Below are positions 1 to 64,000 of a stretch of DNA of 64,000 nt, piece by piece. A program made the translations under genes and the position numbers. The notes beneath the pieces were generated by a model. It saw only the letters and a program-made list of their open reading frames with translations, had not been told where the DNA came from and made no database searches. The stretch spans positions 6,470,976 to 6,534,975 of the forward strand of contig NC_049990.1 of assembly GCF_000003815.2 (NCBI RefSeq), read 5' to 3'. Source of the DNA: Branchiostoma floridae. Taxonomy: Eukaryota; Chordata; Leptocardii; Amphioxiformes; Branchiostomatidae. The number at the start of each line of letters is the position of its first letter. Positions within the stretch are counted from its first letter, which is position 1.

Positions 1-1436
1 AATCGCGCCTAATGTGAGGGGGGGTATAAGGACACAGGATCCCACGAATTGCCTTACGACAATCGTACTGTGGATGGAGCCGGTCTCTTAGTGCGTATAT
101 GTGTTTAGATATTACAAATATACATGTGAAGATACATCACAAAACCCCGCTATAGATAAAGAACGAAACAAATAGCATTGCTGCATTGGTGGCATGTGAC
201 CTAATTTTTGAAAGACCCCAAAAGTAGATAGTGGTCGGTTCATCACATCAACGAAGCGAACATCATTAGGAGAAGATTTAATGGTGATAGGGCGTGTCGG
301 TGTCCCTCAAACATGTCAACCTACACGATATCTATGGTGACCAGCTCAGTTAGAGTTTGCTCGAAGCCAACATCACAAGTCGATGTCATCAAACACATTT
401 CTTATCGGGCTTTCAACATGTCGCGAATGTTTTGTTTGTATCCAAATTAGAATAAAACCTCATAAATGTATTTCAGTGCTGTCCCCATTCCTGGTTTAAC
501 GCGCGGCAGCTGTCGATAAAAACGTTATAAATGATCGGATTAACAAACAGAGACAAGTGATTGATAACGGTCATCCGGTGACATTATGTACGTTCCTCGT
601 GCATTGGCATGTGTATAAATGCTGTGAAAATGTGCCCAGATTTGACTGTTTGGAACGCTAGACAACTTGGCAGGCACAAATAAACTTTATTGCGGAAGCG
701 ATTTCTCATGCACAATCTTTTTGAAGAACTAGCATTCCACGGCAATCCTACGCAATGTGCAATTCACATTGGATTGTCATATAGAAATCATATATGTAGA
801 CAACTCGGTATGGCACACAAATAAGGAAAATATAGAAAGGTACGTTGTTTCTGAAGGCATACAAAGTGTACAGGCTGTTTTAAAGCAGACATTCGATGGT
901 AGAGTGCTACAAAATGTGCACATATCATATGGAAAGCATACAGAAAGTCACTGATGGAATACAGTGGATGTTTTCTGGCCGTTTACGAAGCTTATCCAAT
1001 TGCTTTGTATTGAGCATTTTTCCTGCACGCTTACACAATTGAGGAAGTAATGCAAAGTAGAATTACGAAAGGTTTCTAGCAAAAATGTGTGAGAGACCAC
1101 GACAGAAAAGGGGTTTTAACGATGTGTCATTTTGGAAACAAAAGTATATATTACTTTTTAGGGCATACTTCGAATTCTTTCCCAACTAGATAGACATATT
1201 AGCCCAGCATTATCATATCTTCGACGTTCATAATTGTATTTACTGGAATAGCGTTGACTTTCGACTTCTTTACTCCGTTAAGTGAAATATATTCACAAAA
1301 AGGGGGGATGCTATAAAGCGAACAGAATCGTTAGCGCTATGTGTTTCGGTCTGAAACCACATTCCATTATCACTTACTGCATTTATGTGCTCAATACACG
1401 CGAGCTAAAAAAAGGCATTAAGTAACAACAGCCAAC
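1..1436. other. Left-edge stretch, no gene recognised
   Basis: I see no exon with convincing splice sites on either strand. The stretch is AT-rich and of low apparent coding potential. If the exon at 1437-1536 belongs to a gene like the death-domain gene at 9900-15300, this is part of its first intron; the first intron of that relative is 3.9 kb long, so the next exon could lie beyond the left edge. Confidence 0.5.
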
Positions 1437-1536
1437 CTTTCTTCCTCCGTTCCTCTGCCTCTTTCTCCTTCTGCCACATGATCTTGTACTCCTGGCGAGT
1501 TTTCTCCACCCGTGAATTCTTCGCGTCGTCGTCCAT
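1437..1536 (-). CDS. First coding exon of a death-domain-gene paralogue (partial)
   Basis: On the minus strand an ATG at 1536, in a good initiation context (GTCATGG), opens a highly charged reading frame: MDDDAKNSRVEK, then RQEYKIMWQKEKE. It ends at a GT donor (GTTGGC) in phase 1. The first exon of the death-domain gene at 15132-15300 has the same plan: NSEDREAYVEKMR, then YLEMW, ending in phase 1 at a GTTGGT donor. The shared pattern is V-E-K-x-R-x-x-Y-x-x-M-W-x-x-E. I infer a paralogous gene whose remaining exons lie beyond the left edge. The segment is probably a helical, coiled-coil-like leader. No death domain is seen here, so function is inferred only through the paralogue, and the exon could also be a decayed copy. 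Confidence 0.5.
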
Positions 1537-2334
1537 GACTTTTTCCTCCTTCCGAAAATAAAGACAAAATTTACCGCTGAAACTACAGACAGAAACTAAC
1601 AATCACAGCCTCTTGCGTCTGGGTAGCGGACAAGGAAAATATAGATTACTAAATCGGACACCAATGACATTAAATCTATTCGCGGCTTCATCAAGAGTCT
1701 TCTGTAAATATAGTAAGCAAGCATCTAACTCCTCACGACATGTAAATAGAGTATTTGCTCAGCCTACTCAGATTGATTTGTTAGCGCCCTGGTGGTTTGT
1801 AGACTAAGATGACATGTTTCAGTAAATACCCAAAAGCTAAGGAACGCCGCTTACCCGACAACTGCCCAGGCTTTGTTGGAAGGCGATTTATTTGGACTAA
1901 TCATAAGCCATAAGCTGTGAACTCATGCTCACCACCAAGCCTAACCGTATTTTCAAATTCAGCCAATGAGCGATAGCTATGGATTTGATCATCCAATTAG
2001 CGCGTCGCTATGGGGCTTCGACGTAAAAATCCCAGGATCGCATGACTGACAGGTCTTGTTTGTGGTGATACCTCAAAACCGCAAGCAATTCGCTGTCTCT
2101 TCCAGCCTCCGGGTGAATCCGGTGTAGATGAGAAAGATGAGCTTCAAACCTCTTAATCAATCTTCTGTTATGTCCTCCCGACATTTCAAAGCTTGGGCAG
2201 TGGATCAAGAATTGCTAGGGCTGACGGGCAAACATATGAGAAGCAAATGAGAGGGATCAAACGAAAGACAAGTCTTTCGGTTTGAACCAAACGATCTAGG
2301 GAGGTATAATCTTCTGTTAAATGGTTTGCGACCC

Positions 2335-2590
2335 TACCTGTGGTCTAGACCAAGACGTTATGGGTTCGAAACCCGGCTGTATGACGCTCACCTGACATAC
2401 ACGCTACTGGAAAGGGTCACGGTCCTCAGGACGGGACGTTGAGCCGTGATCCAATATTCATTATGGGAGTGGAAAAGAGCTGGGGAATTTTTCCGGTAAA
2501 TACCATACATAGCGTCTGTCTTCTCTGTCACGATTATTGGAAGAATGGCTCTCCTGTGAGCTTTATGTTTTGAGATCACTTTGAGTGACT
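2335..2590 (+). mobile_element. tRNA-derived SINE-like element
   Basis: A tRNA-like head is visible: an A-box-like TGGTCTAGACC at about 2340 and a B-box-like GGTTCGAAACC at about 2363. It is followed by a non-tRNA body in which a GGACGTTGAGCCG stretch and AAAGAGCTGGGGAATTTTTC stand out. This internal pol III promoter followed by an unrelated body is the usual SINE layout. I could not fold a complete cloverleaf, so a true tRNA gene is unlikely. The boundaries are approximate. Confidence 0.4.
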
Positions 2591-3969
2591 TCTAGGCTAC
2601 AGAGTAGAAGCTAGGGTTGACAATGACTTATTATATTTGAAGGTCTCAATCGGGGTGGGCAAAAGCGATACATTGCGGCCCTTTCGTTAATTTGTTTTAA
2701 ACAGGGCCAAACAAATGGCGAATAAGGTCCACATTCCATAGCGTTAAATAGAACTAGACATGGAAGCATCTGTCGATTTTTACTTGGTACAAAGGTGAAA
2801 TGGGAACAACAATTTCGTATCCCAAAGTTGAAATATCAAATTATCTGGTGGTAGAGTAAGATCGCACAGAAGTACCTTTGGTTTTATTAAAGACGGACCA
2901 TGCCTGAAATGACAGCTTTTGTCTAAACCACGCCTTGAACACTTCGGATGGACCTTGGTTGAAATAAAATAAAAATGTTTCTTTAATACTTTATTGCTTA
3001 TTTTTAACTTCTTACGTAACCTGAAGTAGAGCGTTGGACTCAATAGGACCGGTTCGGCACTCGCTATGCGCCGATGTTGTCTGACAATATCTTCACGTTT
3101 GCCAGTACGGGCTTTTTTTATCTTCACGCCCTTTCCCAAATGCTGATTGCTAAACAATATTACCGTTTTTACAAACTTTGGTACGACTCGGAATGGGATC
3201 CAACTCACGATCTATAATGGAAGGCGAGTACCTAATGAAAGTCGAGTACTCTGCCCACTTGACCATGCACCGGTATCCAATACAGGAACACCAGCTAAAT
3301 ATATAGACTTTTATGAACTGTCATTAACCCATTTAAAAGGACTTTACATACCTGATACGTCTGTCTGGTGTCCTTAGCACGGCTTTTATGCGGCAGCCCA
3401 CCAAGCGACAGAATATTACCGACTTTTATAGCCACGGATTTAGGCGGTATTATAATATAATATCCTTGTTTATGTTTTCTCCACCAGGGTTTGGAATTTG
3501 TATCACCGAAGAAGAATTCCATGGACTTCTTTTTGGTTGAAAATAACAATGTTTTCATCAGCTGTTGCTCTTTCAGAGGCAAACAAGTTGGAAAATGCAT
3601 AATGATTAACTGAAGAGAAAATAATTTTTTTCTAAGAGCTGAACTCAGTTGATCATATTTCCAACCAAGGTTATGTCAGTCATATTTTCTAGACAATCGA
3701 GGTCAACATGAGTAAATCTGAAATATCTTATTACATTCAGGTGGTTACAATATCCTTTTTAATGACAAGGCAATCTTTTATGCATTTACCAATTTTCGCA
3801 TTGTGAGCGTATGTTTAATGGTATTAAGTCTCTTGAAATCTGTTGCACTCTAGGAAAGAAACATGGGCAACCTACTTAGTATTACGTAAGACATAGTTTA
3901 TGTTGCATTCCATGACATAAAACGAGCGCAATACTTTGTCAGCTGGCATTGGTGATTATCGAATACAGA

Positions 3970-4016
3970 GAGTAACTTTATTGGGCAACAATTATACAAG
4001 GTACAAAGTATGGCAT
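3970..4016 (-). mobile_element. LINE 3'-tail-like dispersed repeat, copy 1
   Basis: This stretch shares a core of about 40 bp with 10692-10736: GTACAAAGTATGGC preceded by AACTTTATTG and CAACAATT. Read on the minus strand it is GCCATACTTTGTACC..TTGTTG..CAATAAA, which looks like the 3' end of a 5'-truncated non-LTR retrotransposon. Family identity is inferred from form only. Confidence 0.35.
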
Positions 4017-5333
4017 ATACTGATACATAACTACAGTTCTATAAGGCCAATCTACTTAATACAAGCGTGCATAGTATGGGATGAAAATGGTTTTTTACAA
4101 TCATTGGATGAATTTCTAGTGTCTAGACATGCTTTAATGTATTCTCCTATATATACATGTACTATGCAAGGTTGTCACATATGCATACATGTCCATACAA
4201 TTCTAATTCACAGTTCACACTGTAATGTGGTGTTTAATCGATTAACGATGTGTTGTTCTTTCATTCCATCTAATATTCAACTTAACCAACAGTAATCGTA
4301 CCATACCAATGTAAGACTTGGTATTTCAACATTGTTGGCTTTAATACTTTTAGAGCAGTACTTTGTGTCTTGGTGATTATTTCGCTGGGTCTTCTTTCAC
4401 CATTGCTAGTTTACAACATCGTCAACCTGCCTTGGACAACGATGTCTTAGACTCTAACACGATCTTATAGACATTATGTGGAAGTGTTATAGACATCAAT
4501 TCAGATTGTCAATCAATGGACTGTCCGGACGACCATGTAAGACGAACTGCTACACTACTGATGGTGTCGTAGTGGACATTCCTAGTGACATGAGACGTTC
4601 TTCCCTTGAACTCTTTTACCAACGCGCGCCACCGCGGCCAACAAGTGACAATGATGATCACTCTTTATCACTTGAACACCATCTTTAATTGTGGCATATG
4701 CATTACACTGGCGTTCATATCTATCTAACATATGATCTATTTTATAGACTTCGAGAATTGTCGATAAACGGTTTTAAGGTATGGATGATAAAACTGTCCG
4801 GCTAAAGATAGCCAAGATGGTTATGCAAAGTCTATTTGATGACATATGATACGCTTCATAAAGGGAAGTAAAATGTATAACACGACATCCTGGCTTGCCG
4901 TAGTCTTATATTGGCGACACCCGATATATTATAGACATACAAACAACGTTAACCAGGCGCCCCTGTGTTGCATTTTTAGTCTTCGGTGACCACTGCCAAA
5001 ATATAAACATGTCGAGGAACAAAAATATCTAGATATGAATAGATATTAGGTTTAAATTGCTCAGATTGATTATGTATACAAGCGTACGTTCTCGTCATTC
5101 GCCGTATTTCACGGTGGAAGATTTCGATATTTGTTATTAAAGTTTTAAATTTGTTTGATATCGGGTTAAAAGGGCACACTCAAAAACACCAGGTGCGTAT
5201 GGCAGACATTTGTAAACAATCAATCCCGGAGGGTTTCGGAAATAACCCTTATAGCCGTTTAAAATACCAGATCAAATATACGGCCACTGTTAGAAAATGG
5301 CTAAATTTTGCCAAGATCTGGATTCTGTATCCG

Positions 5334-5618
5334 TTGTAACCACCCATTGACGTAAAACACCGGCTTCTACATCTGTATCTGTATTTAAATTGATATGTAC
5401 CCACTATAACCACTCTTTAATTTGGCGTAACACATAAGCTTTTGTATCTGTATCTATGTGTACATATTATAACCACCCATTGACGTAACACACCAGCTTC
5501 TGCATCTGTATCTATATGTTCATAATATAACCACCCTTTGGCTTAACACACCAGCTTCTGCGTCTGTATCTGTAAAGCCAGTATAACCGCCCTTCGCATA
5601 ACACATGCACCAGCTTCT
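5334..5618. repeat. Tandem repeat, about 5 copies of 57-70 bp
   Basis: Five imperfect units each contain ATAACCACCC, GTAACACACCAGCTTCTG and a pyrimidine-purine run GTATCTGTATCT. They start near 5334, 5400, 5469, 5527 and 5582. Unit length shrinks toward the right because the spacer after TATCTGTA varies. No coding frame is conserved across the units. Confidence 0.8.
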
Positions 5619-6379
5619 CAGGCACGCGGCATGCTATATTCACGCCTAACCCTTGTAACGTTACATCTAGCTGAGGGCGTTATTCAAATATCTAGTGAGG
5701 ATGCTTCTTAAATATTTGGGTGGAACGAGTTCCGGGCACTCTACGATGGGTCGAGGAAAATACATGTACAACGTTTTAACACAGCAATCCTGGGTTTATA
5801 ACCAAGGCTGATGCTTGAATGCCGAACTGTTTCTTGACTAATGTTCTTCTCTGAGTTGGTATCAGACACTTAGTAGATGTGCTGAATGAGATAAGAGTTG
5901 GAAAAATCATAAACAAGTTTGCTGCTTCATGTGGATAATAACGTTATCACTCTGCTGGCCAATTATTCATCCTACATTTATCAAATTCTACTACCCATAT
6001 CCCTTTGGAAGGCCTGGTGGACGCTTAGTACTTACCCGATAGAAACTTATATGATGCATGGATTTGTAAACCGGAAAATTTTTATCATACGTACTCACAT
6101 GAGACTACTGCGCGGTGAACGTTATCTTTGTGTTGATCTTTGTGTCTATCTTAATTGGTGGGCGATCCGTGCCACATAACTTAATGTGAACAAAGCATTC
6201 CTGAATACCACATTAGTAAGCCTATTATTATTCACAGCTTTGCGATAAGCGAAAAATTGTTTTACGATTGTCGGCATCCGACGGGCACCGCCATCTTGGG
6301 ATGCTCACATCTTCCGGCCGCCCAGACATTTCTGTCAACTCGTTAACCCTATCCAGACTGGGCTTTTTGGGCATTCCCT

Positions 6380-7250
6380 GGCCTGGGGGGGGGGGTCATT
6401 CGACCCCCCCTTCGTATTTTCAAAACGGCTTACTGTACTCAGGGGTTGTGCTGATCGAGTTTTATAATTCCTGAAATTTTGATAGCATTATGACGTAATA
6501 TGACGTAATTATGACGTCATTAATTGATATTTTTTGCTAAAATGGGGAATTCACATAACACCTAAATATCTCACTCAAAAAGTTACCAATAAAGGTTTCT
6601 TATTAATATTTAAGTGTTATAAGACTTCTGTTGTCAAAAGCCGACGCAACGACGTCAAAATGACCTCATAGAATGACGTCATCTGTAGTTTAGCTATCCG
6701 CCATCTTGGATTATCAACCTTAAATTTTTAAAGATACATTTTTTTCAACATATAACGCTAAAACCCCATGGAAATGGATTAAAAACGTTCACATGAATGT
6801 TTTCTGTAAGAAAATACCACGTAGTGATGAAAAGTGAGTGAAAATAAGCTTGTTATACTTTAAATCATGATATTGTCGACCATCTTGGATTTTGACCAAT
6901 TACGTCATCTCATTAGCATAATGTATGAATATTCAATTATAAATGTTTAACTAAGATGTGTTGGATATTAAAGATATATGAAAATAAGTTAACTTTAGCA
7001 AGAAAATCTTAAAATTCCATTGTTTAAACCAAAATTAGTGATTTTTGTAAAATTTGCTTTTCAGAAACCCGTTGTCATGGCAACACGAAAAATCATAAAC
7101 TTACCCAATTTTTTTGAATTGTTGGCAACAATATTTTAGGAAAACTCACCAAGTTTGGTTGTTCTAGCACTAGCCGTTTGGGAGCTATAGGAGGTCAAAT
7201 TTGGCGCGACACTTTTAGCCCCCCCCCCCCCAACCCCCACCCCCCATGTT
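6380..7250. repeat. G-tract/C-tract bounded, TGACGTCA-rich element
   Basis: The left end carries a G10 run followed by TCATTCGACCCCCCC, able to form a small hairpin. The right end carries a long C run and ACCCCC repeats at 7219-7245. Between them are several TGACGTAA/TGACGTCA motifs (6490-6520 and 6650-6680) and AT-rich sequence with no ORF. This could be one non-autonomous repeat or chance low-complexity tracts at both ends of ordinary intergenic DNA. Confidence 0.35.
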
Positions 7251-9767
7251 TTATAATTTAGATATTGCGTAATACGTGAAAATGTGACTTAGAAGACAAT
7301 CTTTCGAACCCCACAGTGCCGCACCAAGTGCAGTGAGATACCACCTTTAGGCGAAAGCAGAATATCTTCCGTCTGGGCTGCAGTACTACCATGGAATACT
7401 AGTCGGCTCTTTTCATTTGGTACCACCATCTTAAGTTTCTGACATGAACAGTACTCAATAAAAATACGTAATGTTCACTCCTGAAAATTGTATCACATGC
7501 TTAGAACTTTCTGCCAACAGGAATTATACTTAGTCTAGTACTTTAGTTTATTTGGAGTCTAAGGCTATTCCTGCTGAAATATTCGGGTTTACCTGGTTTA
7601 AGGGAAATACATCCTTAAGCTCCACTAAGAAACGCAAAGTATAGAAAGTCCACAAATTGCTTGGCAGACTGTCTTTGCGGTCTAGCAGACACCAAAGCTG
7701 TGTATGTGGTGATTCTGAACAGTCATAGCACACACTGCCAATATCTTTGAAGTCGCCCTGGGGAGCTCTTGGTTCGTTGTTTGAGACTCGATGTCAACTC
7801 CTTTTCATGTAACTCGCCTTTTATTGAGACATCATATAAAAACTTATTCAAAGTTATGGTACAAACGACTATTGTAAGCTATAAATACATCGACTCTACG
7901 TTTAGATGTCTACTGATACAACCAGATCATTTGAACAGCCAAATTAACATAAGTCATACCAATGAATGAAATTACGTTATTTTAAAACAACATTTTATAC
8001 TAGAACTAGTTATGTGTACAATTAATTATGTTAAGCTGCCGTTACTCATACATGAACTCAATTCAATGTTTATATTCTTTATCAGAAACTTTCCGTTGAT
8101 ATGATGATATTTTCTACATTAAGTCATTGTTATACTAATCTGAGGATAGTATCTACAGTACGCCTTTGAATACAACATCTAATATCGGTATCTTCTGAAT
8201 ATACATTTGCTTTTATTTACTAAGGCTATATTAACTTTGTTGTATGGATGACATCCGCGCGCGCCTAAATTTTCGTCCGTTTCACAAAAAAAAGTTGTGA
8301 CGATACTGAAAATTGTACAAAATGTAAATTGCAACAAACATCGGATAACGTATCTTAATGAGTAAAGTCTTCCAAATCCAAAGAAGAACAGGCGCTTAAA
8401 ATGAGCTTTTTATTTTGCTAGGTTTCTCTTGGTCCGTCGAAGAAAACCTTAATAATAGAAAGCCCAATAAAATGTGTAAAAGATGTAAAAACAGCCTAAC
8501 CTCTGCTTGGAGAGTCTGGATGTCATCTACATCATTAAATCAGGATAACCCGAAGGTCACCACAAAATATTGCTCAAAAGCTACTTGAGGTTAAGGGTTA
8601 TCTAAAAATGAAAATGTTGAGAAACTTGAAATACAATTAGACTAAAGAGTAGAAGTAGGATAATTAAGATACAGTTGACATTGACTTTGACTCAGAGGAT
8701 CTCCGGCTCCACAGTTGACATCGAAGGGTCATCTTGACTCCAGTTTGCGCCCGGAATTCCTCCTCCACTGAGGTCACTTAAAGTCTAAGATAAATAAACA
8801 ATGAACAGTCGAACCCTAGCCCGTAGCTATTTCCTAAATATTTTTTTACATTAGGTTGTTATCACATACATATAAAGATGGAACCATAAATAGTCCAACA
8901 CCACCACAAGTGAATAAACTCAACAGATGTGTGAAATATGGAAATGACATCACATGAGCAGCAAATGTTGATGAGCAGCAATAACAACAACATAACAACA
9001 AAATATGAATAAAAAAAAACATGGATGATGCCCAGTCGTCCGGAGAAAAATATTGGGCCTCTATGATGACCTGGAAGTGATGACGCGTTGCCATGACATT
9101 GACTCTGACGTCATGATGAATGAACCGGAAGTGGATGGTGCATGACGGATGAGATGTGTGGCCTCATGGCAGATGATGACAGCTCTTTGCTGACTATGTC
9201 ACATTCGACCAGTCAATTACTTTGCCTGTTAATTGTAATCAAGATATTTTAGTATGTAACGATAGGTTAAACAAAGTAATGAACATGTATTACATCATCA
9301 TCATAATCATGTTTCCAAAAACCTAGTACTTTAAAAGTACAACTTGAATAACAAATTTGATTCTAAGACGTTTTTGACCAAGCAAACTACCGTGTTAAGA
9401 GAACAGAGATATAGGGTATACGCTTGATATATTTTCAGCCTACATCATGTAAAACAGGGTGAACGTACAACAATATGCATGTTTCTACTTCAATATAAAA
9501 ACAATTGTTACCTGTGACTCAATGATTTCGGTTGGGCGGGTATCTATCCACTCCTTCCCGAGTTCTTTAAGAACGTTCTCGTTAAGGTGTCTGGAAGAAA
9601 CATCATTGAAACAAAAGCAACTCTCAGGGCAAACAAGTTCGTAATATAATCGATGAAAGTAAGACACCCAAATAAAATTCGCAAGGTAAAATTACTCAGC
9701 TCTCTGGACAAAATTTGGAAAATTCTATCCATTTTCTTGAGTGCGTACTACCCTGCGCGTCTATGAT

Positions 9768-9773
9768 TTTATT
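9768..9773 (-). terminator. Candidate polyadenylation signal (AATAAA) of the death-domain gene
   Basis: Plus-strand TTTATT reads AATAAA on the minus strand, about 130 bp after the stop codon at 9900. It is the nearest canonical signal I saw. Its use is inferred from position only. Confidence 0.45.
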
Positions 9774-9899
9774 TTTAGTAGTGATATATTAACAGCAGAA
9801 TACATTGACTGCTAAATTTTCAACATCATGACATGCACAATACCATACTGTTTACTTAAGATGTCCATGAAAGACAAAGAAGTACAAACGATTGAAAAG

Positions 9900-10200
9900 T
9901 TACTTCAGAGCTCCGTATGCTTTGTTTCTCTCCAGGGCTTCGATGACTGAATCTGCGTCCACGTTTCCACTTCTACCTTTCTTCTTCATGATGTGACGCC
10001 ATTTCATCAAAACCCACGGGATCTGCGATGCAAAAAAAAATCATAACTTGGATGTGAAATTTCCAAAGACAGCTACAAAAGCTTAAGGTTGTGCCGCAGC
10101 ACCAAGTAAAACAGCAAGGTGCCCAAAACGTTTGTACTTGTGCGACCTTATTTAGCCTTTTTGGCTGGTGGCGCAAGAGTCATTTGAGATCAATGGAACG

Positions 10201-10252
<52 letters not shown>

Positions 10253-13200
10253 ACAAAATGTATTCAATTGGTTTATTCATACATAAATACATATACATAC
10301 ATACAAGGACATACTAAAACAACGTTGCAGCCTGTTATACCTTGCTGTAAAACTGGCTGAATTAAGTTAGTTTAAGTCTTTAAAAAATCTTAAGATAACA
10401 CACACACACACACACACACAAACAAACAAACAACCACAAACAAACAAACAAACAACAAAATACTATAACAACGCTCCTGTTATCCATCATGTTAAGACTA
10501 CCTGCTGGTCGATGGTCTTGCAATCCCTTCTGATGACGGCAAGATCAATGCTTGATAATCCCATGGCAATCGCCAGAGGTCCCCACGACACACCTAAGCA
10601 TCGGAGCAAGATATTGTTATACCCCTGTTACATTTGGCGAAAATTCATCGGACGACGATTCTGCCACAATCGCCCGAGCCTCGCTTATAGTAATAAGTTT
10701 ATTGCACAACAATTGTACAAGGTACAAAGTATGGCTTATATATGACTGGGACGGTTTTCAGGTGAAAAATACGCGCAACCCTCTGTCGATCTTAAATATG
10801 GCCGATCTTCCATCGATACGCCCGAAGATCGTGGATAAAGTGACAGGGGTATTATGACGTCTGCAGTATTACTGTCGTTTCAACAGCAGCACATGTTGTA
10901 TATGATTTCTTATATATCAACTTTGTTTCTGGATCATCCATACAGCGTGTCTTCGTCGTCGCTATCCCGAAATACTGTGAATTTTAAATATTCGCGGTGG
11001 TTTTAAAATTGCAGTGAAGTTTGTGGGAATTTGTCATTAATTGATACTAGATCAACAGATCTGTCTGTGCTACAGAATAGCAACGTTACAAAGGTATGAT
11101 AATCGCAACTTGTGGATTTATAAATAATTGGCATACAGCTAAATGCTAGATTCATACAGTAAAGTGTAATAAACGATTTAAGCAACTTACCGGCCTTAGC
11201 AACCATTGTGAAGTAATCTATGAGACTGTCTTCGATCATCTTCATTTCTGCAATTGTGGACAGAGGAAGAATGCTTAATAGAGTGCACGTAATACCGTTT
11301 ACTGTCCCATATTCGGAATGGACTCAACAACCGTTTCATGCTCTGGGGAATGAAATGTCAGTTTCCTTGATAAAATTAATGTGGCAACTGTATGAGCAAA
11401 TTCAACTTCACTTTAGCTTCAAGATTTAAGGTAGAAACTTTACCTAAATTTTTGGTGGTTTTGTGTAAATATGTCTTGTCCGTTACAAAACCATAGAATT
11501 TAAATAGAATACATATGTAGCAAACAAGTCACATAAAAGCACAAAAAGGGTAGCAATAACGACAAAAATTTATGTACATATCTGTAGCATATAGATATGT
11601 TATGTGAGAACAAAAGATGCCCAAAATGGATGTTTTGCTGCAGTACCCGGGTCATCCACCAGGAGGCTGAAACTCGATCTTGACCTTTGTGTCAACAACA
11701 CCAGCCGATGTACCAAATATCATTATATTCTATCCAGGGACTATTGCTCCGGATACGTACGCACACACACACACACACACGTGTACGCAATTTTCTACTA
11801 AAATTTACATACATGTTAACACAACAGCCCTTCCCCCGGTCACTACGATTGCATCATACTTCAGCTATTATGCTGCTTGCAACAAGTCTGTCAACCTCCC
11901 CTGACGAGACTTTGATTTACTGTTTTTACCCATGGCAGAATAGTTCGGGACAGTCATGGCATGACTCTGCTCATTTTCGGAATGCCTTGGAGTCTGGAAC
12001 ATACCAGAGAACTGGCGGGGAAGTAACGTTACACACATGTATACGCGGGCGACCATAAGCAATGTACGTGCCAACATAAGGCGATCCGCGCTGCTGGTAT
12101 GGCAAAGTTCTGACAGCTATGTAGGGGCGTAAGGGATGATGGATTGCGCAGAAGGTTGGACTGGTTTGCAGTGGTCTTCTTCCTCTCTTCCGCACATCAT
12201 TAGCGCAGTCCTCTATAAAGTACGTGTCACAAAATGAACAGTCTTCGAACAAATGTTCGAAGTGTCTTCTCCTGTCAAATGTTTATGAGTGCCCTGAAAA
12301 GCCATCTCATGTGCCGTTAAAGCTCCTTGAAATAGTTTTCAATATCTCACATGTACACTTGTGGTAAATAATCTAATATCAACTCACATCACTAATTATG
12401 TTAATATCATCGGCCTTTGTGTCTTTATCACTTTTTTTTATGTATTACTGTTTTAATATTTAACGAATATCCTTACGCAAAGGCTCTTTTTGACTAAGAT
12501 AATTTCATACTCAAACCATCTCATATTGACGATGAAACTGTTGATTAAACTAGACTAAACTAAAATCAAGTTAACTTAGATGAATCCAGCGTCCTGGGTT
12601 GAAAGAGGCAACTGACTTTCAAGTCACCTTGCAATGACATTACCCTGACCTAACCACCGTACATACTAACCGGTTTTACTATAAATACTGTGGATATCTT
12701 TAGCAGATCCCAGATGCGTTTCAATGGCAGACGGCCTGCTGAGTACCCATGAACCTTCCTCTTTAGCATCTCAGTCAAACATGACAATCTGCCAACTGAC
12801 CATGAACTTCCTTGAAAACTACGTACTCGTCATAAAAAGTGTTCGTATGAAACGTATTCGTACGGAAATACGAATGCCTTGACACAAAAAATATTCAGTT
12901 GTGAGCGTTATGAAATGATACATGAAGAAAGATTCCCCTAGACGCTTCTATATTAAATGACAAAGAAAATGTAGAGCATGTAGATTAGAATCTTCCCAGT
13001 GTCATTCGTTATTGGAGAGATCGACGATCTACCGCATTGTATATGTTTGCCTTTTACCAATTGGTACGGTAAGCTGTACATGCATATGTGATTTTTCTTT
13101 CAGTAAACAATCTAACTCTGTAAGCCTGTGGTTATGTAACATTGGTGTACGGATTGCATAAGTGACAGATCTTGTCGCATCCCATTTTTGGAAAAACACA

Positions 13201-15300
13201 ACCATTAACGTCGCATTGAAAATGAGTCCCTTCTTTTTGCAAATGAAAGACATGTGAGCTGTAAGAAGTCACCAAGCAGATCATACGGTAGCATAAGATA
13301 GTATCAAAAGCTGCCAGGGTAGTGAAGCTGGCCTAGGAGTGTGTTGGGCAACATGGCTGGCAAATGTGCACCTCTTGGCTGACTATTCTCCTTGGTACTA
13401 TCTTATGCCATCGTAGGATCCCTCCTAAGGTGCTTGAGATGCCCACGTTTCTCGGTACTTCTCTGATATGTTGATTTAAAGAAGAAATCACTTTGTGCAA
13501 ACATTATAAGGACTAGTTTTCCGGCTTAGCATCTTCAACGGCCTTTTCAAGTTGACCTCTATCGTATATGAATATAGAGTGGACAAAAATGTGTCCACAA
13601 CGTAGGATAAGGATCGCGTGTGAGTGAGGGCAGTGCTCTGTTACACAGCTTCCGTTTTAGTAACTTTGACTATGAATTGGCCATTTATTTATTACTTTAG
13701 TCTATAACTGGACTGGTCTAGGATTTACGAGGAGGTTGGTCAGGCAGAGTGTCACGCAAAATTTGTGGTTGTCCCTTTTTCTGGGTCTACGTTCCCATTT
13801 TTTATGTCTACCTCATCTGATGGGCAATAGCAGACAGACTGTTCACGTACATTTTGCTTTATTCTTGGCGGCTAGAATTAGAGTTGTATCTTGTGCCTCC
13901 ATCCAATTATTACAAGTATGTTTCCAAAATTGTTTGAAACTTTGAAAAGAATGGACTCTGATAATGCAAGTAGTTGTTTTAAATGAAGCGTGGTAACCCA
14001 ACCAGGATATACGTCATTTAATATAAATATAAATTCATATAAATCATTTTTGCTTGAAATTTCATAACGTACTTAACAGGCTCGTTGAAGGCAGCTTACA
14101 ATGATTGGAGTACACTTAGAACTTATATGTCATCAGAAAAAGAAAAACATATTGTGAGCAAAACAGCCAATCTCGTAAAGCTTGTTAAAGAGGCTAATAG
14201 TGCATTGTGTTAACACACCCTCCCCTTTCTATATGATATTTCCTGGTCAGGCCGATCGCGAATTTACACAAAATGCCACACTGTCGCTACGCCTACCCCA
14301 TACTCTGTTACCTCAGCTCACCCCATTCCATATCCATATGCACGAATGTATCATCATTCGCTGAATTACATTCCGACTGTATAACAGTCGTCTGTAATCC
14401 GTCAATTCTGACAGCAACAAGTTCCAGCTACATCACTTAAAGGCCGTTTGGCATTCCGATATTGCTGTCGGCTCGCTAAACCCACACCACATGCTGCTTT
14501 GCGTTTGGCAATGTTCCTAATGTGTATTGACATATCACCAGAACGTTATGTGTAACGTATGTGAAGCTAGGCCTGATAACGCTTAATCTTTCAAGCTACA
14601 GGGAAGGAAGATATGAATAAATTTTCAAGGCCATACAAGTGAACTATAAATCCCACGGCTATCTGTTCAGCTGAGCACATTAAAAGGTTTGAACCCATGT
14701 CCGAGAGATATTAGTAGAGGTTATCATTGTAAGACATTGTTGGGAAGATAGTAATATGCCCCGTGGCCCGGAATTCTATGGTGTCAGCGCTTAACTTGCA
14801 CGAGAAAGTATTGCATCAGCCTGCAAGTCTTATACACACCAGTATACTGTGCGAGGATCTACTGTAATATTTGTTCACGGTATTGTTCACTGATTTTGAT
14901 TCTATACACTTTTCTTTCCCTCGGCTGTTTTTATGTCTTCATCTTGTTATGTATGTTGCTCTTTGTATCTTCATGTAATCTTTATCTGTGTCTTTGATGT
15001 TCTAAGGAAAGGGCTTACATTGAGTATGTTGCTTTTTGTCCGATTATATGAAATGATTGAATAGAATAAAATAGAATAGAATAACCATATCTGAGAGCTA
15101 TGTTTAAAAAACTACAGCGACCGCTACCAACCGTCGCCTTGCTGTTTGACTTTCTTTGCCTCCGAGTGCCACATCTCTAAGTACCACTTCCGCATTTTCT
15201 CAACGTACGCCTCCCGATCCTCGCTGTTGCGGCGTTCGCTCCCGCTCCCGTCTTCCGAGGTCATACTGATACTCCTCTGCAAGGTGTTCCCGGAATCCAT
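9900..15300 (-). CDS. Small death-domain protein (146 aa, 4 exons)
   Basis: Exons on the minus strand: 15300-15132, 11247-11191, 10593-10502 and 10022-9900, all GT-AG. The phases match (1, 1, 0) and the sum is 441 nt. Residues 1-57 are charged and probably helical (MDSGNTLQRSISM, then EKMRKWYLEMWHSE). Residues from about 63 onward resemble a death domain: an opening helix IEDSLIDYFTMVAKAG, the WGPLA helix, LSSIDLAVIRRD, IPWVLMKWRHIM and a final VDADSVIEALERNKAYGAL. There is no enzyme domain, signal peptide or membrane segment, so I infer a cytoplasmic adaptor or modulator that binds other death domains. The link from exon 1 to exon 2 rests on phase agreement across a 3.9-kb intron and on the paralogous first exon at 1437-1536; additional cassette exons cannot be excluded. 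Directly 5' of exon 1 lies a tandem repeat containing decayed copies of its start region. The specific partner or pathway is not evident. Confidence 0.7.
10202..10250. repeat. (CA)n microsatellite
   Basis: An uninterrupted CA run of about 49 bp lies in intron 3 of the death-domain gene, between exons 10502-10593 and 9900-10022. Confidence 0.97.
10396..10462. repeat. (CA)n followed by (AAAC)n microsatellite
   Basis: A CA run to about 10420 passes into AAAC tetranucleotides with one interruption (CAACCACAAA). It lies in the same intron as the CA run at 10.2 kb, just past the splice donor at 10501. Confidence 0.95.
10692..10736 (-). mobile_element. LINE 3'-tail-like dispersed repeat, copy 2
   Basis: This is the second copy of the unit at 3970-4016, with the same GTACAAAGTATGGC core. 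Read on the minus strand it ends in an AATAAA-like tail (CAATAAACTT). It lies in intron 2 of the death-domain gene. A truncated non-LTR element is inferred. Confidence 0.35.
11761..11781. repeat. Short (CA)n microsatellite
   Basis: About ten CA dinucleotides lie in intron 1 of the death-domain gene. Overlapping open frames through this spot are artefacts of the repeat. Confidence 0.9.
13284..13417. mobile_element. MITE-like element with 22-25 bp inverted ends
   Basis: The left end has GCATAAGATAGTATC and the right end has the inverted GGTACTATCTTATGC, each continuing a few bases outward as ACGGTA and CATCGTAGG. About 90 bp lie between the ends and contain no ORF. It is in intron 1 of the death-domain gene. 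I found no clear target-site duplication. Confidence 0.45.
14890..15090 (+). mobile_element. LINE-like 3' end with AATAG-rich tail
   Basis: A pyrimidine-rich stretch containing AAGGAAAGGGCTTACATTG is followed by GATTGAATAGAATAAAATAG and further AATAGAATA units. This form is typical of the 3' end and simple-repeat tail of a truncated non-LTR retrotransposon. It sits about 40 bp downstream of exon 1 of the death-domain gene, within intron 1. No ORF remains. Confidence 0.35.
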
Positions 15301-16365
15301 GGTTGTTTCCTGGAATATACCTGGAAGATGAAGATCCTCGTTGAGTCATAAAAGAACTATCTAGAAGTTCATTTACACTTCACATGGAAATGTCTCAGAC
15401 AAACAGATTAAGGAAGATTCTCGTTGATTCATATCTATAATGTCTTCATTTACAGTACTACACACAGCTACAGAAATGCCCGGGGTGTTTCCTGAATCTA
15501 TTGTTGTTTCCTAGAATCTACCTGAAAGATGAAGATGCTCGTTGAGTCAGTCAAAAGCAACGAAAATTTGTTTATTTACAGTACTGCCATAACGTGTCAG
15601 ACCACACAGAGCTTAAGGAAATTCAGAGGTGTTCACAGAATCTATTGTTCTTCCTGCAATCTACCTGGAAGATGAAGATTCTCGTTGAGTCAGATCAAAA
15701 GTAACGAAAATATGTTTATTTATTGTACATGGAAACGTGCCAATCTACACACAGCTTAAGGAAGGTTGGAGGTGTTCTCAGAATCCATTGCTATTCCTGG
15801 AATCTACATAAATGATGAAGATGCTCACTGAATCAGAAATTTTTATAGCACTTCACATGGACATGTGTGAGACGGCACCCAGGTTAAGGAGCATCCAAAG
15901 TGTTCTCTGAATTCATCGAATCCATTGTACTTCCTGGAATATACCTGAAAAATGAAAATCCTCGTTGAGTCAGGAATATCATCATTTACAGAACGTCACA
16001 TGTACATGTGTCAGACTACATAAGGTCAAAGAAGGTCCGAGGTGTTCTAAGAATCCATTGTTCATCCTTGAATCTACATGGAAGACGGATCGGAAATATC
16101 TCTATTTACAGTTGTAACGCTGAAATGTATCAGACTACAAACAGGTTAAGGAAGGTCCGATGTGTTCCCTCTCCATTGTTCTTCCTGGAATCTACCTGGA
16201 AGATGAAGAGCATCGTTGATTCAGATCAAAAGCAACGGAAATATCTTTATTTACACTACTTCGCTTTGAAATATATCAGTCTACAAACAGATTAAGGAAG
16301 GTCCGAAGTGTTGCCTCTCCATTGTTCTTACTGGAATCTACCTGGAAGATGAAGAACCACGTTGA
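15290..16365. repeat. Tandem repeat of the death-domain gene's start region (about 8 copies)
   Basis: The anchor CTACCTGGAAGATGAAGA and its variants recur near 15320, 15521, 15664, 15807, 15943, 16077, 16194 and 16341, a period of about 117-200 bp. Each unit also holds TTCCTGGAATCTACCTG, CGTTGAGTCAG, TTTATTTACAGTACT and TTAAGGAAGGTCCGA. The first unit is the authentic 5' end of the death-domain coding exon: on the minus strand, ATTCCAGGAAACAACCATGG. Other units keep decayed versions of the ATG context (ATGGATTC, ATAGATTC or ATGGAGAG followed by a GAACAC-like stretch). The array therefore arose by repeated local duplication of the 5' UTR and start codon. Confidence 0.85.
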
Positions 16366-16399
16366 GCCCGATTAGAAGCAACAGAAATATCGATGCAGT

Positions 16400-19300
16400 A
16401 GTTAACATGACACGGTCAGCATACTCAACACGATACAGTAAAAGTAGTTTACAGCAGTTAATATGACACAGAAAGCAAGACACAAGAGCTCACCAAAAAG
16501 TGAATGAACTTATCATAGGTTACAAATCTTTAATATCAACTGAGACTGATAATGCTATGTGTAGAAATTCTTCGTTATTAAAGCGTTTAGAATCAACCTA
16601 ATAATATTCTGAAACAAATGTTTGAGATGTTTTGCAGTGGACAGAAAGAAAATAATCAAAGAAGTAAGTGCAATGAATAATCATAGGACAGACCATCGAT
16701 TTCTGTAATTATCGAGTTCGTCAGTACGCACTTCAGTTGGTTTTTGATACTGTAGACGTCAAATTTCTGTTCGCCAGGATATGTTTCATCCTAATTCGGC
16801 CCGGAAGCAGGTACGTTTGACACCTAAGACGATAGCATTAGTTATGTATAGAGTTTATGTAAACACAAAGCTTGTAACTGGGCCAGAAACACCAACAACA
16901 GGAATGTGGATCTAGTTTTACAAGGACCCCTCACCCAAATCGTTTTCTCGTTTTAGTCTTTTCTTGTTTAAAGTTTTTCGAAGATGAGCGTATATAAAAA
17001 AACTATGTTACTAGGAACTATTCAAATATATTTTATCCAACTCACTGAGAATCCCTACATTTGATTAAATTACTTTCTGTGCTGTGATGAGAAAGACTTC
17101 AAGCAAGACTATAACATGGCTAAAAACTTGGCTACGTCTCGCACCAGTAACTATCTATGTGGGGATTTTATCATGTTTTATTATTTACATACCTGAATTT
17201 AAGTGCTGTTTTTATCAATACTTGAAATCAATGACGCATCCAAGCAATATCAATTTTATGCAAGTACCTGCTAATAGGTCAATGAAAAATAAAATCTGAA
17301 CACATATTCTCAGAAATGCCCCCTGCGTGTTGGTTGGGAAGACGGTCTATCGTGTTACAATTCGTGCTCAGTTAAAAGTTTAAAAGAAGACCACCCTACA
17401 GAGATGACGGACAGAAAAGGAACCTAATGCCACATACAGTCCACAGGTTCCACATAAGCATGCTCCGAAAATTCTTCAGAACTATTTCTGCCGCTGCGGC
17501 ATCTTTATAATTGTGACTGACCTCTGCACCAAAATGCCAATAATTCTGGATAAACTATTTACCTCGTGTTAGGATAATCGTATGCATACGAGTACTAGTA
17601 TCTTATTGAAGAAGTAAGTGGCATGGACTTACCGTTAACGATGATTAATGTTGCAACGTTCGCAATGAAACTGACTGCCAGTTAACAAAGTTTTTAAGTA
17701 GCTTCAGTAAGAATGAGGATAAAGACGATTTTAAACCAATGTTATGTTACCGGTGCGTGGTTTACAGTGCTTCATCTAATCCGTATCCAAACAGGTTTAT
17801 AGTCCTTCCACTTCAAAGCGGCAACGACCGTGCAATGTACAAACTGAGAAGCGAAAACCCTTTTCGTCCGTTTGTAGCCGCTAACTTTTATGCTTTATTC
17901 TACCCAGATAATTGAATATTTATACAGACATCAACTTTTGCTCAGTTAAGCTAAAATATGTACGTAGTTGTTTATAATGCAGGAGTAGTCTATTTGAATT
18001 TCAAAAGTATGATTCACATTTTAAGTACATGGGAGCATCTGCAAAAGGGGGAATTTCCACTTAAGGACTTTGAAATTCTCCAAATAAAATTGTCAATAAT
18101 ACTGACATGCTAACACGACTTGTTGTAATATTAGTAATGCAAAAATGGTCAAAATATGACAATTTTGTTCAAATATCCATAGCCTTCGTAGTACGGAGAT
18201 TATCGTTTCAAAGGCTTAGCACTCGGCTCGAATAGGAAATGACTGATTCATATTACGTAAAGCGATACATCTAAAATATACGATTCTACAAACAAATTGA
18301 TTGTCTCCTATCGTGACAACATAGTTTACTTTTTTCTACTAATTGAATGACGTTTGTGAGCAGAGCTAGTTGAAAATACGAGTGCACATAACTTACGTTA
18401 ACGGTTACGTATGCAGTTTTCCTTAACAACAGAAAACATAACATTTTGCTTTTCGTAGCTTTTCTGGCCAAGAATTTTGTCATGATTTATAGTGTCTAGC
18501 CACTAACATGTTTAACAAGAAAAATGGGTACCTGATCGTTAAACAGAAACTGGAAACTCCAGGAGCCAGCGATGCCAGTTGCGTTGAAGCCCAACTTTGC
18601 ACGTCTGTGTCACTTGCAGCACCTCAGTAGTACAAAAGGTCTTGGAGACTTCATTTTATGGCAAAGTCACGTGATCGGCGCAGACCAATGAGAAGACAAA
18701 ATCTTTTCGGAATTTGTTTGCCACTCCAAATCCGTATACATTCAGGCCACATGGCTGAACTTTGAAGAAGTCTGAGCTGCTCAAGTTTCTTCTGCTTACC
18801 CCTACCGAGGTGGAGAGCTCTCTCCCGGTGTTGTCCAGATGATGCATGTTGTCCCATCCGAACTGATGACTAGATGCAGTCTGGTTTAACTAACCTACTG
18901 ATGACTAAAGCTCCGATTCTGTGACGTTAGACCACAACAAGTAAATTGTATGGATGGCATCGTCTGCAGACTCCAAACTAAGTGTGAGTTTCTAAATATA
19001 CATTTTTACTTCAACAAGTGCATTCATGGCTACCTCAACATTGTCATTTCTACATCTCAACATAAGAAACATACTTTCCCATTTTCGTTATTTTCTTGTC
19101 ATTTTGACAATCTACGGTTATTTTTTCAGATCAGGCAAAAATCAATACGCGTACGCACTACTGATGCCACCCATACGCTTCCCTTGTTGTGGCTTTAACA
19201 CGAAATACTGACATTAGATACATGCGGTCTGGATTTATCCGCGATCCGAGTGGCCCCTAGACCAGTAGCATTGCAGACCGTTGACTTGATGAATTAGTCT

Positions 19301-22300
19301 TCTTCATGTAGCTAATGAAATGCTGACACTGGGTTAAGGCAGATCTAGACCTGTAGAAGCGATATCAGACGTGTTGCATTTCTGAATAGAAGAATCGTGT
19401 TGCATTTCTGAATTGAAGAATGGAATCTTCCACTCTAATTTGACATTGACCCTTAGGGACTGTTCAGGCCTAATAACCCAAAACAACAAGACGTGACTTC
19501 GTATGTCAGACCTGAAAAGAGACCTAGCTAAGCAAATTTAAAACTTTCCCATTTACGAGTATGCTATCTTATTGTTTCATCCAAAACGATAGGATATAAC
19601 ACTTTTGTACGTACAACACTATATGTAAGTTAAAAGTTGCAACATCGCTAACACCCTGATAAACCAGACAATTGACGAGCGCCCTTCACCCCAGCCGGGT
19701 TACCACATGAAACTTGATCTGGCTAGAGCTAGCCCAGAGTTCAAATGTACGCGACATCTCCATGTCCTCTTCCGTTTAGGAGAGGCAAACATTTTAAAAG
19801 GCGGCAGCTTCACCCATTGGATGCCTCTGATCATGTGTCTATCACAAACCCCTGTACGTTACAGATTTACTAGACACAAGAGATCTATTCCTTTATGTAG
19901 AAATTACAAGAAAGAGATTAAAAAATTCATGGCCATTCCATTTTGACCAAGTATGGTTTCTTTCTCATCTCATCAAGCGAATACCATTTTGCAATGGAAC
20001 GGAATATTGAAAAACAATGCTATCTACCATGACAAGGACAGAAAATCAATAAAAGGTAATAGTGCAACAAAGGTTAAGTTGCACTAAGCAAAATAACATT
20101 CTTAATTCCTGGCCCTGAACCCAAGCCAACTGTTGTATATAGAGTTTTATTTATCTATTTATTGATCTTTAGGGTAGTCCCTTCAGTATTTAAAAGAAAT
20201 GGCACCATGTCAAGTGCAGTTAACTTTGTTTTCCATTTACAGTCATGAAAACAATGTTATTGACTGGGCCATAGCCAAATACGTTAGGGAGACCAGAGAT
20301 CAAGAGACAGATCAAGAAAATATAGTTTTACGCTAACTTGTGTGTTTAGTAAACCACAAGATCTCATTAATATACAATTATATAGTAACTCGCTGATCTG
20401 GTGTCCCTTTGCAACTGTGATGTTCTGATGTTGTCCCCACCCATTCAATGTTTTTCGACTGTCCTTGCCTTGATTTGAAGGACATACTACCAGCGTATTA
20501 CTCTTTGATACTCAGCCCATTCTTTCGGTCGTAAATTGTGCATGTTTTTGAAGGTTATGAACCACCTACGTGTGTGTTCTGTTATGCTTTATGTCGCGGT
20601 CATATTGGAGTCAATTGGAGTTCAAGCCTCTCATTTAGCTATACAACTATAAGTAAGTATGAGACACTCTTCCACAGAAGAGGAAGTATTTACTAGTACA
20701 TAAATACTGTAGGTTTACAATTACAAGTAAACAGTGTAAAAACAATGGATGTATTTATTATTCTATCAATGTTCTGTACACCCAATTACAAATGCATACA
20801 CACATTTTAATGAGGTATATTGGAGGAGGTTGACATAAAGCATGAGCTCATGTTTAACTTTTTTCATCAACAAGATGCACTCTATCAGTATCTACTCCAC
20901 ATCTGGAAAACAAAAATGAAAATTGACAAAAACGAACAAATACAGACACATAAATGCAGGCACAGCAACAAATGGGCAGTCCAGTATGGAAGACAAAGTT
21001 AAAAGCGGGTACATATTCGGAATGTTTGACTTTCTTACACTAGTAGCGGCATCATTAAAAGCTTCTTCTGTATGTAACCTACTTCAGTCATTGATTGATT
21101 GATGCTACCATCAATCAAATGGACAGGCAGATGCCAAAAGGGGCTGTTATTTCAGTGCTGAGAGCTCGTGTCAATCAGGGACTTGGATGATGCTTGCTTG
21201 ACATGTTGTCCTCTCATCGATCAAATGCTCCACATATTGACCTATCTTATAGGACTCCTATACATTCCATCGTGTCCGTGTTAGGCCTTCGTCACATTTT
21301 CAAACCGGGCTCTTTGTGGAAACGAAAAAGAGAAATGTATGCATAGAAATATACACAAATAATGCCCACGACTATATATTTACGTCTTGTGTAGTTTTGG
21401 CGTTTCTATACGATCCTTTTTGTTCCCGAAAACTACCCGGCCGGGCCCCGGTTTGGAAATGTGACACAGCAGGAAAACCGATCGGCCGAGGAGTCTGTGA
21501 GCTCTAATGTGGCACTTAGACAGTTAGATACATGCCTGGTCTTCTCTCGATCATTGCGCAATATTTAGGATCGGCCGATGTTCACATAGCTCTAGGCCTC
21601 GTCCAATGTGATAGGGTAGATTTTCAGAATACACTGGAGTCTCTGGTGATCAACAGATACAGCCAAAACTCGTCGACTATGTGACAGGGACATAGCTACT
21701 TACGGTGGAGGAGTAGAGCACATGAGGAGGACAGCAGTATTATATTCCTTTCGAATTAGGGGCTGATACCTCTTTTGCACCTAGGAAGCTTACATCTTTT
21801 GCTTTTGGTGCATTGTAGAGTTTACTAGACACACTTATGTAACCCTGTCACGTCTGCAGTTTGTCGTCCACGTCAATCGCAGTAAATCCGAATGACAAAC
21901 GCTTAGCCTTTGACCTGGTCATTCTAAAACGGGCGATGGGACATCCGTAAACAAGCACAGAGACTTGTCGGTCCGGGTCAGTTGAAGACTGAATGGAGGA
22001 CGATATAGTACACGAGGAGCTGTACATAAGGGTCAAACTATAGTAAGAACTATACGCTTGGCCACCAATTGCTCCCATGTCGTAAAATCTGGCTACTCTT
22101 AGCCACACTTTAACACCTCTGTGCCAGATAAACATTGTGCTTGTGGCGGACGCAGGAAACATTATGATCCCTGGTAGTTATGCTAAACTCCTTTTTCGGC
22201 ACAGCGCGAGGGTCCTTTGATATGGGTATCAAATCGCATGTGGTATGTTGGGATATTTTTCATCTTTTCGACAAGCAAAGACGAGGACAAACGAGGACAA

Positions 22301-22700
22301 ATCGTGACAAATTGCCGAGAACTTTAAACATGACAATTCACGTGTGGACAGTGCAGCGAGAGAGAAAATGTTATATTTTTTATAGCAGTAATCATTGCAA
22401 CGGGTGATGCTATAGATTCTGTTTTTGAGTTGGTCGTAAGTATTAGGTTACAAACTAAAACTAAAGATAGACGTAGTAGAGGGTTGGAATTGTAGAATAG
22501 ACAGCAGTGCAGTGACCTAGAAACGAAAGGACAGTCAAATTAGCAACGATGAAGGGAGATGAGAAAGCAAGAAAAGGAAGGATATAATGGAAAACACGAG
22601 AAGAAATATTCTCAAGTGAGGTATAATTTAGGGTGTAAAACATGGAAGCAATTTGAATAATAATTAATTATAATGATGAATAATTCAATAAATCACAATG
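16400..22700. other. 6.3-kb stretch without a recognised gene
   Basis: Open frames are under about 105 codons, lack recognised domains and have no matched splice sites. The longest is a 104-codon minus-strand frame at 21848-22162 that I cannot assign. I see no strong repeat here apart from short TGATTGATTGATG/CATCAATCAA inverted runs near 21.1 kb. It may hold regulatory DNA or 5' sequences of the death-domain gene. Confidence 0.45.
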
Positions 22701-22716
22701 GTGAGAAGAAATTGAA

Positions 22717-22722
22717 TTTATT
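22717..22722 (-). terminator. Candidate polyadenylation signal of the patched-domain gene
   Basis: The first canonical AATAAA on the minus strand after the stop at 23493 reads here as TTTATT, about 770 bp downstream. The interval is AT-rich and ORF-poor, which would fit a 3' UTR. Confidence 0.3.
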
Positions 22723-23492
22723 ACATTGTCTTTAACGTAATTTTAGATAAATAAAGAATAACGAGTATATTCATTTAAACATATTCATTATACAAACTGT
22801 ACAGTAAAACATACAAATGTATATAAATTCTCCGCAAAAATGGTAATATACTTGACATGGCTTTCTTGAATGAAATTAAAAATCTGCATGGCTGTATACA
22901 TGTCCACGGGCGTTGAACGTTTTTAAGATACTCGATAACGTCTTATCATTCGATATTTTATAGATGCTAAACTTAATGCAGCATAGAGTATGGTTATCGG
23001 AAACCCGTATCAAATGGGACATTCATTTACGTCAACAAATGGCGCAAACTACACTGGAATAACACACATGTTAAAAGTACATATGTATGTACCGAAGAAC
23101 CATTGTAATCAAAACATTCATGAAGACATCTATGTAATCCTGAAATAAATTGTCAACTGTGTACTCTTTGGTGGGACAGATCAGCAACAGTTCCAGGTGC
23201 TACAGGGTTCTTCCGTTAGCTAGTATGGCTTCCTATGTATTCTTTTGACATACCGAGTTTTTACAATGAACTACATTTCCTATATCAGATATGGGTCCAT
23301 AACATGCATGTCATATCATACTAATGGTGGAGTCCTATCTGTGACATCACTACTGGTTGCTATAGTATTGGTCTGACCAAAGAACACACAGTGAACAATG
23401 GATTGACATAGTAATAGATGTCTTCAGGTAAAAGAATATTTTTTTACTTGAATGATAGAAAGAATTTCATATGTCATTAACACTTTAAACTG

Positions 23493-26400
23493 TCACGCAA
23501 TGTTAGGTAACGCGTAGCTCGCTTTCTGCTGGAACCGGTTAAAGTTATGGCGGACACTCTTGTGGTAGCGTGGGGAGGGGTAAGACTGGGAGCCGTGGTC
23601 TCGTGTGGGACGGGTACCGTTGGGCGGTCTGGATCTGTAGTACGGTGGATAGTCTGGTTCCGGCAGGCCTGCGTACATGGCGGGGTTGTAGTGCCCTGTG
23701 GTAGCCTCTGGCGTCTGCTGTGCCAGCTTAGTTGTAGACGACGACGACGAAAGCTGCAAGAGATATAACAGGGGTCTAAAAACAGCAACGTAATGACTGT
23801 ACATTATGCTCTTTATTACTGCGAGGACCAATATATTTTCATGTCTACAAAACTGCCATGTATTAGCGATATTGTTTACACTTTTTATGGGTGAAGTGGG
23901 TACGTATACCGGTACATCGAAAGAAAATCAGTGGACCGGATCTCGGACCGATTACCAAATGAACAGATTACATCATCAAGCACTCACTCAGTGTTGATAG
24001 TTTTATGCTCTCTATCTTGTATTTTTCTATACCATGTTCTTACTCGATGTAAAGTAAACAAACATTTACTACAGAGATTTGGCATGCATGCTATAACAAT
24101 ATATGAGATATTCACATGTGGAGACTCGTCATCGTCCGTCGTGGTTTCTTCGACAATGTCGTCCTTTTTCTCTGATTGGTCCATCTTATTGTCCGATGAC
24201 GTGTGGTAGGGCGCTGGACCAATTAGGCTGCAGATAACAGGCAGGAAGACTAGCCCGTGCCACAGTCCGAACAGGACAACTCCAAAGAAGACCTTGATAG
24301 GAAATAACAAATGTGTGTCCATCTTATGTCAATCTGCTTTTAGATTGCCTTAATCAGTGATGTTCAACCTTTGTCCAAGATTAGACGAATAAACTCTTTC
24401 ATATATACTGAAAGATATATATACTGAAAATACGTTGTAGACTAGAAAGGCAACATTTTCGAGAAAACGTAGGTTGTTTCTCTCCCCGCAATTTTCATTT
24501 TGCCAAGCTATTCGCACATAAGTCTCTACCATTGACCAAAAAAGGCCACTTTGTATTTGCTGAAGTAGCTAATATTTCGTTCATATTTGATGTAACAGCT
24601 GATGTAACTGGCAGTTCTAAGCTCTGATGTATTAGTGAAAGAAGAAGAAGAAGAACACGCCAGCAAAAATAACATGTTTTCTTTATGGGAAACATAACTA
24701 GATACGACTGAGCACAACTATAACAATGAATACAGCCTCACCTTGAAGAATGTCTGGAAGATGTACGACTGTGAGCCGGACAACAGCACAAACGCCAGGA
24801 AGGTACTGAAGCCGCCATTGAAGACCGCCGTCCCGATACGCAACAGTGTCTCCTTTGCACGTTCTGTCAGTAAATATTGGTTCGATATTTGAGAAGACTT
24901 ATGACAGGTTCTTACTGTTATCTCTCTTGCAATTGCAGTTGCAACAGTTAAGAAGCAATTGACAGCTATGTTATTTTCTTGGTGGAAGTGGTTTTCTATT
25001 TATTACTCGACTAAAAGGCTTGAATTAGTGGTTATGACTTGGAGGTTGAAATGTACATCATGACGACAGCTAACTCTAAAGGCTAACGTCACATTTCTAA
25101 GAGGACCGGCCGAGCAGTTTTGGGGAACGAAAATTACGATATAAAAGGCAACAAAAACACAAAACGGACCAAAAAATAGTTCAACAACATTCCTTGTGCA
25201 AATTTATTGGCATAAACTTTAATTTTTCGTTTCAGCAAACAGCCCGTCCGGACCCCGGTAGGAAATATGACGTAGTTCTAATCAGATCAAAAGTTATTCT
25301 GGACTTATACCCTACCCTATCATCCTACATCAGAGACAATTTGCCCCCATACCGTTCCGGGTCCCTTGCACCAGCATAAAGGTGTGTCCGACGTGGGCGG
25401 AGTAGTCCACGGCCAGTCCGACTGCCAACACCAGGATGACCATAGTGGACAGCTCTATGGTCAGCCCCCAGAAGTGCATCAGCCCGCCCAGGTCAACCTG
25501 CGGACAATACAGGTACGAACTTAGTCTTGACTCGTGTGTGACAGAGGATTCATACGTATTTTGAATCTAGCGATATATGTATTCTCCTTCTTCACCCTCT
25601 AACTTGGTTGTTTACCCCCTAACTACCCAATCGGGGCAGTGCTGAGGGGAGTGGCGTATGGATTAGGACAAGCGGGTCAGACAGTTTGCCGATTCCACTC
25701 AACAATTGTGGAGGAAAAAGGAACATTTGAGACAGTCTCTTTTGGCTCTGATCAACTGATATTCAAACGTGTGGCTTCCTTAGTGTATGCTTGGAGATTG
25801 TTTATTCTCTTTTTATCGATGAATGGCATTTGGCAACATCACTTTAAATTTACGTGATAATACGTTAAGCTTGGGACCGCATTTGGAACACTGCAGCAGC
25901 GACACCTAGCTGCAGTGCGAAGTAGAACCAGACATTATTGCCCTCAAGAAAAGCCTCCGTGGACCCAAAATTTAATCACATATTTGTCAAGGTAAAACGT
26001 AAATGCACATCAAATATTATAGAAATCAATCAATCATTTGATAGCTTCTTAATCTATTCCTTTTAACAACGAAAGCAAGGTTATGACAAGATGAATTCCA
26101 AACTCACCAGTGTGAGAACCACACACAGTGTGATGTAGATGCTCATGAGCAGGTCAGCCACCAGCAGGAGCGTTACCAGTGCCACAGCCACCATAGCCAG
26201 CCCGATGTTCCTGTACACTTCCTGCTGAATGATCTGGGCACATGTAGAAGATCAATGCTATACGTTACTGTTGTATGAAACAAAGGTAAGGCTCTACGAG
26301 CGGTGAAAAGAGTATTTGTGTGGCCAGGGGGAAGGCATATCCCATATGGTCTAGTGGTTAGGATTTGGCGCTCTCACCGCCAAGGCCCGGGTTCGATTCC

Positions 26401-29400
26401 CGGTGTGGGAAGTAGTATTTTTTTCACATTGTTATCAACAGTTTACATTCTACCTGACACTAATTAGTATGTATTTGCTATCAGGGTATTCGTTGTCTAT
26501 AGACCCTTTCACACAAAGCTGACCGTGGCCTTCCGACCTTCTCGAGACCATGGTTGGAAGTTAGTCATGAGATAGGTCATCATCGGTTGGGAGTCGGTCA
26601 GCGAGGTTGACTACTGGTCTTAAGAAGTCATCTGTGACATTCAACGATAAAGTGTGATAAATAAAAGTCGGGAACGTCATATTCTACTTAGATATAGTGA
26701 TAGGTCAAGAGGTGTTTGATAGGGGTTACGTATACACAGCATTTTGTTGGTTTCGTAGCGGCGGAACTGACTAGCGTACAGAAAGACTGTAAATATTCAA
26801 CTTAGACATCGTGATTTCATGGTTAAATGGGTTTGATGGGGGTTGCATTTACATACTCCCAGTATATTCTCGTACCTTGTTGGTCTCGTACCGGCGGAAC
26901 TGAGTGGCGTACGGGAAGACTGTTGACTGGAACCCGGCGGAGTCCGCGAGGCTCACCACGCTATCCATACCTTGTACTTGAGCTTCGGTGCTCGACAGTC
27001 GAATGAACTTAGCCCTCATCCTCGAAGTCTTAGAAACAAAACAAAATGATACAAAACGAATACTTCTGTAAACAGACTTGGTCGTTATAAGCGGACTTAA
27101 ACTTTTCTAACCACTTACCTACATGAAAACGGAGAAAACATTTTTTTGGTTTTGAACTATTGTGGTTGTTTGTTTGCCTTAGTGTTTGTCTGCAGGTGTG
27201 TCCTCAGTAATGTGGATTACGCAGAATGACACATATGTAACATAAGGTGATAGTGGTGTCATAGGATACTTGGAGAATCGGACGGCTGGTTTTGCTAGAC
27301 TCAAACTGAATGGTTGGTCAAAGATGTACTTACATAAATCCAAGTTTCTGATTGGGTAGTATCAAACTTGACGTCAGAGGCAAAGTTGTCACCGCCAACC
27401 GGAAATGGCGCGGCCAGGTACTCTTCTAGCAACGTGTAGAAGTAGCTCTCGTTCCCAGGAAAGTCGTCTGTAGAATATAAAACGTTTGCATGTGACGTCA
27501 CAACTAAAAGATATCAAAAGTTACAGGCGCAATATTAGTGGTGTGTCCAGATCCAAGATGGCGAATGGTCGTCTCGGACGTGCAGAGGTTGCATTCCCAA
27601 AACGAGTCATTCGAAGTATGGAGCTAGGTCTCTAGACATGCGAAGATACATTGAGAATCGTCTATTTAGTAAACGTTTTCAAAAGGTAAATTCGATTCTC
27701 TAATTGGTTGACAGCTGGTTAGAAGCCTCGCCCACAAACGTGGAAACCTCAGCCCGGGGTAGTGGAGCCTCCCTAGGTATATTGTATCGGTCGACACATA
27801 GGAGAATTATGTCGGTTTTAAAAGAACATTCCATTGCGTACCTGCAGTGATCCCTGGATCGCCGGACTTTTGTGCTTTGATCCACTCCAGAAAGCCGTGA
27901 TACCAGCTGACTACAGTTGTAGAGTCGATGTACTCATTACTCCTGAGGTTGGTGTACAGCGCCTCCATCCTTACTCGTTCGGTGTAATAGTCGGTGCCAT
28001 TTTCTAGTGGCACAGAAAAAAGATTTAACGAGGAGGTTCATTGTTTCAAGCGCAGAGGCACAGTAAAACGCATAGTGGGTGATATGTCAAAGGTGAATGC
28101 CCCTAAGTTGTAAGCTGTCCATGCCTATACGTAATGCATGTCCAGAGGTATTTGTTTATGCCTTAGGGGTCTACCGATTTTATATATTACCCACAATGCA
28201 TCTCACAGTGCATGCGCAGTTGGAGCGAAATGCACTGAGCTGTTTCTAAGTGATCAAACAAATTAACAAACTAACATGGGTCTTATATGGGTTTATATGA
28301 TACGTCTTTATATTGCATAGCCTAAATTAGAACTGGAAGTTTTAAAATGATTCTTCGTCTTTTAAAGAGATGAATGTAACAAAAAATACGGACTTACCTA
28401 TATACATCCCCACGTCCACACCGCCCTCTTCTGGGAAATACTGGGTATGCAGAATATACCGATCATTAACTGTTCATCAAAAGTATCTACTGTTCAATAA
28501 ATGACAGAATGGCAACTACTGATATAACTAATGAGGAATTTAACGTACAACCAATGAGAGAATGGTAACAAGCAGTGCAACCAATAAGATAGTAGCTGAA
28601 TGATAGGACCATGTAGTCGGTCTATTGGTACGACCATTCACTGATTACGATTCTTTATTTCAATGTGTAAAATTAACTCAACGGTAGAGTGGGGCAATTA
28701 AGTCACCGTCAAATCAGTATACTATTGTAATTCTAAGATCCGTACGTACCTGTTCATACAGGGTAGTGTACCTGAAGACGTAAGACTCGGCAGGTAGATA
28801 CCAGACGAAGTTGAAGTCCTGCTTCAAGCTGTACGTACCGTACGCCATCCACCCTGCCGTGCCGAACGTGATCAGAAGCACCAGAATCTGAACATGGAAT
28901 AGATGGCAAAATACAATGTACGAAAGGTCACATTATGACTAGAATGGCTATTGTGGGTTATTTCCTTTTATATTTTCATTCTTCTTTAATAATCTTGCAT
29001 GTGAATGTAATATGACTAAAAAGATTTACTTCCCACACCGGGAATCGAACCCGGGCCTTGGCGGTGAGAGCGCCAAATCCTAACCACTAGACCATATGGG
29101 AGATGTCTTGCTTTTAGCCGTTCAAATACTGTTTTGATACTCAATGTTGTTTATGAATTAGAACTGAAGGAAGTACATAATTTCAAATGGTGATCAAATC
29201 GTCAGGCATTCGTCAGTCAAATTAGCGTAGACATCTGTGAAAGCATTGTTGATTTAACATCATACATAAGCATATAGCGACCATCGCTCACCTTCACCGG
29301 GATTGTCAGCAAGATCCGGGAGTAGCATTTGTCGAAGAACCAGTGTACAAGGCTTTTGCGTGAACATCTGCAAAACAAAAAAGCGTTAATTTTCACGGAA

Positions 29401-31129
29401 CCTCCAAGAAATTCATCTTCTCTTGGTCGTGACAGAGAAGACAGGCGCTAAGTAGTAATACAGTATCTACATGTTCATTCAAGAGAAATCCCCCTAGCTC
29501 TTTCCCGCAATGAACAGTGAACCATGCTTTAACGTCTCATGCCGAGGACTTCAACTCTTTCTAGTAGCGTGCATATGCAGTGAACGGCACAACCGGGGTT
29601 TGAATTCCCAAGCTCGTAGTCCAGAGACGGAGTCCCTAGCGCTCGTAACACTAGACTACGTATGCTACAACGTAACAGAAACATTACAGTCTTCAAACTG
29701 AGTCAGAAAATATGTCAGTAATCCGTCAGAAAACATTACAATCTTCAATGTCAGCATTTAGATATAAGATTGTTCTTCTTCCACTCACGCCATGGGTTTA
29801 TAGTCCTTGCTGTGTTTGAAGCAGCAGCAGGCGTCCCGTCTGGCCTCCCGGCGGTACTGGTCGATCACGAGCGCCCCCATGAAGAACGTGCATTGGAACA
29901 GGAACAGGAACACGATGGCGACGGCAACGTAGATGCAGAAGGACCTCAAAGCCGGGATCGGCTGTGCGAAGGAGTAAAACACAAAAATATGATTACAAAG
30001 TATTGCCTCCGTAAAAACTGATGTATTGTTCTCGGTTGGGTTATTTTTTTGTTTGTTTGTTTAAATCACCAAAATCAAGTTCAGTTTTCAACATGATATG
30101 CTACACAGATAACAGGTACATATTCTGCAGTATTTCACCTTTTACCGAAATTTACACCCGAAGATGGCATACTTATGTTTGCAATACATATGCTACATGA
30201 AAATAGGAGAATACCTAACTGCAGCCTTGTTTTGGTGCATGACCCCAGATGACCCCAATAAATTTAAACATGACCACTGTAACTGGAAAGTGTTTCGTTT
30301 CCGTTCATGATCCGATAACCTATGAACATTAATATTTACCGATGTTGCCCCGATCCCAAAAGCCACCAGGTCGGTTATAGAGGTGACAGTGATGGACACT
30401 CCGGCGTGCTTCATCGCCTTGGCGGCGGCTTCTCGTTTGTTCTTTTTCCGTTCTTTTGGAGTCAGGTTTTCCCAGGCTTGTACAATGATGAACATGTCAT
30501 CTACTCCAACACCTGCAAAGGGCGTTGGTAGATTATAGATAGAATTGAGGCTTCGCGTGTATATGAATGCCATCGAAATAGATATGGGTACGAAGAACAT
30601 TGGTTAGAAATGCTGACCTTCAGCAATGTACGAAGATGGAAACGGAAAATTCAATTCAAAGGCTGTCCCAATTGAGAGAAATGGGTGGAATGTTGCAGGA
30701 CCAACAATTCTCGAAATATATATTCACCTTAAAAGCAAATATGATATGAAGTATAGATTAAATTCTATAACATACACAAATGCAGTGATACACAAACCAA
30801 TGGGAAGAATCAATCAATGAATGAATATATCAATGAATGGTTTAACAGATCATTATAATCATCTTTTTTGAAAGGGGAGGGCTGTAGAGTATGAAATGAC
30901 AAACCTATCAAAAGGAAAGGCATGACACTGTGGATGGGTCCGTACAGAACTCCACAAAGGGAACAGAACCCTATGGACGCTCCTGTTGCCATGCCAACGG
31001 ATGCCACGCCCAGAAGGCCGACGTAAATCTGCATGAGAACAGCATTAAGGCATGTCAGAATAAATCAACATTTCAAGCTATTCTGGTTTATGAAATAATA
31101 GACCCATGGCTTATGAATTAGTCTCCGTC

Positions 31130-31182
<53 letters not shown>

Positions 31183-31218
31183 TATATATATATACATGGG
31201 TCTATTATTTCATAAACC

Positions 31219-31261
<43 letters not shown>

Positions 31262-34200
31262 AACAGGCCGATTCTATACTTTCCCTTACCTCCGTCAAAA
31301 CCCAGTGCTAATAAGTAGAATCAGAATTGCAAATATACTCCGACCTCTCACGGTTCGAAGCGCTATTTCTTTATTTGCTTTAAGGCAGACAGGACCAACA
31401 TGGCATTACACTGAAATTAGTAACTTACTTAAACCGTGCCATGTACAGAGATCTTTTTGCCTTAGCCTTTTCATGCCGTAAGAGGAGTAAGTTGTTATCC
31501 ACTGTCTACAGGGTACGGTACTTGATGGCGGAGTCCATCCCTCTCCTTTTACCTCCCAACGGAAGCGCTAATTATAATTGGTAGGTTTTCATCGGTTGAA
31601 CTGTAATTGACATACAGGATTGGTCTCTTGCATGTGTTTGCCACGTGTGCTTCTAGATAAAGTGTGTTAACTTTATTACCTACCCTGTGCTCCACTACGT
31701 TGATGTTGCCGACCATGAGCACGACGTACGCGATGATGAGCGCGTAGCCGGCGGACAGGAGCTGAATCTCTGAGAACGTTTGACCTCGGAAAGCGTCCTG
31801 AAAACTGGAATAATACAAATGCGTCAAAGATATATCTATTCTACCAGACAAATCTGCCCCTCAAAATGCAGGAAATAGCGTTTCATTGGGTCTTAGATTT
31901 CAAATATTGCAGAACCCCCTAGGACCGTCGCGCGGAAGCCCCCGACAGGATTTCATTTAAAATTCAGGGGAGACAAAGTACACTGTGTATGTTTTTCTAT
32001 AATGAACAGATTGAAATGAAATCAGACAAGAACCTACCTTCTTATTGCCCTTGGTAGGACTTCATCAAGGTCATTGTGCCCCGCCAGGCCTACATCGATG
32101 AACTCAGCCTCCCAGGCCTTCCCGACATCTCCACCCTGAAGACAATATAAAGGCAAGTTCTTAGTCTCGCACTTAAGATGGTCAGTCAGTTGTCTTCAAT
32201 AAGGTGCTTAATGCCTTCAACTGCGCATGTGCATCAAAATGCCTTGTGGGTTATATGTCAAAGGTCATTTTCATCATCATATCTATGTCGAAGGCGAAAG
32301 CCCCTGAAACATACACAAACACTTCTGGACATGTATCAAGTTCAGTATCAAGCATGGTCAAGACAAGAACTGTTAACAAGTTGGGAGCCTTCACCTGACG
32401 TATCATCCACACTGCAATTCGCTGCACCTCAGTTGGAACCAGAACGCCTCTTCTTACCCACACCAATTGCATTAAGTACTGCCTAGACATTATGATAAGA
32501 AAGTAACTAATCAGTTTATACTCATATACTCACCAGTCTCAATGCATACACCATGGTGTGTGCCTTTGCGCCGGTGATCTCTCCATTCCCGTTCCGAGTT
32601 ATCTCAGCTAGCACCTTATCAACATAGAAGTCTCCCAGGTACACGGGACTGGAAACAAAATGTAATTTTATTGGTTGGTAAGTATGTATCTGTAAGTTAT
32701 AAGAAAACGGGACTGTGTCTGTGCCCTTGCGTATACGATGTTGATTGCTTAAGTAACAGCCGCCTTGAAAAAGTTCAATAGCTACACGCTTTTGACTCAT
32801 ATAAAGTAAAGTAATATTGTCTCATATGCTATTAGTATTACGAACTATGAACATCACATGGCTTGTATGATCTATATGTTAGAATGCTCACTTTTTGCAT
32901 ATGTCACTAAAAGGAAACTACTATCATTTACTTTAGAGTGCGGCCTGTGCTCATTATAGGTATGCAAAGCTCTCTGTAGCGTAGCGTTCAAGTTGAAGAC
33001 ATCCAGATATTCAGCTGTTTCCCATACCTGGTGAGGTTGACGGTGTTGACCATGTCTATGACGTCCTGATCTGTCAGGTTACTTATGATCGTCTCGTTAA
33101 AGCTCCACAGCTCCAGCAGACTTGTTGAGAAGCAAACTCCATTGAGCCTGAAAGATAAGTTGGTGAGATCTTACGTTAAAGACAAAGAAATAAACGTTAA
33201 ACTAGACTTGGCAAAACAAGACTTGACTGCATGGGTGGCATCAACGCGAGTATCAGGTTCATCTCTTTCAAACAAAAAAGATTGCGACCATAATATTAAT
33301 CGTGTTGATTATGTCAAATGTCACAAGAGTACTGTTATCATGATATGATTTTTGAACATACTATTATTAATTTCTGTTATACCAAATTGTCCTGAGTTGT
33401 ATAATTTTGAACATTCATTCGTTTTAGTTGATCATTCCGATCATTTGTTGTAATCTCTTGTTCCCCACAATCACAGCAGGCACAATTGAAAAAAAAGTCA
33501 TATGACAAGTTCATGCCATTTTAGGTAAATAAACTAAGACTAAACTGAAACTGTACAAATATGGAGACATCTGAATAAATATGTATACCACACAAAATAT
33601 CTTGAATCCAGCAGAAATCACCAGATTACCACCATGATTTACACGGCTACTTTCCCCCTGAATAAATGAGAACATTAATCAAAGACCTCTCTTGTGAAAA
33701 GAAAAGATGTACTCACTTGTAACAAATGTTCTCCCAGGAGGGGACGGTTTCAGCATCTATTGTCTTGACCTTCTTGTCGATTTCGTACATCTGAAAAAGA
33801 AAATTTTATATAGTGTCATGTTCAATGTTAACCCTCAATCCATTTTCAAGGCGTGTTCGGGTCTTTAGCACGCATTACTGCCAAAACCAATCAAAACAAC
33901 AATTGCATGATATCTAAACCGTCGGTTGCGTCTTTGACAGCTAGCGTACGTACTGTAAAAACGCATTTTTCTACTGCAACAGTAATATGAAGTTTTATTC
34001 TAAAATATTTTTTAACACCCAGATGTCAGATCAAGAATTCTATGTACCTTGCAATTGCCAGAGGTCAAACCCTTATGAGGTTTGGAATGGCAGGTTAACG
34101 TTGTTGCTAGGATCGGTCTGGTATATGGAAATGCAGCATTTCTATCTCCAGGAAAATGGAGATATAGTTTTGGGTGTGTTTGTGTGTCTGTCTGTCTGCC

Positions 34201-37200
34201 TATCTGTCTACCTGTCTGTCTGTCTGTGTGTTTGTGTTTCCGGAATTTTTGTAGTCATCATAACCCAAGAACCCCTGGGTGTATTTCGATAATATTTGGT
34301 ATCTAGGTAAGTGTTTGGAAGACAACGGTCAAGGTCGATATCGGGCACCCGGTGACATTGGTACTGCAGCAGAACTTGACCTGGACGTGCTATGGTATTG
34401 ATTTCTTGTTATCAATTATCCAGTCTCACCGCTCTGATGCTGTCTGCAGTCAGCACGTTCTCGTCCATGACCAGAATGTACTGGTACCGGCCGGACAGGC
34501 TGGGGAAGTTTATGGCTACGAAAGCCGCCTTGTCTAGTATGGTGGAACCTGGAAGAAGAAATAGATCAAAACAATTTTTATAAAACTCATTCATTTATTA
34601 GGAGTAGCTTCCTTGGCAGACTTCTGAAGTAGCGCCAGGGCTTATTTTTTTGGGAGGGGCGTTTATTCGCAATTTGCAACATTGCTAAGCTAAGGTTCTC
34701 TATGCTGAAATGGAGTCTGGGTGCGACCAAACTCCTTTCCCTGCATATAACCCTTAGCTCATGTTGAAATCGCGAATCAGCGCTCCCTAAAGAATAAACG
34801 CAAAGTCTGTGAAGGAGGCTACAATATCATATACATGACACACATGTATGATATACATGATTGTAGTGATCTTTCACTAGTGCACTTTTAATCGGTTGTG
34901 TTGTCTACGACAAAGACCACCTTGCCACCTTACTTGCTAAAACCTTAGATTTAAAATCAACAGTTGACAGAATTCTACTGACCGTCTGGGACCCAGAGGT
35001 TGTTGTATTCCGTCTCCTGGTAGAACTTGATGAACCCCGCACAGAAACCACCGGTCACCAGCAGTGGCACAAGGATGGCGAGCCAGTGGAACCGGCCTAC
35101 AAATCTGCCAACCCTAAGGAGGACAGAAAGAAGAAGAATCATACGTCATTCTTTGTGGAAGAGCTTTTCGTTCTGCTTAAGAGTTACACGTGGGTCTTTT
35201 TTCCTAAAGAAAATAATGTTTTGAACAAATTGGGTGATATTTGCCAGCGTTACACAATTCTAGCCAGGTCAAACGGAGCAAGACATTAGCTTCAGCCCCT
35301 GCACACAGTAAAGGACCATCACCGGTGGCCTATGCTCCGACTAGGCATGTCAAAGGGCCCAAGTAAAGTAAGTTGCGCTCAGAAGTAGGACTCTCATCTT
35401 ATCGACAAGAGCTTACGGGCTCTTAAACATGCTAGATATAGAAGAGTGCCTCTTTTCAAAGAGGTTGAACCTTCCTTTTTCAACCTCCTTGCTATTTTCA
35501 AACGCAAAGACTTGCTATAGGGTATAACGTCCTTTTCAAAGTTCTCCTTTGATTGCGGATCAAAGACATTCTGAAGGCTATTGTCTCGGTGTTTGACTTT
35601 TCCTTTGTTTAAAGGTTATCTGTATTAGGCAGAGACCGGACTAGCTGAGGTAAGATTACTCAGGGCTACACAGTGGTCTCACCACCCATTACCTTGGTTA
35701 AATATGACAGAAATTAATGGATAGATGAAGAAAATCATTTCTGTTAGGATCGTGGGGTGCATGTGGTGGCATAAAGCTTAAGAGAAATACACATTTCACG
35801 GAAATTATACGAAACATTGGAAAGCATCAATACATCTTACCCCCTCTACTTTCTGTATTAGTTGATAAGAGTTACCTCACAGACAAATGACCATAAATTA
35901 TAGATTGGTCACTAAAACCATTCAGGCGCATCCAACGTGTAGGTTTGCAACAAAGCGCCCCCCCCCCTCCACCAATGATGAGAGCGTCCGTCTTTCAGAC
36001 AGTGTTTGCAAACGTCTTCAAGACATTGTTTGCAAACATCTTCAAGACATTGTTTGCAAACGTCTTCAAGAAAGTGTCTACAAACAGTGCTTTACGATGC
36101 AGGACTCGAAATTGATTTTGTGGAATTGGTGTACCGGTGCAGCTTGTCTGAGAGTTATGTGCACATAAAATATGGGGTGAGCTACAAACATAAAGCAAAT
36201 GTCAGCTAAACCTATACAGATCTCTACTGCCTCTTTTCATGATAGGAATAAAAAAAATTCATAGCTAACTTCAAAACATTATACATGTAAAGAAACAGTT
36301 GTTTCTAACACTTACATCCCAAGATTATACTTTTTAATAGTGTCCAATAGTCATTTTGTACTTAACCCTACCCAGATATCTAGGTACACCAGTGCACCCC
36401 TGGTCAAAGATTAGGTGCATGGCACCAAAGGTAGATATGTACCAAGTATTTTGAGCTCTAACATACGATAACATACGTTCGAGAAGAGTACATCATAATA
36501 ATCATTAATTATGCATCCCTTACGATGGTATATTCTACGTCACCCAGTCTGTATGCAACATTTTGTATTGTCAGTCATATCTGTTTATAGTTATCGACTG
36601 AACAAATTCAATATGTTGTGTTTCATATGGTCTGATTCTATCACCAACAACAATGTCTGACGTTTACAGAACAGTAACAAATGATGATGAATGTAGCAAT
36701 TTATTGGACAGAGACGGATTCGCTTTGTGTACACTATTTAGTCGGATACACAATTTGCCAACCACGAATTAACTAGAATCCATGGTATTGTCTGAAAAGA
36801 CCACAAAGAAATGGATTTTTTTCCTTGCAAAAGGCATGATATATTTTTAATAATTCATCATCATGATCATTATTATAGGTATATGCTGAATTACATACTT
36901 TTAGAGGTGATACTTGAAGCTAACTGTTGAATTCTTTTGCAATGCACGAATTATCATCGGTACCATCCAACTGTCGTAACCCGTTGAAAAGCATGGACAG
37001 TGTTGTCAGGTCTTTGCAAGCTTTCACAAAATTACACAGAAACACTTAAATGTAATAATAAAAATGATTTATTGTAGGTTTTCTGAAATATAAAAAAAAT
37101 CTTCGTCGTTTTTTTCTTTATATATGGCTCAGAAACATGGTAGGAACTCGCATGTAGCAGGAGGTACCATGACCTAGCCGCCTATTCAACTACGAGGGTA

Positions 37201-37726
37201 AACAAAGCGTGGTGGAACACAATACCCGGTACATTCCAGGTCCTCACACAAGGAAATCTTCCCTTCTTTTTGCCACAGAAGTCTACCATGCTTTGATATA
37301 TCTTACAGACATGTTGCAAAAGGAACTTGAATGGTTTCAAAAGGCATTGATCTTAACGTACGGTATGTGTCTAGTAGATATATAAAGGGGACTCGTCTTC
37401 GCCCCCCTCCCCTGACAGTAAAACAAAAAGTAGGGATCGCGCATCAACTGGTCTCACCTTGTGAACAGTTCCTCCAAACCGTGCACCATAATGTAGCTGA
37501 CGGACTGCAGACATGCTTGGAAACACGAACAGCTGCATTCGCAGGTGCCCGAAGGACAACACCGCAAACAACACCTGGAACAACAATGCCTCTGCTCGGA
37601 CTTTCCATCCTTGTCGTCTTCTGGGTCTACCAACACTACTCCGCCATTCTGTTGGTCTACCTTCTCAGAGACAGTCGGGAGACTTCCGTTTATGTTCGTT
37701 GACTTCTCAGCGGTGTTTCCCGCCAT
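23493..37726 (-). CDS. Patched-domain-containing RND membrane protein (1017 aa, 22 exons)
   Basis: Exons: 37726-37458, 35113-34983, 34548-34430, 33790-33717, 33147-33028, 32648-32534, 32135-32038, 31804-31684, 31028-30905, 30512-30340, 29961-29789, 29367-29292, 28887-28750, 28440-28398, 28003-27842, 27467-27334, 27028-26876, 26233-26108, 25497-25353, 24863-24742, 24292-24116 and 23753-23493. All are GT-AG and phase-matched, and total 3054 nt. The start is the ATG in GAACCATGG. Features in order: a cytoplasmic N-terminus with a Cys cluster (11 Cys in residues 48-72); TM1 near 98-116 (WLAILVPLLVTG); an extracellular loop with NET/NLT glycosylation sites; a sterol-sensing domain (about 320-460) with GVGVDD at 391-396; a second loop; and a second helix bundle with GLAVDYSAH (Asp814), GTRNERA and AVFNGG. 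The cytoplasmic tail is acidic, then Ser-, Pro- and Tyr-rich. Both RND-type Asp motifs are intact, so ion-coupled lipid or sterol transport is plausible. It resembles PTCHD3-type proteins more than Patched itself; the substrate is unknown. Confidence 0.92.
26340..26411 (+). tRNA. tRNA-Glu (anticodon CTC)
   Basis: A 72-nt cloverleaf: acceptor stem TCCCATA pairing with TGTGGGA (one T-G pair), A box TGGTCTAGTGG, anticodon loop CTCTCAC with anticodon CTC, T arm CGGGTTCGATTCCCG and discriminator A. A T7 pol III terminator lies at 26418-26424. It is in intron 17 of the patched-domain gene, on the opposite strand to it. The sequence is identical to the copy at 29030-29101. Confidence 0.95.
26675..26800 (-). 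repeat. Decayed tandem copy of the 3' end of patched-gene exon 17
   Basis: On the minus strand 26740-26785 reads VFLYASQFRRYETNK, against VFPYATQFRRYETNK at the 3' end of exon 17 (26876-27028). The adjoining intron sequence is also repeated: the ATATTC..CTTAGA..GTGAT and GGGGTT..GTA..TAC stretches recur about 125 bp apart. In the copy the splice donor has changed from AAGGTACG to AAAATGCT, so it should not be spliced as an exon end. Confidence 0.75.
28076..28215 (+). mobile_element. MITE-like repeat family, copy 1
   Basis: This copy has inverted ends: GTGGGTGATATGTCAAAGG with GAATGCCCCTAAG on the left, and CCTTAGGGGTCTACC with ATATTACCCACAATGCAT on the right, then TGCATGCGCAGTTGG. It lies in intron 14 of the patched-domain gene, about 70 bp from exon 15. 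The shared core (TGCGCATGTGCA, TTGTGGGTAATATGTCAAAG, TGCCCCT) recurs at 32.2, 49.2 and 57.9 kb. Confidence 0.6.
29030..29101 (-). tRNA. tRNA-Glu (anticodon CTC), inverted copy
   Basis: This copy is identical over its mature length to the tRNA-Glu at 26340-26411 but on the other strand, and so co-directional with its host gene. It lies in intron 12 of the patched-domain gene. The acceptor stem, A box, CTC anticodon and B box are intact. A T5 run (29018-29022 on the plus strand as AAAAA) can act as the pol III terminator. Flanking similarity ends a few bases outside the gene. Confidence 0.95.
29575..29688 (-). mobile_element. tRNA-derived SINE-like element
   Basis: On the minus strand a tRNA-like head is visible: TAGTCTAGTGTTACGAGCGC resembling an A box and D arm, then GGGAATTCAAACCCCGG resembling a B box and T arm. 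The anticodon region does not fold well. It is in intron 11 of the patched-domain gene and could also be a tRNA pseudogene. Confidence 0.4.
31084..31262. repeat. TA-rich tract bounded by a perfect 25-bp inverted repeat
   Basis: TGGTTTATGAAATAATAGAC plus CCATG at 31084-31108 recurs as an exact reverse complement at 31195-31219. Between the arms is an alternating TA tract with a short ACACACACA run. A second TA tract follows to about 31260. It lies in intron 8 of the patched-domain gene and can form a long hairpin or cruciform. Confidence 0.9.
32205..32345 (+). mobile_element. MITE-like repeat family, copy 2
   Basis: CAACTGCGCATGTGCATC, TTGTGGGTTATATGTCAAAG and GAAAGCCCCTGAAACA are in the same order as the family core described at 28076-28215. 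It lies in intron 6 of the patched-domain gene. A following ACACTTCTGGACATGTA is shared in part with copy 1. The right end is uncertain. Confidence 0.5.
34183..34236. repeat. (CTGT)n tetranucleotide microsatellite
   Basis: CTGT units are interrupted by CTGC, CTAT and CTAC variants. The array lies in intron 3 of the patched-domain gene, close to exon 3. Open frames running through it are artefacts. Confidence 0.95.
36003..36085. repeat. 24-bp tandem repeat, 3.4 copies
   Basis: TGTTTGCAAACGTCTTCAAG with ACAT recurs at 36003, 36027 and 36051, then a diverged partial unit TGTCTACAAAC follows. Because 24 is a multiple of three, all frames stay open through it, giving a repetitive octapeptide on paper. 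It lies in intron 1 of the patched-domain gene and I see no sign that it is coding. The TTTGCAAA core is itself palindromic. Confidence 0.9.
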
Positions 37727-39632
37727 GGTTCCCTATTACAATGTTCGGCTGGTCACAGAAAGGTCCCAGTCAGTCCCACATGCAGTACAACAGGTTTAAG
37801 ACAGCAAGTAGACATACTCGTAGGGTGGTCGCGGATATGTCACACACATTTTAGCTGTCTTGTGACTGGACAGGTTTTCGTAGATTCCTTGTCGCCAGTT
37901 GTTTCGGTCATACGTCCGGTCCTTTGTGACTGCGGCTCTAACAGTTCTCCCGCTACCCCTACACGTTCTACGCACCAGGTATCAGTGCCCGGTAAGCTTT
38001 GTTGTCTGTCTAGGAGGTAGTAAGATCGCATTTCCTATAAAACCTATACCTGGCACCTGCAATTACAACACCTTGCCAACTGGATCGGGGTCAACGTACT
38101 CTGCTGAATGGTAGGCCACGCGTATCGGTTCTCGTTTTCACAACAAAAGAGAAGGAGTTAGCCCCCGGCTATGTAACACGGGTGTTAATGATACAGTGTA
38201 TTCTCGCTGCATTTGTCATTATCAAAATCTTATGCTACACCTCGCGTCTTGGCGCAACAAAGCAGACACCTAATGAAGGTTATGCTTTATTGTCATACAA
38301 TTTGTTGTTGTTGCCTTTGTTTTACGTCTATTCTTTCGCTAGACGTGGTCCCCTATATGCTGGTTTTCATTTATTTCAGGTTCGTGATGATGGACTGTCT
38401 AGGTCTTTAGCTTATGGTGAAATTATTGCAGATTGTATTCACATATTCACAATATTACTGCGGGGGATTCATTGCTAGGCACAATGAAGAAGACGTATTG
38501 GCTTCAGTTGTCACACAATATACATCAAGTCACATACCATACATGTCATAAATACACAATGTACTTCTATAGCTATATATTCGCTTTTTTTCGGTATCTG
38601 ATACATGTTTTACTTAATCATACACATACCTCTGCATTCCTAGAAAATTTCGCCTGAGTGATCAATGCGCATGCTCCATCCAGAACTTCTCATGAATACC
38701 TTATTCGATACAACCCTAACATGCTCGCAGATAGACCCAACACCCAGCCACCAGGTGATTGAAGTTCAAGAGAATTCCGCTAGGGGAAATGCTTCTCTTG
38801 AATACAGCGATACCATTCCCAAATATTGGGAAAAGGACGAGGCCAGAAATGAAAACGTCACTATTCTTACATCTGCTTGGAGATCCAAGATCCCTTTACA
38901 AGTTAATGTTTATTTGTTTGTTTAAACCTTTGTTTATTCATGAAAGCTCAAATCGGCCTGTATGCATGTATATCTATATATATGCCGCTTTTCATTGAGG
39001 TCATGGGGGAGGAGACAAGGCTCGGACAAAGTACATAACATAGATACAGTTTACATCACAAGACTTAGTCATAATGAGTCTTATAAGTCTGATATGTTGA
39101 TACGTAAGTGTGTATTCTAGGGCTGCATACCTAAACGTGGGTTTAGGTATGTCAGTGTATATCGACACCTAGGCCTGTCCGAAAACTTGTCCAACAACTT
39201 GTCCAATAATGAGAGCTGCGCATTATTCCGGCTGACTGAAATGCAAACATCTTATATTTTTCTGGATGTAGTTCGAGCCCAAAGTCTAGGAACAAACTGG
39301 AGGGAGTGTGCAGATCTTCATTGGTGATTTTTACAGCTGGATTTTACAAAGACAGGGCGACAGGAGGTGTCGTCTTTCGCCCTATTTAGTACGTTTACAT
39401 GTATTTGACTTCATTGTCATAACATGTTCGACAAGTTGCTATTTGTACAAGATTTTCTGCCAAATTTGAAAGACTTGTACAACCGTTACTATTGCATGTG
39501 GCGTTAGTGGTTTAATATTTGACCCAATATTTGCATTGCTACCCACAAGCTGCCATTGTTTTTATGCTGGCCATGGGTATACGTTACTTTTGAGCACACA
39601 TCGCGTGGCATACTGAGGGGAGTGTACGCAAC
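37727..39632. promoter_or_regulatory. 1.9-kb intergenic space between two divergent genes
   Basis: The patched-domain gene reads left from 37726 and the GH31 gene reads right from 39633, so this stretch must contain the 5' ends and probably the promoters of both. I see no convincing TATA box or Inr at either end and no additional exon. It holds a small perfect hairpin at 39126-39151 and short ACTTGTCCAA repeats near 39.19 kb. Confidence 0.5.
39126..39151. repeat. Perfect 11-bp-stem hairpin
   Basis: CATACCTAAAC, a GTGG loop, then GTTTAGGTATG. It lies about 480 bp upstream of the GH31 start codon. It could be a palindromic binding site or chance; nothing links it to a known factor. Confidence 0.7.
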
Positions 39633-42600
39633 ATGGCCGCTCTGCGAGGTGTTTATTTCCAGTGTCCTAAATTCGTCCACCATGTCCTGATATGGACGAT
39701 CCTATTTACGTCAGGCTGTCGTGCTTTCACCGTGAGGCAAACCAGCGATGGCGTCGACGTCCTTCTCGGCGGAACCTTGCTACTTCGCCACGAGAGAGCG
39801 AACCCCGCCATTTCGGTCGGGACAGGCACCACAGTTTTCCGTGAGCTTCATGGGAACTTCAACATCTCGGACACGGTGGACTCACGAGTTGCGTTACCTG
39901 ACGTCGCCGTGACGCAGCCCTCTCCGTCAGAGTACAGGCTTGTGTTCTCCTCTGGTGGCAACTATCAGGTAGGGATTTCTAAAAGAATTACGAAGTGGTT
40001 ATTGCTCTGATTTGTGGAGCAATTTATAAGTAATCTATTCGCACACATTTATAAGAGCAAATGTTGTCAAGGCTTCGACAAAGGTCACAGAGGTCAAAAA
40101 GAATTTTAGCGCATTTTAGAGGAGAAAATGTTTTGGTCCAACCCTCGCATAACCGCTAATTTACCATTCGAGTTGGCAAAGTCGGTCGTGCATAGTAAAT
40201 GATATATTTGACCTTCCTGGGTCACAGGGTGACAATGATTTAGCTAACAGTGCTAGTGGATTATTCTGGGCTCCAAACAAATTCTTTATTGGGGAGACGA
40301 GGATAGAAAAACGCAGACCACTAGGTACACGTACAAAAAACCGTATAAGTAGTAAATGGACCCCACATCTGCTTGGAGATATGCTTTCCTGTAATGTTCT
40401 TACTAAGGTTAACAAAACATGTTTTTTACACGTGTGATATGAAGTAAAACGTGTTAAAGAACACTAGAAAGAATGTCAAAAGTAGTTAACGTCTTGGAAA
40501 AAAGAAAGCATCTGATATATGAATCTGAAGTTATAGCGAAAGACTGAAAATAATATTGAGTCTCCTCTTTCCACATTCGGAAACGTATAATGAATGATAT
40601 AGTTTTTCTTTGTAAAATGTTTTTCTGCAGACTGAGATGAGGCTGATGACTGGGAACAAGGGGTACGATCACGTGATGAACATCTCGATCCCAGGGAACC
40701 TGGACAGAACGTGGCTGCGGCTCTACGCTGATGACGGAGAGCATGTTTATGGAGGTAAGAGCCCCTAGAGATGGTCGATCTACTTTCTCTCCCTTTCAAT
40801 GACTTTTCATAGGTAAAAAGAGAAAATTGGTAGTTGTGAGTACAAATGGGATAATTGGCAGAAAACACGAGACTGGAATGGCACGATGTAAGCATAAGCA
40901 AGTCTTCCTAAACTTGAAATTATGTAGGTGGCGTTTTTTTATGACAGGAGAGAAACATGATATGTGAACAAAAGTTAAGGTAATCCCAGTGAAAAAAGCT
41001 CAGATATTTCTGTTTGTTTGTAGCATTAACGCTTACATATCTGTGTAGATTAAGACATGAAAAGGAGAGTTTCCACAGATGTAACCTCCCCCAGCGAAGT
41101 CAAGTACATTTTCACATTGATTGGGTGATTCTAATTAAATCTCTTGATCACCGACGCCACTCTATACACCTATACATGTATTACAATATCATGGGGACAG
41201 AATGTAACATTTTGGCAATTGATTTTTTCCTGTAGGCGGGGAACAGTTTACGTACTTCGACCTGCGTGGACGGAGTTTCCCGATATGGACCCGGGAGCAG
41301 GGCGTCGGGCGGCAGCCGGGCACGTTCGTCACCGACGAGGCCAACAGACGTGACGGTGGCGGCGGGGACTACCACACCACTTACTGGCCACAGCCAACCT
41401 TCGTCTCCTCGCGGAGGTATTTCTGCCATTTTACCACCACGGACTACATGATTATGGACTTTAGCGACACCAACGCCCATGTGATACAGATGTGGGGCTC
41501 GCCGGGTGTGATTCACTTCGGCTCCGCCGCCAACTTTCGGGAAATCTCGGAACAGATCGGAGAACTGCTCGGGAGGCAGCCGGAGCTTCCCGACTGGGTG
41601 CACGACGGCGCGATTCTCGGCGTACAGGGAGGAACGAGCGAGGTTCTGAGGTACTTAGAACAAGCTGAAGCTCAGGGGGTCAAGGTCAACGCTCTGTGGA
41701 TCCAGGACTGGGCGGGAAGAATCACAACGTCCTTCGGAAGACGACTGTTCTGGAACTGGGCGTGGGACGAGAACCAGTACCCGGGACTCCGACAAGAAAT
41801 CGTCAGACAGAAGGAGCGAGGGGTCCGATTCCTCGGGTACATCAACCCGCATCTCAACAAACTCGGGGACCTGTACACCATCGCAGATTCCCGCGGATAC
41901 TTCGTGAAGAACTCCACGGGACAGACGTACATACAGGACTTCGGAGAGTTCTTCTGCGGTACCATCGACTTGACCAACCCTGCAGCCTTCCAGTGGTACA
42001 AGAACGAAGTCATCGTCAAGAACATGATCGAGCTGGGCCTGGCCGGTTGGATGGCGGACTTTGGCGAGTACCTCCCGCCCGACATGGTGTTCCACAACGG
42101 CGTTCCAGGGCGAGAGATGCACAACCTTTACCCAGCACTGTGGGCAAAGGCCAACAGAGAGGCAGTAGAAGAGTCCGGCAAACTTGGAGAAATAGGTACG
42201 ATGAGACGTTTCATTCCTTCTGCTAAATCCATGGGAACTTGAAAAGCTGCGTAAACTTTCTTGATGTTTTACTTATTATTAAAAGATTAGTTTTAGGTCC
42301 CAGTACAAAGACAAATTATGGAACTCTCTCGACCACAACTGTTTCCCTCTTGTCTACAACTTATCAGCCTTGGAAACAAATGTCCACCGCTATCTCCGTG
42401 CACAGTTATTTCCAACTTCTGAGTTCATTACCACGAGGTGGTCTAATGACCTTGCTCTGAACAAACTCCTTAAAGAAAGGTTGCTGAAAACTGAAATAGA
42501 TCGCATGCAAAAAGAATTATTTTCATAAAGAAATGCAGAGATTTCAACGATACTTTACAACAATAGATGTTATAGGTATATCATTATATGTACGAATTTC

Positions 42601-45453
42601 AGTGTTCTGGATGCGGGCTGGGTTCTCCGGCAGTCAGAACTACTCCGTGATGTCCTGGGCCGGAGACCAGTTTGTAGACTACAGTCTGGGTGACGGGCTG
42701 GCGTCAGTCATTCCCGCCGCCTTGTCTCTAGGGGTGTCCGGCTACGGGCTGTCCCACTTCGACATCGGGGGATTCACCAGGTAACGTTATAGATAGATCC
42801 CGACTGTCAATCAAGATAAGTTTTTATTCAAAGATTCGTTTAAGGTTCCTCGGAGTGTCTCTTGGAGTGTCCGGCTACTTCCGTTTTTACGAAGGGAATA
42901 CTTAGTACATATCTTACGCATTGTCTTTCATTTCAGCTTGTTTGGGATAACACGTACGGAAGAGTTACTTCTCCGCTACACAGAAATGGCCGTCTTCACA
43001 CCGATGATACGGACCCACGAAGGTAATCGACCAGCAGATAACTGGCAGGTAAACGTTTTTGTTTTCTTTCACATGTATGTCTCTATTGTATACCACATTT
43101 AAACGGGCAGTTGCTTCCAATACAAGGAATTGGACTGCCTATATAATGGCCAACCAAACTTCATGGAAGGGGGACGATATCAACTTTGACCCATGACCCA
43201 CAACATGCATCATTCACATGTTCTCAGAAGTGGGACCAATCATCCTGAGTCAGGTCGTAGCTACAGTCGAATATTATGTTACTCTGTTTCATCTAGTAGT
43301 TAGATGCTACAATGATGTCTGTCATAATTCATGCCCGTAATCTCAGTCACGTTCGTCATCAAAATTCTTGACCCTGCAGGAGCGACACCTGGCTGCTGTG
43401 CGAAATATCATGGGCCAGTCAGATATGTCTGAGGAGGGAAACAGACGGTCACCAAATTAAATAGATATTAATGTATTAGTTGTATACAAAGAACTTTGCT
43501 ATCCTTGGTTTTGTAACGTTACAATGATGTACATTTCCAGGTGTACTCCTCTGACAGCACGCTGCAGCACTTTGCCCGGCTGGTGGACGTGCACGTCAGT
43601 CTGAAGGACTACATCCGGGAACTCGTGCAGAACAACAGCCGTTACAACCTCCCCGTGCAGAGGCCGCTGTTCTTCCACTACCAGGAGGATCCGGCGGTAA
43701 ATTCCCCTTCTGATATCTAATTTGTGAATCTTGGTACTGTTTTTGATGTGTATGCGAGTCTGCGTGTGTACATGAATGTTTGTGATGTGAAGTGGAGCGG
43801 ACTCATTCCTCACGTTACCTACATCTTTCGCACTGCAGTCGTCTCGCGGAAAGACATCTGGAAACGCATTGTTGTTGTTTATCACAACCGGATTGCTTGC
43901 GTAAAACGCCTTAGTTATACTTACAACTTCACAGCATCACTCTACTTTACATTGCACATGTGTTTAGTTAGTTTTTCAATTCTTGGCCAGCTAAGCAGAA
44001 GCTATGAATGAATTGTAAGGAATGTTTGCAATGTTTTCTTGTTTGTTTGTTTTGTTGTTTGGTTGGTTTGTCGGTAGCATATATTGATACTACAACTTTC
44101 CCAGGTGTACAGCATCAAGTACCAGTACCTGTTCGGACCGGATGTGTTGGTGGCACCTGTGTACATGGAAGGCGTGGACTCCTGGCAGGTGTACCTACCC
44201 GAGGGGGACACCTGGGTAAGAAATCTTCACTATCTATTCAAATTAATGTACACGACATACAATGTTCGACGTAAACAATGAACAAAGTTGTCTTTAAACA
44301 ATCTTCTTTAATTTGTCAGTAAACTTTTCGACGACCATCTATCGCCTAAGAATTAAAGTAAGTTGTATAACGAAGAAGACTTTGTTCAATTGATCCTATT
44401 TACGGAAATGGTTTTAGAAAAACCATGTCCGTTAAAAGTGCATATGTCAGTCCCAGAAGTAACTAACGACAATGTCAACAAAAATTTATACTTTAAGTGT
44501 GGCAAAAGGCATTTGATCTGTATCTGTCTTGTCCACATGCATAGCATTACATATTTTTAATGAAAATTAATTACATGTTTAATTAAGTACAAAACCAGAT
44601 TAATGATGGATTGGCACGTTTCACCAAGTGCTGACGTCGCGTATCCGCAAAATCACATGTTTATAGATCACGTGTTAACAAAATCCCGTGTCTGTACGCA
44701 ACTCTCGCGAGTATACGTTCTGAAGTGATTGGTCATCAGTATTGATCCTGAAGAAGGCGACTTTGGTCGTTGAAAATTTTATCCTTGTATACCTTTGTAC
44801 TGTAAGAAAGTTTAGCATTGTACTAAGATATCATTATTTTTGGAATGCTACATTTATTTCTTTGTTACGTTGTTGCCAGGTCCATCTGTGGAGTGACAGA
44901 AGCTATGACGGCGGCCAATTGGTGACAGTGGACGCACCCCTCGGGCAGACGCCATTTTTCTTCCGAGCGGCCTCCAGATGGGCATCCTTGTTCAGGACAG
45001 TCGCTAGAGGCACGTACTTTGAATCTTTCTATTTCGGACATCTAATCATACCTATGGAGAGAAAGGGTGGAGAGAGGAGGGGAAGAGGCGGAGGGAAGAG
45101 TTTTAAGTATAAAAACAATCTTATTTTTGTACTGCATGACTATAGATAGAACACTCTGCATATTAAGCTATTGGAACAAGTGGGTAATTCATTGATTGAA
45201 TGAATGACTATAATGTATGGGTCCATTAACACATATGAAAAGTCAACAAAAACAAATGCTGCCTGGTTTTCTGTGGCAAACTTTTATATTGATTAATGAG
45301 ACAAAAATCATCACTGCCTTAATAATGTTTTGTCTTTTTCCTTTTTCAGACAACCCTCTGCCAGTGAACGGAACGAGCTTTCACCGCATCATCCTACCTT
45401 ACGTCACAGCTATAATCGCCATCTTTGTCTTCTTCTGGTTCCGAAATCAGTGA
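39633..45453 (+). CDS. GH31 sulfoquinovosidase-like glycosidase, membrane-anchored (736 aa, 9 exons)
   Basis: Exons: 39633-39968, 40631-40754, 41236-42195, 42603-42780, 42937-43048, 43541-43696, 44105-44215, 44880-45009 and 45350-45453, totalling 2211 nt. Intron 8 is GC-AG; the rest are GT-AG. The start ATG is in AACATGGCC and opens a signal peptide (about residues 1-31). The GH31 catalytic region resembles the bacterial sulfoquinovosidase YihQ rather than lysosomal, ER or brush-border alpha-glucosidases. Shared stretches are GVQGGT, QDWAG, TSFGRRLFWNW, WMADFGEYLP (nucleophile Asp428), SWAGDQ (acid/base Asp495), FTPMIRTHEGNRP and LVAPV. The sulfonate-pocket residues Gln, Arg and Trp of that enzyme correspond to Gln310, Arg323 and Trp326; its pocket Tyr is Phe531 here. 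Known family role: release of sulfoquinovose from plant and algal sulfolipid headgroups. A C-terminal hydrophobic segment (about 712-732) predicts a type I membrane anchor with an extracellular or lumenal enzyme, plausibly digestive. Substrate is inferred, not shown; a related alpha-glycosidase activity remains possible. Confidence 0.9.
42313..42528 (+). mobile_element. Possible LINE reverse-transcriptase C-terminal remnant
   Basis: An open 71-codon frame ending in TAA lies in intron 3 of the GH31 gene. It contains KLWNSLDHN, then NLSALETNVHRYLRAQLF, which follows the L-W-N-S-L ... F-x-x-x-L pattern common at the C-terminus of non-LTR retrotransposon proteins. I see no fingers or palm motifs. 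Read-through from exon 3 does not enter this frame in phase, and homology would not place it in GH31. Confidence 0.3.
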
Positions 45454-46113
45454 TTCGACAAAACAGTTCATGTTCTTTGTACTGTAGGTAAAGCTGTGTT
45501 ACGCTGGTCGTTGAAATCAGCACCACGTTTTAGACTATAGAAATTCTCTCGAAATCGTTGGTTTTCTGCATAAGGTACCTGACGGCTATGTTAACTTTAT
45601 GTTAAACTGTTTATGTTTCTTTTATCTTTCAAAAATATACAGACCTGTACCTAAACTCTTATTCCGGTACTTGTACTTGTGATGTTACCTTTAAGACATG
45701 CCTACACTCGCCCCATCCGCCTACGCAAAATAAGAGCAAAGCAAGTACAAACCGGATGTCCACACCTGCTTGAAGAGGAACACTCAGTATCAACAGTGGC
45801 AGTATGTAAGCATACCTGAAACGCACGCTAGGTCAAAGTTACCGGTCAATGACACCTAACTTTGTTGACTCTATTTGATATCTGAACCGCCCGCTCTTTT
45901 ATTCCGATACCAAAGTGCAGAATGTAATCTTTTGTGCAACTACCAAAGACCTTTTAAGTCACGTGGTGCAACTAATTGCTGATTGGCTGGGTGACGCGCA
46001 TTCATCAGGTTTGTATTGGGTACCGTTGTTTTGTGTTCAATACCGTGAAGTCTGCTGGACTTCTGGGAAGCGAAACTGTGAGATTAAGCTCGAGATTTCA
46101 CGAAGTGCCCAAC
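45454..46113. other. GH31 3' flank and upstream region of the oxidase fragment
   Basis: This is 660 bp between the GH31 stop and the ATG of the multicopper oxidase fragment. I see no exon. No canonical AATAAA for the GH31 transcript is evident in the first 300 bp. The right part must contain any promoter of the oxidase fragment, but no core element is recognised and it does not resemble the 5' flank of the complete gene at 61022. Confidence 0.45.
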
Positions 46114-46740
46114 ATGTCAGCTTGGGTGAAGACCATCTGGTGTCTTCTTTGCGCTCACCAGCTGATAACCTGTGCAAATGCAGCCGTAAAAGAACGGCAT
46201 TATTTTGTCGCTTGTAAAGAAGTGTTGTGGGACTACGCACCGGGAAGCTACAACAAGATCACCAACACCGCCATTTCTGACGACAGGTAAATCATTTTAC
46301 AATAATGCGACGGTATATCCAAACGTTTTCGGTCTCACGCGCAAAAGAGGGTTGCTTAGGGGACGTAAGTCTAATTTTTGTAAATAACTACGCAGTATGA
46401 AAAAAGTATGATTGAATTGTTAAAGCTATCCCGGCCCCCCAAAAATGTGAGTGTCCGTTGTTTCAGGGTGAACCTGAGAAGTTTTTGACGTACCCAGGAT
46501 TGGTACAATAACCTAGTGAGTAGAGTATTCTCCTTACATGCAATATCAATACAGGCTGAGTCATACGAAATGGTACATACTGCTTTCTGTGCTTAGCAAT
46601 TGGCGTTTGGAAAAAAATATGGGAGTTGAACCGATACGAGAGGACTATTCCCCGGATGTAGTGCTTCCACAAGTTGAGTGGTACCGCACTTAGTTGACAA
46701 GAACATCGTGTCTAAAGTACCCTGCAAGGTACTGCGGTGT

Positions 46741-47020
46741 ACCGAAAGTGCGAAAAAGAACGAAAAGGAGCGAAAAGGAACGAAAAGGAACGAAAAGGAG
46801 CGAAAAGGAACGAAAAGGAGCGAAAAGGAACGAAAGGGAACGAAAAGGAGCGAAAAGGAACGAAAAGGAACGAAAGGGAAAGTACCGAAAGTGCGAAAAG
46901 GAACGAAAAGGAAAGTACCGAAAGTGCGAAAAGGAACGAAAAGGAACGAAAAGATTGGATAGGAACGAAAAGGAACGAAAAGGAAATTACCGAAAGTGCG
47001 AAAAGGAACGAAAAGGAACG
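46741..47020. repeat. GAACGAAAAG minisatellite, forward arm
   Basis: A roughly 280-bp array of 10-bp units GAACGAAAAG and GAGCGAAAAG is punctuated by longer units AAAGTACCGAAAGTGCGAAAA. It begins TACCGAAAGTGCG. Long Lys/Arg/Glu-rich and Phe/Ser-rich open frames through it, on both strands, are artefacts of the repeat. It lies in the intron of the oxidase fragment, left of the assembly gap. Confidence 0.95.
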
Positions 47021-47292
47021 GGTTCCCACGCGGGCTGTCACAGATCAAATTGGGGGGAGGGGGTGGGGGATTGAAAGCCGCTGAGTAGCGCGCTAGAAAA
47101 ACGTTTGACGAGTTGACATTCTGGTGTAGGTTATTTTTCTACGGTCCCAAAAATGTCACAAAGTCGTTTTCTAGTGGTCCCGGCCTGAATTATAAGTGGC
47201 CCCGGGCAATCGGGACACCGCGTTGATTTCAACTCGAGGCCTGGCTCCAAAGACTTTTTCTGCCCGAACCCGCACGGGAGACGTGTGTCGCC

Positions 47293-47392
47293 NNNNNNNN
47301 NNNNNNNNNNNNNNNNNNNNNNNNNNNNNNNNNNNNNNNNNNNNNNNNNNNNNNNNNNNNNNNNNNNNNNNNNNNNNNNNNNNNNNNNNNNN
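47293..47392. other. Assembly gap (100 N)
   Basis: Exactly 100 Ns, the conventional placeholder for a gap of unknown length. The right edge lies in minisatellite sequence and the left edge 270 bp beyond the forward arm. The missing exon 2 of the oxidase fragment may be here. Confidence 0.99.
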
Positions 47393-47554
47393 CCTTTTCG
47401 TTCCTTTTCGTTCCTTTTCGTTCCTTTTCGTTCCTTTTCGCACTTTCGGTACTTTCCTTTTCGTTCCTTTTCGTTCCTTTTCGTTCCTTTTCGTTCCTTT
47501 TCGTTCCTTTTCGTTTCTTTTCGTTCCTTTTCGTTCCTTTTCGCACTTTCGGTA
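47393..47554. repeat. GAACGAAAAG minisatellite, inverted arm
   Basis: The same units as 46741-47020 but read as CCTTTTCGTT, that is, reverse-complemented. It ends with CGCACTTTCGGTA, the mirror of the forward arm's TACCGAAAGTGCG boundary. The two arms thus face each other across the N gap. Confidence 0.95.
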
Positions 47555-47806
47555 GACCCAGGTACTGCTACACAGGTCTACACGTTCTAGACCAACTTTC
47601 TTACATACTACGTTGTCCAAATTCCGCACAGTATTTTCGAGTGAAAAAAGTTCAATGGGGTATTCAATTTTGACAAGATCCGTAGCTAGTCGAGTCGACG
47701 GTTTTGTCATAATCGCCAAAATTCCCTAGCCTAAGTATCAGTACTGTCTATTCATCACATTATTTTAGATCAAAAAAGTTTTTAAAACCGTGATAATGGT
47801 TTCACA

Positions 47807-48225
47807 TTAGATGATATCACATTATTTCACTAGTATAGACAAAAACTATTCTCATCTTGAAATGTGAAATAATGTGATACCGGGTGACACAATCTTTTTC
47901 CTCTTACTAATGAAACAATGTGATAACACCCGGTCCTTCTATCACATTATTTCACTAGTAAGAGTTAAAATATTGTTTCTATCAGTGAAAAATGTGATAG
48001 CACCCCTCTATCACATTAATTCACTAGTAAGAGGTAAAAGATAACTTCTATTAGTGGAAAAATGTAACAGACCCGTCTATCACATTGACTCAATAATAAA
48101 AGTAGGATTGCAAAAGAACGGTCTAAATGTGTCTAGTAGTGAAAAATGTGATAGCACCCCTGTATCACATTATTTCATCAGTAAGAGTTAAAAGATTTTT
48201 CTATTAGTGACAAAATAAGTATATA
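47807..48225. repeat. Tandem array of hairpin-forming units (about 70-80 bp)
   Basis: Units start near 47939, 48008, 48077 and 48162 with CTATCACATTATTTCACTAG or a variant, and end with AGTGAAAAATGTGATAG. A more symmetric unit at 47812-47879 pairs ATCACATTATTTCAC with GTGAAATAATGTGAT. Each unit is an imperfect palindrome whose loop holds GTAAGAGTTAAAA-like sequence. The array lies in the intron of the oxidase fragment. It may be an expanded MITE or a small satellite. Confidence 0.85.
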
Positions 48226-48889
48226 GTATATAGACAATTATTGAAATAACTGTTCGAAAACAAGTTATCGCAACTTTTGCAACTACAGTGTATCACATTT
48301 TCTGTCCTAAAATACTATTCAGGGCTTAATGAATGTGATAGATTATGAAATGTTGAGTATCAGCCATTTAGGCTCCCATTCTCACCCCAAGAGCAATGAA
48401 GGTAAGAATGTTGCTGAATCCTTACCATGTCTAGCACTAGTCACTGCTGTTCGTTCGTTATAGCGATAATGAAAGAAAGAATTTGGTAACAATGATGACA
48501 CAAAAGACTGTAACACTTTGAATGAGTAACTTGCAGTACGTCCAAGGGTACCTAAGATTTAGATCATTTTCCTGACTTGACCACGACTTGAAACTTAAGG
48601 TAAACTATATTCAAAGGTTATACAATATGTCGAAAAGTGAAACCGAATACTGATTTAGAAATACAATCGTTTTCAGGAGCTCTTTACTACGACGGAACGT
48701 CTGGTAAGAACAAATCGGACGACGCTGTCCCACCTGGCGACACCTATGTGTATCGCTGGCAAGTGACCGAAAACGAGGCCCCCGCTGACGACGATCCGCC
48801 ATGTTTGACGTGGATGTACCATTCGCATGTTGACACCCCTAAGGACATGAGCTCCGGCTTGACGGGGACCATAGTGACCTGCAAACCAG

Positions 48890-50649
48890 GTATGAGTTTC
48901 ACGTGTTATGTGTTGACTCAACTCTATATATCTGACATAGTAGTCCTTTTTTATTTTATGTACTAAATTAGGCTAACATTCGTACGTATTTTATGTCTTG
49001 GCGTGGTGGGACTTTGGTGCACTGTTATGTTGATTAACTGAGTTCATTTATCTATTGTATTTTGTTATGTGGCACTGCTAAAACAAGTTTTATACCTTGA
49101 GTAGTGCAGTGCCATATTGTCGTTGTCATGTGTTCTTGAATAAAAAAACAGGTATGTGTTTCACGTGCTATGTGTTTCAATGGTCCCTATAGGCGTGTGC
49201 AGTGTCCACAAATCCAAGGTGTTTTACATTTAAATGGCTATCACCTTTGACATATTACCCACAATCCAGCACAGGTTGCGTGGTTGAATTAATTCATTAA
49301 GAGGTCTAATATGTAAATTAAACAAGAAGCTACCATCAGATTGGTGGGAATTGGAAGAGAGTATGATTTTAGAAAATAGACAATAATAACTAATGTTTTG
49401 CCGTTTCAACATGTCTCACATCCCATTTGTAAGATGATAGACCTAACTTTCTGGCACATTAGGTAGCCCAGGACTGGACGCTATTCTCAAATAGCGTCAA
49501 GGTTCCACCCGTTCAACGGATCCAACATGTGTTCACTGGGCCTTTATTCTTGCCCGTAGCGCCGGATTCTTGAACTCCCTAGATTCCCAACGCACTTACC
49601 TGCCTTGACGGGCGAAAAAACAACTCCAGAAGCCTCGAGATAATCCACACCAGGGCTTCAAAGACAAAGCTCCATTCATAAAAGCCACCGGCCGGCCATT
49701 TTTGTCATTATTTATGCGAGAATTTGACCCGATGTGACCCCCACGTCAACTTTGGAAAAATGATAGCAGCTCATTCGTCCCCTGTGGTTTCTTCAGTTTA
49801 ATTCAAAGTTTCAAGGACACTAAACTGAAGAAACCGTATTTCCGAACCGTGAGTTGTAGCAGTTGCATGCGGTCGTGTTGAACCAAACCAAGCACCATGC
49901 ATCCATGCATCCATCCATGCATCGAAGCAAGCACTGAAGGTAAAACCCAATACATTGCGTTTCGTCACAATATAACTGTATGTAACACATTATTTTTTTA
50001 TTAATAACACTCTATATAACACTTTCAATTTACATTCATGTTCAACATATGGGCAAGAGTTCTAATAGAGTGAACTCCATATAATTATATATCACTATAT
50101 CATCTGATATTACCAACCCTAAGGATCTATTTATTAGATAAAACACTTTTAAGATCTTATATAAAACAACATAACGTTTGATTTATATTTAAGCTGAACA
50201 ATAATAGCTTCCACATTACTTTCCACATCAGGTATATCAACAGTCACATAGATGGGTTGTACTTCTTGTTCATCAGGCACAAAGGTTGTAACCCAGGTAA
50301 CATGTATAACTCCGCAATGAATCCCACTTGGCGAGCAAAATAAATAGTGGAGTCAGTTAAAGAATCCAATTGTTTTATAGTGTCGATTTGCTGTGCATGA
50401 ATGGGCATTTGAACACAACCGAGCAAAGTCAATCCGTTTCATGATTATTTCTTTTGCCAAAATAATAGCCCATACTAAAACGCACTCCACACTCAAAACA
50501 GTATCTAGTACCCTTTTCCCATTACTGATGTAACGTTACAGACAATCCGATGTATTCTTATTCAGGTTGATGAAATAGAAAGGATGAAAATGTCTAGTTT
50601 TTTTTCAAAGCAGTAACGTTAGGCTAAATGAGTCGCTTTCACACTTGGA
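48890..50649. other. 1.76-kb space between convergent oxidase loci
   Basis: No exon 4 homologue of the oxidase fragment is visible. A 33-bp copy of the exon-3 donor context (CAGGTATG.GTTTCACGTG) recurs at 49149-49181. A MITE-like copy lies at 49180-49290. Otherwise the sequence is AT-rich, with short ATCCATGCATCC repeats near 49.9 kb. The right part is probably the 3' UTR of the complete gene, which reads toward it. Confidence 0.45.
49180..49290 (-). mobile_element. MITE-like repeat family, copy 3
   Basis: On the minus strand it contains GGATTGTGGGTAATATGTCA, AAGGTGATAGCC and GTGTCCACA..CTGCACACG, matching the family core at 28076-28215. The order is conserved but the ends are diverged. Confidence 0.5.
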
Positions 50650-53600
50650 TTATAAGTCCGCCCCCGTATTGTCGTATCCGGTCATCTCCATGTTTCTTCC
50701 CTTGCCCTTGTTTCTCTTTCGAATGACAAGGTATCCGATCATGAAGCCGACGAGGAGTGTTACCACGCTGACAGCTCCCATAATCGCGAATGGCTGCCAA
50801 GTCCTGGTCCATTCCACTTTCTGTGCGCTGACACTTCCGGGATCTGGTTTAGTTGTCTTTTGCATCTCTGAAAGATACGACCAGGTTCATTAGAACATTT
50901 TTAAATCCCGTACGAACGTTATACATAAACATTAACCAACAACTGCTTCTGTAATGATCTTTTTGTTTCTTCTGCTGACCGCGCGCCATTGGGCGTAACA
51001 CACCAGTTTTGTACAGTTCACCAGACTCAGCTGTCTGATAGTTTTAATCCAATCACACCGGGATGGCCCCCTACTGTTTCCGATAAGTGTGATGAGCTGT
51101 ATAACGCGTAGAATCTATGCCTCCTCTCAAACACAGCTTTATGTCTAATAGGAGAAGACGTCCCTAACCCAAGCTTGGTACTCTCGAATCAGGTAATGTA
51201 TGTAAAACACCTTTCCCTAGGACATACCATCGGAGCCCTCAAGAGATTTGAACCCAGAACCTTTACATTCTACATTTGTAAGTCAACTGTCCTAATAACA
51301 AACCACATTGTCACTTTTTGATGGAGAAAAAAATCATAAATCAAACAACTTTCCTTTTTTCCTGGTTAATGTATGTGCGACACGAAAAAATAGACAAGAT
51401 ATACCAGGCGATTTTGTCGTATTTGCATCAGACAATCCTGTTGTCTTTGCATCAGGCAGTTCTGTTGTCTTTGTGTTAGGCAGCCCTGTTGTCTTTGCAT
51501 CATCCTGATGTTCTCTGGATTTGATAGTGTAGAAGGCCATCATCCCTTTGTCAAAGTGGTCTGCCACGTGGCAGTGGATGATCCACGTTCCTGGGTTCTC
51601 CGGCCTCATCCGAGCAGAAGCAAACACACCTGCATGAACAATCCAGGATAAAGAAATGATTTATCTAAAAAAAGTAAAACACTGGAGGACAAGGTTAAGA
51701 ATCTTCGTAGAGAATGCTTACAGCATAGAGAATGCGTACAGCAGTAGATTAAGAATTTGCAGATATTTCAAGCCCCCCCTGCCCATGAACAATCAATTGG
51801 TGGTAAAATCGCATTCAAATGCTCAACCCATTCAATATTGATACATTCTGACAGAAAGGAGGAGACCAACCTGGGAAGAGGTCCCAGACGTCTCCCCGAT
51901 GGTGCCTCCTGTTGTCTGTGGTGTGGATGAAGGTCTGTCCGTGGAAGTGCACGGTGTGAGTGTCCACCTCCGTCCCCATCCCCATCAGGTACCACACGAC
52001 ATCCTCATCTTCAACCATCTCCAGACCCAGGAGGTTGTGGAGAACGTAGCCGTTTATAGCTGTATGAAAGAAAATAAAACTAGCTGTATACGTATTGTGC
52101 AATATGTATTGATAGATGCAACAATGGCTCCAACTGAACATGTCCAGTAAAATAGATTGTGGCTAATATGCCAAATATGAATGCTTTTTTCTATTCAGTG
52201 CTGAATACGTGCCAAGACAAGTTCTTAATGACTTGTGGCATGTAACACACAAATGCATTTTGCTGTGTGCGCATACGCATTTGAAACCATAAAACTACCA
52301 ATGCCGTAGCAATTCTTTTTATCGAAGGTACCACTAATATACACGAGAAATAAAGAATAATTGTACGATAACAACAGATCACTCAGAAACAAAACAAAAC
52401 GTATAGTCGTACCAAACATGTGGTTGGCTTCCACGAAATCCCCGTCCTCTGGATCCACTTGATCTGGATTCCCGCAGTGATTCTGGATGTTCTCGTCCAG
52501 GTACCAGCTGTTACTCTCTTCCGTCCCCGTAAACATCAGGACGAACTCACGGTCAGCGTCTGATCGGCGCCCGTCGGCACCGAGCGTTCCTTGCCGACAA
52601 ACCACGAGCGGGCCGATGAGACCCGAACTGGTGTCCTTGACGGGATCGACGCTGGAGTAGTAGGCCCATGGGATGCAGTTGTCTGATTTCTCCGTAGGAC
52701 CCGCTCTTGGTGGAACAAACCATGTATAAGCATACATGCCATTTGGTTCTACGACATCGTCTCCTTTTGACACCCCCGATGTCTTGTCCTCATACAGCGC
52801 CCCCTCGTCCCACTTACTGTACAACAGGCCGTGCGGGTGCATGGAGTAGGGATGTGACGCCATGTTCTTGAAGTAGACCAAGATGACGTCACCTATTTCC
52901 GCCTCGATCATTGGTCCAAGCATGCCCAGATGCTGGTCCCGTGGTCCTCTCTGTTTTTGGACTGTGAAGGTTGAATCGGTGTACTCCCGATACAGGGCTT
53001 TCTTGTACTGTGATCCAATCATGGTTGGTCCAGAATAGATTCGGTCGTACAGAGAGCTGAATGTGGGGAAGAAAATCAAATTGTAATTCCTCGTATATCA
53101 AAATTAATTGCCGAGTAACATGATCATAAAATTCAACTTTCTTAAAAACTTCACCGGGACAGAGGACACTTCCAGATACTGCCGGAGGTCACGAGTCAGA
53201 CGTGATGGGGGTCAGTATTTCTGAAGAAGGTAGAAGCGTCGGTCGAACATTCCAGATTGAATATTTCTTGTATCTATCTGTATGTACGTTGCAATGTAAT
53301 ATAATCTGTACATTTAGAGAAACAGAATCTGCCCCTTCCCAAATTAGACGGGGCTTAGCAGGCACTTTTGTTATTCTTTTACTCTCAATGAACAGGTTAC
53401 ATCAAAATGTATCTTACATACAGATACAAACAAATGCATCTATTTAAGAACCTAGTACCTGCTTTCATTAGTCACAATGTCTCCGTAAATATCTCTTTTG
53501 TCCTGTGCGTAGTCCCATTCCTCCTCCACAGTAGCGATGTAGAACGTCCGGATGTTCCCTGAGCTGCGGAACCAGAACTGTGGGCCGTCTGCATCGCAGG

Positions 53601-56600
53601 TCTCCACAGACACTTTGGCCTTCATCCCGGCACTGTAGTGGTCGTTGGTCACACATTTGATAGCCCAGTCACCTGTAACATGGAAATAGTTAAGATTAAT
53701 TTGGTCTTATCGATATATAATGGTGTATCCTTCCCTGAAAAGGAGCTTTAATACATCTCTTACCCGTTAAACTAGTAACGTTTTCTACGTTAATTTGACA
53801 TTGTCTATGTAGTAAAATGTAGAACATCTCGACGTACTGGCAATGCATTTAAACGGTTCATTATTAACACTAGTATTCTATGTAATGTATAAACAATTGG
53901 GTGCTCCTTGTGGTGATAATTCTAGATGTGTAGATGCTTAATTTCTAAAATCAGCCCTAAAGTATCTTTCTATTTTAGAAAATCTACATCCCTACAGACA
54001 TTAAGATGGTGGTACGTACCCTCGTTATCTGGCACCATCTCCAGAGTCTCTGTGGACCCAGGGAAGATGGAGATGGAGTCCCGGGTCTGTCCGTGGTACT
54101 GGAAGGTCAGACCGTGGAACGCCAAGGTGTGGATGTCAACCTCGGTCCCCAGACCCATGACGTACCACGTGACGTTGTCGTTCGTGCACATGCTCAGACC
54201 GGGGAGGTTGGCGTACATGTATCCGTTGATGCCTGGTGAGAGAGGTTTTAAGGTTTTAATCATGCAATTCTAATAAAGATAACACCTTAAGCTGAAATAC
54301 GTGGTGATTTCCCAGGTTTTCTAGACTCATTTTAAAGCATAATTAAAGCTACGCCTGCTATGCCTGCTATGCCAGTTGACGTAGCTGGTATTTTAACTTC
54401 CCGAGTTACAGACATCCAATGACACATTACAGAGATATCTATAGAATTCTTGGCAAACAGACATATCATATATTATTAGGCTGTATCTCAGCACTCAAAC
54501 TCACCATGCATAAGATTTGACTCTGCAAAGTCTTCATCCTCTGTATCGCCAACAGTTCCAGACTCTGTGAAGTTCGCAATGTTGTCCTCCAGGTACCAAC
54601 TTTGGTTCTCGTCGTAGACAGCAAGCATCAGGAAGAACTCTCGACTGGAGCTGACATCAAGCTGAAAAATAGCAACAGTGACAATCTGCTCACTCTTGGG
54701 GTATCACCAAAAATGTAAAGTTTTCTTTAAACCTTCGATAGGTAACGATAGTTAAGAAAAAGTTGGTCCTCGGTCAATCTTCTTACCCGCTTTCCTTCGC
54801 TGTCCAGAGTCCCTGCCTTACAAACGACCAGAGGCCCGACCAGTCCGGAGTAGGCATCCTTGACCAAGCTGACCCCTGACCGGTACAGGTTCACTAGACA
54901 CGCAGGGTCTCGCTCTGTTGGCGCCACGGACGGAGGGACAGTCCACACATAGGTGAAGGTTCCACCGGGCTCCACACCCCCACCTGCTGTCTTGTTATCT
55001 AAAGAAAATAGATATCAAATTCTCTGTCTAACAATACACCACGATTTAAAAAAAAAAACAAGCAAGCACAAGCAAGTGTCAAACTGCACTGACAACAGTA
55101 GTGGGGCATCACTACTTACCACTTCCATAAGAAGACCCTTCGTTTGACTTGTTGTAGAAAACGCCATGTGGCTCTATGCTGTACGGCCTGTCCGCCATGT
55201 TTTTGAACGTCACCCTGATGGTGTCCCCGACCTCTGACCTGATGACCGGTCCCAGCATGCCTAGGTGCTGCTCCTCCTGAGTGCGGTTCTTGCGCACCGT
55301 GAAAGTGGCGTCGGTGTATTCCCTGTAGAGAGCTTTCTTGTACTTCCCTCCGATACGCTCTGGCCCTTGTTCGAAGAATACCACCGAGTCGCTGGCGACA
55401 TAGAACATTGCAATAGATAGTGTTAGAATTAGAATACTCACTGACCGGTAAAAAGTTACAATAGACAGTGCCCAAAGTGAAAGAAGTCATCTTCATCAAT
55501 GCACGTAAATCTTTGCAAGATTTATAGGACAGGGGCTCATGCCTGCTTCCATTTTGATATCATTACTGCTTTTAATTCAAAACTATTACCTGCCGTCTTT
55601 GAGAAGACTCCCTCCCTCGAAGTGGTTTATGCCTGAAGGTGCGTAGTCCCAGGTCACCATCTCTGCTGCGATGTAGTAATGGCGGACAGTCCCCTCCAGA
55701 GTTTCTTCTGGCATGACGTTACCGCAGCCGCTAACGTTGTATAGGGCCTGCATTCCAGCTAAAACACGGAGCCACATACATGTATTAACATAATGTTTTT
55801 GTAACTTTGACGATTAAAGATGTCCAAAATGATGATGATGATACACATATCGAAAGGAAATAAAATGATGTGCTAGTAAGTTTTATTTTATATTTTTATC
55901 AATTCATTCATTTTGAAATAGAACATTTTGGGACAATATTGCTACCCTGGTATCCAGCCGTATCATGGCTCCCGAGTCTCTTCTGTCCTCTCCGCAAATT
56001 TCCTACGGCTCAGGACATCAGGCTACAATGTTGCCTGATCTGTTAAAACACACATATACAACACCATACAGAGAGTATATTTTCATTCGTGCATTGAGAC
56101 CCTCACCCAAAAAGTGATCTCCAACCTGACAGCTGACCATCCACTCTCCTACATTCCGTGGCTCCATGACAACAGTCGCAAAAGATGCTGGGAATATCCC
56201 TGCTGTGTCCGTTCTGTAAAGATGTGACAAAATTTTTAAGTTTCAAACATGTTCATGTAAATTGCCATATATGATCAGTTTTAAAGTGCTTCTTGCTAAC
56301 GATCACGACAAGACGATGATAAAAATTGATCAGACATTTTGTTGATCTACCTGTGAAATTGGACGCTGACTTCGTGACCCCGGAAGTGAATGGTGTGGAT
56401 GTCAACCTCTCCGCCCCTCCCCACCAGGTGCCACGTGACGTTCTCTCCCACACACATGTCCAGGCCGGGCAGGTTTCCGTACAGATAGCCGTTTATGCCG
56501 TGCATCAAGTTACTCTCCTGGGAAATGGACAACAATGATATTCAATTGGCAATCGTTCATGCTTCTAGCAGCCCTTTCACTGGTCAGGCCCATAGAACCT

Positions 56601-59600
56601 TGATACCCAACTTCGCCAAGCCAGGAGAGTTGTCAACATCCTTGTTTATTCATACATATGTGATAACATGGACCAATTATCATAAGACTGAGATCTGTCT
56701 GTTGGAAGCTGTGGTGCCTGCTTTAAAATTAACCACTGACAGTGATAGATTGTGTTACACCGCCTTCAGTATATTTGTGCAAATCTGGGATCGATCAAGT
56801 GTTAGTGATCACATATATCTTTCAAAATTACGTTACAGGATGTTTATGGCTCCCAATAACTTTGAATACCTAAGGGTATTTTCCAAGAACATTCAGGTAC
56901 TTCCTCACATACCTGGAAGTCTTCGTCTTCCTTCAGGGCTGCTGCCTCTTCGTCGGTGACGTTCAGGAAGTGCGCGATGTTCTCGTCTATGTACCAGCTG
57001 TTGTTCTCGTCAAGGATGCCGAAGTTTATGGCAAAGTCTCTGTCAACTCCTTTTTGTTTTCCATCGTCACCAAGGTAACCTATTAAAGTTAGACAGGACG
57101 TCAAAATAGACTCATGTCAAGCAGTGAGACAGTTTGAAATACATAAAAGCTGCTTTAAGGAAAACCTTCTTCCCAGCCCTTCGCATGCGTCTCTACTCAC
57201 CATGTGTCTTGACCCACCATGTGTCTCAATAAGTCACCATATGTCTAGCGTCTTTTCCCATCGCGTGTCTTTACTCAACACGTGTCTTTATCCACCATGT
57301 GTCTTAACTCACCCTATATCTTTACAAACCATGTGTCTTAGATCCGCCATGTGTTTTTCTCAGCATGTGTCCCTGCCAACAAGGCCTCCTTTATACCCAC
57401 CATGCGTCTTTACCCATAATGCGTCTTTACCCACCATGCACATTCTCTCATGTTCGTTAAACACACATGACAGCAAACAAATTCACCATAACATGCAGAC
57501 AGAAGGAACACATACCTGGTTTGCAGGTCACTATCGTTCCCGTCAAGCCCGCGTTCATGTCCCTGTCGGCAGCGACATGCGAATGGTACATCCAGGTCAA
57601 ACATGGCGGATCGTCGTCAGCGGGAGCCTCGTTCTCAGTCACCTGCCACGTGTACACGTAAGTCTCGCCCGGTGGCACATGGTCGTCCGATTTGTTCGTA
57701 CCGGAAGTACCGTCAAAGTAAAGGGCGCCTACATAAAACATCAGTCTTCTCAATCATTGATGTAGGTACACATGTAGGTATATTTATTCAGAGACATTCT
57801 CTCACAATAACCAAGTTCATAGTTTTACGTGCGCAAGTGCAGTATGATGCACTGTGTGTAAGACGCCAAATTTGGAGGCCTTTGTCCATTCTTCGTGTAC
57901 TGCCAGGGGCAATCAACTTTGACACTGACTAGCTACCCACAACGCATTATTACTGCACATGCGCACTTCAACCTCTGAATAAGCTTATTCTCAGTGATGT
58001 TTAAGTAGGTTACAGTAATTAGCTAGGAATTAAGTGACAAGAAAATAGTACAGTGGAAGTATTTCGAAATCCGTACCTTCGCTGTTTTTCTCGTACAAAA
58101 CTCCGTGAGGATGCATGCTGTAGTCCCGTGACGCCATGTTCTTGAAGTGGACAATGATGTCCTCCCCCACTTCTCCACTAATGGTAGGTCCCAGGTACCC
58201 TAACCATGTCGGGTGTTCTTTCTCCACGGTGAAGGTTCCGTCCGTGTATTCCCGGAACACTGCCTTCTTGTAGACGCTGCCTATCCGGTTTGGACCTGGC
58301 TCCAGGAACACGGCTGCATCACTGAAAAGGACAAAAGAAAAATTCACATTTTTCAAATTTCTGCAAAGGGAAAGAGCATAAGTGGCATTCTATAGGCACT
58401 CAAATTGTAATAAAATTCCTATCTTACAACTACGTTACCGATTTATCCTAAGCATTCAACGATCAGGAAAATGTCCTGGGCACAGAAGTAACAATTGGAA
58501 TCAGATAATGCCACTTGTAAATAAGTCAATGGATTTTGCCACATTTCCAATGATGAAAAGAATGGCTCACTTTAAAGAATACTATTGACACAATCCTTGG
58601 CCAACAAGAGCTGTCTTGAACTACATACATACATACCGCATGTGTCACGATAACCATATCGAACGTTTACTTTTGCCATGGCAGACGGGATACAAATACA
58701 AACTAGATTGACATATAGACTTAGAGATGAAATATTTGCTTGATATACGAAAGATAATGAAAGTGGCAAGTCTGTGTCTTCGACAGTTTGAAAAACGTTG
58801 AAAAATGTTTGTCTTGCATATAATAGGGGAATCCCTTCCTTTTTTAGAAGTCATGCCGCTATATATGATTTAGTACTACTTTAAGTATTTGGCCCGATTT
58901 GGCATGAATGCGCATCAAAGCAAAGGAGTCAATATTTTCATTGATCTCAGCTGAACGGCTACAAACAAGCACTTTGAACTTGAGTTATCTAATCTAAGCG
59001 ATCTCGTCTAAAATAGTTTTAAAGGAAGGTGCACCAAAACATCAGAATGTCTCCCGAAGAAATCTGGCTTTGAGCCAGAGCTGTCTCTACAACACAATGG
59101 AAATGTCACTCCAACAGACTGCGAATGCCTTTTATACACCAATTACCGGCTTGTATGTATATAAGTACGCGGTACGGCCAGGAACGAGATAACATGCCCT
59201 TCTTTAGCCGAGTACAAGATGGTGACGTGCCACTATAGGCTTAATCCTAAACAATTAGTGCCGAATATCTTACGTCATATATACGTAACATAAAATTTGA
59301 GAACTTGTCTGTCACTACTCGTGCACTTTTTGCATGTAGAAAACGGAAACATCAACAATCAACAGACGATACATTTTATAACTAAGAATACATACCTTTG
59401 TCCTCTTACTAGACGTCGAAGTCTATAGCTACTTCTGTCGTAAATTAAACTAATGTTTTTTTTTTCAGTGTAAAGAGAATCGAAGTGAAGTCTACTAGAG
59501 AAGTCTACTTACGCCTTGAGGATGTAGTTCTACACTTCAGAGGTCTATGAGAGAAGTAGACTATGATGTCTAGTACGAAAATCGTTAACATACTTCTGTT

Positions 59601-61022
59601 ATAACATAACAGGTGTATTTACATACCTAACTAGCTACGAAAGGTGCACATGTATCTGGACAAATATTGAATTGTGGCCACCTTTTGCGTGAAGGCACGT
59701 ACGCCTTTGGCCCTTGGCTTCCCAACAAATATGCCTCTACATATCCTAGTGATGTACTGATGATTTATAGCGTTTGGTTGCTTTCTTCGCAATTCGAGCT
59801 TTAATGAATATGTAACACATTACATGTTTAGGTGGCCCTTCGTTGTATAATAAGGTATCTCCTCGCTTATGTAACTATGTCCGCACAACAAAAATATGTC
59901 AACAATGCTTTCTTTGATATTATTACATTCATTGCATGTTAATTGAGCTTGCCTCGTTTTCGTGCGCGCTCGCGAGATTTCGACAGGGCCCGATCCGAAG
60001 AGATGCGTTACTGGCAAGGGGATTATTTCAAGAAACAAATAGAAAGCAGACCTTATTTGCTATCTTTTGCTTAAGATTTAAAAAATATAATTAACACGCA
60101 ATGAATGTAATAATATTAAAGACAGCATTGTTGACATATTTTTGTTGTGCGGACATAATTACATAAGCGAGGAGATACCTTATTATACAACGTAGGGCCA
60201 CCTAAACATGTAATGTGTTACATATTGATTAAAGCTCGAAGAAAGCAACCAAACGCTATAAATCATCAATACATCACTAGGATATGAAGAGGTATATTTG
60301 TTGGGAAGCCAAGGGCCAAATAGCGTACGTGCCTTTTAGCTTCACGCAAAAGGCGGGCACAATTCAATATCTGTCCAGATACATGTGCATCTTTCGTAGC
60401 TAGCTGGGTATGTAAATACACCTGTTATGTTATAACAGAAGTATGTAAGCGCTTTTTGAACCCTGTCGATTGAAATGCTGTCGAAACTCTCTAAAACAAC
60501 TCATTAACGTAAACATTCAAACTAAAGGCTTAACGTTACCTCATTATAATTAGTATCTTTTTTTTATCGTAACTATCGCAATTTTTACTGAACAAGCTGA
60601 TGCAACTTGGAGGATTCACTATCCAAGCATAAACTAAATGCTGCGTTTCTCTGAATAAACTGTTTGAGGACCAGACTTGTTATAACCTTGATTCTTAGTC
60701 TAGAAATCCTAATTGTTAGGCAACAGTTTGCAACATAAAGGTATGTTCGTGTACGCTAGAAAATATCGTTAACGGTAATGTTGGAGTTAACCACTTCACT
60801 ATAAAACCACACTACCGCTACTTGTTACAAATGTCTATATTTCAAATACCTGTCGGCCGAAATGGCGGTGTTGGTGATCTTGTTGTAGCTTCCGGGTGCG
60901 TAGTCCCACCAAACTTCCTTACAAGCGACGTAGTAGTGCCGTTCTTTTGCGGGTGCATTTGTGCCTGCTGCCAGGCAGGCACTCAGCAGGAGAACACAGA
61001 CGGCCTTTAGGAAAGCAGACAT
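50650..61022 (-). CDS. Hephaestin-like multicopper ferroxidase, membrane-anchored (1194 aa, 16 exons)
   Basis: Exons: 61022-60850, 58321-58077, 57728-57516, 57079-56913, 56517-56351, 56213-56107, 55758-55590, 55391-55120, 54998-54787, 54661-54505, 54232-54020, 53672-53459, 53056-52413, 52059-51871, 51629-51405 and 50867-50650. All are GT-AG and in phase, 3585 nt in total. The start ATG at 61022 precedes a signal peptide ([20 protein letters not shown]). Six cupredoxin domains follow in three pairs. Trinuclear-cluster histidines are His127/129 (HPHG), His187/189 (YHSHV), His1022/1024 (HFHG) and His1066/1068 (HCH). Type 1 sites are complete in domains 2 (Cys350, His355, Met360), 4 (Cys705, His710, Met715) and 6 (His1019, Cys1067, His1072, Met1077). 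A Thr-rich stalk of 8-residue repeats leads to a TM helix (about 1149-1172), a basic stop-transfer and a short tail. Known family role: cell-surface oxidation of Fe(II) to Fe(III) using oxygen, coupled to ferroportin export. No iron-responsive-element loop was seen near the start codon. Confidence 0.93.
51185..51312 (-). mobile_element. tRNA-derived SINE-like element
   Basis: On the minus strand a TGGTTTGTTATTAGGAC stretch resembles an A box, followed by GGTTCTGGGTTCAAATCTC, a strong T-arm/B-box match, and a body CCGATGGTATGTCCTAGGG. It lies in intron 15 of the hephaestin-like gene. Only the promoter half is tRNA-like. Confidence 0.45.
57185..57440. repeat. Degenerate 17-20 bp minisatellite
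   Basis: About 13 diverged units of CACCATGTGTCTTTACC lie in intron 3 of the hephaestin-like gene. Variation is mostly C/T transitions and small length changes. Long open frames on the plus strand here (Ser/His/Cys/Leu-rich) are artefacts of the repeat. Confidence 0.85.
57845..57980 (-). mobile_element. MITE-like repeat family, copy 4
   Basis: On the minus strand it reads TGCGCATGTGCAG, TGCGTTGTGGGTAG, AGTGTCAAAGTTGATTGCCC and CTGGCAGTACACG. This is the same order as the other copies, with more divergence. It lies in intron 2 of the hephaestin-like gene. Confidence 0.5.
59588..60446. mobile_element. Foldback element: about 357-bp inverted arms, 144-bp spacer
   Basis: The left arm (59588-59944) and right arm (60089-60446) are reverse complements over nearly their full length with scattered substitutions and small indels. 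Outer ends are ACATACTTCTGTTATAACAT and its complement; inner ends are around TTGCATGTTAATT. The spacer has no ORF. This is the structure of a non-autonomous foldback or long-TIR DNA transposon. No transposase and no clear target-site duplication is seen (flanks GTTAAC and GTAAGC). It lies in intron 1 of the hephaestin-like gene. Confidence 0.85.
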
Positions 61023-62811
61023 GGTTGAAGTCCCGTTTTGCTGCAAGTCAGGCTTTGACACGACCAGGCCACCGTTTACACAACCTCACTTACGTATGCT
61101 GTTACAAAATGTGTGTAATAAGTCACTAATTTATCGAAATGCGTGCCGATACTAAGCTGATCCACGACAGCGCCTCAAGATTTGAAACTGAGAGATAACT
61201 CCAGCCGGGGGATAAAGAAGGGCTCGCCAACAAAAGGACTTGATTCTGCACAACTAGGTAGACTTGCCCTTTCTATGAGTGGAGGTCCACCAAAGTATAT
61301 GACACCAACTACCAAGTTACGTCACTTAGGGTGTGCCCTAGCTAGGGATGAAAGTCCACAAGTACGACTCGGTACCTGAAGCCACTTCACTGGATGATAT
61401 GATGAAAAAAGAAACGTATTGACGTAACCTGTGGTGATATTAGAAAACAAAAGGAACAACATACGAGTATTTCATGTATACAGGGGTGGGGGATTACTAA
61501 AGATGTCCAGGTCAACTAGGCTTTGAATTGTTTGCCTAAGGTGTGTCTCCAGAGTTGTTCGTGTCTTGAATTATGTCTTGATTTCTATACAGATATATCA
61601 CATGATAGCCGTTTACCATGGCAAATGTACAAATGTTTATTCTTGCCGTAGAGCACGGGACACAGAAACAAACAAAAAGGTTGACATGAAGTCTTTAGAA
61701 GAATCAGAGATGATATATTGTTTTTTGATGCATGAAGTTACTAAAGTGGTGCTTCTGTGTCTTATATATATATATATATATAAACACTTAAGCAGTTGAT
61801 TGACGTGGATGTTGATATCTGTACGTCTTATCTATAATTTGATGACGTCTGAACACGTGATGACATCTTCACCACAACATGTCGGTAAATAACGAAAGGT
61901 CACATACTAAGAAGTTCTCTTCAAATAATGCATTTTGACCATTCTATTTTGTCAAATCGACAATGTTTCTTAATTAGAGGGCTGTGTTAGACATGTCCAA
62001 GTCGAATACTCTGAATCATACAGTCTTTACGTGTGTAAAAGACGTGTTTCGCCCTCGAGTACGACATAATAAGACCCGTCCGATCGGTCGACGTCCGATA
62101 GGCTCTTTTATGACCTCTGACACTCCTCCTAACTCGACCTCCACAAAACTTGAAGCGGCCCCGACAGCCGACACTTTCGAGTCAAAATAAAAGCACAAAC
62201 AAAACGAACAAATGTACTTTTCGTCGTCTGATGTCAGTCAATGTTTTACAAACATTGTCAGATAAAACAAAACAAAAATCGACGATACCTTTATTGTGGA
62301 TTCAACACACTTCTACCATAAAGTAAAGATACCATGTAGACGGTGATTCAATTGTGCATGCTGGTGGCATGATAAACATAGTTTTAATTCTGTACTTTCC
62401 TCCTTTACTTTTAATACCCTGTCTTTTACGTTGTAATATACTCAAAACTATTAGGCCCTACGATACCACTAAGCAGCCTCTAACTAGTTAACTAAATTTC
62501 TAGTCAAAGCTCTCTGGATATTCAGATGAATAGTTAACTGCATTTCTGGTCGAAGTTCTCTGTATATGCACTAGCGAGGGCGAGATATGTTTATGACTTT
62601 TGACTTTGTAATTTGAATATGATTTCTAAAACTGTATTTTGAAAGTCAACAAACGCATAAAGCTAACAAATACACTTCTTTATCAATAATGATTCGTTTG
62701 AACTATTTTTGTCGTTTGAACAATTTTTGTCACTCATGCATGGTCGCTCAACAGCCGCCACCTAGCGGTAGACAGGGAGTTTAACAGGTGACGTGTATCG
62801 TTTGAGTTTGA
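61023..62811. other. Space between two co-oriented multicopper oxidase genes
   Basis: This 1.8 kb must hold the promoter of the hephaestin-like gene (right of 61022) and the 3' end of the ceruloplasmin-like gene (left of 62812). No additional exon was found. A TA microsatellite lies near 61761-61781, and a CCGATCGG..CGTCCGATAGG partial repeat near 62.08 kb sits in a short open frame without recognised homology. Confidence 0.45.
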
Positions 62812-63550
62812 CTAAGCTTCAGCAGGTTCCACGGTGTAGGTAGTGCGCATGCCCAGTACGAAGTGATCGCTGTTGTGGCAGTGCACCAGCCAGGTGCCGG
62901 GGTTATTCGGGGTCATGTGAACCGTCGCAAAGGTTCCTGGGAAACAAAGGAGAGAGAATTTCAAATCAAACGTCATATGACGCTTACAAACGTTTGGTAT
63001 GTAGCCGATACGCTTCTGCAAAAGCATAATGGTGCCAGACACATGATCGGTCCTTTAGTGTGCTCATGGTGGGGCTCCTCAAACATGGGACCCCAAATGA
63101 TATCAACGTTCTCTCAGCAGAAAACCTATTCATACTAGCTAGTAAAAAAACTATGCCTTGAGGACGTTTATACGTCATCCCGATGACACAAACAAAACAA
63201 AACAAAACAAAACCAGATTTATTCACGAAATAAATATCATGATTTCCATCCATAGGTTAAGCTGACCGCCAACCAAAGTATCCGGAAACACATATACAAA
63301 TAAACAAACACATAGAAACACCGTAAACAATACCTCCGCTCACGGAGGTAAACAGACTCACCTGGAAATAGATCCCAAACGTCCCCACGCTGGCGCATGT
63401 CCGGCCCGGTGGTGCGAGTGAAGGCGTTGCCGTGGAAGTGCGCGGCGTGCGCGTCCACCTCCGTCCCCATCCCCATCAGGTACCAGTCCACACTCTCCCC
63501 CACACTCATCCGCAGGCCACGCAGGTTCCCCAGGGTCAAACCGTTGATGG
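62812..63550 (-). CDS. 3' end of a secreted ceruloplasmin-like multicopper oxidase (partial)
   Basis: Two exons are visible: 63550-63362 (189 nt) and 62936-62812 (125 nt including the stop); earlier exons lie beyond the right edge. The first begins in phase, ends in phase 1, and has exactly the length of exon 14 (51871-52059) of the hephaestin-like gene. It encodes [19 protein letters not shown] and AAHFHG with trinuclear-site histidines. The last exon encodes [17 protein letters not shown], the domain-6 site with H-C-H, the type 1 His and the axial Met, followed by TTYTVEP and a stop. There is no Thr-rich stalk or TM helix, so the product is probably soluble and secreted, like ceruloplasmin. 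The neighbour on the same strand (50650-61022) is a membrane-anchored relative, so this is probably a tandem duplicate. Confidence 0.85.
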
Positions 63551-64000
63551 CTGGAATTAAGAAAAAGAATCAAATGATGACTACCCACAAGGTCAAACAA
63601 ATCGGCAAAACTGGTCAGGATGGCAAGCTGAAAAAGAGCCTTAAACTATACTACTGGAAGAACAATGCTGTGACAAGCTCTACACGTACGTGGGTCCCCT
63701 AGAGTCAAGCCGTAAATGGCTGGAATTAAGAAAAATATCAGATGATGAATACCCAATCAAGAGTAACCCAAATCGGCGAAAATGGTCAGGTGGCAAGCTG
63801 AATAAGAGCCTAAAACTATACTTTTGGCAGAACATTGCTTTGACAAGCTCTTCGTGGGTACCCCTAGGGTCAAGCCGTTGATAGCTACAATCAGGAAACG
63901 AAAGGATGGATAACCACTGAAGAAACTGCATCGGCATAACTGGTCAGGGTGGCAATATGTACAAGATCCCAATACAGTACTATTGGCAGATCATTGCTGT
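63540..64000. repeat. Tandem repeat spanning a 3' splice site, at least 2.7 copies of about 167 bp
   Basis: Units begin near 63551, 63720 and 63886 and continue to the window edge. Each holds CTGGAATTAAGAAAAA, AAATCGGC..AAA.TGGTCAGG, TGGCAAGCTGAA, AACTATACT and GACAAGCTCT. On the minus strand each of the two complete junctions repeats the acceptor and first codons of the ceruloplasmin-like exon: IYGLTLG near 63705 and AINGLTLG near 63880, then diverges. The true exon is the leftmost copy; the others are decayed pseudo-exon starts with usable-looking AG sites. Confidence 0.85.

Follow-up and report, generated by a model that had tools for sequence, protein, structure and literature searches.

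A YihQ-type family 31 glycoside hydrolase with a predicted membrane anchor and an altered pocket residue in the amphioxus genome

Does an animal genome encode a glycoside hydrolase of family 31 (GH31) that belongs with the bacterial sulfoquinovosidases, and would such a protein act on sulfoquinovosides? The question is raised by a gene in the window, by which we mean the whole 64,000-nucleotide stretch of DNA that was analysed. A reading made from the letters alone (the sequence-only reading) had proposed a membrane-anchored, sulfoquinovosidase-like GH31 enzyme.

Sulfoquinovose output is about ten billion tonnes per year, and sulfoquinovosidases of family GH188 are reported to have members in plants and a red alga, according to an excerpt of one paper (PMC10755693). 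A 2022 review, in its accessible sections, notes that degradation has been detected in plants and algae and calls the responsible eukaryotic enzymes unidentified (PMC9594981), while the available text of a 2026 review describes the known sulfoquinovose pathways as all bacterial (PMC12890257). The plant and algal members of GH188, a family unrelated to GH31, speak against a flat claim that there is no eukaryotic sulfoquinovosidase. The NAD-dependent GH188 enzyme SqgA acts on the same substrate class, but it belongs to another family than the GH31 window protein and uses an oxidoreductive mechanism. Kinetics have been established for the bacterial sulfoquinovosidases (PMC11968277, as excerpted), and a 2025 study, according to an excerpt, failed to detect sulfoquinovosidase activity in human cells (PMC12330013).

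A literature search, which covered few subscription papers and so does not prove absence, found no paper that joins sulfoquinovosidase and amphioxus. In public databases, some proteins of marine invertebrates carry automated "sulfoquinovosidase-like" names; the same search, with its small share of subscription papers, found no paper containing that phrase, and none of the papers using the word sulfoquinovosidase had an animal enzyme in the title. The available part of an oyster paper has a sulfoquinovosidase among Vibrio genes in a table.

Gene structure, duplication and membrane anchoring

The gene lies on contig C12 (22,973,701 bases) of a genome of 513,431,437 bases in 431 contigs. It has nine exons on the forward strand, from 39633 to 45453, and encodes a GH31 protein of 736 residues. 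The ATG at 39633 is the earliest downstream of an in-frame stop, the frame being open from 39594, and the TGA stop codon ends at 45453. Seven of the eight introns are GT-AG, and intron 8 is GC-AG with its donor at 45010. The frame is unbroken on splicing, which agrees with the earlier description of an intron-rich eukaryotic gene. The features are given below; paralogue B is a second gene of this type on the same contig.

39633..39968, forward strand, exon 1: contains the start codon, a putative leader peptide (judged by eye) and the beginning of the N-terminal domain
40631..40754, forward strand, exon 2: the introns on either side correspond to introns of paralogue B, by position and by phase
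41236..42195, forward strand, exon 3: completes the N-terminal domain and encodes the first part of the GH31 barrel
41236..42195, forward strand, residues in exon 3: Q284, Q310, R323 and W326 (pocket) and D428 (nucleophile)
42603..42780, forward strand, exon 4: D495 (acid/base) and F531 (at the position of YihQ Y508)
42937..43048, forward strand, exon 5: H560 and the motif RTHEGNRP
43541..43696, forward strand, exon 6: from the spliced gene model
44105..44215, forward strand, exon 7: within the C-terminal beta domain
44880..45009, forward strand, exon 8: end of the part alignable with YihQ; the GC-AG intron follows
45350..45453, forward strand, exon 9: linker, then the membrane helix at the C-terminus, a very short tail and the stop codon

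Paralogue B (L031, C12:6873500-6883400) occupies C12:6874688-6880684 on the reverse strand and is separated from the window gene by about 358 kb. Its eight exons encode 757 residues, of which 412/726 (56.7%) are identical to the window protein and 311/677 to YihQ. With the copies 56.7% identical, the duplication is old. Four of the eight introns of the window gene are shared with paralogue B at an identical alignment column and phase, one of them immediately 5' of the exon for the membrane helix; these shared introns therefore most likely predate the duplication. In a genome search at the DNA level, with the best candidates scored, the only full-length match to exon 3 was exon 3 itself, and a haplotype duplicate was rejected. 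A partial match, 74% identical, fell in paralogue B.

The window protein has a hydrophobic helix at about residues 715–734, with a mean Kyte-Doolittle value of 2.13, followed by a very short tail. Six N-glycosylation sequons are present and the last lies near the helix. At the N-terminus there is a short putative leader, assessed by eye; no 19-residue segment there exceeds 1.6 on the Kyte-Doolittle scale. Of the signal peptide and transmembrane helix in the sequence-only reading, the helix is clear and the leader putative. Paralogue B also ends in a membrane helix of its own and has a leader-like N-terminus by eye. We infer the leader peptide, the orientation and the site in the gut; the simplest reading is that the window protein would be a type I membrane protein facing outward or into a vacuole. 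Amphioxus digests food in the gut lumen and also by phagocytosis into the epithelial cells of the diverticulum (PMC6015868, in the part available). Because it digests in both ways, a vacuole is no less likely a site than the brush border.

Family assignment and phylogenetic position

E. coli K-12 b3878 served as the YihQ reference. The window protein scored 894.8 bits (E = 3.7e-269) against the NCBIfam model of the YihQ type, NF007746, well over the cut-off of 553. As controls, K-12 YihQ scored 1246.6 bits, paralogue B 830.7 and E. coli YicI 241. An alpha-xylosidase model gave 198 bits on the window protein, below its cut-off of 606. Among Pfam models, the GH31 barrel (PF01055) and the C-terminal domain passed their cut-offs; the mutarotase-like domain at the N-terminus reached 25.7, marginally below its cut-off of 27. 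The genome-wide search with NF007746 scores exons separately, and so no exon reaches a cut-off set for whole proteins. In that search 0/14 known control genomes rose above the cut-off; six of the 14 gave a signal, an E. coli of unnamed strain among them. We take this as a probable limit of the control and not a fault of the model, since K-12 YihQ itself passes the model easily.

In a search of the PDB, the top six distinct sequences were YihQ and proteins of its type, at 667–764 bits (E = 1.3e-228 to 3.5e-199). The next-best GH31 protein beyond this type scored 162 bits among the 60 best of 61 matches. The highest scores within the same 60 were 97 bits for GANAB, 79 for MGAM, 64 for GAA and 55 for MYORG; SI scored 42. 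One entry, 8R56, labeled "Glycosyl hydrolase, family 31", we take to be a sulfoquinovosidase. The Eubacterium rectale enzyme SftG (PDB 6PNR) and the Agrobacterium sulfoquinovosidase (PDB 5OHS, 5OHY) are of the same type and scored 667–671 bits. Identity to E. coli YihQ (PDB 5AED, 5OHT) is 333/669 (49.8%), compared with 147/657 for YicI. YihQ and the window protein have the same nucleophile, the same acid/base and four of the five pocket residues in common. They differ in that YihQ has no membrane helix by hydropathy, and its gene is clustered with sulfoquinovose catabolic genes. Animal MYORG is also a GH31 protein, but it scored only 53.7–55.2 bits to the window protein, and this genome has its own MYORG-type gene, L032.

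A phylogeny of GH31 proteins had been proposed as one check on the sequence-only reading. The bacterial comparison set was the best 80 of 574 confirmed loci, at least 574 being in existence. A quick tree was built with 44/80 of these loci and a careful tree with 33/80, each including both animal copies. YicI and other amphioxus GH31 genes, two in the quick tree and one in the careful tree, were the outgroups; for GAA, SI/MGAM and GANAB the comparison was by score only. The clade of sulfoquinovosidases, which included the two animal copies, split from the outgroups with SH-aLRT support of 99 (quick) and 98/98 (careful), and the outgroup branches were extremely long in both trees. The two animal copies formed a pair with support of 100 (quick) and 100/100 (careful). 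The window protein thus joins the bacterial sulfoquinovosidases, with GAA, SI and GANAB set apart by score alone. Together, the family model, the PDB scores and the trees bear out the claim that the core follows YihQ and not the usual animal GH31 enzymes, and on sequence grounds this animal genome encodes a GH31 protein of the YihQ type.

Within the clade, the animal pair adjoined L102 (2241-4229), a Ruminococcaceae sequence from a rumen metagenome, with support of 82 (quick) and 97/98 (careful). This attachment is not to be trusted because the branch is long, and the adjacency may be an artefact. The gene may stem from an ancient transfer from bacteria or from descent. One scan of viral contigs, with the window protein as query, turned up no relative.

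Catalytic and sulfonate-pocket residues

The sequence-only reading had matched Q310, R323, W326, D428 and D495 to YihQ residues Q288, R301, W304, D405 and D472, and the alignment places all five exactly so. In addition, Q284 aligns with YihQ Q262. D428, E431, D495 and H560 are all conserved in the window protein. In YihQ the five pocket residues bind the sulfonate. One pocket position had been overlooked: F531 of the window protein stands where YihQ has Tyr508, and the pocket changes from Q-Q-R-W-Y to Q-Q-R-W-F. The Tyr508 hydroxyl in the YihQ structures holds a water that contacts the sulfonate. Compared with the two five-residue pockets Q-Q-R-W-Y and K-E-R-W-Y, the window protein has 4/5 residues and paralogue B has 5/5, its pocket being Q-Q-R-W-Y with Tyr534 at the position of Y508. 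On parsimony, the change from Tyr to Phe would have occurred on the lineage of the window gene.

Among the best 80 of 574 bacterial loci, position 508 is Tyr in 79/80 and Phe in 1/80. Position 262 is Gln in 64/80 and Lys in 16/80, and position 288 is Gln in 64/80 and Glu in 16/80. Arg is found at 301 in 79/80, Trp at 304 in 80/80, and Asp at both 405 and 472 in 80/80. K-E-R-W-Y replaces Q-Q-R-W-Y in 16 of these 80 loci, including one from an Agrobacterium (L106), and none of the 80 has the pocket Q-Q-R-W-F. The sole Phe508 row of the 80 is L082 (2601-4619), from a Bacillota metagenome genome; its pocket reads Q-Q-Q-W-F, with Gln at 301. The loss of R301 together with Phe508 hints at a changed substrate in L082.

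Near-invariant columns (128) were defined over 81 bacterial sequences, the 80 loci plus YihQ. The window protein keeps 119/128, paralogue B 117/128 and YicI 54/128. As the window copy keeps about as many columns as its paralogue, it is not specially relaxed. Besides Y508 the window protein changes eight columns, five of which (K159, W429, F453, S503 and W524) are changed in both animal copies; S503, five residues before Y508, is aromatic in both. In a leave-one-out comparison the median bacterial row kept all its columns, the lowest was L082 (118/134) and the next L102 (124/131), so that the animal proteins diverge more than every bacterial row except L082. Such a departure may be expected of a distant lineage.

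Proposed function and alternatives

Because the pocket tyrosine is Phe, the window protein is a YihQ-clade protein and not a proven sulfoquinovosidase. The earlier proposal of a sulfoquinovosidase-like enzyme stands in its clade, its catalytic and most of its pocket residues, and its helix; the replacement of Y508 by Phe531 counts against it. We infer the substrate and the biological role. On balance we favour a membrane-anchored animal GH31 protein of the YihQ clade that would act as a retaining exo-alpha-glycosidase on sulfoquinovosides. With the near-invariant Y508 replaced by Phe, sulfoquinovosidase activity is less certain for the window copy than for paralogue B. Sulfoquinovosides are the likely substrates of both, more securely so for paralogue B, which by its pocket is the better candidate for standard sulfoquinovosidase activity.

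The catalytic domain would lie outside the cell or in a vacuole, tethered by the C-terminal helix. By analogy with the bacterial enzymes, D428 would attack the anomeric carbon, and D495 would protonate the leaving group and then activate water, while R323, W326, Q284 and Q310 would grip the C6 sulfonate of sulfoquinovose. Lipases would strip the fatty acids off algal sulfolipid, leaving sulfoquinovosyl glycerol as the natural substrate, and its cleavage would yield sulfoquinovose and glycerol. Pancreatic lipases of mammals are reported, in an excerpt of PMC12330013, to turn sulfolipid into sulfoquinovosyl glycerol. The genome was also searched with the E. coli aldolase YihT and gave no match, a result that is uninformative as the search had no positive control. 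Phe531 lacks the hydroxyl, and affinity for sulfoquinovose could drop or the substrate could shift; since Phe replaces the pocket tyrosine, sulfonate binding in the window copy has probably been re-tuned.

The strongest competing explanation, to which we give odds of roughly one in four, is that the window copy shifted its substrate after the duplication, for instance to a differently sulfonated or sulfated alpha-glycoside or to a neutral one, and that paralogue B kept the sulfoquinovosidase activity. The change from Y508 to F531 is confined to the window copy, paralogue B retaining Q-Q-R-W-Y; the duplication is old, as the identity of the copies indicates; and L082, the lone Phe row in the best 80 of 574 bacterial loci, is likewise altered, to Q-Q-Q-W-F. 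However, the equivalents of Q262, Q288, R301 and W304 are all retained in the window copy, its near-invariant columns (119 against 117 of 128 in the paralogue) argue against general relaxation, and the pocket water could persist without the tyrosine hydroxyl.

A non-catalytic or non-digestive surface protein, such as a sensor or binding protein, we consider improbable. The membrane helix and the changes at the pocket and neighbouring positions would suit such a protein, but D428, E431, D495 and H560 are intact, and because they are kept catalysis is favoured over a sensor role.

Two further explanations are refuted and retain almost no probability. An ordinary animal GH31 protein of the GAA, SI/MGAM, GANAB or MYORG type, resembling YihQ by chance, would belong to the same fold family (PF01055), but scores favour the YihQ type by hundreds of bits, the genome has a distinct gene of the MYORG type (L032, which scores 527 bits to MYORG), and both trees put the window gene with the bacterial sulfoquinovosidases. 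Contamination of the assembly by bacterial DNA, or a bacterial gene of very recent arrival, would fit with the relatives retrieved from outside the host genome, which are all bacterial, but is contradicted by the eight introns, the C-terminal membrane helix, the paralogue about 358 kb away with four common introns, the 22,973,701-base contig, and the nearby open frames of Patched type (61 bits) and of weak multicopper-oxidase likeness. The four introns that match in position and phase point to an old, duplicated animal gene rather than contamination.

Returning to the YihQ-clade glycosidase, the kind of enzyme is known; what is new is an animal form that is rich in introns, anchored by a membrane helix and altered in its pocket. 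If the protein is a sulfoquinovosidase, the opening step of sulfolipid digestion would fall to the filter-feeding animal itself. As one paralogue has the pocket tyrosine and the other lacks it, the pair makes a natural test of the role of that residue. More tentatively, and with the odds against it, animals, or at least this chordate, might digest algal sulfolipid with enzymes of their own, an old, intron-rich, anchored pair of which one has the bacterial pocket and the other a re-tuned Q-Q-R-W-F pocket for a second sulfonated sugar.

Other features of the window and the genome were also recorded. A scan of 19 open frames in the window found four (one forward, three reverse) between 48604 and 58389 that are weakly Cu-oxidase_3-like, at 20.6 to 25.1 bits against a cut-off of 21, which points to multicopper-oxidase-like genes as neighbours of the GH31 gene. 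An open frame at 30196-30603 on the reverse strand is similar to Patched and sterol-sensing domains (61.1 and 48.1 bits). A short-period repeat at 46690-47700 reads as open frames rich in Lys, Glu and Arg, for which no gene was inferred. Elsewhere in the genome, on contigs C2 and C15, L032, L033, L034 and L035 are GH31 genes with long open frames. L034 and L035 are similar by eye to L032, the gene with 527 bits to MYORG, and the genome may thus hold several MYORG-type genes.
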